From positions 1 to 38,513 of the forward strand of contig CAILJQ010000134.1 of assembly GCA_903834625.1 (NCBI GenBank): 38,513 bases of DNA. The letters run 5' to 3'. Below, one piece after another: positions 1 to 38,513 of the stretch (positions are counted from its first letter, which is position 1; the number at the start of each line of letters is the position of its first letter). The notes under the pieces were generated by a model, which saw only the letters and a list, made by a program, of their open reading frames with translations, did not search any database and was not told where the DNA came from. Made by a program: the position numbers and the translations under genes. The DNA is from an uncultured Bacteroidota bacterium (GTDB taxonomy: Bacteria; Bacteroidota; Bacteroidia; UKL13-3).

Positions 1-1301
1 CCTTGGGATCAACACTCAAACTTTTTTTACCAGAATAATCTAAGATGCAAATTTCAGCTACTTCCTTGAGTAAATCTAGATTCGAAGGATAGAGAAACTC
101 CGCCGTGGGGTTAGGGTAAAAGTAGAAGTTGGTAAAAGGGTTATGTTCTGTAACAATTCCTGTGTTGAGCGGGGCTGATTTTAACTGGATTTCGTCTATT
201 AAAACCGTATCACCCAAAACAGCTGAATCAGGACCAATAATCTCCAAACGTAGGGTGTCGGGCTTTTGAGGTACGGAAAAAGGCATGGAGAAATTATCAT
301 ACCAGAACCCCAGTTTATTCGTAAGTTCTTGAAATGTGTCTAAAATGATCGTGTTACCTTTGAGTAAGATAAGGTGGATTTTGGCGGGTTGACTAGTAAT
401 TCCTCTGTACTTATAAAAACCCCAGAGTGTATCTACCGTTTGAGAATATGGCGCGCCTCCTATAGCAACTCCATTCTGATTAATTTGATAATTGCGTTCT
501 CGGAAACTCTCAATGGTACCATCTTCCAATTGAACAGGACTTAAAGCCAACGCGCCATTTCCTTTGTACGCATCTTTATGAATTATATGTACACCTTTAG
601 CATTAGTCCAATGAATAGGTTTAAGAAAGTTTACCCTATTCCAACTATCAAAATAGCGATTACAATTTTGATACGCCCAATCGGTTGAAAAGTGTTTAAC
701 CTTAAACACACTGTTAAGGTTTACGTTTTTGCCTTTGTTAGGATGCGCTGTCCGTAAATAAAAAACAAAGTCATATGGTATACTATCCGCAGGGAATGTG
801 TGTGACCATAATTTTTTATGCACTAAAACACCATTGGTATTGGGGAGGGAAAATTCTAAATCATAAGGTGGATAATAAATTACCCTAAAATAGGCAGAGT
901 CTGAGTTTGTAGCATCAAATGAATAATCTATGTCTATTTCATATAAATAATCAATTGGTCTAAAACATTTGCACCCACCTTTGTAGTTAACAGGAAGCTG
1001 AGAACAATTAGTAGCAAACCCTACTAGAGTATCACCATTTTTTATGACGTTTCGGATAGTAATTCCACTATCTTTAATCCCAAAAACATTAAAATTGCTT
1101 GGGTAGGCGGTGACGGTATCCATTTTTGATAATGATATTTCATTGCTTGTAATAAAATAAGAATCAGTATTTCCTTTAGAACCCAATTTTTTATATTTTA
1201 TGGTATCAGCTAATTCAAAATTCCCATTTATTATGTATTGTCCATATGATAAAGGAACTGAAAGCAAAAAAATTAAAAATAGAAGATTGAAATTTTTCAT
1301 G
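1..1301 (-). CDS. Secreted protein with T9SS C-terminal sorting domain, 3' end outside window
   Basis: The frame stays open from an ATG at 1301 to the window edge, so at least 433 codons are present and the C-terminal end is missing. The N-terminus is a clear signal peptide (a Lys/Asn start, a Leu/Phe-rich core, then SVPLSYGQ). The middle has a Cys-containing segment (about residues 104-118, with CSQLP and GGCKCF) and a beta-rich region resembling carbohydrate-binding or jelly-roll modules of secreted Bacteroidota proteins. Near the window edge comes FYFYPNPTAEFLY, the typical opening of a type IX sorting domain, so the protein is probably exported through T9SS to the surface. The ATG lies two bases after the stop of the beta-helix gene, so the two are very likely cotranscribed. 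The function of the middle region is not recognised. Confidence 0.85.
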
Positions 1302-1303
1302 AT

Positions 1304-2800
1304 TTATTGGTCTAATAAGTAATTTCTTGATACTACATAACCCGGAGTTCCTGTAATAGAGTGTGCTGATCCATTAACAATAAAATTTTCTATATAAGAC
1401 CCATTGCTTATAGTTTCACGAGCAACTATTTCAAAATTTGGCAGTCTTGCTGCTATTCCTGAAATGTTAACTTTCGCAATATAAGATGGGCTCTCATATG
1501 CTGGTAAATTAATTAAACCTAAATAAACTCCGTTGCTATGCTCGCTAATCATTTTGGCGAAAAAGGAATTAGACAAATTAATAATAATGTTATCAATGGT
1601 TTCTTCATCTTCTGGATCAGGGAGATAAATTGTATACCCCTGATTATTTTCAAACCAACAATTGTTAATATTTATTATGGAAACATAGTTTCCTCCCGTA
1701 ATATCTGGCATTGCATCATTTAGAGGTCTTTTAAATACAATTCCTCCTACAGGGAAATTATCCTCCAAATTACCATTAGCTTCAAAAACAACCTCAGTTA
1801 TATTGAGCATGTTTCCACCTTGAAACTCGAGTGCTGTTTTTTTACAACAACTTATTGTGCCATTTTTAATACAAATCATATTGGCGGCATAGTATTCTGA
1901 ATTTTTTAATCGAATACCATAATTAGAACTAAGACGAGGTGTTTCTTTGACAGGTCCACCAATATTAAAATCATGAAGATCTAAACTAATGCAACCTTCT
2001 CCATAAAAACAAATCTCACATGCTTTTATTTCAATTGATCCAATTTCAAATCTAGTTTGGTAGTAGGCTTCTATTCCATTATAAGTATACCCGCAATCTA
2101 TATAAAAAACATCTCCACCCAATACAGATATATAATTGCCTTCTTCAATTATTCCTACGACTGATAAATCCATCATTTTCAAATATGCTGTCGCATTTGG
2201 TTCCACTGTACTACTTAATCGAAAAATTGGAATTTGAAGCTCGACCAAGGGGTTCGGGATTGATGCAGTTGCTGGCTCATCTGTTTTGATATATCCCGCA
2301 TATTTTAATCGTGAATATCCAACTATTCTTGTAGATTCTTGTCCAGCACCAATTATATACACTTTATCAGATTCTGCTAAGGGAGTGCCATTTATTTCTA
2401 TAGTTCTTGTTAAATAATCTCCCTCGTTAAAATATAGGGCACCTCCTCCTAAGTGCCTTAAACTATCAACTGCAAGTTGTATTGCATCAGTATTGTCTGT
2501 TGAAGAATCAGCTTTTGCGCCAAACCAATTTACATAAACATATCCATCATAAACACGTTTAAATACTTTTCTTAAATCAGTGTTAAATAAGTCTGTAATA
2601 ATTGGGTTTGTTAAGGTTAAACCCGTATTGTCAATAAGCTCCGGATCTGGGACAGAACCTGAGTTATAGAATTCACCTAAATATCGCCAAAATCCTTCTT
2701 GTCCAGTATCGGTAGTATAATAAATTTCACCAATTGTAAAACCAGAACCTGTGCGTAAATCATCAATAATTGTAACTTGTGTAAATGGGGGAGTAGGCAT
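1304..2800 (-). CDS. Right-handed beta-helix (pectate-lyase-3-like) protein
   Basis: 498 residues. Around residues 88-136 there is a VNWFGAKADSSTDNTDAIQ segment followed by GGGALYFNEGDYLT, the hallmark of the pectate_lyase_3 / tailspike-type N-terminal beta-helix rung. The remainder consists of short Asn- and Ile-rich strands (INNCWFENN, ISCCKKTALEFQGGN) consistent with a parallel beta-helix. Such proteins bind or cleave polysaccharide; no catalytic residues can be assigned here. I chose the ATG at 2800 (MPTPPF). The open frame extends 25 codons upstream, but its first codon is TTG and that extension looks like AT-rich leader. With this start there is no signal peptide, which is odd because the next gene in the operon encodes an exported T9SS cargo. 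A start at 2836 would add a hydrophobic but unconvincing leader. Confidence 0.75.
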   Translation of the reverse strand: MPTPPFTQVTIIDDLRTGSGFTIGEIYYTTDTGQEGFWRYLGEFYNSGSVPDPELIDNTGLTLTNPIITDLFNTDLRKVFKRVYDGYVYVNWFGAKADSSTDNTDAIQLAVDSLRHLGGGALYFNEGDYLTRTIEINGTPLAESDKVYIIGAGQESTRIVGYSRLKYAGYIKTDEPATASIPNPLVELQIPIFRLSSTVEPNATAYLKMMDLSVVGIIEEGNYISVLGGDVFYIDCGYTYNGIEAYYQTRFEIGSIEIKACEICFYGEGCISLDLHDFNIGGPVKETPRLSSNYGIRLKNSEYYAANMICIKNGTISCCKKTALEFQGGNMLNITEVVFEANGNLEDNFPVGGIVFKRPLNDAMPDITGGNYVSIININNCWFENNQGYTIYLPDPEDEETIDNIIINLSNSFFAKMISEHSNGVYLGLINLPAYESPSYIAKVNISGIAARLPNFEIVARETISNGSYIENFIVNGSAHSITGTPGYVVSRNYLLDQ

Positions 2801-3266
2801 ATTATTTAATAAATATAAATTGTATAAAATCAACATGAAAACAAAAACGAATTCACAACAAAATGGAAATTCCAAGGTAGGTAAAGAATACCTCTCATTC
2901 CTTACCAGTTATTCAATAATACCATCCACATTTATATAAAGTAGCCCACTTTGAAGATGATATCAAATTGAAGTTTAAATTGAAATAAATGCTGGAATAT
3001 TCTTCTCTGCTTTAGCTAATGAAATCGTTCGTAGATTCTACCCCAAGTTGCCAACAAAGAATTCAAATATTTTTATTCCGATTTCGTAAGCCAGTGGTTT
3101 TCTTTTGCCTAGCAAAACTATTTGGATAAAAATAACAGTACCATACCTTTGAATAACAATTAGCAACCAAGAAGGTAAGTAAATGCTCTCCAGCTTACAC
3201 ACTTGGTTTCTTATTGGTGACCCATTGGGTATTGATAAGCTGTAAACTCAACAATAACGCACTATA

Positions 3267-3297
3267 CGGAGATCAGGTTCATAAACCTCACTCTCCG
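3267..3297 (+). other. tRNA-Ser-like 3' remnant (T-arm plus acceptor strand)
   Basis: The run folds as CGGAGA / TCTCCG outside and AGGTT / AACCT inside. It reads like the last 30 bases of a bacterial tRNA-Ser (GGTTC T-loop start, CCTCACTCTCCGCC acceptor end). No 5' acceptor strand, D-arm or anticodon arm lies 55-70 bases upstream, and the T-loop has one base too many, so this is not a functional tRNA. A terminator follows 44 bases later, as often seen after tRNA genes. It could instead be an ordinary hairpin. Confidence 0.35.
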
Positions 3298-3302
3298 CCG
3301 TC

Positions 3303-3395
3303 GCTCACCGAAGCTTTAGCGTAGGTGAGCACTTAGAAGAACCGATCAGATTTATTTCTGGTCGGTTTTTTTGTGCCCGATTTCCTTCGGTGAGC
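3303..3395. repeat. Perfect 11-bp inverted repeat flanking a terminator
   Basis: GCTCACCGAAG at 3303-3313 is the exact reverse complement of CTTCGGTGAGC at 3385-3395. The left copy is part of a second local hairpin (CTCACC / GGTGAG, 3304-3329). The right copy continues into GC-rich TTCGGCGGAGG, a motif resembling dispersed palindromic intergenic repeats of Bacteroidota. The arms enclose the terminator. Confidence 0.6.
3341..3372 (+). terminator. Intrinsic terminator, plus strand
   Basis: The stem ACCGATCAGA / TCTGGTCGGT has ten pairs with one G-T wobble, a six-base loop TTTATT, and is followed directly by seven T residues. It points along the plus strand, where no plus-strand gene precedes it in the window. 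Confidence 0.75.
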
Positions 3396-3433
3396 TTCGG
3401 CGGAGGAACTCCGCCTGCTTTCAACAAAAAGCT

Positions 3434-3583
3434 TTAATTAGATGGAGTAGCAAAAGCGAAGGTTTGAGTGGGTTCGAAAGCTTTGATTTGTTTTAAAGCA
3501 CCCCACTCAGGGATCAGCGACTGAAAGGAGCTAATCCAATCATCCAACACAGCGGGAACCTGTTTGAGTTGGAGTATAAGCAT
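3434..3583 (-). pseudogene. 49-codon ORF, likely C-terminal remnant of a lost gene
   Basis: The frame runs from an ATG at 3583 to a TAA at 3436-3434. The product looks like a genuine protein end rather than random translation: VLDDWISSFQSLIPEWG, then KQIKAFEPTQTFAF and ATPSN. Upstream in frame a TAA interrupts it within a 70-bp repeat shared with 4544-4614. I read it as the 3' end of a gene whose 5' part was lost when the repeat was inserted or recombined. The family is not recognised. It could also be a real small ORF; there is no clear ribosome binding site. Confidence 0.35.
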
Positions 3584-3630
3584 ACAGAAAGATTATCTCT
3601 TGCTCAATACTTAAATTGATTGCTGATTTG
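3561..3630. repeat. Imperfect 70-bp direct repeat, copy A
   Basis: Shares roughly four of five bases with 4544-4614. Common landmarks in order are GTTTGAGTTGGAGT, AGCATACAGAA, CTCTTGCTC and TGCTGATTTG. The two copies flank the 2OG-oxygenase-like gene. Confidence 0.65.
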
Positions 3631-3692
3631 TTTTAAGCCAAACCATTATTTAGCTAAAGCGCCAACCCAATGAAAGCAAAGGTGGCAGGGTG

Positions 3693-4367
3693 TTATTTTC
3701 TAGTAAACCTACTCCTAAATTGCCTGAGGATATATCCAGCACCAAATGGAAATGGGTCATTGAAATGCAAAATCAAAGTAATACGCTTCACTCCCGATTT
3801 ATTCTCATAATTTCCATGCAGGGAAACACTCCCTTCAAACAACATAGCCTGCCCTATTTTCAGGTCAACCTCCCTGAAAGATTCCTTTCGCTCTAATTTT
3901 ACCATGCCCCTTTTACCTCGGTATTTTATAAAGGCTAATGATTTCCCAAGTAAATTTTCGATTTCTGATTTTGGCTTTTTTCTGAATCGATTTAGGAAGT
4001 AAAATTGGCCCCGTAATGGGCTTTCCGATTTTGGCAAAATAAGCGGGATAACCAGGGTGTATAGGTGTGAATCAAAATGTGTGCGGTACATTTCAGTACT
4101 CCCCGATTCCACCACACGAATGATGTAGGTTTTATTTGGCGTGATGTTTTCTGCAACAGCTTTACTATTGATGATTTCTTCTATAGTATTAATAGTTTCA
4201 CTGGCATGAAAGAATGATATCTGCCTGGAATCATTTTGGTAAAATCCATCCGTAAGTGAACCAAGTTCATTTGCCAATCTAGGAATAGCATCCACTTCAC
4301 TTTTGCCTAAATTGAAAATGCAAAATCCTTTATTCTCAAAACTGCTTATTATTTCTTCAGGACGCAT
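3693..4367 (-). CDS. Putative 2-oxoglutarate/Fe(II) oxygenase-fold protein
   Basis: 224 residues, no signal peptide, so probably cytoplasmic. A double-stranded beta-helix signature is visible: H97-F-D99 in TEMYRTHFDSHLYTL (the HxD metal motif), a distal His184 in SLHGNYENKSG, and Arg195 on the following strand RITLILHF, where the co-substrate-binding Arg would be expected. This spacing fits phytanoyl-CoA/prolyl-hydroxylase-type dioxygenases, but I do not recognise a specific family, so the substrate is unknown. The gene stands alone, with about 230 bases to the SET gene upstream, and is flanked by the two copies of a 70-bp repeat. That placement could mark it as an accessory insertion. Confidence 0.55.
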   Translation of the reverse strand: MRPEEIISSFENKGFCIFNLGKSEVDAIPRLANELGSLTDGFYQNDSRQISFFHASETINTIEEIINSKAVAENITPNKTYIIRVVESGSTEMYRTHFDSHLYTLVIPLILPKSESPLRGQFYFLNRFRKKPKSEIENLLGKSLAFIKYRGKRGMVKLERKESFREVDLKIGQAMLFEGSVSLHGNYENKSGVKRITLILHFNDPFPFGAGYILRQFRSRFTRK

Positions 4368-4543
4368 GATGGTTTATTTAATTTTTAGGCAAATAATTTA
4401 TCCGAAACATTGTTGTTTTCTTTCTGGGAACAAAAGTAATTAGCTTATGCGTGGCAGAAGTTTTTAAATATCATACTTTCTAAGCTATATTAAAAAGATA
4501 AATATCATTAGGGTATCAAATTGAAGATTATATCCAGGGGAAT

Positions 4544-4614
4544 CAGTTTGAGTTGGAGTGTGAGCATACAGAATTATATCCTCTTGCTCTATGCTCAAAC
4601 TGTATGCTGATTTG
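4544..4614. repeat. Imperfect 70-bp direct repeat, copy B
   Basis: Second copy of the repeat at 3561-3630. It overlaps the last six codons and stop of the SET-domain gene, so either the gene end was copied downstream or the repeat has rewritten the gene's 3' end. Confidence 0.65.
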
Positions 4615-5029
4615 GTGCCCAATACGACTTGCCGTAACTACAAAAAATTTCTTCATTGGGTTTGAGTTTGCGGGTAGCTTGCAGGCAAACTTGTTGCTGA
4701 TCGTCTAATACAATTTTGGCATTATTTTTATAGTTTGACCCTTTTAGCCCATTGGCATCGTTGGCATATTTGGCAAAGCAATCTGTAAACATACAATCTA
4801 AAACACCCTTATTGGGCATTAAAATAAAGAACTTATTCTCCCCTTTTAATGCGCGAACTTTGGCTTCAGCCTTGCTTAATAATTCACCTTTAAAATAGCT
4901 AATGATTTCATTTTTATAAATGGGAATCGCTGTAAACAATCCCATACCGGCCGAAGGTATTTGCGATGTCTCACAATATAAATACTCATGTTCATTTGCC
5001 TCAATGGCATCGGTTAATGGTTGCTTCAA
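4595..5029 (-). CDS. SET-domain protein (putative lysine methyltransferase)
   Basis: 144 residues consisting almost entirely of one compact SET domain. Visible motifs are GMGLFTAIPI (about residues 28-37, the N-terminal SET strand that binds S-adenosylmethionine), KYANDANG (87-94, the position of the RFxNHS-type motif) followed by KNNAKI, and EEIFCSYGKSYW (126-137, the C-terminal catalytic Tyr motif). SET proteins methylate protein lysines; bacterial targets are mostly unknown. There is no in-frame ATG upstream: the open frame begins with TTG at 5029, preceded two codons earlier by a stop, so a rare TTG start is the only full-length option. The 3' end overlaps repeat copy B. Confidence 0.75.
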   Translation of the reverse strand: MKQPLTDAIEANEHEYLYCETSQIPSAGMGLFTAIPIYKNEIISYFKGELLSKAEAKVRALKGENKFFILMPNKGVLDCMFTDCFAKYANDANGLKGSNYKNNAKIVLDDQQQVCLQATRKLKPNEEIFCSYGKSYWAPNQHTV

Positions 5030-5218
5030 GTGTTACACTTCTTTGGTTGCAATTTATTCAATTAATTAACTAAAGCGCATAGCATATTCCATTCAGTAAA
5101 AAAAACATCCAAATAAAATAGAAGTGAACTTAATTGATTCTTATGGCAAAAGGTGGCCAAACGAAAACTGCTCAATTCAATAACACTACCAAGGCATAAA
5201 TGCAATGTTTATTTGAGG

Positions 5219-6142
5219 CTAATACCTTTCAAACCAATCAAACTTTTCTGAAATAATAGTCTGCTTTTCTTTTCTAAGGTATTTGAGGAATGCTTGTGCT
5301 ATTGGAGTGAGCTTTTTTTCTTTTAGCCAAATGAGGTACCATTTAGATTTAATTGGAAAACCTTTTACTTGAATGATTTGAAGTTGTTCGTTTTCCAATT
5401 CGTTTTTTATCCCAATAAGAGGCATGATAGAATTGCCTAACCCTGCAATTACGGCTTGCTTTACAGCTTCATTTCCCGTAAGCTCCATTTTCATTTTAAC
5501 GGGTAGGTTATTCTTTTTGATAAACTTTTCCATGACATGACGGGTACCCGAACCTTGCTCTCTATTGATGAAAGGCATGTCTTCCAATACATTTTTGTTA
5601 TAAGGCTTTTGGACATATTTCATTTCTCTATTACCCACCACAAATAATTTATTTTGCAACAATTCTTCTTTTTCAATTAAGAGGTTTTCAGGTAATACAC
5701 TTACCAAAGAAAAATCTACCTCATTGTTTTCCAAACTCCTTAATACTTGTGCCTTATTGGTCACATCTAAAAACAATTCTATGCCTTGGTGCTGCTTCAT
5801 AAAATCAGCCAAAAAGTAGGGAGCAATGTATTTTCCTGTTGACACAACAGATAATTTTAATTTACCACTCAACTCGCCTTTATACGCATGCATTTTGTAA
5901 TTGATATCATTCACCTCTGCCAAAATTTTCTCTGCAGCATGTACAATCTCTTTTCCAAAATCTGTCACATATATTTTTTTATGAATGATTTCAATGAGTG
6001 GAATATCAAACTGGTCTTGGAAATTTTTCAATTGAATAGAGACCGCAGGTTGGGTAAGGTGCAGCTCCTCTGCTGCCTTGGTTATGTTTAAAGTTTGGGC
6101 AACTTTTAAGAAAATTTTCAATTGATGGAGGGTATATGTCAT
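5219..6142 (-). CDS. LysR-family transcriptional regulator (CbbR/CmpR-like)
   Basis: 307 residues. The N-terminal winged helix-turn-helix spans about residues 1-60 (LHQLKIFLKVAQTLNITKAA then LTQPAVSIQLKNFQ), followed by a periplasmic-binding-protein-like effector domain to about residue 295. The effector domain resembles the CbbR/CmpR/CysB group (GELSGKLKLSVVSTGKY, INREQGSGTRH, AVIAGLGNSIMPL). It is transcribed divergently from the sbtA-type permease and its two small leader ORFs, with 150 bases between, the standard arrangement for a LysR regulator controlling its neighbour. The inferred effector is a signal of inorganic carbon status; this comes from context and not from the sequence alone. 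Confidence 0.9.
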   Translation of the reverse strand: MTYTLHQLKIFLKVAQTLNITKAAEELHLTQPAVSIQLKNFQDQFDIPLIEIIHKKIYVTDFGKEIVHAAEKILAEVNDINYKMHAYKGELSGKLKLSVVSTGKYIAPYFLADFMKQHQGIELFLDVTNKAQVLRSLENNEVDFSLVSVLPENLLIEKEELLQNKLFVVGNREMKYVQKPYNKNVLEDMPFINREQGSGTRHVMEKFIKKNNLPVKMKMELTGNEAVKQAVIAGLGNSIMPLIGIKNELENEQLQIIQVKGFPIKSKWYLIWLKEKKLTPIAQAFLKYLRKEKQTIISEKFDWFERY

Positions 6143-6151
6143 AAATTATTT

Positions 6152-6175
6152 TTATATCTATTATTTCAAATATAA
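6152..6175. promoter_or_regulatory. Putative LysR operator overlapping the LysR promoter
   Basis: TTATAT (6152-6157) and ATATAA (6170-6175) form a perfect inverted repeat with a 12-base spacer, close to the T-N11-A architecture of LysR boxes. On the minus strand the same DNA reads TATATTTG (6174-6167), a match to the Bacteroidota -7 element TAnnTTTG, about 25 bases before the LysR ATG. Overlap of box and promoter would give autoregulation. Confidence 0.45.
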
Positions 6176-6292
6176 ATGAAACTTTATACAAAAACCATCT
6201 CAAATTTGCCCTGTCTAACGCACACTTACTCAAATAGGCTGTATCAAATGGGCTTTGGTTCGAACCGAAAGAAAAAAAATAATTAAAAATAC

Positions 6293-6391
6293 ATGAAACT
6301 AACACTTTTAAAAGGATGTTTTGAAAAAGAAAAAAGTTTGGCGCTACTCCAACAACTGTTTAAGGTAAAAATCAAATTTCATATCCAGTAA
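6293..6391 (+). CDS. 32-residue ORF leading the sbtA-type operon
   Basis: Starts with ATG at 6293 and ends with TAA at 6391, one base before the ATG of the next ORF. The product begins MKLTLLKGCFEKEKS and ends FKVKIKFHIQ, a short mixed amphipathic sequence with no signal peptide. I do not recognise the family. Its tight spacing to the next gene and its position after the divergent promoter region argue that it is translated, either as a small protein or as a leader peptide. The ribosome binding site is not obvious (A-rich upstream). Confidence 0.45.
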   Translation: MKLTLLKGCFEKEKSLALLQQLFKVKIKFHIQ

Positions 6392-6392
6392 A

Positions 6393-6605
6393 ATGAAAGC
6401 TAAATTCCTCCTGCTATTTGCCATAGCCTTGGTTTGCATAAGTAGTTCGTGGTTTATTACCGACCCCTCACTTATAGCTATACTTCATTTTATTGCCATT
6501 GGCCTATTTGTTTATTTGAGAATGAAACTTTTCAAGGTGAAACGATTTTCTTCCCATAATAGCAACGCCATTAACAACCACTCCTTGAACCAACATGGAA
6601 TTTAA
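6393..6605 (+). CDS. Small two-helix membrane protein
   Basis: 70 residues. Residues 4-22 (KFLLLFAIALVCISSSWFI) and about 27-46 (SLIAILHFIAIGLFVYLRMK) are hydrophobic, with a short loop between them. A polar tail rich in Ser, Asn and His follows. Its last 11 bases overlap the start of the permease gene in another frame, which suggests translational coupling and a role with that transporter, for example as an accessory subunit. No family is recognised. Confidence 0.6.
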   Translation: MKAKFLLLFAIALVCISSSWFITDPSLIAILHFIAIGLFVYLRMKLFKVKRFSSHNSNAINNHSLNQHGI

Positions 6606-7566
6606 CATACTCATAAGCAACTTAAGCAACCCCACCCTCCTATTCTTTTTATTGGGAGTGATAGCAACCAAACTAAAAAGCGACTTAGAAATACCCGCCT
6701 CTAGCAGCAAATTTATTTCATTGTATTTATTGTTCTCTATTGGATTTAAAGGCGGACAAGAGCTTTCACACAGTGGATTTAATGCTGAAATCATTTACTC
6801 TTTATTGTTTGGTTTAGGCATAGCTTCTTTGATTCCCTTGTATACCTTTTTCATCCTTAAAAAGAAACTCAGTGTAAGTGATGCAGGTGCTGTAGCAGCA
6901 TCGTATGGGTCTGTAAGTGCAGTTACTTTTGTGGCAGCCATTTCATTTTTAGAGATGCAAAAATTGGTGTCGGGCGGCCACATGGTTGCAGTAATGGCAT
7001 TGATGGAATCACCTGCAATTATTGTAGGTGTCATCTTGTTAATGCGTTATGATAAAGACCAAACAGCAGCAGAAAAAGTATCTATTAAAAGCATCGTTCA
7101 ACATTCATTTACCAATGGAAGTGTTTTATTAATATTAGGTAGTTTAATTATTGGACTCATAGCCGATACCAAACAAGCAGAAGGCATCAAACCCTTTACC
7201 ACCGATATCTTTAAAGGTTTTTTAGCCTTGTTTCTTTTAGAAATGGGTATGGTAACTACCAGGAGATTTGCCGCTTTTAGAAAGTATGGTTGGTTTGTGA
7301 GTATTTTTGCCATCATTATACCTGCCATCAATGGTTGTTTGGTTGCTTGGCTTAGTTCTTATATAACTAGTGATATTGCCAATAGGTTTGTTTTTGCTGT
7401 ATTGGCTGCCAGTGCTTCTTATATTGCGGTTCCAGCAGCAATGAGGTTGGCTGCCCCTAAGTCAGACCCGGGCTTGTATTTACCCATGGCATTAGGTGTT
7501 ACCTTTCCATTTAATATTACAATTGGAATGCCATTATACATGATGATTGTAAAATCTGTAGGCTAA
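6595..7566 (+). CDS. SbtA-type sodium-dependent bicarbonate permease
   Basis: 323 residues, about ten transmembrane helices. The N-terminus (LSNPTLLFFLLGVIATKLKS then LEIPASSSKFISLYLLFSIG, FKGGQELS) is the signature of the SBT permease family (DUF897). The second half repeats the pattern (KGFLALFLLEMGMVTTRR), as expected from the inverted-repeat fold. Characterised cyanobacterial SbtA imports bicarbonate with sodium. In a probably heterotrophic Bacteroidota the likely use is supplying carboxylases. No SbtB (PII-like) gene is next to it; the two small ORFs upstream occupy the operon instead. Control by the divergent LysR protein is inferred. Confidence 0.85.
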   Translation: MEFNILISNLSNPTLLFFLLGVIATKLKSDLEIPASSSKFISLYLLFSIGFKGGQELSHSGFNAEIIYSLLFGLGIASLIPLYTFFILKKKLSVSDAGAVAASYGSVSAVTFVAAISFLEMQKLVSGGHMVAVMALMESPAIIVGVILLMRYDKDQTAAEKVSIKSIVQHSFTNGSVLLILGSLIIGLIADTKQAEGIKPFTTDIFKGFLALFLLEMGMVTTRRFAAFRKYGWFVSIFAIIIPAINGCLVAWLSSYITSDIANRFVFAVLAASASYIAVPAAMRLAAPKSDPGLYLPMALGVTFPFNITIGMPLYMMIVKSVG

Positions 7567-7580
7567 AATAAAGGTTAATA

Positions 7581-7871
7581 CTATTTCTTTTTGTTGCGGT
7601 ATTTACCTCTTGTATCGTAATAATATTTGGAGCGCGCCCTACTCATTCCTGCATCTTTTTTGGTATTTACCTTTTTTCTATAGTGTCCCTTCCTATACTT
7701 ACCCTTGTAATCTATAGATGGTTTTACCCAAGTACCACTTCCTGTGTCGCTAGGTTCACTATCACAAGAAGAAAATATTACCATGCTTAAGAGCAAAAAA
7801 ATCATCATCCATTTCAAAGTGAAGAAAGGAATCCAAACCTTTTGTTTGATGTGTTTAACACTTTTAAGCAT
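7581..7871 (-). CDS. Small basic lipoprotein
   Basis: 96 residues. A hydrophobic segment (WMMIFLLLSMVIF) ends in SSC at residue 36, a plausible lipobox, giving a mature lipoprotein of about 60 residues. The mature part is very basic and rich in Tyr and Lys (YKGKYRKGHYRKK, SRARSKYYYDTRGKYRNKKK), which suggests binding to a polyanion such as peptidoglycan-linked polymer, lipopolysaccharide or nucleic acid. The charge pattern is seen; the binding role is inference. A start at Met22 or Met23 would give a more conventional signal peptide. It lies tail to tail with the permease gene, 14 bases apart. Confidence 0.6.
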   Translation of the reverse strand: MLKSVKHIKQKVWIPFFTLKWMMIFLLLSMVIFSSCDSEPSDTGSGTWVKPSIDYKGKYRKGHYRKKVNTKKDAGMSRARSKYYYDTRGKYRNKKK

Positions 7872-7887
7872 GGTACAAAATAGTTAT

Positions 7888-8451
7888 TTAAACTGCTAAT
7901 ACCGCACGAAATCCGCGCGCAGCATAATAAGATTGGGCACCATTGTGGTAAACAAAAACATGGTTATACCTAAAATCTGCAAACAAGGCGCCACCTAATT
8001 TCCTTATGGGCGCAGGAGTTTGAATCCAACTAGAGGTTTTGGCATCAAAGTTTCCCAAGCTAAGTAGTTGCCTGTAATGTTCTTCCGACATCAATTCAAC
8101 ACCCATCCGCTGCGCCATTTCCATTGCACTGCCAGCAGGTTTGTTTTCTTTGCGGGCATCCAAAGCCTCGCGGTCAAAACACAAACTTCTGCGGCCTATG
8201 GGACTTTCAGCCGAGCAATCGGCAAATACAAATTGCCCCTTAGTTTGGCCTGAACCAATTACGTCTGGCTCACCACCAGTATCTTCCATTTGGTGCAAGC
8301 TATATAGTTTCTGAGGTGAGGCCAAAAGTCTTTCGTAAACGTCATTCCAAACAATTCCCTTATGTCTTTTGGGGTTCTTTTCAAACCTTGCTTGTAAAGT
8401 ATTTAACAAAACTTGGGTCTGCTCTTTGCTTAAAGTATTTGCCTTTGCCAT
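7888..8451 (-). CDS. DUF4256 family protein
   Basis: 187 residues from the ATG at 8451. The open frame extends 16 codons further, but that would overlap the preceding gene. Recognisable family blocks are LNTLQARFEKNPKRHKGI, EDTGGEPDVIG, DCSAESPIGRRSLCFDREA and GGALFADFRYNHVFVYHNGA. The family is soluble, found in many bacteria and has no established biochemical function. The gene begins seven bases after the stop of the large TPR-like protein and is probably read from the same transcript. Confidence 0.85.
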   Translation of the reverse strand: MAKANTLSKEQTQVLLNTLQARFEKNPKRHKGIVWNDVYERLLASPQKLYSLHQMEDTGGEPDVIGSGQTKGQFVFADCSAESPIGRRSLCFDREALDARKENKPAGSAMEMAQRMGVELMSEEHYRQLLSLGNFDAKTSSWIQTPAPIRKLGGALFADFRYNHVFVYHNGAQSYYAARGFRAVLAV

Positions 8452-8458
8452 GGTATTT

Positions 8459-10906
8459 TTATTCTTGAATAGTATTGTTTTTACCTGAACGCAAATCATT
8501 CACATAGGCCGTTAAGCCCCAACATTCTTTTATTTTATAGTAATCTGTGTTGGCAAATTTATCATGTAAGGCATAAAGGTACTCTATATCCTTTTCAGAC
8601 TGTTTGTTTTCCATGTATTCTTGTAAATGTCGGTTACATCTAAAAAGGGCATATAAGCACTTAGCGCTTAGCTCATTATTTTTACTATTACGTAGGGCCA
8701 ATTCTAAATAGGGAATGGCCCAAGCACTTCCATAATAATGCCTGTTAAAATTCTTTTCAGGTTGGTCTTTGTCTTCGCTATAACTGCTTCCATACCAGCC
8801 CCATGATTTGCTATATTCTAATGCGGTGTAGGCTCGGCCATAATAACTAATCTCCATATACAAGCAAGCCAAATTGTAGTAATTTTGAGCCAAATTACCT
8901 TTTTTTGATTTGATGCTTTCATGCAAGTTAAGCATGGTTTTGGTTATGCTATAGTGGTTATAATCCAGGGCCAAACGTTCTGCCCTTTCATTGTGTCTTT
9001 TTACTTCCTCAGGAGAATAATTGGGCGCTTCCTCTGCAGTAATTTTCTCATAATTATACGGGTAACATGGATGCCCATCTGGGTTGGTATTTAAGGTAGA
9101 AAAATTGATAGGAATAAAAGTTTTATCTGCTAACGCATAACACCTATTTGCCATCACTAAATTCTTTTCCCTTAAGTATAATGATCCTTGTATATCGCGT
9201 AATTCCTCGTTGCTATGGGTTCGAACCGAAACAATAAACTTCTCAAACAAGCCCTTTGGATTCTCGCGGATGGCAATGATGGTATCTATATCTTGTGGTG
9301 CTATTTGTTTTTCGAACATTACATAGCTATCATAAATATTGTCTACTCTTTCTGCCAACAAATAGGCTCTGGCTTTATCGCCTTGTTCTAAGAGTTTACC
9401 TGCAGCCATTATTTTAAGTCCATTAGGCAGAAATTCATGGTAATAAAATTGGTTTCTATTGTTTTCTATAAATCCTAAATCTAGCGCTAGGGTATTAAGG
9501 TTTTCATGCTTGCGCAAATCACTTGATTTGATGTGTAAAATGGCGGAGGTTAAATGGTGCTGCATGCGCATTTTATTGGGCAAGCTTTTAACCGTAATAC
9601 TATTTAGGGTACTCCTAGCTGTGGCATAATCACCTGAAATAATTTGTAAGTGCGCCAAACAAAGTTGGTAAAAATGGGTATGTACTGGATTCTTCTGTTG
9701 CAAGGTTTGAATCAAAGCCAATAATAGGGGTGTATTTTCAGTAGCTGTAGGATAACGTCTAATGAGCACCCCTTCTTCATTATATAAGTTATGGTCTGTA
9801 TCCTCTGTTTGATAATCAAAAGTATAATAGCCATATAAATCTTTGGGCATAAGCTGGTGGTCTATCTTATTAATTTCACGCACCAGCAAATCGTTTATAC
9901 TTGCATTTTGAGGATCTAAAGAAACAGCCATTTGGATATAAGCGGCGTTCAAATAATAATCTTTAAAAGCATATAAGGCATATACCATGGCCTGCTCCTT
10001 CTCATTTTTGCAATATGGCAATACCACTTCTATAGGCATGGTTTTACTAAAATTATTGAATGCCCTTTCTTGTTTTTCTTCACTTTTATCAAACAACATG
10101 GCTGCATAATAATTGGCCTTTTTTTGCTCACCTTCATTTACCAGTGCATCTGTTGCGTAGTTTTGGGCTGCTTGCTTCAGTTGCGATTCAGGAGAAGATT
10201 CAAAGTACAGCGTATATAATGAATCGGCTACATGAGGAACATAATGATACCTGGCATACCTAATCAATTGAAAAGCCAAGCGTTGTTTATAAAAGCTATC
10301 ATTTTCCATTTGTAGTTCTTTCAAATAATAAGGATACAAATGGTCTGCAACAGAAGCCTCATTTAAGTTATCGGTACCGTATGCGTCGTAATTATTAAAA
10401 TAATTCCAGCCATTGTCTAGTTCTTCGGTTCCAAATTCATTGGCCTTTGCCAACATAAAATAATGGAGCGCTTTTTCTTCTTTGTTTTGAACCAATTGCT
10501 TTACAAAAGATTGCTGACCAAATAAATTCAAAAAGTCCTCCTTTACAGGAATGCTATCACACACATATTTGGGAGATTGGTATAAAAAATCATAAATGTC
10601 TTTTTTATCAATTTTTTCATTTAACTGTTTGAACCAAATAGCCGTATTTTCATCTGTTAAAAAAGGTTCGGTTTCAGGTGCTAGATTCGCATTTTCTGGC
10701 CAATTGTAAAAATCAATGGTATAATAAAATGGTTCAAAACGTTTCTGACCTGCCTCCAAATCTGGCTGCATAAACACCTGAGGAATATCGCGCCATGAAA
10801 AACCATCTCCCCCGCATGCTCTCACAACATTGTACACCAACAAGGGTGCTACCATTACACTAACGAGCAGCGTTGAATAGTAATAAAATTTGCTCTTTGT
10901 TTTCAT
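8459..10906 (-). CDS. Large exported helical-repeat protein, unknown function
   Basis: 815 residues. The N-terminus has a basic start and a hydrophobic core (YSTLLVSVMVAPLLVYNVV) ending in RACGG, so it is exported, possibly as a lipoprotein on Cys31. The rest is alpha-helical and rich in Tyr, Asn and Ala, with TPR-like helix pairs such as LAQNYYNLACLYMEISYYG followed by RAYTALEYSKSWG, and SGDYATARSTLNSI. No enzyme motif is apparent. The start overlaps the 3' end of the preceding lipoprotein gene by 47 bases, so the two are translationally linked and may form a complex in the periplasm or at the outer membrane. I do not recognise the family by name. Confidence 0.75.
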   Translation of the reverse strand: MKTKSKFYYYSTLLVSVMVAPLLVYNVVRACGGDGFSWRDIPQVFMQPDLEAGQKRFEPFYYTIDFYNWPENANLAPETEPFLTDENTAIWFKQLNEKIDKKDIYDFLYQSPKYVCDSIPVKEDFLNLFGQQSFVKQLVQNKEEKALHYFMLAKANEFGTEELDNGWNYFNNYDAYGTDNLNEASVADHLYPYYLKELQMENDSFYKQRLAFQLIRYARYHYVPHVADSLYTLYFESSPESQLKQAAQNYATDALVNEGEQKKANYYAAMLFDKSEEKQERAFNNFSKTMPIEVVLPYCKNEKEQAMVYALYAFKDYYLNAAYIQMAVSLDPQNASINDLLVREINKIDHQLMPKDLYGYYTFDYQTEDTDHNLYNEEGVLIRRYPTATENTPLLLALIQTLQQKNPVHTHFYQLCLAHLQIISGDYATARSTLNSITVKSLPNKMRMQHHLTSAILHIKSSDLRKHENLNTLALDLGFIENNRNQFYYHEFLPNGLKIMAAGKLLEQGDKARAYLLAERVDNIYDSYVMFEKQIAPQDIDTIIAIRENPKGLFEKFIVSVRTHSNEELRDIQGSLYLREKNLVMANRCYALADKTFIPINFSTLNTNPDGHPCYPYNYEKITAEEAPNYSPEEVKRHNERAERLALDYNHYSITKTMLNLHESIKSKKGNLAQNYYNLACLYMEISYYGRAYTALEYSKSWGWYGSSYSEDKDQPEKNFNRHYYGSAWAIPYLELALRNSKNNELSAKCLYALFRCNRHLQEYMENKQSEKDIEYLYALHDKFANTDYYKIKECWGLTAYVNDLRSGKNNTIQE

Positions 10907-11906
10907 CGTTTTTTTGTAGGCTATTGTAATGGTAAATACTAACAGTTAACTTATCGTGTTTCAGTTGATCTTTGAGATAGCTTGTTACTTCTTGCACCTC
11001 TTGTATATTACATTCTTCAATGCGTACCAAACTTCCTTCAGACAAATACCTGTCATAATTATAGGTATCATGTTTTACCAAATAGGTATGGTCATAAACT
11101 GTTTCCAAAAAGTTGGTATCACTTTTTACTTCTGCCAAACGCATTCCGTTTGATAATCCTATGAACTGTTTGTTGTTATCAAACACTACGCCCCAGCTAA
11201 ACGTTGGCATGGCAATATCTAGTGGCAAAGGATATTTTACATCTTTCACATAACTCATTACCTCCTCTTTATTGAACAAAGAGTTGTTTACATCAAACTT
11301 TACCGGATTATTGATATTATAACACATCAACATTCCCTTTTTAACAGGTGGCACATTGTTTACATGATATTTGTATTGGTGCAGGCGAATGGTAGCAGAG
11401 ATTTCATAATCTAAATCTTTTTGTAATTGGTTAAGCAAATAAAAGTACTTATCGCGCGTGCTATTGGTCCAATCGCAATCCATTTGTATTTCATGCACTT
11501 GATTGCCAATTTGGGTTCGCTTTATTTCTTTTTTTATACGCGTACTTATTTTGTTGGATAGGTCGCGTATACCTGCGGTGTCTAATTTACTAATGGTATT
11601 TTTGGTAATAAAAACGACAGGAATAATTTCTAAGCTGGCGGGAATTTTGGTATCAAATCTCACAGGACCAACAGGCACAGCTTGAGATTCAAAATCGACA
11701 TCAAAAAAACGGAGGTAGAGTTTATTTACCTCAAGCGATTTGAGGTATTCTACATCTGTGGTATCGAGTTTAAAATTGGTTTCCCAATAATAAAATGCGT
11801 TTGAACTAACTCCTGAAAAAGGACTTTTGCACCTGCCAAAAAACAACAGCAACGAGGCAGCAAAAAAGACTATACATGCTTTAAAAAAGCGGAAATGGGT
11901 AAACAT
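10860..11906 (-). CDS. Putative lipoprotein with TIM-barrel-like fold, unknown function
   Basis: 348 residues. The signal sequence ends in LLLFFGRC, so lipid attachment at Cys26 is likely. The following region alternates strands and helices: KLYLRFFDVDFE, EIIPVVFITKNTI, VHEIQMDCDWTNSTRDKYF, EISATIRLHQYK, GMLMCYNIN, PLDIAMPTFSWGVVF. This looks like a TIM-barrel glycosidase-related fold, with QMDCDWT at the position of a catalytic-strand acidic residue. Assignment to a glycoside-hydrolase-like family such as DUF3142 is a guess. It is the first gene of a pair with the large helical-repeat protein. Confidence 0.65.
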   Translation of the reverse strand: MFTHFRFFKACIVFFAASLLLFFGRCKSPFSGVSSNAFYYWETNFKLDTTDVEYLKSLEVNKLYLRFFDVDFESQAVPVGPVRFDTKIPASLEIIPVVFITKNTISKLDTAGIRDLSNKISTRIKKEIKRTQIGNQVHEIQMDCDWTNSTRDKYFYLLNQLQKDLDYEISATIRLHQYKYHVNNVPPVKKGMLMCYNINNPVKFDVNNSLFNKEEVMSYVKDVKYPLPLDIAMPTFSWGVVFDNNKQFIGLSNGMRLAEVKSDTNFLETVYDHTYLVKHDTYNYDRYLSEGSLVRIEECNIQEVQEVTSYLKDQLKHDKLTVSIYHYNSLQKNDENKEQILLLFNAAR

Positions 11907-11966
11907 GAACCAAATCTACCCTAATTAACTAAAAAGTAAAAACCTGTTGAATGAAATATCCGATTT

Positions 11967-13580
11967 TTAAGGCTTAATAATTAGTTTACGGGTAATTTTC
12001 TCTGATGAATTTTCGAGTGTTATGAAATAGGTTAACCCTGGCCTTAAATCATGAAACTTGAGGTTTAATGTATTTTCCCCTGTTTTTAATGAAGGCAACA
12101 TTTCAGACTCAAGTAATTTGCCCTCTAAACTGTAGATAGATAGTTTAGTTTCCAATACCTGGGTAAGAAAAAATTTCAATACAAATTCTCCCTGACTGGG
12201 ATTTGGGTATAGTTGCATTTGCATACTCCCTTGACTTTGAGGATTGAGCTGATGTGGCAAAGAAGTAAGGCCAGACCGTGTAAGGTAAACCTTATAAATT
12301 TGGCTACTGGCACTGCTTTGGGTTCCTGTATTGGTAAAGAAGATATTGGGAGCAGTGCTGCTAATACCTCCATAAATATATCCTACGAGGGTTGTATCTG
12401 CTTGTAAGGCATCTAAATCTATTACTTCATTGGCAAATTGAGGAATTTGTGGAAGGGTAATAAATTCTGAACCCGCGCCCATTAAACCCGGCATTTCAAC
12501 AGGCATCTTATATTCTGCCATGTTACCATTTGCTATCCTACTCACACGAGCAATGGTTTTCACAAAAGGAACATTATTGTCTTGAACCAAAACACCCGAG
12601 CTATCATAAAACTGCGCAATCCCCCCAAAGAAAACATTGTGCATTTCATTTTTACCTTTTGAATAGGCAGGTAATACCGCACAATGGTAATGGTTATAAT
12701 ATTGCTGAAAATTAGGATTTACTTGATGTGAAACGCTGTCTATATTCACAGAATTGAGGAAGGGTAAATCAATAGTTGGCTGAAATACTCCAGAAAAAGC
12801 GGTGATCCCTTCTGCCCCATTTGGCAATATTTGAGGTACCACATTATAATCTCTGCGGTGAAGGTTTGTGGCATCATAAATTTCTGGTAAATGGGTGACG
12901 GTAATTGTGGTTCCATCATCTGTTAGGTTAAACTTACGAATGGCATTTGTATATACCTGCGTATACGTTGGATTACCCATGGGGTTGTAGTTGCCATCAA
13001 ACCTATTTCCACCAACCAAGTAAAAAGTATGGTTAATTTTTTTGAGATGTCCACCTGTTACAGCAAATTTTTGGTCGATCAACTGCCTAAAATGGGCTGT
13101 AATACTTGTACCAGCAATGATTGAATTGATAAGCGCAGGAACATGTATGGCCATTAGGTTGGGGAAGGTAATACGAGATGCAGAAGCTGTATTGTATCCA
13201 TATCCACCAATGAGATAGAGGTAATCTCCTTGTTGGTGAAACTGCATATTGGTTGAACTTAACTGCTCCTGCATGGCAACAGGTAAACTACTTATAGATA
13301 CCGACCATTTCTGTTTTAATTGTGGATCAACTACTATTAATTGGTTGTTATTTCCAGCCACATCAAATGCAGCAAAAGGCTGACGGCGGTGCAAGCCATC
13401 CAATCGTCCACCCACAACAAGCCACTTTCCAGCAGATTGCCCAAAGGCAAAAGCCTGTAGGCCCCCTAACTGAGGTACGTTCATAGGTTCAAGGTATACT
13501 TGAAAAGGGTTATTACTTTGGGCATTCACAGAAACTGCACATGCGATGAGTATGGTTAAAAGAGGAATTCTTAATTTCAT
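11967..13580 (-). CDS. Kelch-like beta-propeller protein with T9SS sorting domain
   Basis: 537 residues. The signal peptide is MKLRIPLLTILIACAVSVNA followed by Q. Residues about 30-430 contain repeated glycine-pair blades characteristic of kelch propellers (GKWLVVGGRLDG, DYLYLIGGYGY, HTFYLVGGNRFDG, NVFFGGIAQFYD). From about residue 455 comes the type IX sorting domain: MQLYPNPSQGEFVLKF, LSIYSLEGKLLES and a final RKLIIKP. It should be secreted and anchored on the cell surface. No ligand can be inferred. It is monocistronic, with its own upstream region containing an 18-bp dyad. Confidence 0.85.
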   Translation of the reverse strand: MKLRIPLLTILIACAVSVNAQSNNPFQVYLEPMNVPQLGGLQAFAFGQSAGKWLVVGGRLDGLHRRQPFAAFDVAGNNNQLIVVDPQLKQKWSVSISSLPVAMQEQLSSTNMQFHQQGDYLYLIGGYGYNTASASRITFPNLMAIHVPALINSIIAGTSITAHFRQLIDQKFAVTGGHLKKINHTFYLVGGNRFDGNYNPMGNPTYTQVYTNAIRKFNLTDDGTTITVTHLPEIYDATNLHRRDYNVVPQILPNGAEGITAFSGVFQPTIDLPFLNSVNIDSVSHQVNPNFQQYYNHYHCAVLPAYSKGKNEMHNVFFGGIAQFYDSSGVLVQDNNVPFVKTIARVSRIANGNMAEYKMPVEMPGLMGAGSEFITLPQIPQFANEVIDLDALQADTTLVGYIYGGISSTAPNIFFTNTGTQSSASSQIYKVYLTRSGLTSLPHQLNPQSQGSMQMQLYPNPSQGEFVLKFFLTQVLETKLSIYSLEGKLLESEMLPSLKTGENTLNLKFHDLRPGLTYFITLENSSEKITRKLIIKP

Positions 13581-13625
13581 TTTTTATGAATTTACCTCAA
13601 AGATGAATACAAAAGCGCACAAACA

Positions 13626-13643
13626 TTGTAACACTTGTTACAA
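13626..13643. promoter_or_regulatory. 18-bp dyad, possible CRP/FNR-type operator
   Basis: TTGTAACACTTGTTACAA has two perfect 8-base arms (TTGTAACA / TGTTACAA) around two bases. It lies 46 bases upstream of the kelch/T9SS gene start. Arms beginning TTGT and ending ACAA resemble CRP/FNR-superfamily sites. A degenerate -7 element (CATCTTTG) lies between the dyad and the ATG. Confidence 0.4.
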
Positions 13644-13862
13644 TACTCTTAATATAATTACACCTTTGAGTACACCCTCAAACAGGTATTATTCTCATTC
13701 AATTTGGTATTTAATTCTTGCGCTTATTTGAATATAGAAATCACATGAAGGGATTAACATGGAATTCAATCAATATGCTTGCATGAGGTTAGCGGTGTAA
13801 AATAGGCAAAGCATACAGCTGCAAACAGGTTAAAACACCCTTAAAACCATTGGGAAGGGAAC

Positions 13863-14564
13863 TTATTTACCAACCTTTACAGAAATTCTAAAAATGGGGC
13901 AAAATGCAAAATAGAAAACCCTTTTATTTAACACCACTTCATTGGTTAACAAGTTCGATTTAGTTCCGTTTACACTACCTATTCTAAAAAGCACTTCTAT
14001 ATTTAGATTTACTTTTTTGTTCTCCCTTACACACAATCCTGTTCCAAACAACATACCGCGATCTAACCCTTTTGAATATCGATAATTAAAAGATGTGTCG
14101 TTGTGTAAGAAACTTTGACTAGAAGTTGGCGTGTAATAAGTCTCACGAAAGGTTCCAGAATCTGATTGGATTTGACTCATCCCCAAATAATAGCCTGTTT
14201 TAAAATAGATCAAATTAGGCACAATAAATAACTGAAAACAAGGTTCAAAAACAAAGGCATTGCTTGAGGTATATAAATGTATTTGGGTATTTGAACTATA
14301 ATATATGCTTGAACTAGTAGCTAAATTTCCAGTTTTTTCTCCGAAATGATAGTAGGCAGCAGATACATCTAATAGGGTACTTCTATTTAATGGATAGGTT
14401 GCCCCTAATTTTACGCCAATATTTGGAACCTTTTTTGGCATATAAGGTTCAAAAATAATGGTACTATGCAACACCATATCTGTATGGAGGCGTAATTGAG
14501 CATTGGTAATGATTGGCATAATAACCAATAGAAAAAAGCCAATACCACGCATGAAGATTTTCAT
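13863..14564 (-). CDS. Putative outer-membrane beta-barrel protein, paralogue 2
   Basis: 233 residues from the ATG at 14564. Longer starts at 14612 would only overlap the preceding gene. Signal peptide: IGFFLLVIMPIITNA then Q. The mature part is a series of aromatic-ended amphipathic strands (LLDVSAAYYHFGE, FVFEPCFQLFIVPNLIYFKT, SFNYRYSKGLDRGMLFGTG, LNIEVLFRIGSV, FYFAFCPIFRIS). It aligns along its length with the neighbouring 226-residue protein, sharing VPNLIY(F/V)KTG, QSDSG and SKG(L/F)DRGM, so the two are a tandem duplication. An outer-membrane barrel is inferred from strand pattern. Function unknown. Confidence 0.65.
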   Translation of the reverse strand: MKIFMRGIGFFLLVIMPIITNAQLRLHTDMVLHSTIIFEPYMPKKVPNIGVKLGATYPLNRSTLLDVSAAYYHFGEKTGNLATSSSIYYSSNTQIHLYTSSNAFVFEPCFQLFIVPNLIYFKTGYYLGMSQIQSDSGTFRETYYTPTSSQSFLHNDTSFNYRYSKGLDRGMLFGTGLCVRENKKVNLNIEVLFRIGSVNGTKSNLLTNEVVLNKRVFYFAFCPIFRISVKVGK

Positions 14565-14595
14565 TAAAATTCCGCTATTTAAACCCTTTTTAATA

Positions 14596-15276
14596 TCATT
14601 TTGCAAACACATATGATAATTTTAACGAAGGCATAAAAGCCAAATAACTTGTTGTGTAATTGCTTGTTTGCGCGTTTTTTATCAAATCAGTTTTGGTTGA
14701 GGTTATTTTGCCAATACGAAACACAACTTCAAAATCTAGGGTTATTTTATCTGCGCATAGTAATTCCAAGCCTGAGCCAAAAAACATGCCTCTATCAAAA
14801 CCCTTACTGAAAGAGTAACTGAATGGGGTAATATTTTCTCTAGGATTGGTATAAGAACTATAACTATTTCTATTTCCTGAATCAGATTGCACTTGGTTCA
14901 CCCCAAAAAAAGGTCCTGTTTTAACATACAATAAATTGGGAACAATGTAAATGAGTAAGGTAGGTTCAAAACTATAGCCCCGTGTTTGGTTGTATAAATG
15001 GTAGGTAGTAGTAATACTTCCATCTTCATAATTATCAATGTATTTGCCATCTTGGGAGTTAAAATTATAAAAGGAGGCAGATAAATCTGCCTTTAAGTAT
15101 TCGTTAAACCTGTAGGCTCCTCCCAATTTTGCCCCAAAATTACGCACCTTATTGGGACGATTTTCCTCACCAAAAATTGTGCTATGATACACCCCATCCA
15201 TGTGGATTGACAACTGTGCTTGACTTAATATAGGAAAGTTACAAACTAGGATAGCAATAATGAATAGTGGTTTCAT
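14596..15276 (-). CDS. Putative outer-membrane beta-barrel protein, paralogue 1
   Basis: 226 residues with signal peptide (LFIIAILVCNFPILSQA then Q). The core contains LKADLSASFYNFN, YSFEPTLLIYIVPNLLYVKT, FSYSFSKGFDRGMFFGSG and LDFEVVFRIGKI, matching the downstream paralogue strand for strand, and it ends in a typical aromatic strand (LKLSYVFAK). Its ATG overlaps the stop of the preceding gene in the ATGA arrangement, so it belongs to a three-gene operon with the 162-residue protein and the second barrel. No known family name is offered. Confidence 0.65.
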   Translation of the reverse strand: MKPLFIIAILVCNFPILSQAQLSIHMDGVYHSTIFGEENRPNKVRNFGAKLGGAYRFNEYLKADLSASFYNFNSQDGKYIDNYEDGSITTTYHLYNQTRGYSFEPTLLIYIVPNLLYVKTGPFFGVNQVQSDSGNRNSYSSYTNPRENITPFSYSFSKGFDRGMFFGSGLELLCADKITLDFEVVFRIGKITSTKTDLIKNAQTSNYTTSYLAFMPSLKLSYVFAK

Positions 15277-15761
15277 TTGAAATTTCCTTTCATTGGAATA
15301 ATGATGGGATTATTCATACGTGCATTTCGAGAGATTATTTTTGGAACCAATAACATGGTAATGGGCGTAACAGCAATAACCAATGCATCCACTAATAAAG
15401 TTCCTAAACCATTTCCCGCTACAGCAAACATAATTCCAGCAGAAGCATTTATACTGCAGAAATAATAAATGGCTAGTGGCCTCGCCGCCTTATCTTTTCC
15501 TCCATCTAAATTGACTTCATACACCAATTCAGTATTTACTACTGCACCGTTTTGCATGTAAAAATTACCATTCTCATAACTCATCAATTTGCCTTTGATA
15601 GGTGCTCGAGAGAAATCATTAAACACAAGGGTAACCTTGGTTTTTTCAAATTGAATGCGATGTTCCATACCAGCAGTATCTTTTACTATGAGGGAAGATT
15701 GCGCGTACAAGCCACTGAAGGAAAAACACAAGATTAGGGGTAAAAGGATGTGTAATTTCAT
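15273..15761 (-). CDS. Small exported protein with central membrane segment
   Basis: 162 residues. Signal peptide: LHILLPLILCFSFSGLYA then Q. Residues about 23-90 form a small beta-rich domain (HRIQFEKTKVTLVFNDFS, IKGKLMSYENGNFYM). A hydrophobic glycine-rich segment follows (AGIMFAVAGNGLGTLLVDAL, VIAVTPITMLLVPKI), perhaps one or two transmembrane helices or a hydrophobic hairpin. It is the first gene of the operon with the two barrel paralogues. Family not recognised. Confidence 0.6.
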   Translation of the reverse strand: MKLHILLPLILCFSFSGLYAQSSLIVKDTAGMEHRIQFEKTKVTLVFNDFSRAPIKGKLMSYENGNFYMQNGAVVNTELVYEVNLDGGKDKAARPLAIYYFCSINASAGIMFAVAGNGLGTLLVDALVIAVTPITMLLVPKIISRNARMNNPIIIPMKGNFK

Positions 15762-15860
15762 GGATAAATATTTACTGAAATGTACAAAAAATCACATGAA
15801 TCTTTTACATGAAAAAAAAATTTCAATCAAGCCGTAATTACCCTGAACCTAGCTTCATTT

Positions 15861-16412
15861 TTATATTACCATGCACTGCTCACGCAAAAGTTTCATATAT
15901 GCCAAGCCCTTTTCACGTGCAAAAATCACATTCCGCTCTGGTATTCCTTCTGGATTATTGTGCTTTTCTAACACGGCATCCATACTTTCTTCCCGCAGCA
16001 AATGAATCATAGGATAAATAGACCTATTGGTATAATTGGCCGCATCATTTTCATCGCTACCTTCAAATAAATAAAAGGGGTGAAAACTGGCTAGTTGGTA
16101 TATGCCTTCATATCCTTCATCAAAAATCATTTGTTCTGCATCATCTACCAATTGAAGGTAATCGTCAAACAACTCAAATCTATAAGGAAACAATAATAAG
16201 GTGGTTTCAATTTCTGGATGAGCATCTAAATGGATGCACTCTAAGAGCAAGGATTTAACACTTGCCTTGCGAGTACCTGGTTCTGCTACTTTATATAAGA
16301 TGGTATCGTCTTTTACTTCTTGGGCAGCAAAGGGACAAAAATTTTGTCCTACCACCACCAATTGCACCCACTTGCGGGTTTGTTGGATCATTTCTATTTG
16401 GGAATATTCCAT
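15861..16412 (-). CDS. DUF1415 family protein
   Basis: 183 residues from the ATG at 16412; the slightly longer frame starts with TTG. Family blocks are VVVGQNFCPFA (residues about 18-28, a conserved Cys-Pro segment), TTLLLFPYRFELFDDYL, YQLASFHPFYLFEG and NRSIYPMIHLLREES. The family is cytoplasmic and has no firmly established function. On the minus strand a TACCTTG sequence about 25 bases before the ATG resembles the -7 promoter element. The gene is divergent from the glycosyltransferase gene. Confidence 0.9.
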   Translation of the reverse strand: MEYSQIEMIQQTRKWVQLVVVGQNFCPFAAQEVKDDTILYKVAEPGTRKASVKSLLLECIHLDAHPEIETTLLLFPYRFELFDDYLQLVDDAEQMIFDEGYEGIYQLASFHPFYLFEGSDENDAANYTNRSIYPMIHLLREESMDAVLEKHNNPEGIPERNVIFAREKGLAYMKLLREQCMVI

Positions 16413-16551
16413 AGGCTTTTGTGCGCTTGGCAAGGTAAGCCTTTATTGCCCCGAAGCAAGGTAACTAAAACATATAAATATAAACCTACACAGTAATTAA
16501 GCCAAGAAGAATTCGGAATAATTTGTCAAATCTGTATTTGCACCGTAAATT

Positions 16552-17607
16552 GTGGGCATCAAACAGAAGAAAAAAATACAGTATTTAAGTCATGGAAAGG
16601 AAATAAGCGGCGGTTATTTGCATGAGAAATTTCTTGCAGAAACACTCTACCATGCCCTTGGTTCAGACCGATACCAATACCGTGAAAAGCGCCACTGGCA
16701 ATATTTTGAAAACAAAAGAGCCCATGTAGGTTTGTTACGCCGAGCCTTTATGGATGGCAATGCAAATATTACCATTTCCGTTGCTCGCTTGGCCCTTCCC
16801 GTTTTGTTGCGGAACCTCTTTAACAAGAAAAAAATAATAGTGGTTTGGCATTATTATGATGCCTACGATGGCAAAAGCAAACTATTGCAAAAATACTATT
16901 ACGCTTTGCTTGCCATTTCTCATTGGATTCCTAAGAGCAAATTGGCTTTTGTTTGTGTATCGCCGTTTTGGGAACGTTTTTTTAGCAAACAGTTTTTTCT
17001 TAAACCTGTATTTTTATTTCCAAATTTCTTGAACCCATTGGCTTACGCCGCTGTTGGAAAAGTGGCAAAAAAGAAACAAATACATTTAGGTCAGGTTTCT
17101 TTTAAGAATAGCAATGAGGTTTTTCTATTGGCAGAGCAGCTTCACAACAAGGGTTACCATTGTTATTTTAGCACCAACGACACTAGCAAAATATTTAAGC
17201 ATACCTGTTATGAAGTAAAGTACTTTGCTGAGCCGGCAGAATATCTCAAAGAAATGGCAGCCTCTGAATATACCTTGGCCATGCCCTTTATTAGAGAAGG
17301 ATGGAACCGTGTGGCGCATGAAAGTTTATTGGTTGGAACGCAAGTAATTGGTTTTGATAAGGGAGGATTGGGAGATTTATTAAAAGGTGCAAATGCCTTT
17401 ATTGTAGGTGAAGCCGAGCAAACAGATACCCCAACAGAATATTACCGTGGAATAGGCAAAGCTTCTTTGCGCAACCCTATAAAAGAAACCTTAGATATCA
17501 TTTTGAACCAAAAAAACCAGGAAATTAACCATACTTTCTTAAAACAATTTGAAACTGAACAAACGGGTAATTACCTCCTACCCATTTTGGATTGGTGCAG
17601 AAAATAA
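16552..17607 (+). CDS. GT-B fold glycosyltransferase (GT4-like)
   Basis: 351 residues. The second half shows the nucleotide-sugar-binding half of a GT-B enzyme: FIREGWNRVAHESLLVGTQV contains an EX7E pair (E249, E257) and is followed by IGFDKGGLGDLL, the usual GT4 arrangement. The N-terminal half has the glycine-containing acceptor-domain start (YLSHGKEISGGYLHEKFLAE). Sugar donor and acceptor cannot be told. There is no in-frame ATG before residue 67, so the GTG at 16552 is taken as start; conserved-looking sequence begins within ten residues of it. It lies five bases upstream of ispE and is probably cotranscribed with it. Confidence 0.8.
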   Translation: MGIKQKKKIQYLSHGKEISGGYLHEKFLAETLYHALGSDRYQYREKRHWQYFENKRAHVGLLRRAFMDGNANITISVARLALPVLLRNLFNKKKIIVVWHYYDAYDGKSKLLQKYYYALLAISHWIPKSKLAFVCVSPFWERFFSKQFFLKPVFLFPNFLNPLAYAAVGKVAKKKQIHLGQVSFKNSNEVFLLAEQLHNKGYHCYFSTNDTSKIFKHTCYEVKYFAEPAEYLKEMAASEYTLAMPFIREGWNRVAHESLLVGTQVIGFDKGGLGDLLKGANAFIVGEAEQTDTPTEYYRGIGKASLRNPIKETLDIILNQKNQEINHTFLKQFETEQTGNYLLPILDWCRK

Positions 17608-17612
17608 ATTCC

Positions 17613-18437
17613 ATGATTGTATTTCCACCTTGTAAAATAAATTTAGGTCTCAACATACTGAGAAAACGTGTCGACGGATTTCATGATTTAGAAACAGTGT
17701 TTTACCCTGTTCCTTTTACCGATGTTTTGGAGGCGGTAGAAGTTCATGGGGCTAAAGAAAAAGTTAGCCTTCAAACCTATGGATTAAGCGTTTCTGGCAA
17801 CCCAAATAATAACTTGGTTTTAAAAGCATATCATCTTTTAGATAATGCTTATGATTTACCTCCTACAGAATTTTGTTTGTACAAGAACATTCCCATGGGA
17901 GCTGGTTTGGGCGGTGGCTCGGCAGATGGCGCTTATGCCATACGCTTATTAAACGACCTATACCAATTAAACCTAAGTATAGAAACGCAGCTTTCTTTTG
18001 CATCTCAACTGGGTAGCGATTGTGCTTTTTTTATTTATGACAGTGCTTGCAAGGGAGAAGGAAGAGGTGAAATTCTTGAACCCATTTCATTAACCTTGAA
18101 TGGTTATTATTTGTGTTTGGTAAAGCCACATATACACATAAGCACAGCCGAGGCTTTTGCAGGAATTAAACCCAAAGAAAAGAGTGCGCAAGAATTGGCA
18201 GCCTATTGGGTTCAACAAAACATAGATAAATGGCAAACAAATTTGAACAATGATTTTGAGGCATCTTTGTTTCCTAAATATCCCATCTTGGCTGAGCTTA
18301 AAGAAACCTTTTTGCAAGCAGGCGCAGTTTATGCTGCCATGAGTGGCAGTGGGTCAACCATTTTTGCCCTTTTTAAACAAGCGCCAAAACTGGCAGCTAA
18401 GTTTGAAGGACATTTTTACCAAGAAATACAATTATAG
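17613..18437 (+). CDS. ispE: 4-diphosphocytidyl-2-C-methyl-D-erythritol kinase
   Basis: 274 residues, normal length. IspE phosphorylates CDP-methylerythritol in the non-mevalonate isoprenoid pathway. GHMP-kinase motifs are complete: [11 protein letters not shown] with Lys8, the ATP-binding loop [13 protein letters not shown] (94-106), LGSDCAFF with the catalytic Asp136, and the C-terminal [12 protein letters not shown]. The ATG at 17613 gives the canonical N-terminus; the longer frame overlaps the glycosyltransferase. The 3' end overlaps the converging ABC transporter gene by six bases. The gene indicates that the organism makes isoprenoids by the MEP route. Confidence 0.95.
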
Positions 18438-19145
18438 ATTTTGATGCGGATGGTAATCTGGGTTGGGACCGTCGTTTTCAATTAATCCATCACGAAGGCG
18501 CACAATTCGTTTGGCCCTTTTGGCAATATCTTCTTCGTGGGTTACAATGATAACGGTATTACCTGCTTCATGAATTTTTTCAATTAACTCCATGATTTCA
18601 TAAGAGGTTTTTGAATCGAGGTTACCCGTAGGTTCATCGGCTAAAATGATAGAAGGATTGTTAACCAATGCCCTGGCAATAGCCACACGTTGGCGCTGAC
18701 CGCCAGAAAGCTCGTTGGGTTTATGGTCCATCCTATCTCCCAATCCAACACTTTTTAGGGCAACTTCTGCTCTTTCTATTCTTTCTTTTTTAGGGTAACC
18801 GGCATAAACCAAGGGCAAGGCCACATTATCTAACGAGCTATTACGAGCAAGTAGGTTAAAGGTTTGAAATATGAAACCAATCTCTTTGTTTCTAATTTCT
18901 GCTAGGTCGTTGTCTGACATGTTGCTCACATCTGTGCCATTCAACTTATATTTTCCTTTGCTTGGGGTATCTAAGCAACCCAAAATATTCATGAGGGTAG
19001 ATTTTCCAGAACCCGAAGGTCCCATTAAGGCAACATACTCTCCTTTGTTAATTTGTAAATCTACTTCACGTAGGGCGTTTACCACCACATCGCCAATACG
19101 ATAAGATTTTCCAATTCCTTTTATGTCAATTACCGATTCGGCCAT
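18432..19145 (-). CDS. ABC transporter ATP-binding protein (MacB/LolD type)
   Basis: 237 residues. Walker [10 protein letters not shown] (42-50), Q-loop Gln94 in FIFQTFNLL, signature [15 protein letters not shown] (146-160), Walker [13 protein letters not shown] (166-177) and the switch His203. The FNLL and EPTGNLDS variants place it in the MacB/LolD/FtsE-like group, which works with FtsX-fold permeases in lipoprotein release or efflux. No permease gene lies beside it, so its partner is encoded elsewhere. It is the last gene of the pyrE-acyltransferase-gatC run, starting two bases after gatC ends. Confidence 0.93.
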
Positions 19146-19147
19146 GC

Positions 19148-19432
19148 TTACCTAAATTTAGGAACGCGGAAATAATCGCTGTCTTTAGCGGGTGCATTCT
19201 TTAAGGCATCTTCACGGGAATAGTGGGTAAAGCCTTCGTCTTCACGCAACAAGTTTACACTTTCACTCATGAAAATAAGAGGTTCAACACCATTGGTATC
19301 TACCTCATTTAACTTTTCAAAATAAGATAATATTCTGTTGAGGTCGTTTTTAATATTCTCTCTTTCTTGGTCGTTAAACTCTAGTTTAGCCAAATCAGAA
19401 AGGCGGTCAATCATTTCGTTATTAATATCCAT
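19148..19432 (-). CDS. gatC: Asp-tRNA(Asn)/Glu-tRNA(Gln) amidotransferase subunit C
   Basis: 94 residues, normal for GatC. The family pattern is clear: the N-terminal helix [12 protein letters not shown], a second helix [21 protein letters not shown], and a C-terminal half with [26 protein letters not shown]. GatC stabilises the GatAB amidotransferase, which converts misacylated tRNA. gatA and gatB are not in the window, so this is a detached subunit gene. It overlaps the acyltransferase gene by 11 bases and precedes the ABC ATPase. Confidence 0.95.
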
Positions 19433-20168
19433 GCGCCTGCAATTTATTGTTTATTACCTGAAAAACCTGCTCTTTAAGCATTTCTATATCATCTAATGTA
19501 AGTCCTTTTGTAGGAATAGGCTTGTGAACATATTGATCTACAATTCCTGGTCTTCCTTCTAAAACACCTTGATCTGGCAATACCAACCAATTTCCAACGA
19601 TGGTCATTGGTAATAGAGGAATCTGTTTTTCAATAGCCATTCTAAACGGACCATCTTTGAATTTTATCAATTTAGGCACTTGGTTAGAAATGGTACCCTC
19701 GGGGAAAATGCACATGCTATTTCCTGCCTCTAACCAATTTAATCCCTTGCGGTAAGCCAAGGCAGCTTTACGGGCATCTTTGCGCTCCACAGCAATATCA
19801 ATCGTTCTGAACCAAATGCCAAAAAGTGGAATGCGTTCCAATTCTGCTTTGGCCATGAAGTTGAAGTACAGTGGCAGTTTAACAGTTACTGTAACAATAT
19901 CAAACTGACTTACATGATTGGGAACAATCATATAGGCTTTACTGGTATCCAGTTCTTCCTCAAAATGCATGCGAACTCGAATAAGACCACATATAAGCAA
20001 CATTTTGCCCCAGAATTTCCTTACCCAATGAGCAAAAGGATACATTTTAGGAGTACTCACCCCAAACCTAATAAATGGATAAAGGAGAATAAACCAGAAT
20101 AAGGTCCAGGTACCAAGCCAAAAGAAATAAAGGCTTTTAAGCGGATTTTTAGAGAACTTTAGCTTCAC
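19422..20168 (-). CDS. plsC: 1-acyl-sn-glycerol-3-phosphate acyltransferase
   Basis: 248 residues. The catalytic NHVSQFD (NHx4D motif I) and the substrate-binding FPEGTIS motif are present, with an N-terminal membrane segment (SLYFFWLGTWTLFWFILL). PlsC enzymes acylate lysophosphatidate at the inner membrane to make phosphatidic acid. The likely start is the GTG at 20168, whose last two bases are the first two of the pyrE stop codon (a GTGA overlap); the open frame also offers TTG nine bases earlier. Translational coupling to pyrE is therefore likely. Confidence 0.88.
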   Translation of the reverse strand: MKLKFSKNPLKSLYFFWLGTWTLFWFILLYPFIRFGVSTPKMYPFAHWVRKFWGKMLLICGLIRVRMHFEEELDTSKAYMIVPNHVSQFDIVTVTVKLPLYFNFMAKAELERIPLFGIWFRTIDIAVERKDARKAALAYRKGLNWLEAGNSMCIFPEGTISNQVPKLIKFKDGPFRMAIEKQIPLLPMTIVGNWLVLPDQGVLEGRPGIVDQYVHKPIPTKGLTLDDIEMLKEQVFQVINNKLQAHGY

Positions 20169-20806
20169 ACGCCCCAAGTTTCAGGACTTTTCCTCCAGGC
20201 TGCGAGTACACCTCTATCGGCATCATTCACATAACCTTTGGCTAAAGCTACCTCAATTAAAACATCGTAGTTACATAAAGCAAAGTAGGCACAATTGGCA
20301 TTTGCAAAATTTTGGTTCGCTACATCTAAACCATAGGTAAAGATACTTGCCAAACCCAAAACATTTGAGCCATAAGCGCGTAAAGTATCAATAGCTTGTA
20401 AGCTACTTTTTCCGGTAGACACAAGGTCTTCTACCACCACCACCGCTTGTTCTGGACGGATATCTCCTTCTACTTGTTTGCCCATTCCGTGCTTTTTAGC
20501 CTCTGAACGCACGTACCCAAACGGGAGATTAAGAGCATCTGCCACTAGTGCGCCTGGAGCAATACCTGCGGTAGCCACGCCTATAATGGCCTCTACTTGT
20601 GGGTATTGTTGGCGAATTTCTTGCGCCAATGCATTTTTGATAAAAGTACGAATTTCTGGATGGGAAAGGGAAAGTCGGTTATCACTATATATAGGCGATT
20701 TTAATCCAGACGCCCAAGTAAAAGGATTATTCGGCTGTAATTTAATAGCTTTAATACCCAGTAAATATTCTGCTATCTTTGTAGCGGTAGGTTCACTAAT
20801 TTGCAT
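20165..20806 (-). CDS. pyrE: Orotate phosphoribosyltransferase
   Basis: 213 residues from the ATG at 20806 (MQISEPTATK). The open frame continues upstream, but that would run through the divergent NUDIX gene. It transfers phosphoribose to orotate in pyrimidine synthesis. Motifs: FTWASGLKSPIYSDNR (29-44, orotate binding), GVATAGIAPGALVADAL (76-92), KKHGMGKQVEG (catalytic loop) and the PRPP-binding VVVVEDLVSTGKSS (122-135). First gene of an operon with plsC, gatC and an ABC ATPase. Its -7 element lies within the start region of the NUDIX gene. Confidence 0.95.
   Translation of the reverse strand: MQISEPTATKIAEYLLGIKAIKLQPNNPFTWASGLKSPIYSDNRLSLSHPEIRTFIKNALAQEIRQQYPQVEAIIGVATAGIAPGALVADALNLPFGYVRSEAKKHGMGKQVEGDIRPEQAVVVVEDLVSTGKSSLQAIDTLRAYGSNVLGLASIFTYGLDVANQNFANANCAYFALCNYDVLIEVALAKGYVNDADRGVLAAWRKSPETWGV
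20774..20781 (+). promoter_or_regulatory. Promoter -7 element for NUDIX gene, inside pyrE
   Basis: TATCTTTG matches TAnnTTTG exactly. A TTTA lies 20 bases upstream (about 20750-20753), near the expected -33 TTTG. Transcription should begin near 20787, giving a leader of about 27 bases before the ATG at 20814. The element sits within codons near the start of pyrE on the other strand. Confidence 0.55.
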
Positions 20807-20810
20807 ACCA

Positions 20811-20818
20811 CAAATGTA
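20811..20818 (-). promoter_or_regulatory. Promoter -7 element for pyrE, overlapping NUDIX start codon
   Basis: On the minus strand the bases read TACATTTG, an exact TAnnTTTG match, four bases before the pyrE ATG at 20806. No good -33 TTTG is seen. If used, the transcript would be nearly leaderless. The same bases contain the ATG of the divergent NUDIX gene (20814-20816). Confidence 0.5.
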
Positions 20819-21434
20819 TAAATTTTTCATAAACGATAAGCCTTTAATCATCACAGAGGAGGCCAATATTCCTGAAAGATTTGGCAATCTTCCTGTTTCA
20901 GCCTATGCAGGTGCCGAAAGTCTCATGCAATTGGTGCGCAAAATTGAGGAGATTAATGAGATTGGAGCGGTATTAACCAGCTCGGATGCCAATGGAGTTT
21001 TTAATTTATTAAAATCTAATTTTACCACTATTCACGCAGGGGGTGGTATTGTTTTTAATGATTACAATGAACTTTTGTTAATGAAAAGGCTGGGGAAATG
21101 GGATTTACCTAAGGGTAAAATAGATCCAGGAGAAACGGCTGAAGAAGGCGCCCTGCGCGAGGTAGAGGAAGAATGTGGCATTAACCGCTTACGCATCAAA
21201 AACTTTTTTGATAATAGCTACCATACCTACAAACTACAAGGCCACCGCTTCTTAAAAATAACCCATTGGTATAGCATGAATACGGGCTTTGATGGGGTGT
21301 TGGTTCCACAAACCGAGGAAAACATTACCGAAGTAAAGTGGGTGAATTTTGAAACCCTGGATGTAGACAATTTAGATACCTACGAATCTATAAGAGAGAT
21401 TTTGATGCAATATAAACTGGCTTTTGGTAAGTAG
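20814..21434 (+). CDS. NUDIX hydrolase
   Basis: 206 residues from the ATG at 20814. A far longer open frame exists upstream but only mirrors pyrE. The complete NUDIX box GKIDPGETAEEGALREVEEECGI, split here as GKIDPGE (101-107) and REVEEECGI (115-123), fits GX5EX7REUXEEXGU. An N-terminal extension of about 75 residues precedes the domain and resembles that of other Bacteroidota NUDIX proteins of this length. These enzymes hydrolyse nucleoside diphosphate derivatives with Mg2+; the WDLPKGK and HRFLKITHWY context suggests a diadenosine polyphosphate or similar substrate, which is inference. Divergent from pyrE with only seven bases between start codons. Confidence 0.9.
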   Translation: MYKFFINDKPLIITEEANIPERFGNLPVSAYAGAESLMQLVRKIEEINEIGAVLTSSDANGVFNLLKSNFTTIHAGGGIVFNDYNELLLMKRLGKWDLPKGKIDPGETAEEGALREVEEECGINRLRIKNFFDNSYHTYKLQGHRFLKITHWYSMNTGFDGVLVPQTEENITEVKWVNFETLDVDNLDTYESIREILMQYKLAFGK

Positions 21435-21447
21435 TTTTTTGCTGCTT

Positions 21448-21835
21448 TTATTCTTGTTGTGTATTTACTTCAATGATTTTTAGGGTCAAGTCCCGAAAAG
21501 TTTTCATATCACCTGTTAAGAACGTATATCGGTCTTGGTCGAATATGTTTATGTAGTTAAGAAAGCCCGTCTTTTTGCGTTTTATTTCAAACTCGTCGAA
21601 CACTTTTTTCCCATTTGAAAGGATGGTTGTTTTGCTCAAGCATTTCGGAAAAATACTTTTCAAGATAAGGTGTGATAGGAGTTGATTGTCTAATTTCCGA
21701 AACGCCTACTTGTCTTTGGGATAAATATTTTATTTGGGTCCTGAAAACTGCTGAACTCAAACATTCTTGTCTAAGTAATTTAATGGGTTGAATGTCTTGT
21801 TTTGAAGAATGCTTAGATATTAGATTACAATGGTG
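21448..21835 (-). pseudogene. Frameshifted accessory ORF, unknown family
   Basis: Two overlapping minus-strand frames look like one coding sequence. Frame one is open from 21835 to a TGA at 21589-21587 and reads ISKHSSKQDIQPIKLLRQE, RTQIKYLSQRQVGVSEIRQ, PYLEKYFSEMLEQNNHPFKW. The second frame continues as KKVFDEFEIKRKKTGF, INIFDQDRYTFLTGDMKTF and ends VNTQQE. They join at a run of six A residues (21604-21609), a typical site of single-base indels. The 5' end has no start codon after an in-frame TGA at 21838, so the gene is also truncated or uses an unusual start. The TFLTGD stretch faintly recalls PIN-domain ends, but no family is recognised. An assembly error in the homopolymer is possible. 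Confidence 0.5.
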
Positions 21836-21867
21836 TCATAATTTGCCATTTATTTTGGGGGCTCTAT

Positions 21868-21920
21868 GGCTAACTATGACTTGTTTTTGCCCCGCCACTT
21901 TTGGATAGGCGCTGTTAGTG
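21868..21920 (-). repeat. attC-like element R1 at the end of the PIN gene
   Basis: On the minus strand it reads CACTAACAGCGCC, then an AAAAGTGGCGGGGC segment, and ends GTTAGCC. The CTAAC and GTTAG ends pair, and GCGCC partly pairs with GGCG inside, giving the R''-L''-L'-R' layout of an integron attC in 53 bases. The PIN stop codon lies inside its first core. The cores deviate from the classical RYYYAAC/GTTRRRY. Confidence 0.45.
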
Positions 21921-22340
21921 GTTCGAGCTTTTTTCCGATAGAAATTGTGTCAATGTTATGATTTTTGACTTTCCCACTTTACTAACATCTAATAAGTCTT
22001 TGTCACCGGTTAATAGATATGTTGCATTGCTATCAACAGCTAGAGAGAGTATAAAGTTGTCTTTCGGGTCACGGCAAATGTTAATATTTGAACTTACAGT
22101 GACAAGTTCTGCATGTAAACTAATTTGTAATAAGAGTTCTTCTATGTCAGCAAGATTGAAGTACTTTTTTAGTTTTGGGCGCCTAGCTACTTCAATAAAT
22201 TCGTCAAGTAACTCTTAACTGAAAATTATGACTATTGATTTGTCATGAAAGAATTTGTCAAGCCCCGAGGACCTTTTTGATAACAGGAAACTTATCCAAA
22301 GGTTAGTGTCAATAATGATTCTATCTTTTTTTCTCCGCAT
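21915..22340 (-). pseudogene. PIN-domain (VapC-type) toxin gene with in-frame TAA
   Basis: Starts with ATG at 22340, overlapping the antitoxin gene by 20 bases. It is open for 41 codons, stops at TAA (22217-22215), then continues in the same frame for 99 more codons to a TAA at 21917-21915. The full reading is a canonical PIN nuclease: DRIIIDTNLWISFLL with the first Asp, IVIIFS-stop-ELLDEFIEVARRPKLKKYF, ICRDPKDNFILSLA and YLLTGDKDLL with the remaining acidic residues. Relatives have Gln or Glu at the stop position, so one base change explains the loss. PIN toxins cut RNA. As written, the product would be a 41-residue fragment, so the toxin is inactive unless the stop is read through or is a sequencing error. 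Confidence 0.85.
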
Positions 22341-22542
22341 ATCGCTTAGTCCTTACCTGCTCAACTTCTTTGGTTATCATTTCAAGTGTTGGGTTTTCTA
22401 AAGAAGCTTTTTTGCGAAGTTTAGCTACAACTTTCATAAAATCACTTTCTCGCTCATCTCTGATTGAAATGAGATTCAAGTCAGCAAGATCTTTCAAGAG
22501 TTTTGTAGCTTTGGGATTCAATATGTCTATTTGTAGTGTCAT
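22321..22542 (-). CDS. Antitoxin paired with PIN toxin
   Basis: 73 residues, intact. It begins MTLQIDILNPKATKLLKDLA, then DLNLISIRDERESDFMKVVA, and ends in a basic tail (RTKRYAEKKR). Small proteins of this type precede PIN-family toxin genes in Bacteroidota; the N-terminal part would bind DNA and the C-terminal part the toxin. The overlap with the toxin gene indicates coupled translation. It may be kept for self-regulation or for neutralising a related toxin elsewhere, or it may be decaying. Confidence 0.75.
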   Translation of the reverse strand: MTLQIDILNPKATKLLKDLADLNLISIRDERESDFMKVVAKLRKKASLENPTLEMITKEVEQVRTKRYAEKKR

Positions 22543-22547
22543 TGATT

Positions 22548-22555
22548 CAAATATA
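22548..22555 (-). promoter_or_regulatory. Promoter -7 element of the antitoxin gene
   Basis: Reads TATATTTG on the minus strand, an exact TAnnTTTG match, five bases before the ATG at 22542. No -33 TTTG is present at the expected distance. A transcript from here would be nearly leaderless. Confidence 0.4.
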
Positions 22556-22583
22556 ACTATTTTTTACTGTTGTTACTGCATGA

Positions 22584-22923
22584 CCGCTAACTTCTTAAGT
22601 TTACATGCGGAACTAAGGCAAACTTCTTGAAAGTACTCTTTGGAAGGCCTCTCATCCCGATAGCTATCGGGATTGTTTTGGTAGCATGGCCACTCACTTC
22701 GATTGAGTTCCAATACTTTATTTATCCTTCACTCTTTTGCCTTCCATCTTTTGAATAACATTCAATGACTTGGCTATGTCATTGGTTCAAGACACACAAG
22801 TTTTGGCGCTTGGCTTGGTGGCGAATTTTGTGATTAATTTTCATACGGAGTACAAATTTTATTTAACCACAAAACTGTCTGCGGAGCAATTACCCGCCAC
22901 TTTTGCTAAGCCCGCGTTAGCGG
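22584..22923. repeat. 340-bp repeat-like element R2 bounded by 8-bp inverted cores
   Basis: CCGCTAAC at 22584-22591 and GTTAGCGG at 22916-22923 are perfect reverse complements. On the minus strand it starts AACAGCCGCTAACGCGG, passes through AGCAAAAGTGGCGGG (shared in part with R1) and GCAGACAGT (shared with R3). It covers nearly all of the 316-base gene-free stretch between the antitoxin and the membrane protein, plus the last codons of the latter. It is longer than a typical attC. Confidence 0.55.
22654..22673. repeat. Perfect 20-bp palindrome
   Basis: ATCCCGATAGCTATCGGGAT is self-complementary over all 20 bases. Palindromes with this CCCGATAGCTATCGGG core recur in intergenic DNA of Bacteroidota. 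It lies inside element R2. Confidence 0.8.
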
Positions 22924-23479
22924 CTGTTATTTTTCCGAGAAGCTGAACATTTAACCTTTCTATGTCCTTGTATATTGAATCACCGTAAACCAGAATGGAC
23001 TTATTGTTTTTCCCTCTTAAATAAAGACCATAGGATTCCATTCCCTCAGCTTCTAAAAACCAAAATATTCTTCTATTGCTAGATATTTCAAAAGTATAGT
23101 CTGCGAGAACATAATTATTTGAGCATACCTTGATAACATTAGTTCTCTTTTCCACAATAACTTCATACTTACTTTTTTTTATCAGACTTAAGATTGTCAA
23201 AAATAAACACATAAGATAGATACCTGATAGTTCGATGTAGAAGTTAAATTCATTGGTCGCTATTAGAAATGTGAAAGTGGAAAGACCTAGAAAGTACTGA
23301 ACAGAGCTTAATATGTTTGTGAGAGGATTGTTTTTTAGAATAACGTGTTCAGTAGTTTCAAAAATCAGGAAAGAATTTATCTTTCTCCGGTTATGAAATA
23401 AGTTTGAAAAAATACTTACAAGGACATTGCCGAAAAATCCGATAGCACACAAAATGAAGCTAATTTCTACTCTATTCAT
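22859..23479 (-). CDS. Small membrane protein of the accessory island
   Basis: 206 residues. Three or four hydrophobic segments lie at about residues 6-25 (ISFILCAIGFFGNVLVSIF), 55-75 (LSSVQYFLGLSTFTFLIA) and 80-100 (FYIELSGIYLMCLFLTILSL). A soluble C-terminal domain follows (KYEVIVEKRTNVIKV, GMESYGLYLRGKNNKSILVYG). The last 23 residues (ITAANAGLAKVAGNCS onward) are translation of repeat element R2 rather than native protein, so the original stop was probably lost or replaced when the repeat joined. No family is recognised. Confidence 0.6.
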   Translation of the reverse strand: MNRVEISFILCAIGFFGNVLVSIFSNLFHNRRKINSFLIFETTEHVILKNNPLTNILSSVQYFLGLSTFTFLIATNEFNFYIELSGIYLMCLFLTILSLIKKSKYEVIVEKRTNVIKVCSNNYVLADYTFEISSNRRIFWFLEAEGMESYGLYLRGKNNKSILVYGDSIYKDIERLNVQLLGKITAANAGLAKVAGNCSADSFVVK

Positions 23480-23506
23480 TTGTCAAATTTTTTGGTCAAA
23501 GTTAAT

Positions 23507-23640
23507 AACCGCTAACGTTTCGCCGCTAACCGACTGTTGCGAAGCCAGCGAACTGCGTACTGTCTGCTAAGATAATAGTTTTACGTGAAAAACAGACTTG
23601 AAACCACGAAAATCCAGCAATAGCGGTTAACGGCTGTTAT
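23507..23640 (-). repeat. attC-like element R3 between two cassette-like genes
   Basis: On the minus strand it starts ATAACAGCCGTTAACCGC and ends with two cores, GGTTAGCGG and GTTAGCGGTT. AACCGCTA (23507-23514) and TAGCGGTT (23621-23628) are perfect inverted repeats. Its gene-proximal end, on the plus strand GTTAACGGCTGTTAT, matches 14 of 15 bases with R2 (GTTAGCGGCTGTTAT). Length 134 bases, within the attC range. Confidence 0.55.
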
Positions 23641-24818
23641 AGCCAGTTTTTAGTTCGTCCAAGTTTCTTTGTCTTTAGCATTCATAATTATTTTTCCATC
23701 ATAGATACTTAATCCTTGCCAGCTTCCAAACCAAACTTGTCCTTTGTTATCTTCGAGAATACTTTGTGTGACATTGGAGGTCAATCCGTCTTCGGTTGTG
23801 AATTGTTTGAAATTATTGCCATCATATCGGTAAACACCATAACCTTCAGCCGTAAACCAAATATTCCCTTGGCTGTCTTCATAAAGATTGTAAGTTTCTT
23901 CACCTGCAATAATTCGGTTCTTTGTGAAATTGGTGTATGTTTTACCATCAAATTTGCTCACACCGCCATTAAAAGTTCCAATCCAAATATTTCCTTGTTT
24001 GTCTTCTAAAATATCGGCAACGTTATTATCGGTAAGTTCATTTTTAGCTGTTAAATGAATAAATTCTCCATTTTTATATTTAAAAATCCCATTCCCATCA
24101 GTAGCAAACCAGATATTTCCATTCTTGTCTTCTATTATTTTAAAAACCAATTTGTCAGATAGCATTGGTTTTGCATTTTCGACTTTTGAACCTGGCAATG
24201 AAAAAGGTATAAACTTTTCACCGTTAAAATGACAAACTCCTCCTGTCGCCCCAACCCAAATAAGTCCGCTTTTGTCAATTGTTAAACCCCAAATTTCAGC
24301 ATTCACACCGGGCAGTCCTTCTTTGAATGAAAATGTCTTAAATATTTCCCCTTCGTATTTTATGAGTCCTTCGGATGTTCCAAACCAAATATTACCTAAT
24401 TTATCTTCTACAATCTCTAAAACCCTAAAATGTGGACTGATTCCGTCAATGGTGATTCTTTCAAGTATTTGTCCATCATAGCGTATAATTCCATCTCCAT
24501 TTGTTCCAAACCAATAGTTCCCTTTTTTGTCCTGATACATTGTCCTTACAAACTCTCTTACCATTCCATTTAAGTTGGTGTGTATTTGCGGAAAGGTCGT
24601 GCTTTGTTTTAAAATGAGTGGTTGGGTGTTTACTTCATTTTCTATTGTATCGGTAACAGATTTTTCTTTCACCTGTCCATTGCAAGAAGTGAATTGCAGA
24701 GTTGTAAGCAACCAGATTAGAATCCTTTGGTTAGATAATATTTTACTCATATTCATAATAATTATCTTGTTCTTTAATTTATGTGCTAAGTAAGTTCTGT
24801 TGTAAAATTGGCTATAAC
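23636..24818. repeat. 10-bp perfect inverted repeats bounding the propeller gene
   Basis: GTTATAGCCA at 23636-23645 and TGGCTATAAC at 24809-24818 are exact reverse complements and enclose only the propeller lipoprotein gene. The left copy is continuous with element R3. This delimits a discrete 1.18-kb unit that could have moved as one piece. No transposase is present. Confidence 0.5.
23650..24756 (-). CDS. Stand-alone two-component-regulator-type propeller lipoprotein
   Basis: 368 residues from the ATG at 24756 (a second ATG lies at 24750). The signal sequence ends LLTTLQFTSC, so it is probably a lipoprotein. It contains seven Reg_prop repeats of about 40-45 residues, for example MYQDKKGNYWFGTNGDG, VEDKLGNIWFGTSEG, LEDKQGNIWIGTFNGG and LEDNKGQVWFGSWQG, enough for one closed beta-propeller. 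Such repeats usually form the periplasmic sensor of hybrid two-component kinases. Here there is no transmembrane helix, kinase or regulator domain after the propeller, so it may be a soluble binding protein or a detached sensor. It is the upstream-most gene of the island. Confidence 0.85.
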   Translation of the reverse strand: MNMSKILSNQRILIWLLTTLQFTSCNGQVKEKSVTDTIENEVNTQPLILKQSTTFPQIHTNLNGMVREFVRTMYQDKKGNYWFGTNGDGIIRYDGQILERITIDGISPHFRVLEIVEDKLGNIWFGTSEGLIKYEGEIFKTFSFKEGLPGVNAEIWGLTIDKSGLIWVGATGGVCHFNGEKFIPFSLPGSKVENAKPMLSDKLVFKIIEDKNGNIWFATDGNGIFKYKNGEFIHLTAKNELTDNNVADILEDKQGNIWIGTFNGGVSKFDGKTYTNFTKNRIIAGEETYNLYEDSQGNIWFTAEGYGVYRYDGNNFKQFTTEDGLTSNVTQSILEDNKGQVWFGSWQGLSIYDGKIIMNAKDKETWTN

Positions 24819-24843
24819 TTGTATATAGGGATGCAAAAAACAT

Positions 24844-25282
24844 CCATATTAACCCAATTTAGGTGTATAGGGATGTAAACTGCCTTTAACCAAATATATT
24901 ATAAAGCATGTATAAGTTCAATGGGCTTTTGATTTAAGGTACAAACAACCCATCGCCCCGGCATACATGGGTGGGTAAGCCAGATAATAGGTTGAACTCC
25001 GTTCGTGGTTGTAGTGCGGTATTTCCTCCTAACGCAAAAACATGCGACCCCGGAGGGGTCGAAGGAATCATTGGGGGTTTGCGTTTGCTATAAACGTTGG
25101 ATCCCGAAGGGATCCTTTACTGGTAGGTAGTTCTATGTACTACCTTAAAAAGAAGCATTCACTTCGGCTTGCGCTCTATTGCTTCTTTAAAAGAGTTTAC
25201 ACAATCACTTTACGCTACCGCTAATGGCTAACACCTGATACAAATACCCTAATCAACATCAATGTTTAGGGTATTGATATAG
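24844..25282. other. Gene-poor stretch with short palindromes
   Basis: No gene is supported. It contains two palindromes of the same 7-3-7 design: CGACCCC-GGA-GGGGTCG (25045-25061) and GGATCCC-GAA-GGGATCC (25099-25115). There is also a hairpin AAAGAAGCA / TGCTTCTTT (25149-25188), and the decamer TATAGGGATG is repeated just before it and at its start (24824-24833, 24866-24875). A 60-codon open frame on the plus strand runs through the palindromes and is not credible. The pattern is that of dispersed intergenic repeats. Confidence 0.6.
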
Positions 25283-25607
25283 CTGTTTGACCTATAGCAA
25301 CTATGCATTTGTTAATAGCTTTGACCAATTGGGTGAAAGCTATTACCGATTGGATGAAAGCTTTTACAGATTTGATAAATGCTTTGATGAAATCGGTAAA
25401 AACGATAGCCCAATGGCTCATTGCTTTGACGATTTTGGTGATTGCTTTGACCCATTGGCTAAAACGATTCATGAAAATCATGAAAGCTATTAGCGATTTG
25501 GTGAAAGCTATTACAGATTTGATGAAAGCATTGACTAATTAAATGAAAGCTATAACCCATTTTATAAAAGCAAGGATGAAATGGGTAATAACTATAGGTC
25601 AAAACAG
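25283..25607. repeat. Degenerate 21-bp tandem array with self-complementary units and inverted flanks
   Basis: About a dozen degenerate 21-base units (AAAGCTATTACCGATTGGATG type) run from about 25314 to 25585. On the plus strand a frame from 25303 to 25542 encodes heptads such as KAITDWM, KAFTDLI, KAISDLV, KAITDLM. After TAA-ATG it goes on to 25680. On the minus strand a 71-codon frame also encodes heptads (QWVKAIT, KIVKAMS, DFIKAFI, QLVKAIN) because units are nearly palindromic, for example AATAGCTTT...AAAGCTATT at 25314-25344. CTGTTTGACCTATAG (25283-25297) and CTATAGGTCAAAACAG (25592-25607) form a near-perfect inverted repeat around the array. Whether any frame is translated is unknown. Confidence 0.7.
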
Positions 25608-25690
25608 TATGCTTATACAAGAAATGGCTATAGTAAGAGCCATTTGGGTTGATGCTAATAAGGGTGAAGCTGTTCCATGACCTTAACTAA

Positions 25691-25882
25691 GGACTAAAAT
25701 CACGAATGAAAGAAAATTATTGTCCCAAGAAAATCAAGCCAAAAACCAACAACCAACCGCTTCCAATTTGGCTCCGCCGACGCAAAGGTACCATGGTCTA
25801 TGGTCCATCGACTATGGACTAAAATCACGAATGAAAGAAAATTATTGTCCCAAGAAAATCAAGCCAAAAACCAACAACCAAC
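25691..25882. repeat. Perfect 67-bp direct repeat, two copies
   Basis: Bases 25691-25757 and 25816-25882 are identical, starting GGACTAAAATCACGAATG and ending CCAACAACCAAC, with 58 bases between. The spacer includes a CTATGGTCCATCGACTATGG segment. The second copy ends two bases before the coaD stop codon, so the array abuts that gene's 3' end. Confidence 0.9.
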
Positions 25883-25884
25883 TG

Positions 25885-26343
25885 CTAAAAGCGAACTTCT
25901 TTAGGCACAAAAAGGTTGGCATCGCCGCCATTTCTGATTAAATCACGCACCACTGATGAGCTTATGGGCGTAAAGGCCGGATCACACATAAGGAAAACGG
26001 TTTCGGCTTCTGGATAAATGATTTTGTTCATTTGGGCAATGTTCTTCTCATAATCAAAATCGGCCATGTTGCGAATGCCCCTTAAAATATAATGCGCGCC
26101 AATTTGGTTGCAAAAATTTACCGTTAAGCCTTCATAAAAGTTGGCGCTTACTTTGGGTTCGTTGGCAAAAATCTGACTAATCCAATTCATCCTTTGCTCT
26201 ATAGGAAACAAAGTAGATTTACTGCTGTTGTGGCCTATACCCACCACAATTTCATCAAATAAAGGTATGGCCCTTTCAATGATGTTAACATGTCCAACGG
26301 TAATGGGATCAAATGTCCCCGGAAACAATGCGATTTTTTTCAT
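25885..26343 (-). CDS. coaD: Phosphopantetheine adenylyltransferase
   Basis: 152 residues, normal length. CoaD makes dephospho-CoA from 4'-phosphopantetheine and ATP. Nucleotidyltransferase motifs are FPGTFDPITVGHVNII (T15-V-G-H18) and ISSSVVRDLI (127-136); YILRGIRNMADFDYE is also typical. It lies 35 bases downstream of rsmD in the same direction. Confidence 0.97.
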   Translation of the reverse strand: MKKIALFPGTFDPITVGHVNIIERAIPLFDEIVVGIGHNSSKSTLFPIEQRMNWISQIFANEPKVSANFYEGLTVNFCNQIGAHYILRGIRNMADFDYEKNIAQMNKIIYPEAETVFLMCDPAFTPISSSVVRDLIRNGGDANLFVPKEVRF

Positions 26344-26378
26344 GGCAATAATCTCTTATCAAAAATAATCAGTTCAAA

Positions 26379-26945
26379 TCAAATACTTGTTATGTTGCTG
26401 TTTGCTTGTTCTGGAGCCTTAAAAATAGAAAAAGCAGATTGACCGTATACCCTTTGTTCGCTAAACCCTTCTAAATGGTCTAATTTCATTTGAGAGGCAT
26501 GCTCAATAATAAGCCAGCCTTTGGGTTTTAGTAATTGCTTGCTAAAAACCATACCTGGCAATAAGGGTATGCCAGAAAGGGCGTAAGGTGGGTCGGCAAA
26601 AATGAGGTCGAATTGCTCTTCACATTGTTTTAAAAAAACAAATACATCTTGCTTGCGAACCTCCATGTTTTCGAACCCTAATTTGGTGGCACTTTCTTTC
26701 ATGAATTTAACACAGCCTTGGTTTTGGTCAACACTTAATACCCCACTCGCCTCCCTGCTGGCAAACTCATAGCTCATATTTCCTGTGCCCGCAAATAAGT
26801 CGAGCACACTTACCTCATCTAAATTAAAATGGTTATGTAAAATATTAAACAAACTTTCCTTGGCCCTGTCTGTGGTAGGCCTTACAGGCAATCCAGCTGG
26901 TGCATGCAAAAGAATGCCCTTTTTATTTCCTCCAATTATTCGCAC
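26379..26945 (-). CDS. rsmD: 16S rRNA (guanine-966-N2) methyltransferase
   Basis: 188 residues. RsmD methylates G966 of 16S rRNA. Family features are the N-terminal MRIIGGNKKGILL, RPTTDRAKESLFNIL, the SAM-binding VLDLFAGTGNMSYEFASR and the catalytic FADPPY. The start codon is GTG at 26945, overlapping the last ten bases of the DUF3822 gene. The gene order DUF3822-rsmD-coaD looks typical for Bacteroidota. Confidence 0.95.
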   Translation of the reverse strand: MRIIGGNKKGILLHAPAGLPVRPTTDRAKESLFNILHNHFNLDEVSVLDLFAGTGNMSYEFASREASGVLSVDQNQGCVKFMKESATKLGFENMEVRKQDVFVFLKQCEEQFDLIFADPPYALSGIPLLPGMVFSKQLLKPKGWLIIEHASQMKLDHLEGFSEQRVYGQSAFSIFKAPEQANSNITSI

Positions 26946-27790
26946 AAAAGCGCCGCAGATTCATTGAAAAACTGGTGTTCTCCAAATTGTTTAAAACTCA
27001 AAGGAAAGGTAAAGGTCTTAGGCTTAATTCCGTATTGAACCGAGCGCACGTATTTGGATAACAAATTATGCAATTCGGTCATGTGGGTTGAGTTACCATA
27101 TAACACCACATCACAACCATGCGAAATTTGCATTTGCTCGGCAACTGCCAATAGGTAATACACTATCTCAGTTTCTGTTTCAAAGGTAAAGGTGTTATAA
27201 AACTTTAGTTGACCATCGAAATTGAGCACTTCAAAATAACCAGGATGTAATTGCAAATGCAGTTTGTTGGCAGGATTTTCAAATGCCTGCGACTCAATAG
27301 CCTTTATAAACAACAAGGATGAATGATACACATCAACCATAGGCATGTTAAACCTAATAAGTTTCATCAACTCGTTGCGCACATTAAAAACACAAGCTGT
27401 TTGTTGCACATGCATTTTGCAATACAATACTTGTGATTGTGGCATTAACTTTTGGTTCAACTTGTAATAGGCATCTGTTTCAACTACATTTAATAATGCC
27501 TCGGGAACCAAGGTGCAATTAGGGGAAGTGATGAGCACCTTTCTTTCTTTGAACTTTTGGTTCAAATCTTCTTTTAACTCCGCGATGCCTTTTAGCTCAT
27601 CATAGGTTAAACCTAAAAAATTGGTTTCAGGAGCAGTATAAATTTTCAACTGCATTACTTGCTTATTGGCAACATCTGCCACCACCGTGCTAATATGGTT
27701 TGCTTCAAAAAACACGAATTGCTCGTAACCCACATTGGATGCAGGTTGATACAAATTGTCTGAATAGGTTTTAACCGTAATGGATAACAC
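26936..27790 (-). CDS. DUF3822 family protein
   Basis: 284 residues from a GTG at 27790 (reading LSITVKTYSDNLYQPAS). The frame also allows TTG at 27832, but no ATG exists, so the start is uncertain. Family-type blocks are YSDNLYQ, YEQFVFFEANHI, RKVLITSPNCTLVPEALL, VDVYHSSLLFIKAIE and QLHPGYFEVLNFDG. DUF3822 proteins are found in Bacteroidota next to rsmD and have an actin-like ATPase-related layout; no role is established. First gene of the rsmD-coaD operon, divergent from the hotdog thioesterase gene. Confidence 0.85.
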   Translation of the reverse strand: MLSITVKTYSDNLYQPASNVGYEQFVFFEANHISTVVADVANKQVMQLKIYTAPETNFLGLTYDELKGIAELKEDLNQKFKERKVLITSPNCTLVPEALLNVVETDAYYKLNQKLMPQSQVLYCKMHVQQTACVFNVRNELMKLIRFNMPMVDVYHSSLLFIKAIESQAFENPANKLHLQLHPGYFEVLNFDGQLKFYNTFTFETETEIVYYLLAVAEQMQISHGCDVVLYGNSTHMTELHNLLSKYVRSVQYGIKPKTFTFPLSFKQFGEHQFFNESAALLCE

Positions 27791-27843
27791 AGTGATTGTT
27801 CTTACCTTCGCAAAGTAGTAAAACCCTTTCAAAAAATAAAAGA

Positions 27844-28287
27844 GTGCAGACGTTTATCCCTCAAAACCCCGATTATCAAGCAGTAGTAGCCGAAAAGATG
27901 TTGGGAAACCACTTCATGAACCACCTTGGATTTCAATCTACTGTAGTAAAACCCGGATATATAGAAGGTTTTTTGAACATAGAAGAGCATCACCGCCAGC
28001 AAATTGGTTTTATTCATGGTGGCGTAATTGCTACTTTGGCCGATTTGGCTGCTGGCTTTGCCAGTTTTACCCTGGTAAAAGCGGGTGAAGCTGTGGTAAC
28101 TGCCGAAATGAAAATAAGCTATTTAAACCCAGGCATTGGCAACAAAGCCTTTTGCAAAGGATATGTAATAAAGGCTGGCAGAATGTTACATTTTGCCGAG
28201 GCAGAGATTTATGCTGAGAATAAAGGCGAGATGGTTTTAATAGCCAAAGGATCCGCCACCTACGCGGTGATTGTTCCTCAAATTTAA
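27844..28287 (+). CDS. Hotdog-fold thioesterase (PaaI-like)
   Basis: 147 residues from a GTG at 27844; the frame extends to TTG at 27796 but that would start upstream of the likely promoter. The hotdog signature IHGGVIATLADLAAGFA is followed by AEMKISYLNPGIGN, the pattern of PaaI/YdiI-type acyl-CoA thioesterases, which release CoA from acyl or phenylacetyl thioesters. A TACCTTCG sequence at about 27803-27810 resembles the -7 element and would give a leader of about 26 bases, supporting the GTG start. Confidence 0.85.
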   Translation: MQTFIPQNPDYQAVVAEKMLGNHFMNHLGFQSTVVKPGYIEGFLNIEEHHRQQIGFIHGGVIATLADLAAGFASFTLVKAGEAVVTAEMKISYLNPGIGNKAFCKGYVIKAGRMLHFAEAEIYAENKGEMVLIAKGSATYAVIVPQI

Positions 28288-28289
28288 AG

Positions 28290-28904
28290 CTATTTATTCC
28301 TCCATTTAATGCCACATCCAATGGCTTTGGTTTGCGAAACTTCTATTGGCATACCCATTAGATATTGGGCAATGGCATTTTCCAAATATTTTACTTTCAC
28401 CTGCTCTGGTTCTTCAAAGTTGTCATCTATCGCTCCAATATAAATAATCTCTTTGTTTTGGTTCAGCAAGAATACATGAGGTGTGCGTTTGGCACCAAAT
28501 GCAGTAGCTACATTTTGTTTTAAATCTTGAAGGTAAACAAATGGATATTGTTTCTCCTTGGCCAGCGCAACCATTGCTTCATAGCTTTCACCAGGTTCTT
28601 TGCCGGCATCATTTGGGTTAATAGCAATTACAGGTATTCCTTGTTTGGCATATCTCAAATGAAGATCCATGATTCTTCTTTCATATGCTTTTGAAAACGG
28701 ACAGGTATTGCAGGTAAAAACAACTATATAACCTTTTACATTTTTGAATTCTGCTAGCGAGTGCATTTTACCATCCACGCCTTTTAATGAAAAATCAGTT
28801 ATACGGTCGCCCATTTGATAACCTGGATTTGTAGGGGCTTGCGAGAAAGCAATCAAGGGAAACAAAAGTCCCAATAATACAGTTAAGCGAAATATTTTTT
28901 TCAT
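28290..28904 (-). CDS. Exported peroxiredoxin/thioredoxin-fold protein
   Basis: 204 residues. Signal peptide: FRLTVLLGLLFPLIAFS then Q. The redox motif is C65-N-T-C68-P in FTCNTCPFSKAYERR, with the later RTPHVFLL cis-Pro loop, as in the AhpC/TSA-ResA superfamily of periplasmic thiol oxidoreductases. A further Cys198 near the C-terminus (AIGCGIKW) could be a resolving residue. Its ATG overlaps the stop of the TlpA-like gene (ATGA), so the two thiol proteins are coexpressed. Confidence 0.85.
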   Translation of the reverse strand: MKKIFRLTVLLGLLFPLIAFSQAPTNPGYQMGDRITDFSLKGVDGKMHSLAEFKNVKGYIVVFTCNTCPFSKAYERRIMDLHLRYAKQGIPVIAINPNDAGKEPGESYEAMVALAKEKQYPFVYLQDLKQNVATAFGAKRTPHVFLLNQNKEIIYIGAIDDNFEEPEQVKVKYLENAIAQYLMGMPIEVSQTKAIGCGIKWRNK

Positions 28905-29383
28905 GGTTTCATTTGTAAAATAATGTCTTTCAATTCTTCATAGGAGAGCGGACCAGCAAAGAATTTGCGCTTGCCTTCACTACCTTTTATAATCAATGTT
29001 GCAGGAATAGACCCACCCCAATTGGGATCAACCAATTCAATCCATTTATTGGGATCGGGCTCATTCATCCAATACATTTTATTGCGGATACCTTTTTCTA
29101 TCATATAAGGCTTTAGCTTAACATCAATTTGTTTTTTGAAATCATTGCTCACCAATAAAACACGAACTTTTTGGTCTTTAAATTCCTCTCCTATTCTCTC
29201 AAATGAAGGCATTTCTTCTAAACATGGTTTGCACCAAGTAGCCCAAAAATTGATGATGTATATGGTATCTGAAGTATTCTTTTTCCAAGTAGTAATTTGC
29301 TCGGCTTTGATAAAAGTTACCTCTTGTGCTTTGAGCACAGGAATCCAAAAAAACAAACAAATGAATAACCTTATACTTCTCAT
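28901..29383 (-). CDS. TlpA-like thiol-disulfide oxidoreductase
   Basis: 160 residues with signal peptide (LFICLFFWIPVLKA then Q). The WCKPC motif (residues 50-54) in IINFWATWCKPCLEEMP is the classical TlpA/ResA active site, and GGSIPATLII supplies the cis-Pro loop. It probably reduces disulfides of exported proteins or cytochromes in the periplasm. It overlaps upp upstream and the second thioredoxin-fold gene downstream, each by four bases. Confidence 0.9.
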   Translation of the reverse strand: MRSIRLFICLFFWIPVLKAQEVTFIKAEQITTWKKNTSDTIYIINFWATWCKPCLEEMPSFERIGEEFKDQKVRVLLVSNDFKKQIDVKLKPYMIEKGIRNKMYWMNEPDPNKWIELVDPNWGGSIPATLIIKGSEGKRKFFAGPLSYEELKDIILQMKP

Positions 29384-30024
29384 AATTTCTCTCCAAATGA
29401 AAGGTCGCCGGCATCACCCAAACCTGGTACAATATAACTATTTGCATCAAGAGATGGGTCAACATCGGCAATAAAAATATCTGCTTGAGGCATATGCTGT
29501 TGAATGTATTGAACCCCTTGCTCGCTGGCAATTAAACTCACCACAATCACTCTTGAGGGCTTTCCTTTTGTTAACAATGCTTTATACGTTAAAAACATAC
29601 TTCTACCCGTTGCCAACATAGGGTCGATTAAAATGAGGGTTTTTCCTTCAATAGAAGGCGAGGCCAAATACTCTACCACAATTTCAAATTCATGCGCAGT
29701 GGTATGTTTTCTATAGGCAGAAACATAGGCACTGTCCGACTTATCAAAATAGTTTAAAAAACCTTGATGTAAGGCCAATCCTGCGCGTAAAACAGTGGCC
29801 AAGACAGGCTGCTCTAACAACACTTTACTTTCATGCGTACCCAAGGGTGTTTGAACCGTATAAATAGATCTGTCTAATTTTTTACTGACCTCATAAGCCA
29901 ATATTTCTCCTATGCGTTCAACGTTTTTACGAAAGCGGGCACGGTCGGTTTGAACCGATACATCGCGTAATTCAGCTAAAAAATCATTGAGCAAGGAAGG
30001 CTGTTGTGTAAGTATTTGTAACAT
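29380..30024 (-). CDS. upp: Uracil phosphoribosyltransferase
   Basis: 214 residues from the ATG at 30024 (MLQILTQQPS). The longer open frame overlaps the divergent gene. UPRT salvages uracil with PRPP to make UMP. Motifs: TDRARFRKNVERIGEILAYE, the PRPP loop LIDPMLATGRS (132-142) and the C-terminal uracil-binding IVPGLGDAGD. It heads an operon with two periplasmic thiol oxidoreductases, an unusual combination with no obvious metabolic logic. Confidence 0.93.
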   Translation of the reverse strand: MLQILTQQPSLLNDFLAELRDVSVQTDRARFRKNVERIGEILAYEVSKKLDRSIYTVQTPLGTHESKVLLEQPVLATVLRAGLALHQGFLNYFDKSDSAYVSAYRKHTTAHEFEIVVEYLASPSIEGKTLILIDPMLATGRSMFLTYKALLTKGKPSRVIVVSLIASEQGVQYIQQHMPQADIFIADVDPSLDANSYIVPGLGDAGDLSFGEKL

Positions 30025-30042
30025 AGGAAGCCGTGTATGGAA

Positions 30043-30050
30043 CAAAGTTA
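30043..30050 (-). promoter_or_regulatory. Promoter -7 element of upp
   Basis: On the minus strand the bases read TAACTTTG, an exact TAnnTTTG match 18 bases before the upp ATG. A convincing -33 TTTG is not found at the usual spacing. Confidence 0.4.
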
Positions 30051-30103
30051 AGGAAAGTTCTTTTCTTTGTGTATTCAAATAATAGAGAAATAAGTAGGGT
30101 AAG

Positions 30104-31528
30104 ATGGAATTAAGGTTTTTAGGAGCAGCCAGACAGGTTACAGGTAGTATGTATATGTTAATCCTCGACAATGGCTATAAAATTCTGGTTGATTGTGGAA
30201 TGGATTACGAAATGAAAAAAAATCCCGTGGCCCAAGCGGGTATTTTTGATTTTGAACCTGTTACCCTTGATTTGGTTTTGTTAACACATGCCCATATCGA
30301 CCATAGCGGTAATTTGCCCGCATTGATACACCATGGATACAAAGGACATATTTTGTGCACCCCTGCCACTGCAGAATTAACAGAATACCTCTTGTTTGAT
30401 TCGGCAAATATTCAAATGAATGATTACCGGAGAAGTTTGGGTAGGACAAAAAAAACACGGAGAGATCAAATTCCTAAACCGCTCTTTACCGAAAAAAATG
30501 TAAAACAAACTGTTGACCAATTTCTCACGGTTCCATTACACAAAGAGTTTGTGATTAACCCTCAGGTAACAGTTAAATTTCTTGAAGCTGGCCATTTATT
30601 GGGAGCTGCAAGTATTGAGATAACGGTTACAGAAAATGGTAAAACCACTCGTGTTGGATTTTCTGGAGATTTGGGAAGAAGCAATAGTAAATTGGTAAAA
30701 AATGGGGAGTTTTTTGAAAATGCAGATTACCTCATCACCGAGTCGACCTACGGAGGCAGGAAACACACTGTTACTGAAACTGCCGAAGATGAGCTTTTAA
30801 AGTACATACAACGCACCTGCGTTGAGTTTAGAGGTAGATTGGTGATACCCGCATTTAGTGTGGGCCGAACCCAAGCCATTGTTTTTACCATTAATCAATT
30901 GAAGAAAAAAGGACTCATTCCTGATTGGTTAAAGGTATTTGTGGATAGTCCACTTGCCATAAAAAGTACCCCAGTATACGAACGTCACCCCTATTTGTTA
31001 AACGACGAAGCACAAAGCTTTATGAAGGAACATGGCAGCTTATTCCATTTCCCAGGGATAGAGTATTTAGAGGGTATGGATGAACATGATGAACTCATGA
31101 GTTATTTTGATCCATGTATTATTATTTCTGCTGCAGGAATGGTTGAAGGTGGCCGTATCCAAGAGCACGTGATGAATAATATCGAAAACCCCTACTCTAC
31201 TATTTTAATCGCAGGTTTTTGTTCAGAGGGCACGCTGGGCCACCGACTCCTTTTGGGTCAGCCTACCATAAAAATTAAAAACAAAGACAAGACGGTATAC
31301 GCCCAAATTGCTAAAACAGACGTTTACAGTTCGCACCCCGACCACAATGAAGTGTTGAATTATATTCGACAAACGGGAAACAATAGCAAACTAAATGGGG
31401 GTAAATTAAAGAAGGTATTTTTGGTACACGGTGAAACTCCGCAATTGGAAGCAATGCAAAAGGCGGTGGAAGCCGAAGAAATAGCCACAGTTTGCATTCC
31501 AGATATGAACGAAATATATAAACTCTAA
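30104..31528 (+). CDS. Beta-CASP metallo-beta-lactamase-fold RNA hydrolase
   Basis: 474 residues. Metal motif THAHIDHSG (61-69), further His in AGHLLGAASIE and SGDLG, followed by the beta-CASP insert (VIPAFSVGRTQAIVF) and the C-terminal RMMBL part (KTDVYSSHPDHNEVLNYIR, VFLVHGE). This is the YSH1/CPSF-like bacterial group, thought to act as RNA endo- or exonucleases. The ATG at 30104 begins MELRFLGAARQVTGS, the family's standard start. The stop overlaps the ATG of the EamA gene by one base (TAATG). Confidence 0.9.
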   Translation: MELRFLGAARQVTGSMYMLILDNGYKILVDCGMDYEMKKNPVAQAGIFDFEPVTLDLVLLTHAHIDHSGNLPALIHHGYKGHILCTPATAELTEYLLFDSANIQMNDYRRSLGRTKKTRRDQIPKPLFTEKNVKQTVDQFLTVPLHKEFVINPQVTVKFLEAGHLLGAASIEITVTENGKTTRVGFSGDLGRSNSKLVKNGEFFENADYLITESTYGGRKHTVTETAEDELLKYIQRTCVEFRGRLVIPAFSVGRTQAIVFTINQLKKKGLIPDWLKVFVDSPLAIKSTPVYERHPYLLNDEAQSFMKEHGSLFHFPGIEYLEGMDEHDELMSYFDPCIIISAAGMVEGGRIQEHVMNNIENPYSTILIAGFCSEGTLGHRLLLGQPTIKIKNKDKTVYAQIAKTDVYSSHPDHNEVLNYIRQTGNNSKLNGGKLKKVFLVHGETPQLEAMQKAVEAEEIATVCIPDMNEIYKL

Positions 31529-32463
31529 TGCCTTTTAATATTGGATACTTAGCTGCATGCATTACGCTCCTAAGTTGGACAGTAGGAACATTTGCTTTCA
31601 CACACGCATCACGAGAGGCCAACCCATCAAGTGTGAACAGGGTTCGGCTTTTATATGCACTCATTGTATTAAGCATTCTAGTTATGGTGTTTTTGCAAAA
31701 GTCACCTTGGGGTTTATTTGAATCGTTGGTTTGGCAACAATACTTTTGGTTTGGATTATCTGGATTTGTAGGATTAACACTGGGAGATTTTTTTGCCTTT
31801 AATGCCTACAAAATCTTGGGAGGCAGAAGAACCAGTTTGTTTAGTTGTTTTGCCCCGGGTGCAGCGCTTTTAGCTGGTTATTTTGTATTACAGGAGAACA
31901 TAAACACCATAGGTATTTTGGGCATTGGCCTGAGTATTTTTGGTATTTTGTTATTGGTAGCATCGCGTAAGGAGCAGCAGCATGTGGCAGCAGAAGGCAA
32001 AGGTGATTTTGTAAAAGGAATTGTTTTTGCGGCATTAGGAGCCATTGGCCAAGGGGTTGGTTTGGTTTTGGCCAAGAAGGGTTTTTCATTTTCTGAACCT
32101 GGCTTTAACCCTATGTATGCCACTTGGATTAGGATGTTGGCCGCAGTAATTTGCGTATACGCCATTGGTGTTTTTAAGGTGAATATATGGACAGAGTTTA
32201 GAGGAATAACTTTTAGTGGCAAAAAGATAAGACCCATATTAATTGGCACCTTGTTTGGACCAGTAATTGGCGTGAGTTTCTCTTTATTGGCTGCAAGTAA
32301 ATTACCTGCTTCGGTTGCCCAAACCATCTTTTCTTTATTACCAGCCTCGGTTTTATTTGGTGCAGTATTATTTTTTAAAGAGAAAGTACCCTTCAAATCT
32401 TACCTAGCTGTAATTATATCCATCATTGGGGTATTGGTTTTGGTTTGGCGCGACCAATTTTAA
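31528..32463 (+). CDS. EamA/DMT-family transporter
   Basis: 311 residues, about ten transmembrane helices in two EamA repeats. Examples are LAACITLLSWTVGTFAFTHA, then GFVGLTLGDFFAFNAYKILG in the first half, and ALGAIGQGVGLVLAKKG and IFSLLPASVLFGAVLFFKE in the second. DMT permeases export metabolites or exchange small solutes; the substrate is not predictable. Coupled to the beta-CASP gene by stop/start overlap. Confidence 0.88.
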   Translation: MPFNIGYLAACITLLSWTVGTFAFTHASREANPSSVNRVRLLYALIVLSILVMVFLQKSPWGLFESLVWQQYFWFGLSGFVGLTLGDFFAFNAYKILGGRRTSLFSCFAPGAALLAGYFVLQENINTIGILGIGLSIFGILLLVASRKEQQHVAAEGKGDFVKGIVFAALGAIGQGVGLVLAKKGFSFSEPGFNPMYATWIRMLAAVICVYAIGVFKVNIWTEFRGITFSGKKIRPILIGTLFGPVIGVSFSLLAASKLPASVAQTIFSLLPASVLFGAVLFFKEKVPFKSYLAVIISIIGVLVLVWRDQF

Positions 32464-32492
32464 TTTTTATTTTTATCCATTAATTCAATCGA

Positions 32493-34145
32493 ATGAGCAA
32501 TTCTGATTTAGCAGATATTTTTAAATTGTATGCAGATTTAAGTGAACTGCATGGTGGCAATGCTTTTAAAATTAAGTCATTTGCCTCCGCCTCTTTTAGG
32601 ATAGATAAGATTACCGATCCTTTGTTTGGCAAATCGGTTCAGGAATTAGAAAACATAGAAGGCATAGGTAAAAGTATTGCCCAAAAAATTGATGAAATTT
32701 ATAAAACCGGTGGCTTTAAAGAGCTGCAGGAATTGATGGATGCCACCCCTGAGGGAGTGCGTGATATCATGCGGATTAAAGGCATAGGACCCAAAAAGGT
32801 GGCTATGATTTGGAAGGAAATGGGCGTAGAATCGGTGGGTGAATTATTATATGCTTGTAAGGAAAACCGCTTGGCTCAGTACAAGGGATTTGGCTTAAAA
32901 ACCCAAGAATCTGTAAGCAAACAAATTGAATTTATTTATGCCAGTGCTTCCTTTTTTCATTATGCCAAAGTATACCAGCCAGCGCAAGATTTACTGGCAG
33001 AATTAAGGTTGTTGGAATGCGCAGATAGGGTTGAAATATGCGGTGAATTGAGAAGAAAACTTGAGGTATTGCAATCACTTGAATATATCATTGAAACAGA
33101 TGACGAAGCCTCTTTAAGAGATGAGTTATCTGCCTGTGAATGGTTAGAAGAAACAGAAACGGGTTATGTGTATGTGGGTTACCCTGTTCAACTTTATACC
33201 AGTAATAAAACCAACTTTGCCCAACAATGGTTTGAGTTAAGCTCTGTTGTAGCGCATAGAGATAAAGTACTTTCGGCTATTTCTGTAAAAGCCTCATTTG
33301 CCCAAGAAAAAGAAATTTATGAAGCAGCTGGCTTCCCTTTTATGGAACCTGAGTTACGCGAAAACAATGGAGAATTTGAGCGAGCAGCTAAAGGTTCGCT
33401 CCCACAGTTAATAACCTACAGCGACTTAAAAGGTCCGTTACACAACCACTCTACCTGGAGTGATGGGTTACATACCATAGAAACAATGGCCAATTGGTGT
33501 ATAGAAAAAGGTTATTCTTATTTAGGAATGGCCGACCACTCAAAAAGTGCCTTTTACGCCAACGGATTAAGTGAAGAAAGGGTTATCAAACAACAAGAAG
33601 AAATAGCCAAACTGAACCAAGGATTTGGAGACAAGTTTAAAATATTTGCAGGCATTGAATGTGATATTTTATATGATGGGAAATTAGATTATGAAGCAGA
33701 TGTTTTAAAGACTTTTGACTATGTAGTAGCCTCGGTTCATAGCGTATTAAAGATGACGGAAGAAAAGGCCATGAGCAGGTTAATAAGTGCCATTGAAAAC
33801 CCATACACCACCATTTTAGGTCACCCAACAGGTAGGCTTTTATTGATGCGTGAAGGTTATCCCATTAACCACCAAAAAATAATTGATGCATGTGCTGCAA
33901 ATGGCGTTATACTTGAGCTAAATGCAAATCCATATCGTTTAGACATTGATTGGAGATGGATAGATTATGCGCTTAATAAGGGGGTATCAATTAGCATCAA
34001 TCCGGATGCGCATGAAGTAAATGGTTTCTTAGATATGTTTTATGGCATTGAGGTAGCCCGCAAAGGTTTTTTAAGTAAAGAAATGTGTTTTAATGCACAG
34101 TCTAAAGAATTCTTAATGGCACATTTCGCCAAAAGAAAAGGATAA
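32493..34145 (+). CDS. PolX-like protein with PHP domain, polymerase palm degenerate
   Basis: 550 residues. It has two helix-hairpin-helix motifs (IEGIGKSIAQKI 55-66, IKGIGPKKVAMIW 95-107) in an N-terminal PolX region. A PHP domain at about 315-550 has a full set of metal ligands: H317-N-H319, D324, H349 (ADHS), E389 (GIEC), H416 (SVHS), D505 and H507. In active bacterial PolX the palm motif pairs two Asp, as in VKDLDFII. The matching segment here, LQSLEYII (193-200), has Ser195 and Glu197, so gap-filling polymerase activity is probably lost while the PHP 3'-5' exonuclease or phosphatase remains. DNA repair is the likely role. Confidence 0.88.
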   Translation: MSNSDLADIFKLYADLSELHGGNAFKIKSFASASFRIDKITDPLFGKSVQELENIEGIGKSIAQKIDEIYKTGGFKELQELMDATPEGVRDIMRIKGIGPKKVAMIWKEMGVESVGELLYACKENRLAQYKGFGLKTQESVSKQIEFIYASASFFHYAKVYQPAQDLLAELRLLECADRVEICGELRRKLEVLQSLEYIIETDDEASLRDELSACEWLEETETGYVYVGYPVQLYTSNKTNFAQQWFELSSVVAHRDKVLSAISVKASFAQEKEIYEAAGFPFMEPELRENNGEFERAAKGSLPQLITYSDLKGPLHNHSTWSDGLHTIETMANWCIEKGYSYLGMADHSKSAFYANGLSEERVIKQQEEIAKLNQGFGDKFKIFAGIECDILYDGKLDYEADVLKTFDYVVASVHSVLKMTEEKAMSRLISAIENPYTTILGHPTGRLLLMREGYPINHQKIIDACAANGVILELNANPYRLDIDWRWIDYALNKGVSISINPDAHEVNGFLDMFYGIEVARKGFLSKEMCFNAQSKEFLMAHFAKRKG

Positions 34146-34154
34146 TCCTATTCA

Positions 34155-34195
34155 AAAAAAAAGCTGCCACAATCTTTCATTGAGGCAGCCTTTTC
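34155..34195. terminator. Bidirectional intrinsic terminator between polX and phaC
   Basis: GCTGCC-A-CAAT-CTTTC-ATTG-A-GGCAGC (34163-34189) forms a stem of six plus four pairs, preceded by a long A run and followed by CTTTT. It serves the two converging genes. Confidence 0.85.
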
Positions 34196-34213
34196 ATTCA
34201 TATGCAATGAATA

Positions 34214-35269
34214 TTAACTTCTATCAATTACCCATTGGGCAACCTTTGGACCAAGTTCTTTTTGTGATTTTCCACCTACAAAAACACCAATATGTCCGCC
34301 TGGGAAAGCATACTCTTCTTTGTCTTTTGAACCAATAACTTTCATAATTGGCTTGGTAGAATTATTAGGAATGATATTGTCTTCAGTAGCATAGATATTC
34401 AAGAAAGGAGCCGTCATTTTTTTCAAATCAACTATGTGGCCACCTAATTCAAATTCTCCATTAATAAGTTTGTTATCTCTCCATAAATCTTTGATGTACT
34501 TACGGAACATTTCACCTGCTAAATCTGGACAATCATTCTTCCATTTTTCCATGCGTAAGAAGTTAGCCAATTTGGCCTCATCTTGCATCATATCAAGCAT
34601 TCCAAAGTATTTACCTAAATCGGCACTTGGCTTTAATGAACCAAAACCCGCATTTAACATGTCGGCAGGGATAATACCTAAAGCATCAACCATGGCATCT
34701 ACGTCTAAATCTTTGGTCCATTTGTATAACATACACTCATTGCCACCAAAGTCGAAAGGAGCTACATATACGGTAAGTGATTTAATTTTTTCAGGAAACA
34801 AGGATGCATAAATGGTGCTAAAAGTTCCACCCTGACAAATACCCATTTTATGGATTTTAGGGCTTTTGGTACTCTTACGAATAAAATCAACCGCATCATT
34901 CATAAAGCCAAGGATATAATCTTCCATGGTTAAGAATTTATGTTGTTGTTTAGGGTAACCCCAATCCATGATATAAATATCTAAACCTTCATCCAATAGT
35001 TTTTTCATCAAAGATCTATCTGGTTGTAGGTCTAATACATCATGACGGTTCATGATGGCAAATGAAACCAATACAGGAATTTTGCTTTTAGCAGGAGTAT
35101 CTCTTTTGTAATGGTAAAGTTTTACTAAGTCATTTTGCCATACTAATTCTTTTGGGGTAGTAGCAACTTCTACTTCTTCTATTTTGGATAATGTTTCATA
35201 TCCATGAACCATTTTTTTGCTGGTAGTGTGGAGTTCATCCATCATTTCAGCGAAATTAAAATTATGCAT
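34214..35269 (-). CDS. phaC: Class III polyhydroxyalkanoate synthase, PhaC subunit
   Basis: 351 residues, the short length typical of class III (and IV) PhaC; class I enzymes are near 590. The catalytic triad is visible: Cys145 in the lipase-box-like GICQGG, Asp297 in YATEDNIIP and His326 in PGGHIGVF. YIMDWGYP and PFDFGG are also family-typical. The enzyme polymerises 3-hydroxyacyl-CoA into PHA granules together with a PhaE subunit. A phaE-like gene lies 119 bases upstream in the same direction, and phaJ follows further upstream. Assignment is strong; class III over IV rests on the PhaE-like neighbour. Confidence 0.93.
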   Translation of the reverse strand: MHNFNFAEMMDELHTTSKKMVHGYETLSKIEEVEVATTPKELVWQNDLVKLYHYKRDTPAKSKIPVLVSFAIMNRHDVLDLQPDRSLMKKLLDEGLDIYIMDWGYPKQQHKFLTMEDYILGFMNDAVDFIRKSTKSPKIHKMGICQGGTFSTIYASLFPEKIKSLTVYVAPFDFGGNECMLYKWTKDLDVDAMVDALGIIPADMLNAGFGSLKPSADLGKYFGMLDMMQDEAKLANFLRMEKWKNDCPDLAGEMFRKYIKDLWRDNKLINGEFELGGHIVDLKKMTAPFLNIYATEDNIIPNNSTKPIMKVIGSKDKEEYAFPGGHIGVFVGGKSQKELGPKVAQWVIDRS

Positions 35270-35321
35270 TTGGGGTTGGTAAATTATTATTTATTGAGGC
35301 GATATAAAGAAATTAGGTGAA

Positions 35322-35366
35322 ATAAAAAAGCCACAGAAATTAGGTTTACACCAAAAAATCTGCGGC
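35322..35366 (-). terminator. Terminator or attenuator between phaE and phaC
   Basis: On the minus strand GCCGCAGA pairs with TCTGTGGC (eight pairs, one G-T) and is followed directly by TTTTTTATTT. It lies after the phaE-like stop and about 50 bases before the phaC ATG. Partial read-through would make phaC less abundant than phaE. Confidence 0.7.
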
Positions 35367-35388
35367 CTTCTATAAACAAACCCTAAAC

Positions 35389-36687
35389 TTAAGCGTTTTT
35401 AGCGGCCTTTTTAGCAGCTTTTGGCTCTTCGCTAACCACAGTGTCGTTGTCAATTTGCTTTTCAAGCATATTGATACGCTTTTTTAATTCTTGGATGGTT
35501 TTGTACAAATCATCCATTTCTGTGCGGTTAATCAAAGGCAAGTTGCCCATAGCCTTTTCCATTTGCTTGTCGATGTTCTTCTTCAAGGTAAGTTGCATAG
35601 CGCTAACCTCACCCATTAATTTAGAATACTCATCTGTTTCAAACAAAGCAATGAATTGTTTGTCATGAATGTTTAACCACTCTTGGTAAACAGTCATGAA
35701 GTTCTTCATATCTTCACCATTGCGCATTTTGTTGTACAAGCTATCAGCCAATATTTCCATCGACTTAGTGCCTGTTGTATACATCATATACTGCATTTGT
35801 GAATTTTTCATGTTGTACATGGTTAACATGTTGCTCATTTCCTTCATCATTTCCATGTTCTGACCCTGTGTTCCAGGCATCAATTTGGTTAATGGAGCAA
35901 AAGCGCTGTTAACTTGATTGTACCAATTGTTGTAATTGTTCATCATGGTACCCATCATATCGTTAGGCATCATGTTGTTCATCTGAGCGCTCATGTTGTT
36001 TTTCATGGTATCGAACATGTTTTTGTTCATGTCCATCATTTTACCCATGTTTTCTTTCATATCGCCAGTCATGTTACCCATCATGTTCTTCATAAAATCA
36101 GGTTGCATGTTGAACATTTTGTCCATCATTTCTTTATACATACCTGTATTGAACATTGATTTAAACATATCAGGAGTAAATGTTTTATCATTTAAGCTCT
36201 TCATCATAGGCATCATCAATTCAAACATCTTCATGTACATTTCAGCGTTGTTAAACAAACCACTGAAAGAAGTTTGAGCTGTACCATTGTTGAAGTTCTT
36301 CATCATTTCACTGTAGCTACCGTTCATGGTTTCTTTCCATGAGTTAAACATGTTCATCATGTTGGTATACTCACTGGTCATATTGGCCATTTGTGGCATT
36401 CCTTTGAACATATTTTCACTCATCTCGTGCCAGTTTTTCGCCATATTCATTTGGCTATTCATCCAGTTGTTAAAAAACTCAAAAGACTGGTTGTTTTTGT
36501 TATCACCTTGTGCTTGATTAAACCAAGCCATTTGGCTATCATACCATTTTTTAAAGAAGTCAGAGTTGAAATCAACAGCTGCACCACCCATCATTGCTTT
36601 TTGCATGTTTTCAGCGGCATTTGTGAAAGTTTCTGCAGCTTGCTTTTGCATTTCTGAGAAAGATTCAAACATATTCTTGTTTTCCAT
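35389..36687 (-). CDS. phaE: PhaE-like synthase subunit, methionine-rich
   Basis: 432 residues from the ATG at 36687 (MENKNMFESFSEMQKQ); an extra 21 upstream codons contain no conserved features. The C-terminal part (YQEWLNIHDKQFIALFETDE, EYSKLMGEVSAMQLTLKK, then TEMDDLYKTIQELKKRINML) matches PhaE subunits of class III PHA synthase, ending in a coiled coil and a Lys/Ala tail. Residues about 60-340 are unusual: rich in Met, Asn, Phe and Trp (MMGNMTGDMKENMGKMMDM), with about 75 Met in the whole protein by my count. This part looks helical and amphipathic, perhaps granule-binding like a phasin. Position upstream of phaC supports the assignment. Confidence 0.8.
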   Translation of the reverse strand: MENKNMFESFSEMQKQAAETFTNAAENMQKAMMGGAAVDFNSDFFKKWYDSQMAWFNQAQGDNKNNQSFEFFNNWMNSQMNMAKNWHEMSENMFKGMPQMANMTSEYTNMMNMFNSWKETMNGSYSEMMKNFNNGTAQTSFSGLFNNAEMYMKMFELMMPMMKSLNDKTFTPDMFKSMFNTGMYKEMMDKMFNMQPDFMKNMMGNMTGDMKENMGKMMDMNKNMFDTMKNNMSAQMNNMMPNDMMGTMMNNYNNWYNQVNSAFAPLTKLMPGTQGQNMEMMKEMSNMLTMYNMKNSQMQYMMYTTGTKSMEILADSLYNKMRNGEDMKNFMTVYQEWLNIHDKQFIALFETDEYSKLMGEVSAMQLTLKKNIDKQMEKAMGNLPLINRTEMDDLYKTIQELKKRINMLEKQIDNDTVVSEEPKAAKKAAKNA

Positions 36688-36747
36688 ATTTTTTTGGGTA
36701 TAATTGTTTTTTAATCGGCCAATCTCAGGTAGCCCCGAAATCGGGCG

Positions 36748-36776
36748 CAAAATTAGTACAATTTCTTTATTTTCAA
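36748..36776 (-). promoter_or_regulatory. Promoter of the phaE-phaC unit
   Basis: On the minus strand TAATTTTG (36755-36748) matches TAnnTTTG. ATTG, ending at about 36774, lies 18 bases upstream as a -33 element. Transcription should start near 36742, leaving a leader of about 55 bases that contains a CCCGA-AA-TCGGG dyad. Confidence 0.6.
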
Positions 36777-36934
36777 TACCCTCTGTATTAAATTATCCCT
36801 AACAGGTCTCAAATCCGCCACTATCTAAGGAAGAAATTTATGTGATGTATATCATGAACCCAAAAATGCTGACCACCATCAGGCTTTTTTGAATGAAAAG
36901 TTGCGCAGATTTTTGAGTTTCTTGAAAAAATTTA

Positions 36935-36972
36935 TCAAAAAAAATCCCGTCAACTGCAGCGTCAACGGGATT
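36935..36972 (-). terminator. Intrinsic terminator after phaJ
   Basis: On the minus strand AATCCCGT pairs with ACGGGATT around a 14-base loop, followed by a run of eight T including the stem end. It lies 27 bases past the phaJ stop. The rest of the 311 bases between phaJ and phaE holds only the phaE promoter region. Confidence 0.8.
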
Positions 36973-36998
36973 ATTTCTGGGTATTTCTTTAAAATATT

Positions 36999-37415
36999 TT
37001 ACCAAACATATTGTTTTTTGTTCATGAGTAGTGCCTCCCCTACAATGGTATCAGCACCCGTTGCCACATCTACCACTTTGGTTTCATATAAAACCCTATT
37101 TTTCTCAGGAAAAACCTCTTTTACTGTTATTACAGCTTGGTAGGGAGTATCCACAAACATGGGTTTTAAGAAGGTATTGTTTTGTTTCATGTAAATATGT
37201 CCATCGGCATATAATAAAACCCCAAATATTTTGGTAAAAACAGATGCGCTAAAATGTCCGTGAATAATGCATCTGCCAAACATACTGGCCTTCCCTGCTT
37301 CTGCATTCACATGTAAAGGGTTTACATCTCCGCTAATTTGGGCATACAAATTAACTTGTTCTTGGGTGTACATAATGTCGTGGGTAAATACATCCCCAAC
37401 TTTTGGTGCTGTCAT
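36999..37415 (-). CDS. phaJ: MaoC-like (R)-specific enoyl-CoA hydratase
   Basis: 138 residues, normal for PhaJ. The hydratase-2 motif is present: SGDVNPLHVN with Asp30 and His35 as the catalytic pair, then KASMFGRCIIHGHFSASVF. The enzyme hydrates trans-2-enoyl-CoA from beta-oxidation or fatty acid metabolism to (R)-3-hydroxyacyl-CoA, the substrate of PhaC. It has its own terminator and is separated from phaE by 311 bases with a promoter, so it is a separate transcription unit in the same cluster. A general MaoC dehydratase role is the alternative. Confidence 0.85.
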   Translation of the reverse strand: MTAPKVGDVFTHDIMYTQEQVNLYAQISGDVNPLHVNAEAGKASMFGRCIIHGHFSASVFTKIFGVLLYADGHIYMKQNNTFLKPMFVDTPYQAVITVKEVFPEKNRVLYETKVVDVATGADTIVGEALLMNKKQYVW

Positions 37416-37481
37416 AGTTATGATATTAATGGGTCAAAATTAAAAAATAAATTGGGTTCAAACTGATAACTCCAATTTTAC

Positions 37482-38513
37482 TCAGCGCATAAGATATATT
37501 TTTCCAGTGCCATTCACAAAATAACTCGATTCATCTTTTGCTTTTGTAGCTCGGTTCTCTATATCATCCCCATCAATTTTGGTGTAAACTGTGTATAAGT
37601 ATACACCATTAGCTAATCTATCACCATAAGCATCTCTCCCATCCCACGCAAATTCACTGATATTATTCCCTATGTGAATAGGTCCAAATTCTTCTTTGTT
37701 TATTTCGCGTACAATTTTCCCATTAACCGTCATAATGCGCACCAATAATTGGTCTGGCACCTTTGATCCGGTTAAGGTAAAAACAAAGCGCATTTGTGTG
37801 GTAAAAGGGTTAGGATATGGATAAAAATAGGTAATGCTAGATTTGTTCACCACAGTAAAATCTACCTGGTATTCATTGTTGCCGGCTTTATTTCCACTGG
37901 CATCCTTCGCTTGAACTTTTAGGGTATACAAACCATCACTTAACTTCTCTGGATTGTACAATAATTGGGCACGATTTCCTTCGCTTGCGGGCATAAATTG
38001 AACCAATGGATTATTTAAAAACACCCTTTCAAAATCAAAGTCTTTGGGTTTTCGTATGTATAACTCAAAGGTACTTGTATCCTTTTGCAACAGGAACTTA
38101 TTCTTATCTGTGGAGCTTATGATAATTTTTGGTAAAGGAGAAACTATATCTCCATTCAATATTTTTTGCCCATCAAACGTTACCTCTAATAAGGGATTGC
38201 TTACGTCTTTATTAACCACAAAACTCTTACGGTAAAAATTGTTTACATAAGTTAATTCTGCTGGACTTTTATCTGGGTTTATGCTCAATTGTAAGGCCAT
38301 GTTCCCCGACATCATTTCGCTTGATACTTTTGTCTTTAAAAGGTACTCCCCATTTTCGGCTATTGCTGGTATTTTTATTTCTTTTCTTACAGGTATTAAC
38401 CTATTGGCATCTGTTATTTCTAATACGGTTTGAACCGAATCTGAAGTGGAAGCTCCTAAATTTAAAATAGGCAAATCTAACTGAAGACTGTCTCCTTGCT
38501 CTATATTCTCTGC
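37482..38513 (-). CDS. C-terminal part of a large T9SS-associated protein, 5' end outside window
   Basis: 343 codons are visible and the frame is open through the window edge, so this is the end of a longer gene. The visible part holds Ig-like or CARDB-like strands (LTYVNNFYRKSFVVNKD, NNEYQVDFTVVNKS) and a T9SS-type end: FYPYPNPFTTQMRFVF, LLVRIMTVNGKIVREI, SEFAWDGRDAYGDRLANGVY, YLYTVYTKIDG and a final GKIYLMR. This ending resembles that of large C25-peptidase-related proteins of the PorU2 type in Bacteroidota; the peptidase part would lie outside the window, so the name is tentative. Confidence 0.7.
   Translation of the reverse strand, partial: AENIEQGDSLQLDLPILNLGASTSDSVQTVLEITDANRLIPVRKEIKIPAIAENGEYLLKTKVSSEMMSGNMALQLSINPDKSPAELTYVNNFYRKSFVVNKDVSNPLLEVTFDGQKILNGDIVSPLPKIIISSTDKNKFLLQKDTSTFELYIRKPKDFDFERVFLNNPLVQFMPASEGNRAQLLYNPEKLSDGLYTLKVQAKDASGNKAGNNEYQVDFTVVNKSSITYFYPYPNPFTTQMRFVFTLTGSKVPDQLLVRIMTVNGKIVREINKEEFGPIHIGNNISEFAWDGRDAYGDRLANGVYLYTVYTKIDGDDIENRATKAKDESSYFVNGTGKIYLMR

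Follow-up and report, generated by a model that had tools for sequence, protein, structure and literature searches.

Genomic context and organization of the array

The window analyzed here, a stretch of 38,513 nucleotides from an uncultured Bacteroidota bacterium (contig CAILJQ010000134.1 of assembly GCA_903834625.1), was found to contain about fifteen loosely alike 21-bp units, arranged in tandem and in a single register at positions 25293–25607. The array is intergenic, being situated past the 3' end of coaD with a gene for a two-component-regulator-propeller protein on its other side, and the reading frames that overlap it are all array-derived. The features of the region are as follows.

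23650–24843, minus strand: gene for a two-component-regulator-propeller protein (Pfam Reg_prop, 4e-36)
25238–25280: separate hairpin directly left of the array, ATACAAATACCCTAATCA / TGTTTAGGGTATTGATAT
25266–25481, minus strand: open frame of 71 aa with KAI-type heptads, judged incidental
25272–25292: degenerate left edge, partly unit-like (ATAGCTGTTTGACC) and out of register (identity 0.38, best shift −1)
25283–25297, plus strand: left arm of the terminal inverted repeat, CTGTTTGACCTATAG (scores 17 in local alignment and forms the stem that closes the fold)
25293–25607: core array, 15 in-register 21-bp units with consensus GAAAGCTATGACCAATTTGAT (TRF, register layout and unit identities)
25303–25542, plus strand: open frame of 79 aa with KAITDLM-type heptads, judged incidental
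25592–25607, minus strand: right arm of the terminal inverted repeat, CTATAGGTCAAAACAG (local alignment; closing stem of the fold)
25624–25649: separate hairpin directly right of the array, AAATGGCT / AGCCATTT, seen in the folds of both strands
25885–26343, minus strand: coaD, phosphopantetheine adenylyltransferase-like (Pfam CTP_transf_like, 8e-20)

The 21-bp tandem array proposed in the initial annotation was borne out by TRF, which reported two blocks within it (25317–25385 and 25480–25571), by the register layout and by the identity at lag 21, which reached 0.48–0.50 as against approximately 0.30 at other lags. Core units show identities of 0.48–0.86 (48–86%) to the consensus, with those between 25293 and 25586 matching best at shift 0 and the last unit being degenerate, and no net insertion or deletion is present in the single-register layout of the core. 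Both the tandem unit, of the 10–100 bp size range and present in many copies, and the location outside genes are as in bacterial intergenic minisatellites. As the 21-bp arrays carry no lag-7 signal, a period of 7 was rejected as the source of the period of 21. Promoters in or beside the array were no more frequent than in shuffled sequences.

Other repeats were also read from the sequence nearby. A direct repeat of approximately 66 bp, beginning GACTAAAATCACGAATGAAAGAAAATTATTGTCCCAAGAAAATCAAGCC, is located between the array and coaD (25692–25757 and 25817–25882), and a pair of short hairpins of high GC content, GACCCCGGAGGGGTC and GGATCCCGAAGGGATCC, lies on the side away from coaD (25042–25122), the former having a terminator-like score on the minus strand.

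Inverted repeats and predicted folding

The inverted repeats previously noted at the edges of the array were confirmed, their local alignment score of 17 being equalled by none of 3000 random pairs of 43-bp window stretches; within the array itself, 2.3% of pairs reached this score. The terminal repeat was not found to be dispersed in the genome beyond chance, and an origin of the edges as IS or MITE ends was rejected on this ground.

A region of 411 nt around the array gave minimum free energies of −137 kcal/mol (plus strand) and −114 kcal/mol (minus strand), with z-scores of −12.1 and −9.6, respectively, against dinucleotide shuffles. As such shuffles break up the repeats, three further controls were run. 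In one of these the 21 columns were permuted alike in all units, which retains period, divergence and composition. The window array folded better than 100 of 100 arrays permuted in this way on either strand, which shows the unit to be unusually prone to fold back. When columns were shuffled among units, an excess remained on the plus strand (z −2.5, 0/60) and was small on the other strand (z −1.5). Arrays in which only the order of units was shuffled folded nearly as well as the real one (z −1.2 and −0.8). Given the limited excess over the former and the almost absent excess over the latter, the bulk of the fold is a property of the unit rather than of a particular arrangement of units.

The unit had also been described as self-complementary and near-palindromic. 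This description is weakened: the consensus is self-complementary at 14 of 21 positions over circular shifts, a value within the ordinary range for such a composition (p 0.15), and no outstanding dyad was detected in it (p 0.75). The suggested non-coding element forming a long hairpin finds support only in the folding of the sequence as such, and pairing that depends on unit order is weak. No match near the gathering score was found in Rfam for the window region, and none for the sister arrays described below.

Reading frames

A 21-bp unit preserves all reading frames, and therefore a repeat of seven codons arises in each of them. At least one open frame on each strand was retained by 94% (P 0.94) of the shuffled consensus units. 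The heptads on both strands thus follow automatically from the unit length being a multiple of three. This is a general rule for tandem units of such length, which give periodic peptides, usually on both strands, and it corrects the attractive misreading of two-strand heptads as a design. The heptad frames reported by the initial annotation do exist, but they are expected by chance.

Stop codons in the frames that are open in the consensus numbered 2, 1, 2 and 2 in the window array, compared with 4, 2, 2 and 1 expected had the differences seen arisen independently of frame, and a stop interrupts the best frame inside the array. A frame constraint between units was hinted at by diversity, which in this array and in a second array of the same genome peaks at the third codon positions of the KAI reading frame (any-phase p 0.10 and 0.08). 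This is a weak hint of coding and the one such hint obtained, with the stops matching the non-coding expectation. No match was found above the gathering score in Pfam or above the cut-off in NCBIfam, and a protein search of 60 relatives returned no counterpart gene, the sole match outside the genome itself being another 21-bp array in the relative G006. Neither a continuous frame with conserved flanking domains nor orthologs in close relatives, as would be seen for a heptad coiled-coil gene, were found.

Related arrays in the genome, genus and family

A search of the genome for the 21-mer revealed a second related array on another contig, C29 (3698–4012, locus L021), so that the window array is not the single copy of its kind. 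It is situated in a different intergenic region and has the unit GCAAATTCGTCAAAGCTTTTA, which is related to the window unit when rotated. The unit pattern gave 14 matches in the genome, 13 of which lie inside the two arrays; its reversed form, used as a control, gave none. Neither flanks nor a terminal repeat are common to the two arrays. The C29 array shows no fold excess over column shuffles, and its frame, in the same phase as that of the window array, is open for 181 aa.

Arrays of 21–23 bp with species-specific units were found to recur within the genus (G004, G006, G001, G007 and G015), with further examples in the family (G029, G069 and G081); the sister units of the genus are unrelated in sequence to that of the window. 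In G006 two loci share one unit, TGCATTGAGCACTTGACAGAG. The unit of G004 is a double one of 42 bp (GCAAAATTTGTCATCAATAAG plus ACTCGGCGAGTCATCAATAAG), present at no fewer than 12 loci, and the array ends there show a recurring GC-rich sequence. The 22- and 23-bp arrays are unable to encode a repeated heptad, which speaks against coding as the reason for arrays of this kind. Most sister arrays also lack a fold excess. Together, the second copy and the species-specific arrays of the genus lend support to the minisatellite reading raised at the outset.

It should also be noted that in the dispersed intergenic arrays of G004 (at least 12; loci L183 and L186–L192) two 21-bp units with a common 12-nt core, CTTATTGATGAC, alternate. 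These arrays contain GACAAATTTGTC and GACTCGGCGAGTC as palindromes, and the GC-rich sequence recurring at their ends is GGTCGCYGAGCAGAGCCGAGGCGCC. Dyads occur in some sister units, GACTCGGCGAGTC being an example; a general dyad design of such units was rejected (Fisher p 0.24, 16 families). A 63-bp higher-order array in G015 (contig C32, L194 1377–1691) consists of three 21-bp units with the centers TTGCAA, TTGTACAA and GTGCAC. A 22-bp family, GAAGCTACTCCATAAATGGTG, was observed in two species, G007 and G004 (L208 1–88, L217 17745–17964 and L160 1–180), sometimes at contig ends.

A scan without preset period, covering 1.86 Mb of stretches sampled from the family, detected twenty 7-bp microsatellites outside long open frames. 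Among longer units, 22 bp (5), 42 bp (2) and 23 bp (1) were recorded, with other lengths as single cases. Besides the 7-bp microsatellites, the non-coding arrays in this sample are mostly of 21(42)–23 bp, with 22 bp the commonest. No other non-coding tandem repeat is as common in the family as the 7-bp microsatellites (AAAACCC, GCAATAG, TCTCCCA and others; loci L114, L115, L121, L136, L149, L193, L202 and others); repeats of heptamers are known in Bacteroidetes (PMC4679880).

At the position of the window array itself, a search of 40 relatives for coaD retrieved 29 other loci, none with an array beside the gene, and no homologous locus was found in relatives. The searches turned up no further genome of this species. 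Neither a conserved array nor an empty site could be recognized beside coaD, the flanks of the relatives not being alignable.

Beyond the family, 257 Gb of genomes were searched with a two-unit pattern taken from the window, which matched 18 stretches, mostly the antisense strand of heptad coiled-coil genes of RFEQVDK type. As these were found with the window's own pattern, the likeness is no proof of descent. No RFEQVDK-type gene was matched in the genome itself and the phase of raised diversity does not fit the antisense frame, and an origin from such a gene was rejected. The same applies to an origin from a phage or plasmid, as no phage, plasmid or viral contig matched.

Interpretation of the array

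The array is best explained as an intergenic minisatellite without coding function, belonging to a dispersed 21-bp tandem repeat that is specific to the species and occupies at least two loci, a reading to which we assign a probability of about 0.7. The observations behind it are the tandem structure, strict register, degenerate edges, related second locus, unrelated sister units and lack of a clear coding signature. Such an array would have grown and become partly homogenized by slippage or unequal exchange of whole units, which would keep the 21-bp register while substitutions accumulate. The fold-back tendency and the edge inverted repeats may arise from copies of the unit pairing together, and both may in turn aid slippage. 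Any cellular effect is putative and would probably be confined to the 3' end of the coaD transcript (its structure, termination or stability) or to DNA topology.

The strict register counts against a plain minisatellite, as do the third-position diversity of the KAI frame, a weak hint, and the plus-strand fold excess over column-shuffled arrays. At least 332 substitutions over 15 arrays were recorded while the cores stayed in register without net shift, although most arrays were detected through lag 21, which disfavors shifted ones; a few indels do occur in other arrays (G069, G001:C55 and G015:C39). Neutral decay should leave several indels. The unbroken register may reflect this detection bias, the purging of shifted units by homogenization or selection on length. 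A candidate helically phased array of binding sites for a DNA-binding protein, with 21 bp as two turns, would fit the register, the clustering of unit lengths near two turns and the dyads of some sister units (GACTCGGCGAGTC in G004). It is nevertheless very improbable, with unit sequence unconserved between species, dyads not enriched over families and 22- and 23-bp arrays drifting out of phase. A broader proposal is that the genus keeps species-specific, register-locked arrays of about two turns at several intergenic sites, the window array included, as phased binding or topology elements in which unit length is held and unit sequence turns over; this we regard as a long shot.

A structured non-coding RNA, or a hairpin stabilizing the 3' end, with its fold under selection, is suggested by the z-scores (−12 and −9.6), by the fold surpassing all column-permuted arrays and by the terminal inverted repeats that close the structure. 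We consider it unlikely in view of the near equality of the unit-order shuffles, the missing excess in C29 and in most sister arrays, and the missing Rfam match. Somewhat less likely still is a mobile element that resembles a MITE and carries the minisatellite internally, as BrickBuilt does: terminal inverted repeats, dispersed copies, the GC-rich ends recurring in G004 and the BrickBuilt precedent in Bacteroidota (PMC4596501) would all agree with it, but the C29 and window arrays have no common flank or terminal repeat, the terminal repeat is not dispersed beyond chance, and no convincing target duplication was seen by eye. The array as a gene, or two overlapping genes, for an amphipathic heptad-repeat peptide of KAITDLM type is improbable. 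The open frames of 79 and 71 aa, the 181-aa frame of C29 in the same phase and the weakly raised third-position diversity of both arrays are set against the expectation of open frames on both strands, the number of stops and the interruption of the best frame, the lack of domain matches and of a counterpart in the 60 relatives, and sister arrays whose 22- or 23-bp units cannot encode heptads. The proposal of an amphipathic-helix gene read from either strand is accordingly not upheld.

Comparison with known repeats

The RFEQVDK-type coiled-coil genes (Methylococcaceae, Beggiatoaceae, Dyadobacter and others) are likewise periodic at 21 bp, and their antisense strand (KALIDLF) matches the two-unit pattern, but they are long and open with terminal domains, which the window array lacks. 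In Leptospira interrogans and Methanocella conradii there are satellite families that resemble the array in being non-coding, in tandem and dispersed within a prokaryotic genome, with longer units (>30 nt; PMC6749651); the survey describing them regards families of this sort as rare, and the word Bacteroidetes does not occur in its main text. In Porphyromonas gingivalis W83, tandem repeats of 41, 23 and 22 nt and MITE464/PgRS have been reported, with unit lengths near 21–23 or double, the 41-nt repeats lying within MITEs (PMC4596501); no sequence relation to them was seen.

Contrary to the initial view that no named element has this design, BrickBuilt of P. gingivalis (PMC4596501) is a close analog and the closest relative in kind. 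Both occur in Bacteroidota and consist of imperfect tandem units of about two turns without spacers, at several intergenic loci per genome (two here) and in one or a few species only, with long predicted stem-loops. The BrickBuilt unit measures 23 bp rather than 21 bp, mismatch within an element is 0–11% against approximately 30% in the window array, and BrickBuilt has a leader and tail with IS5-like terminal inverted repeats, which are not common to the two arrays here. With no shared leader, tail or terminal repeats and with far greater divergence, the window array was not classified as BrickBuilt. BrickBuilt-like intergenic minisatellites of 21–23 bp are common in this Bacteroidota genus, and as their unit sequences differ between species while the register rarely slips, the cause of the register hold becomes a testable question.
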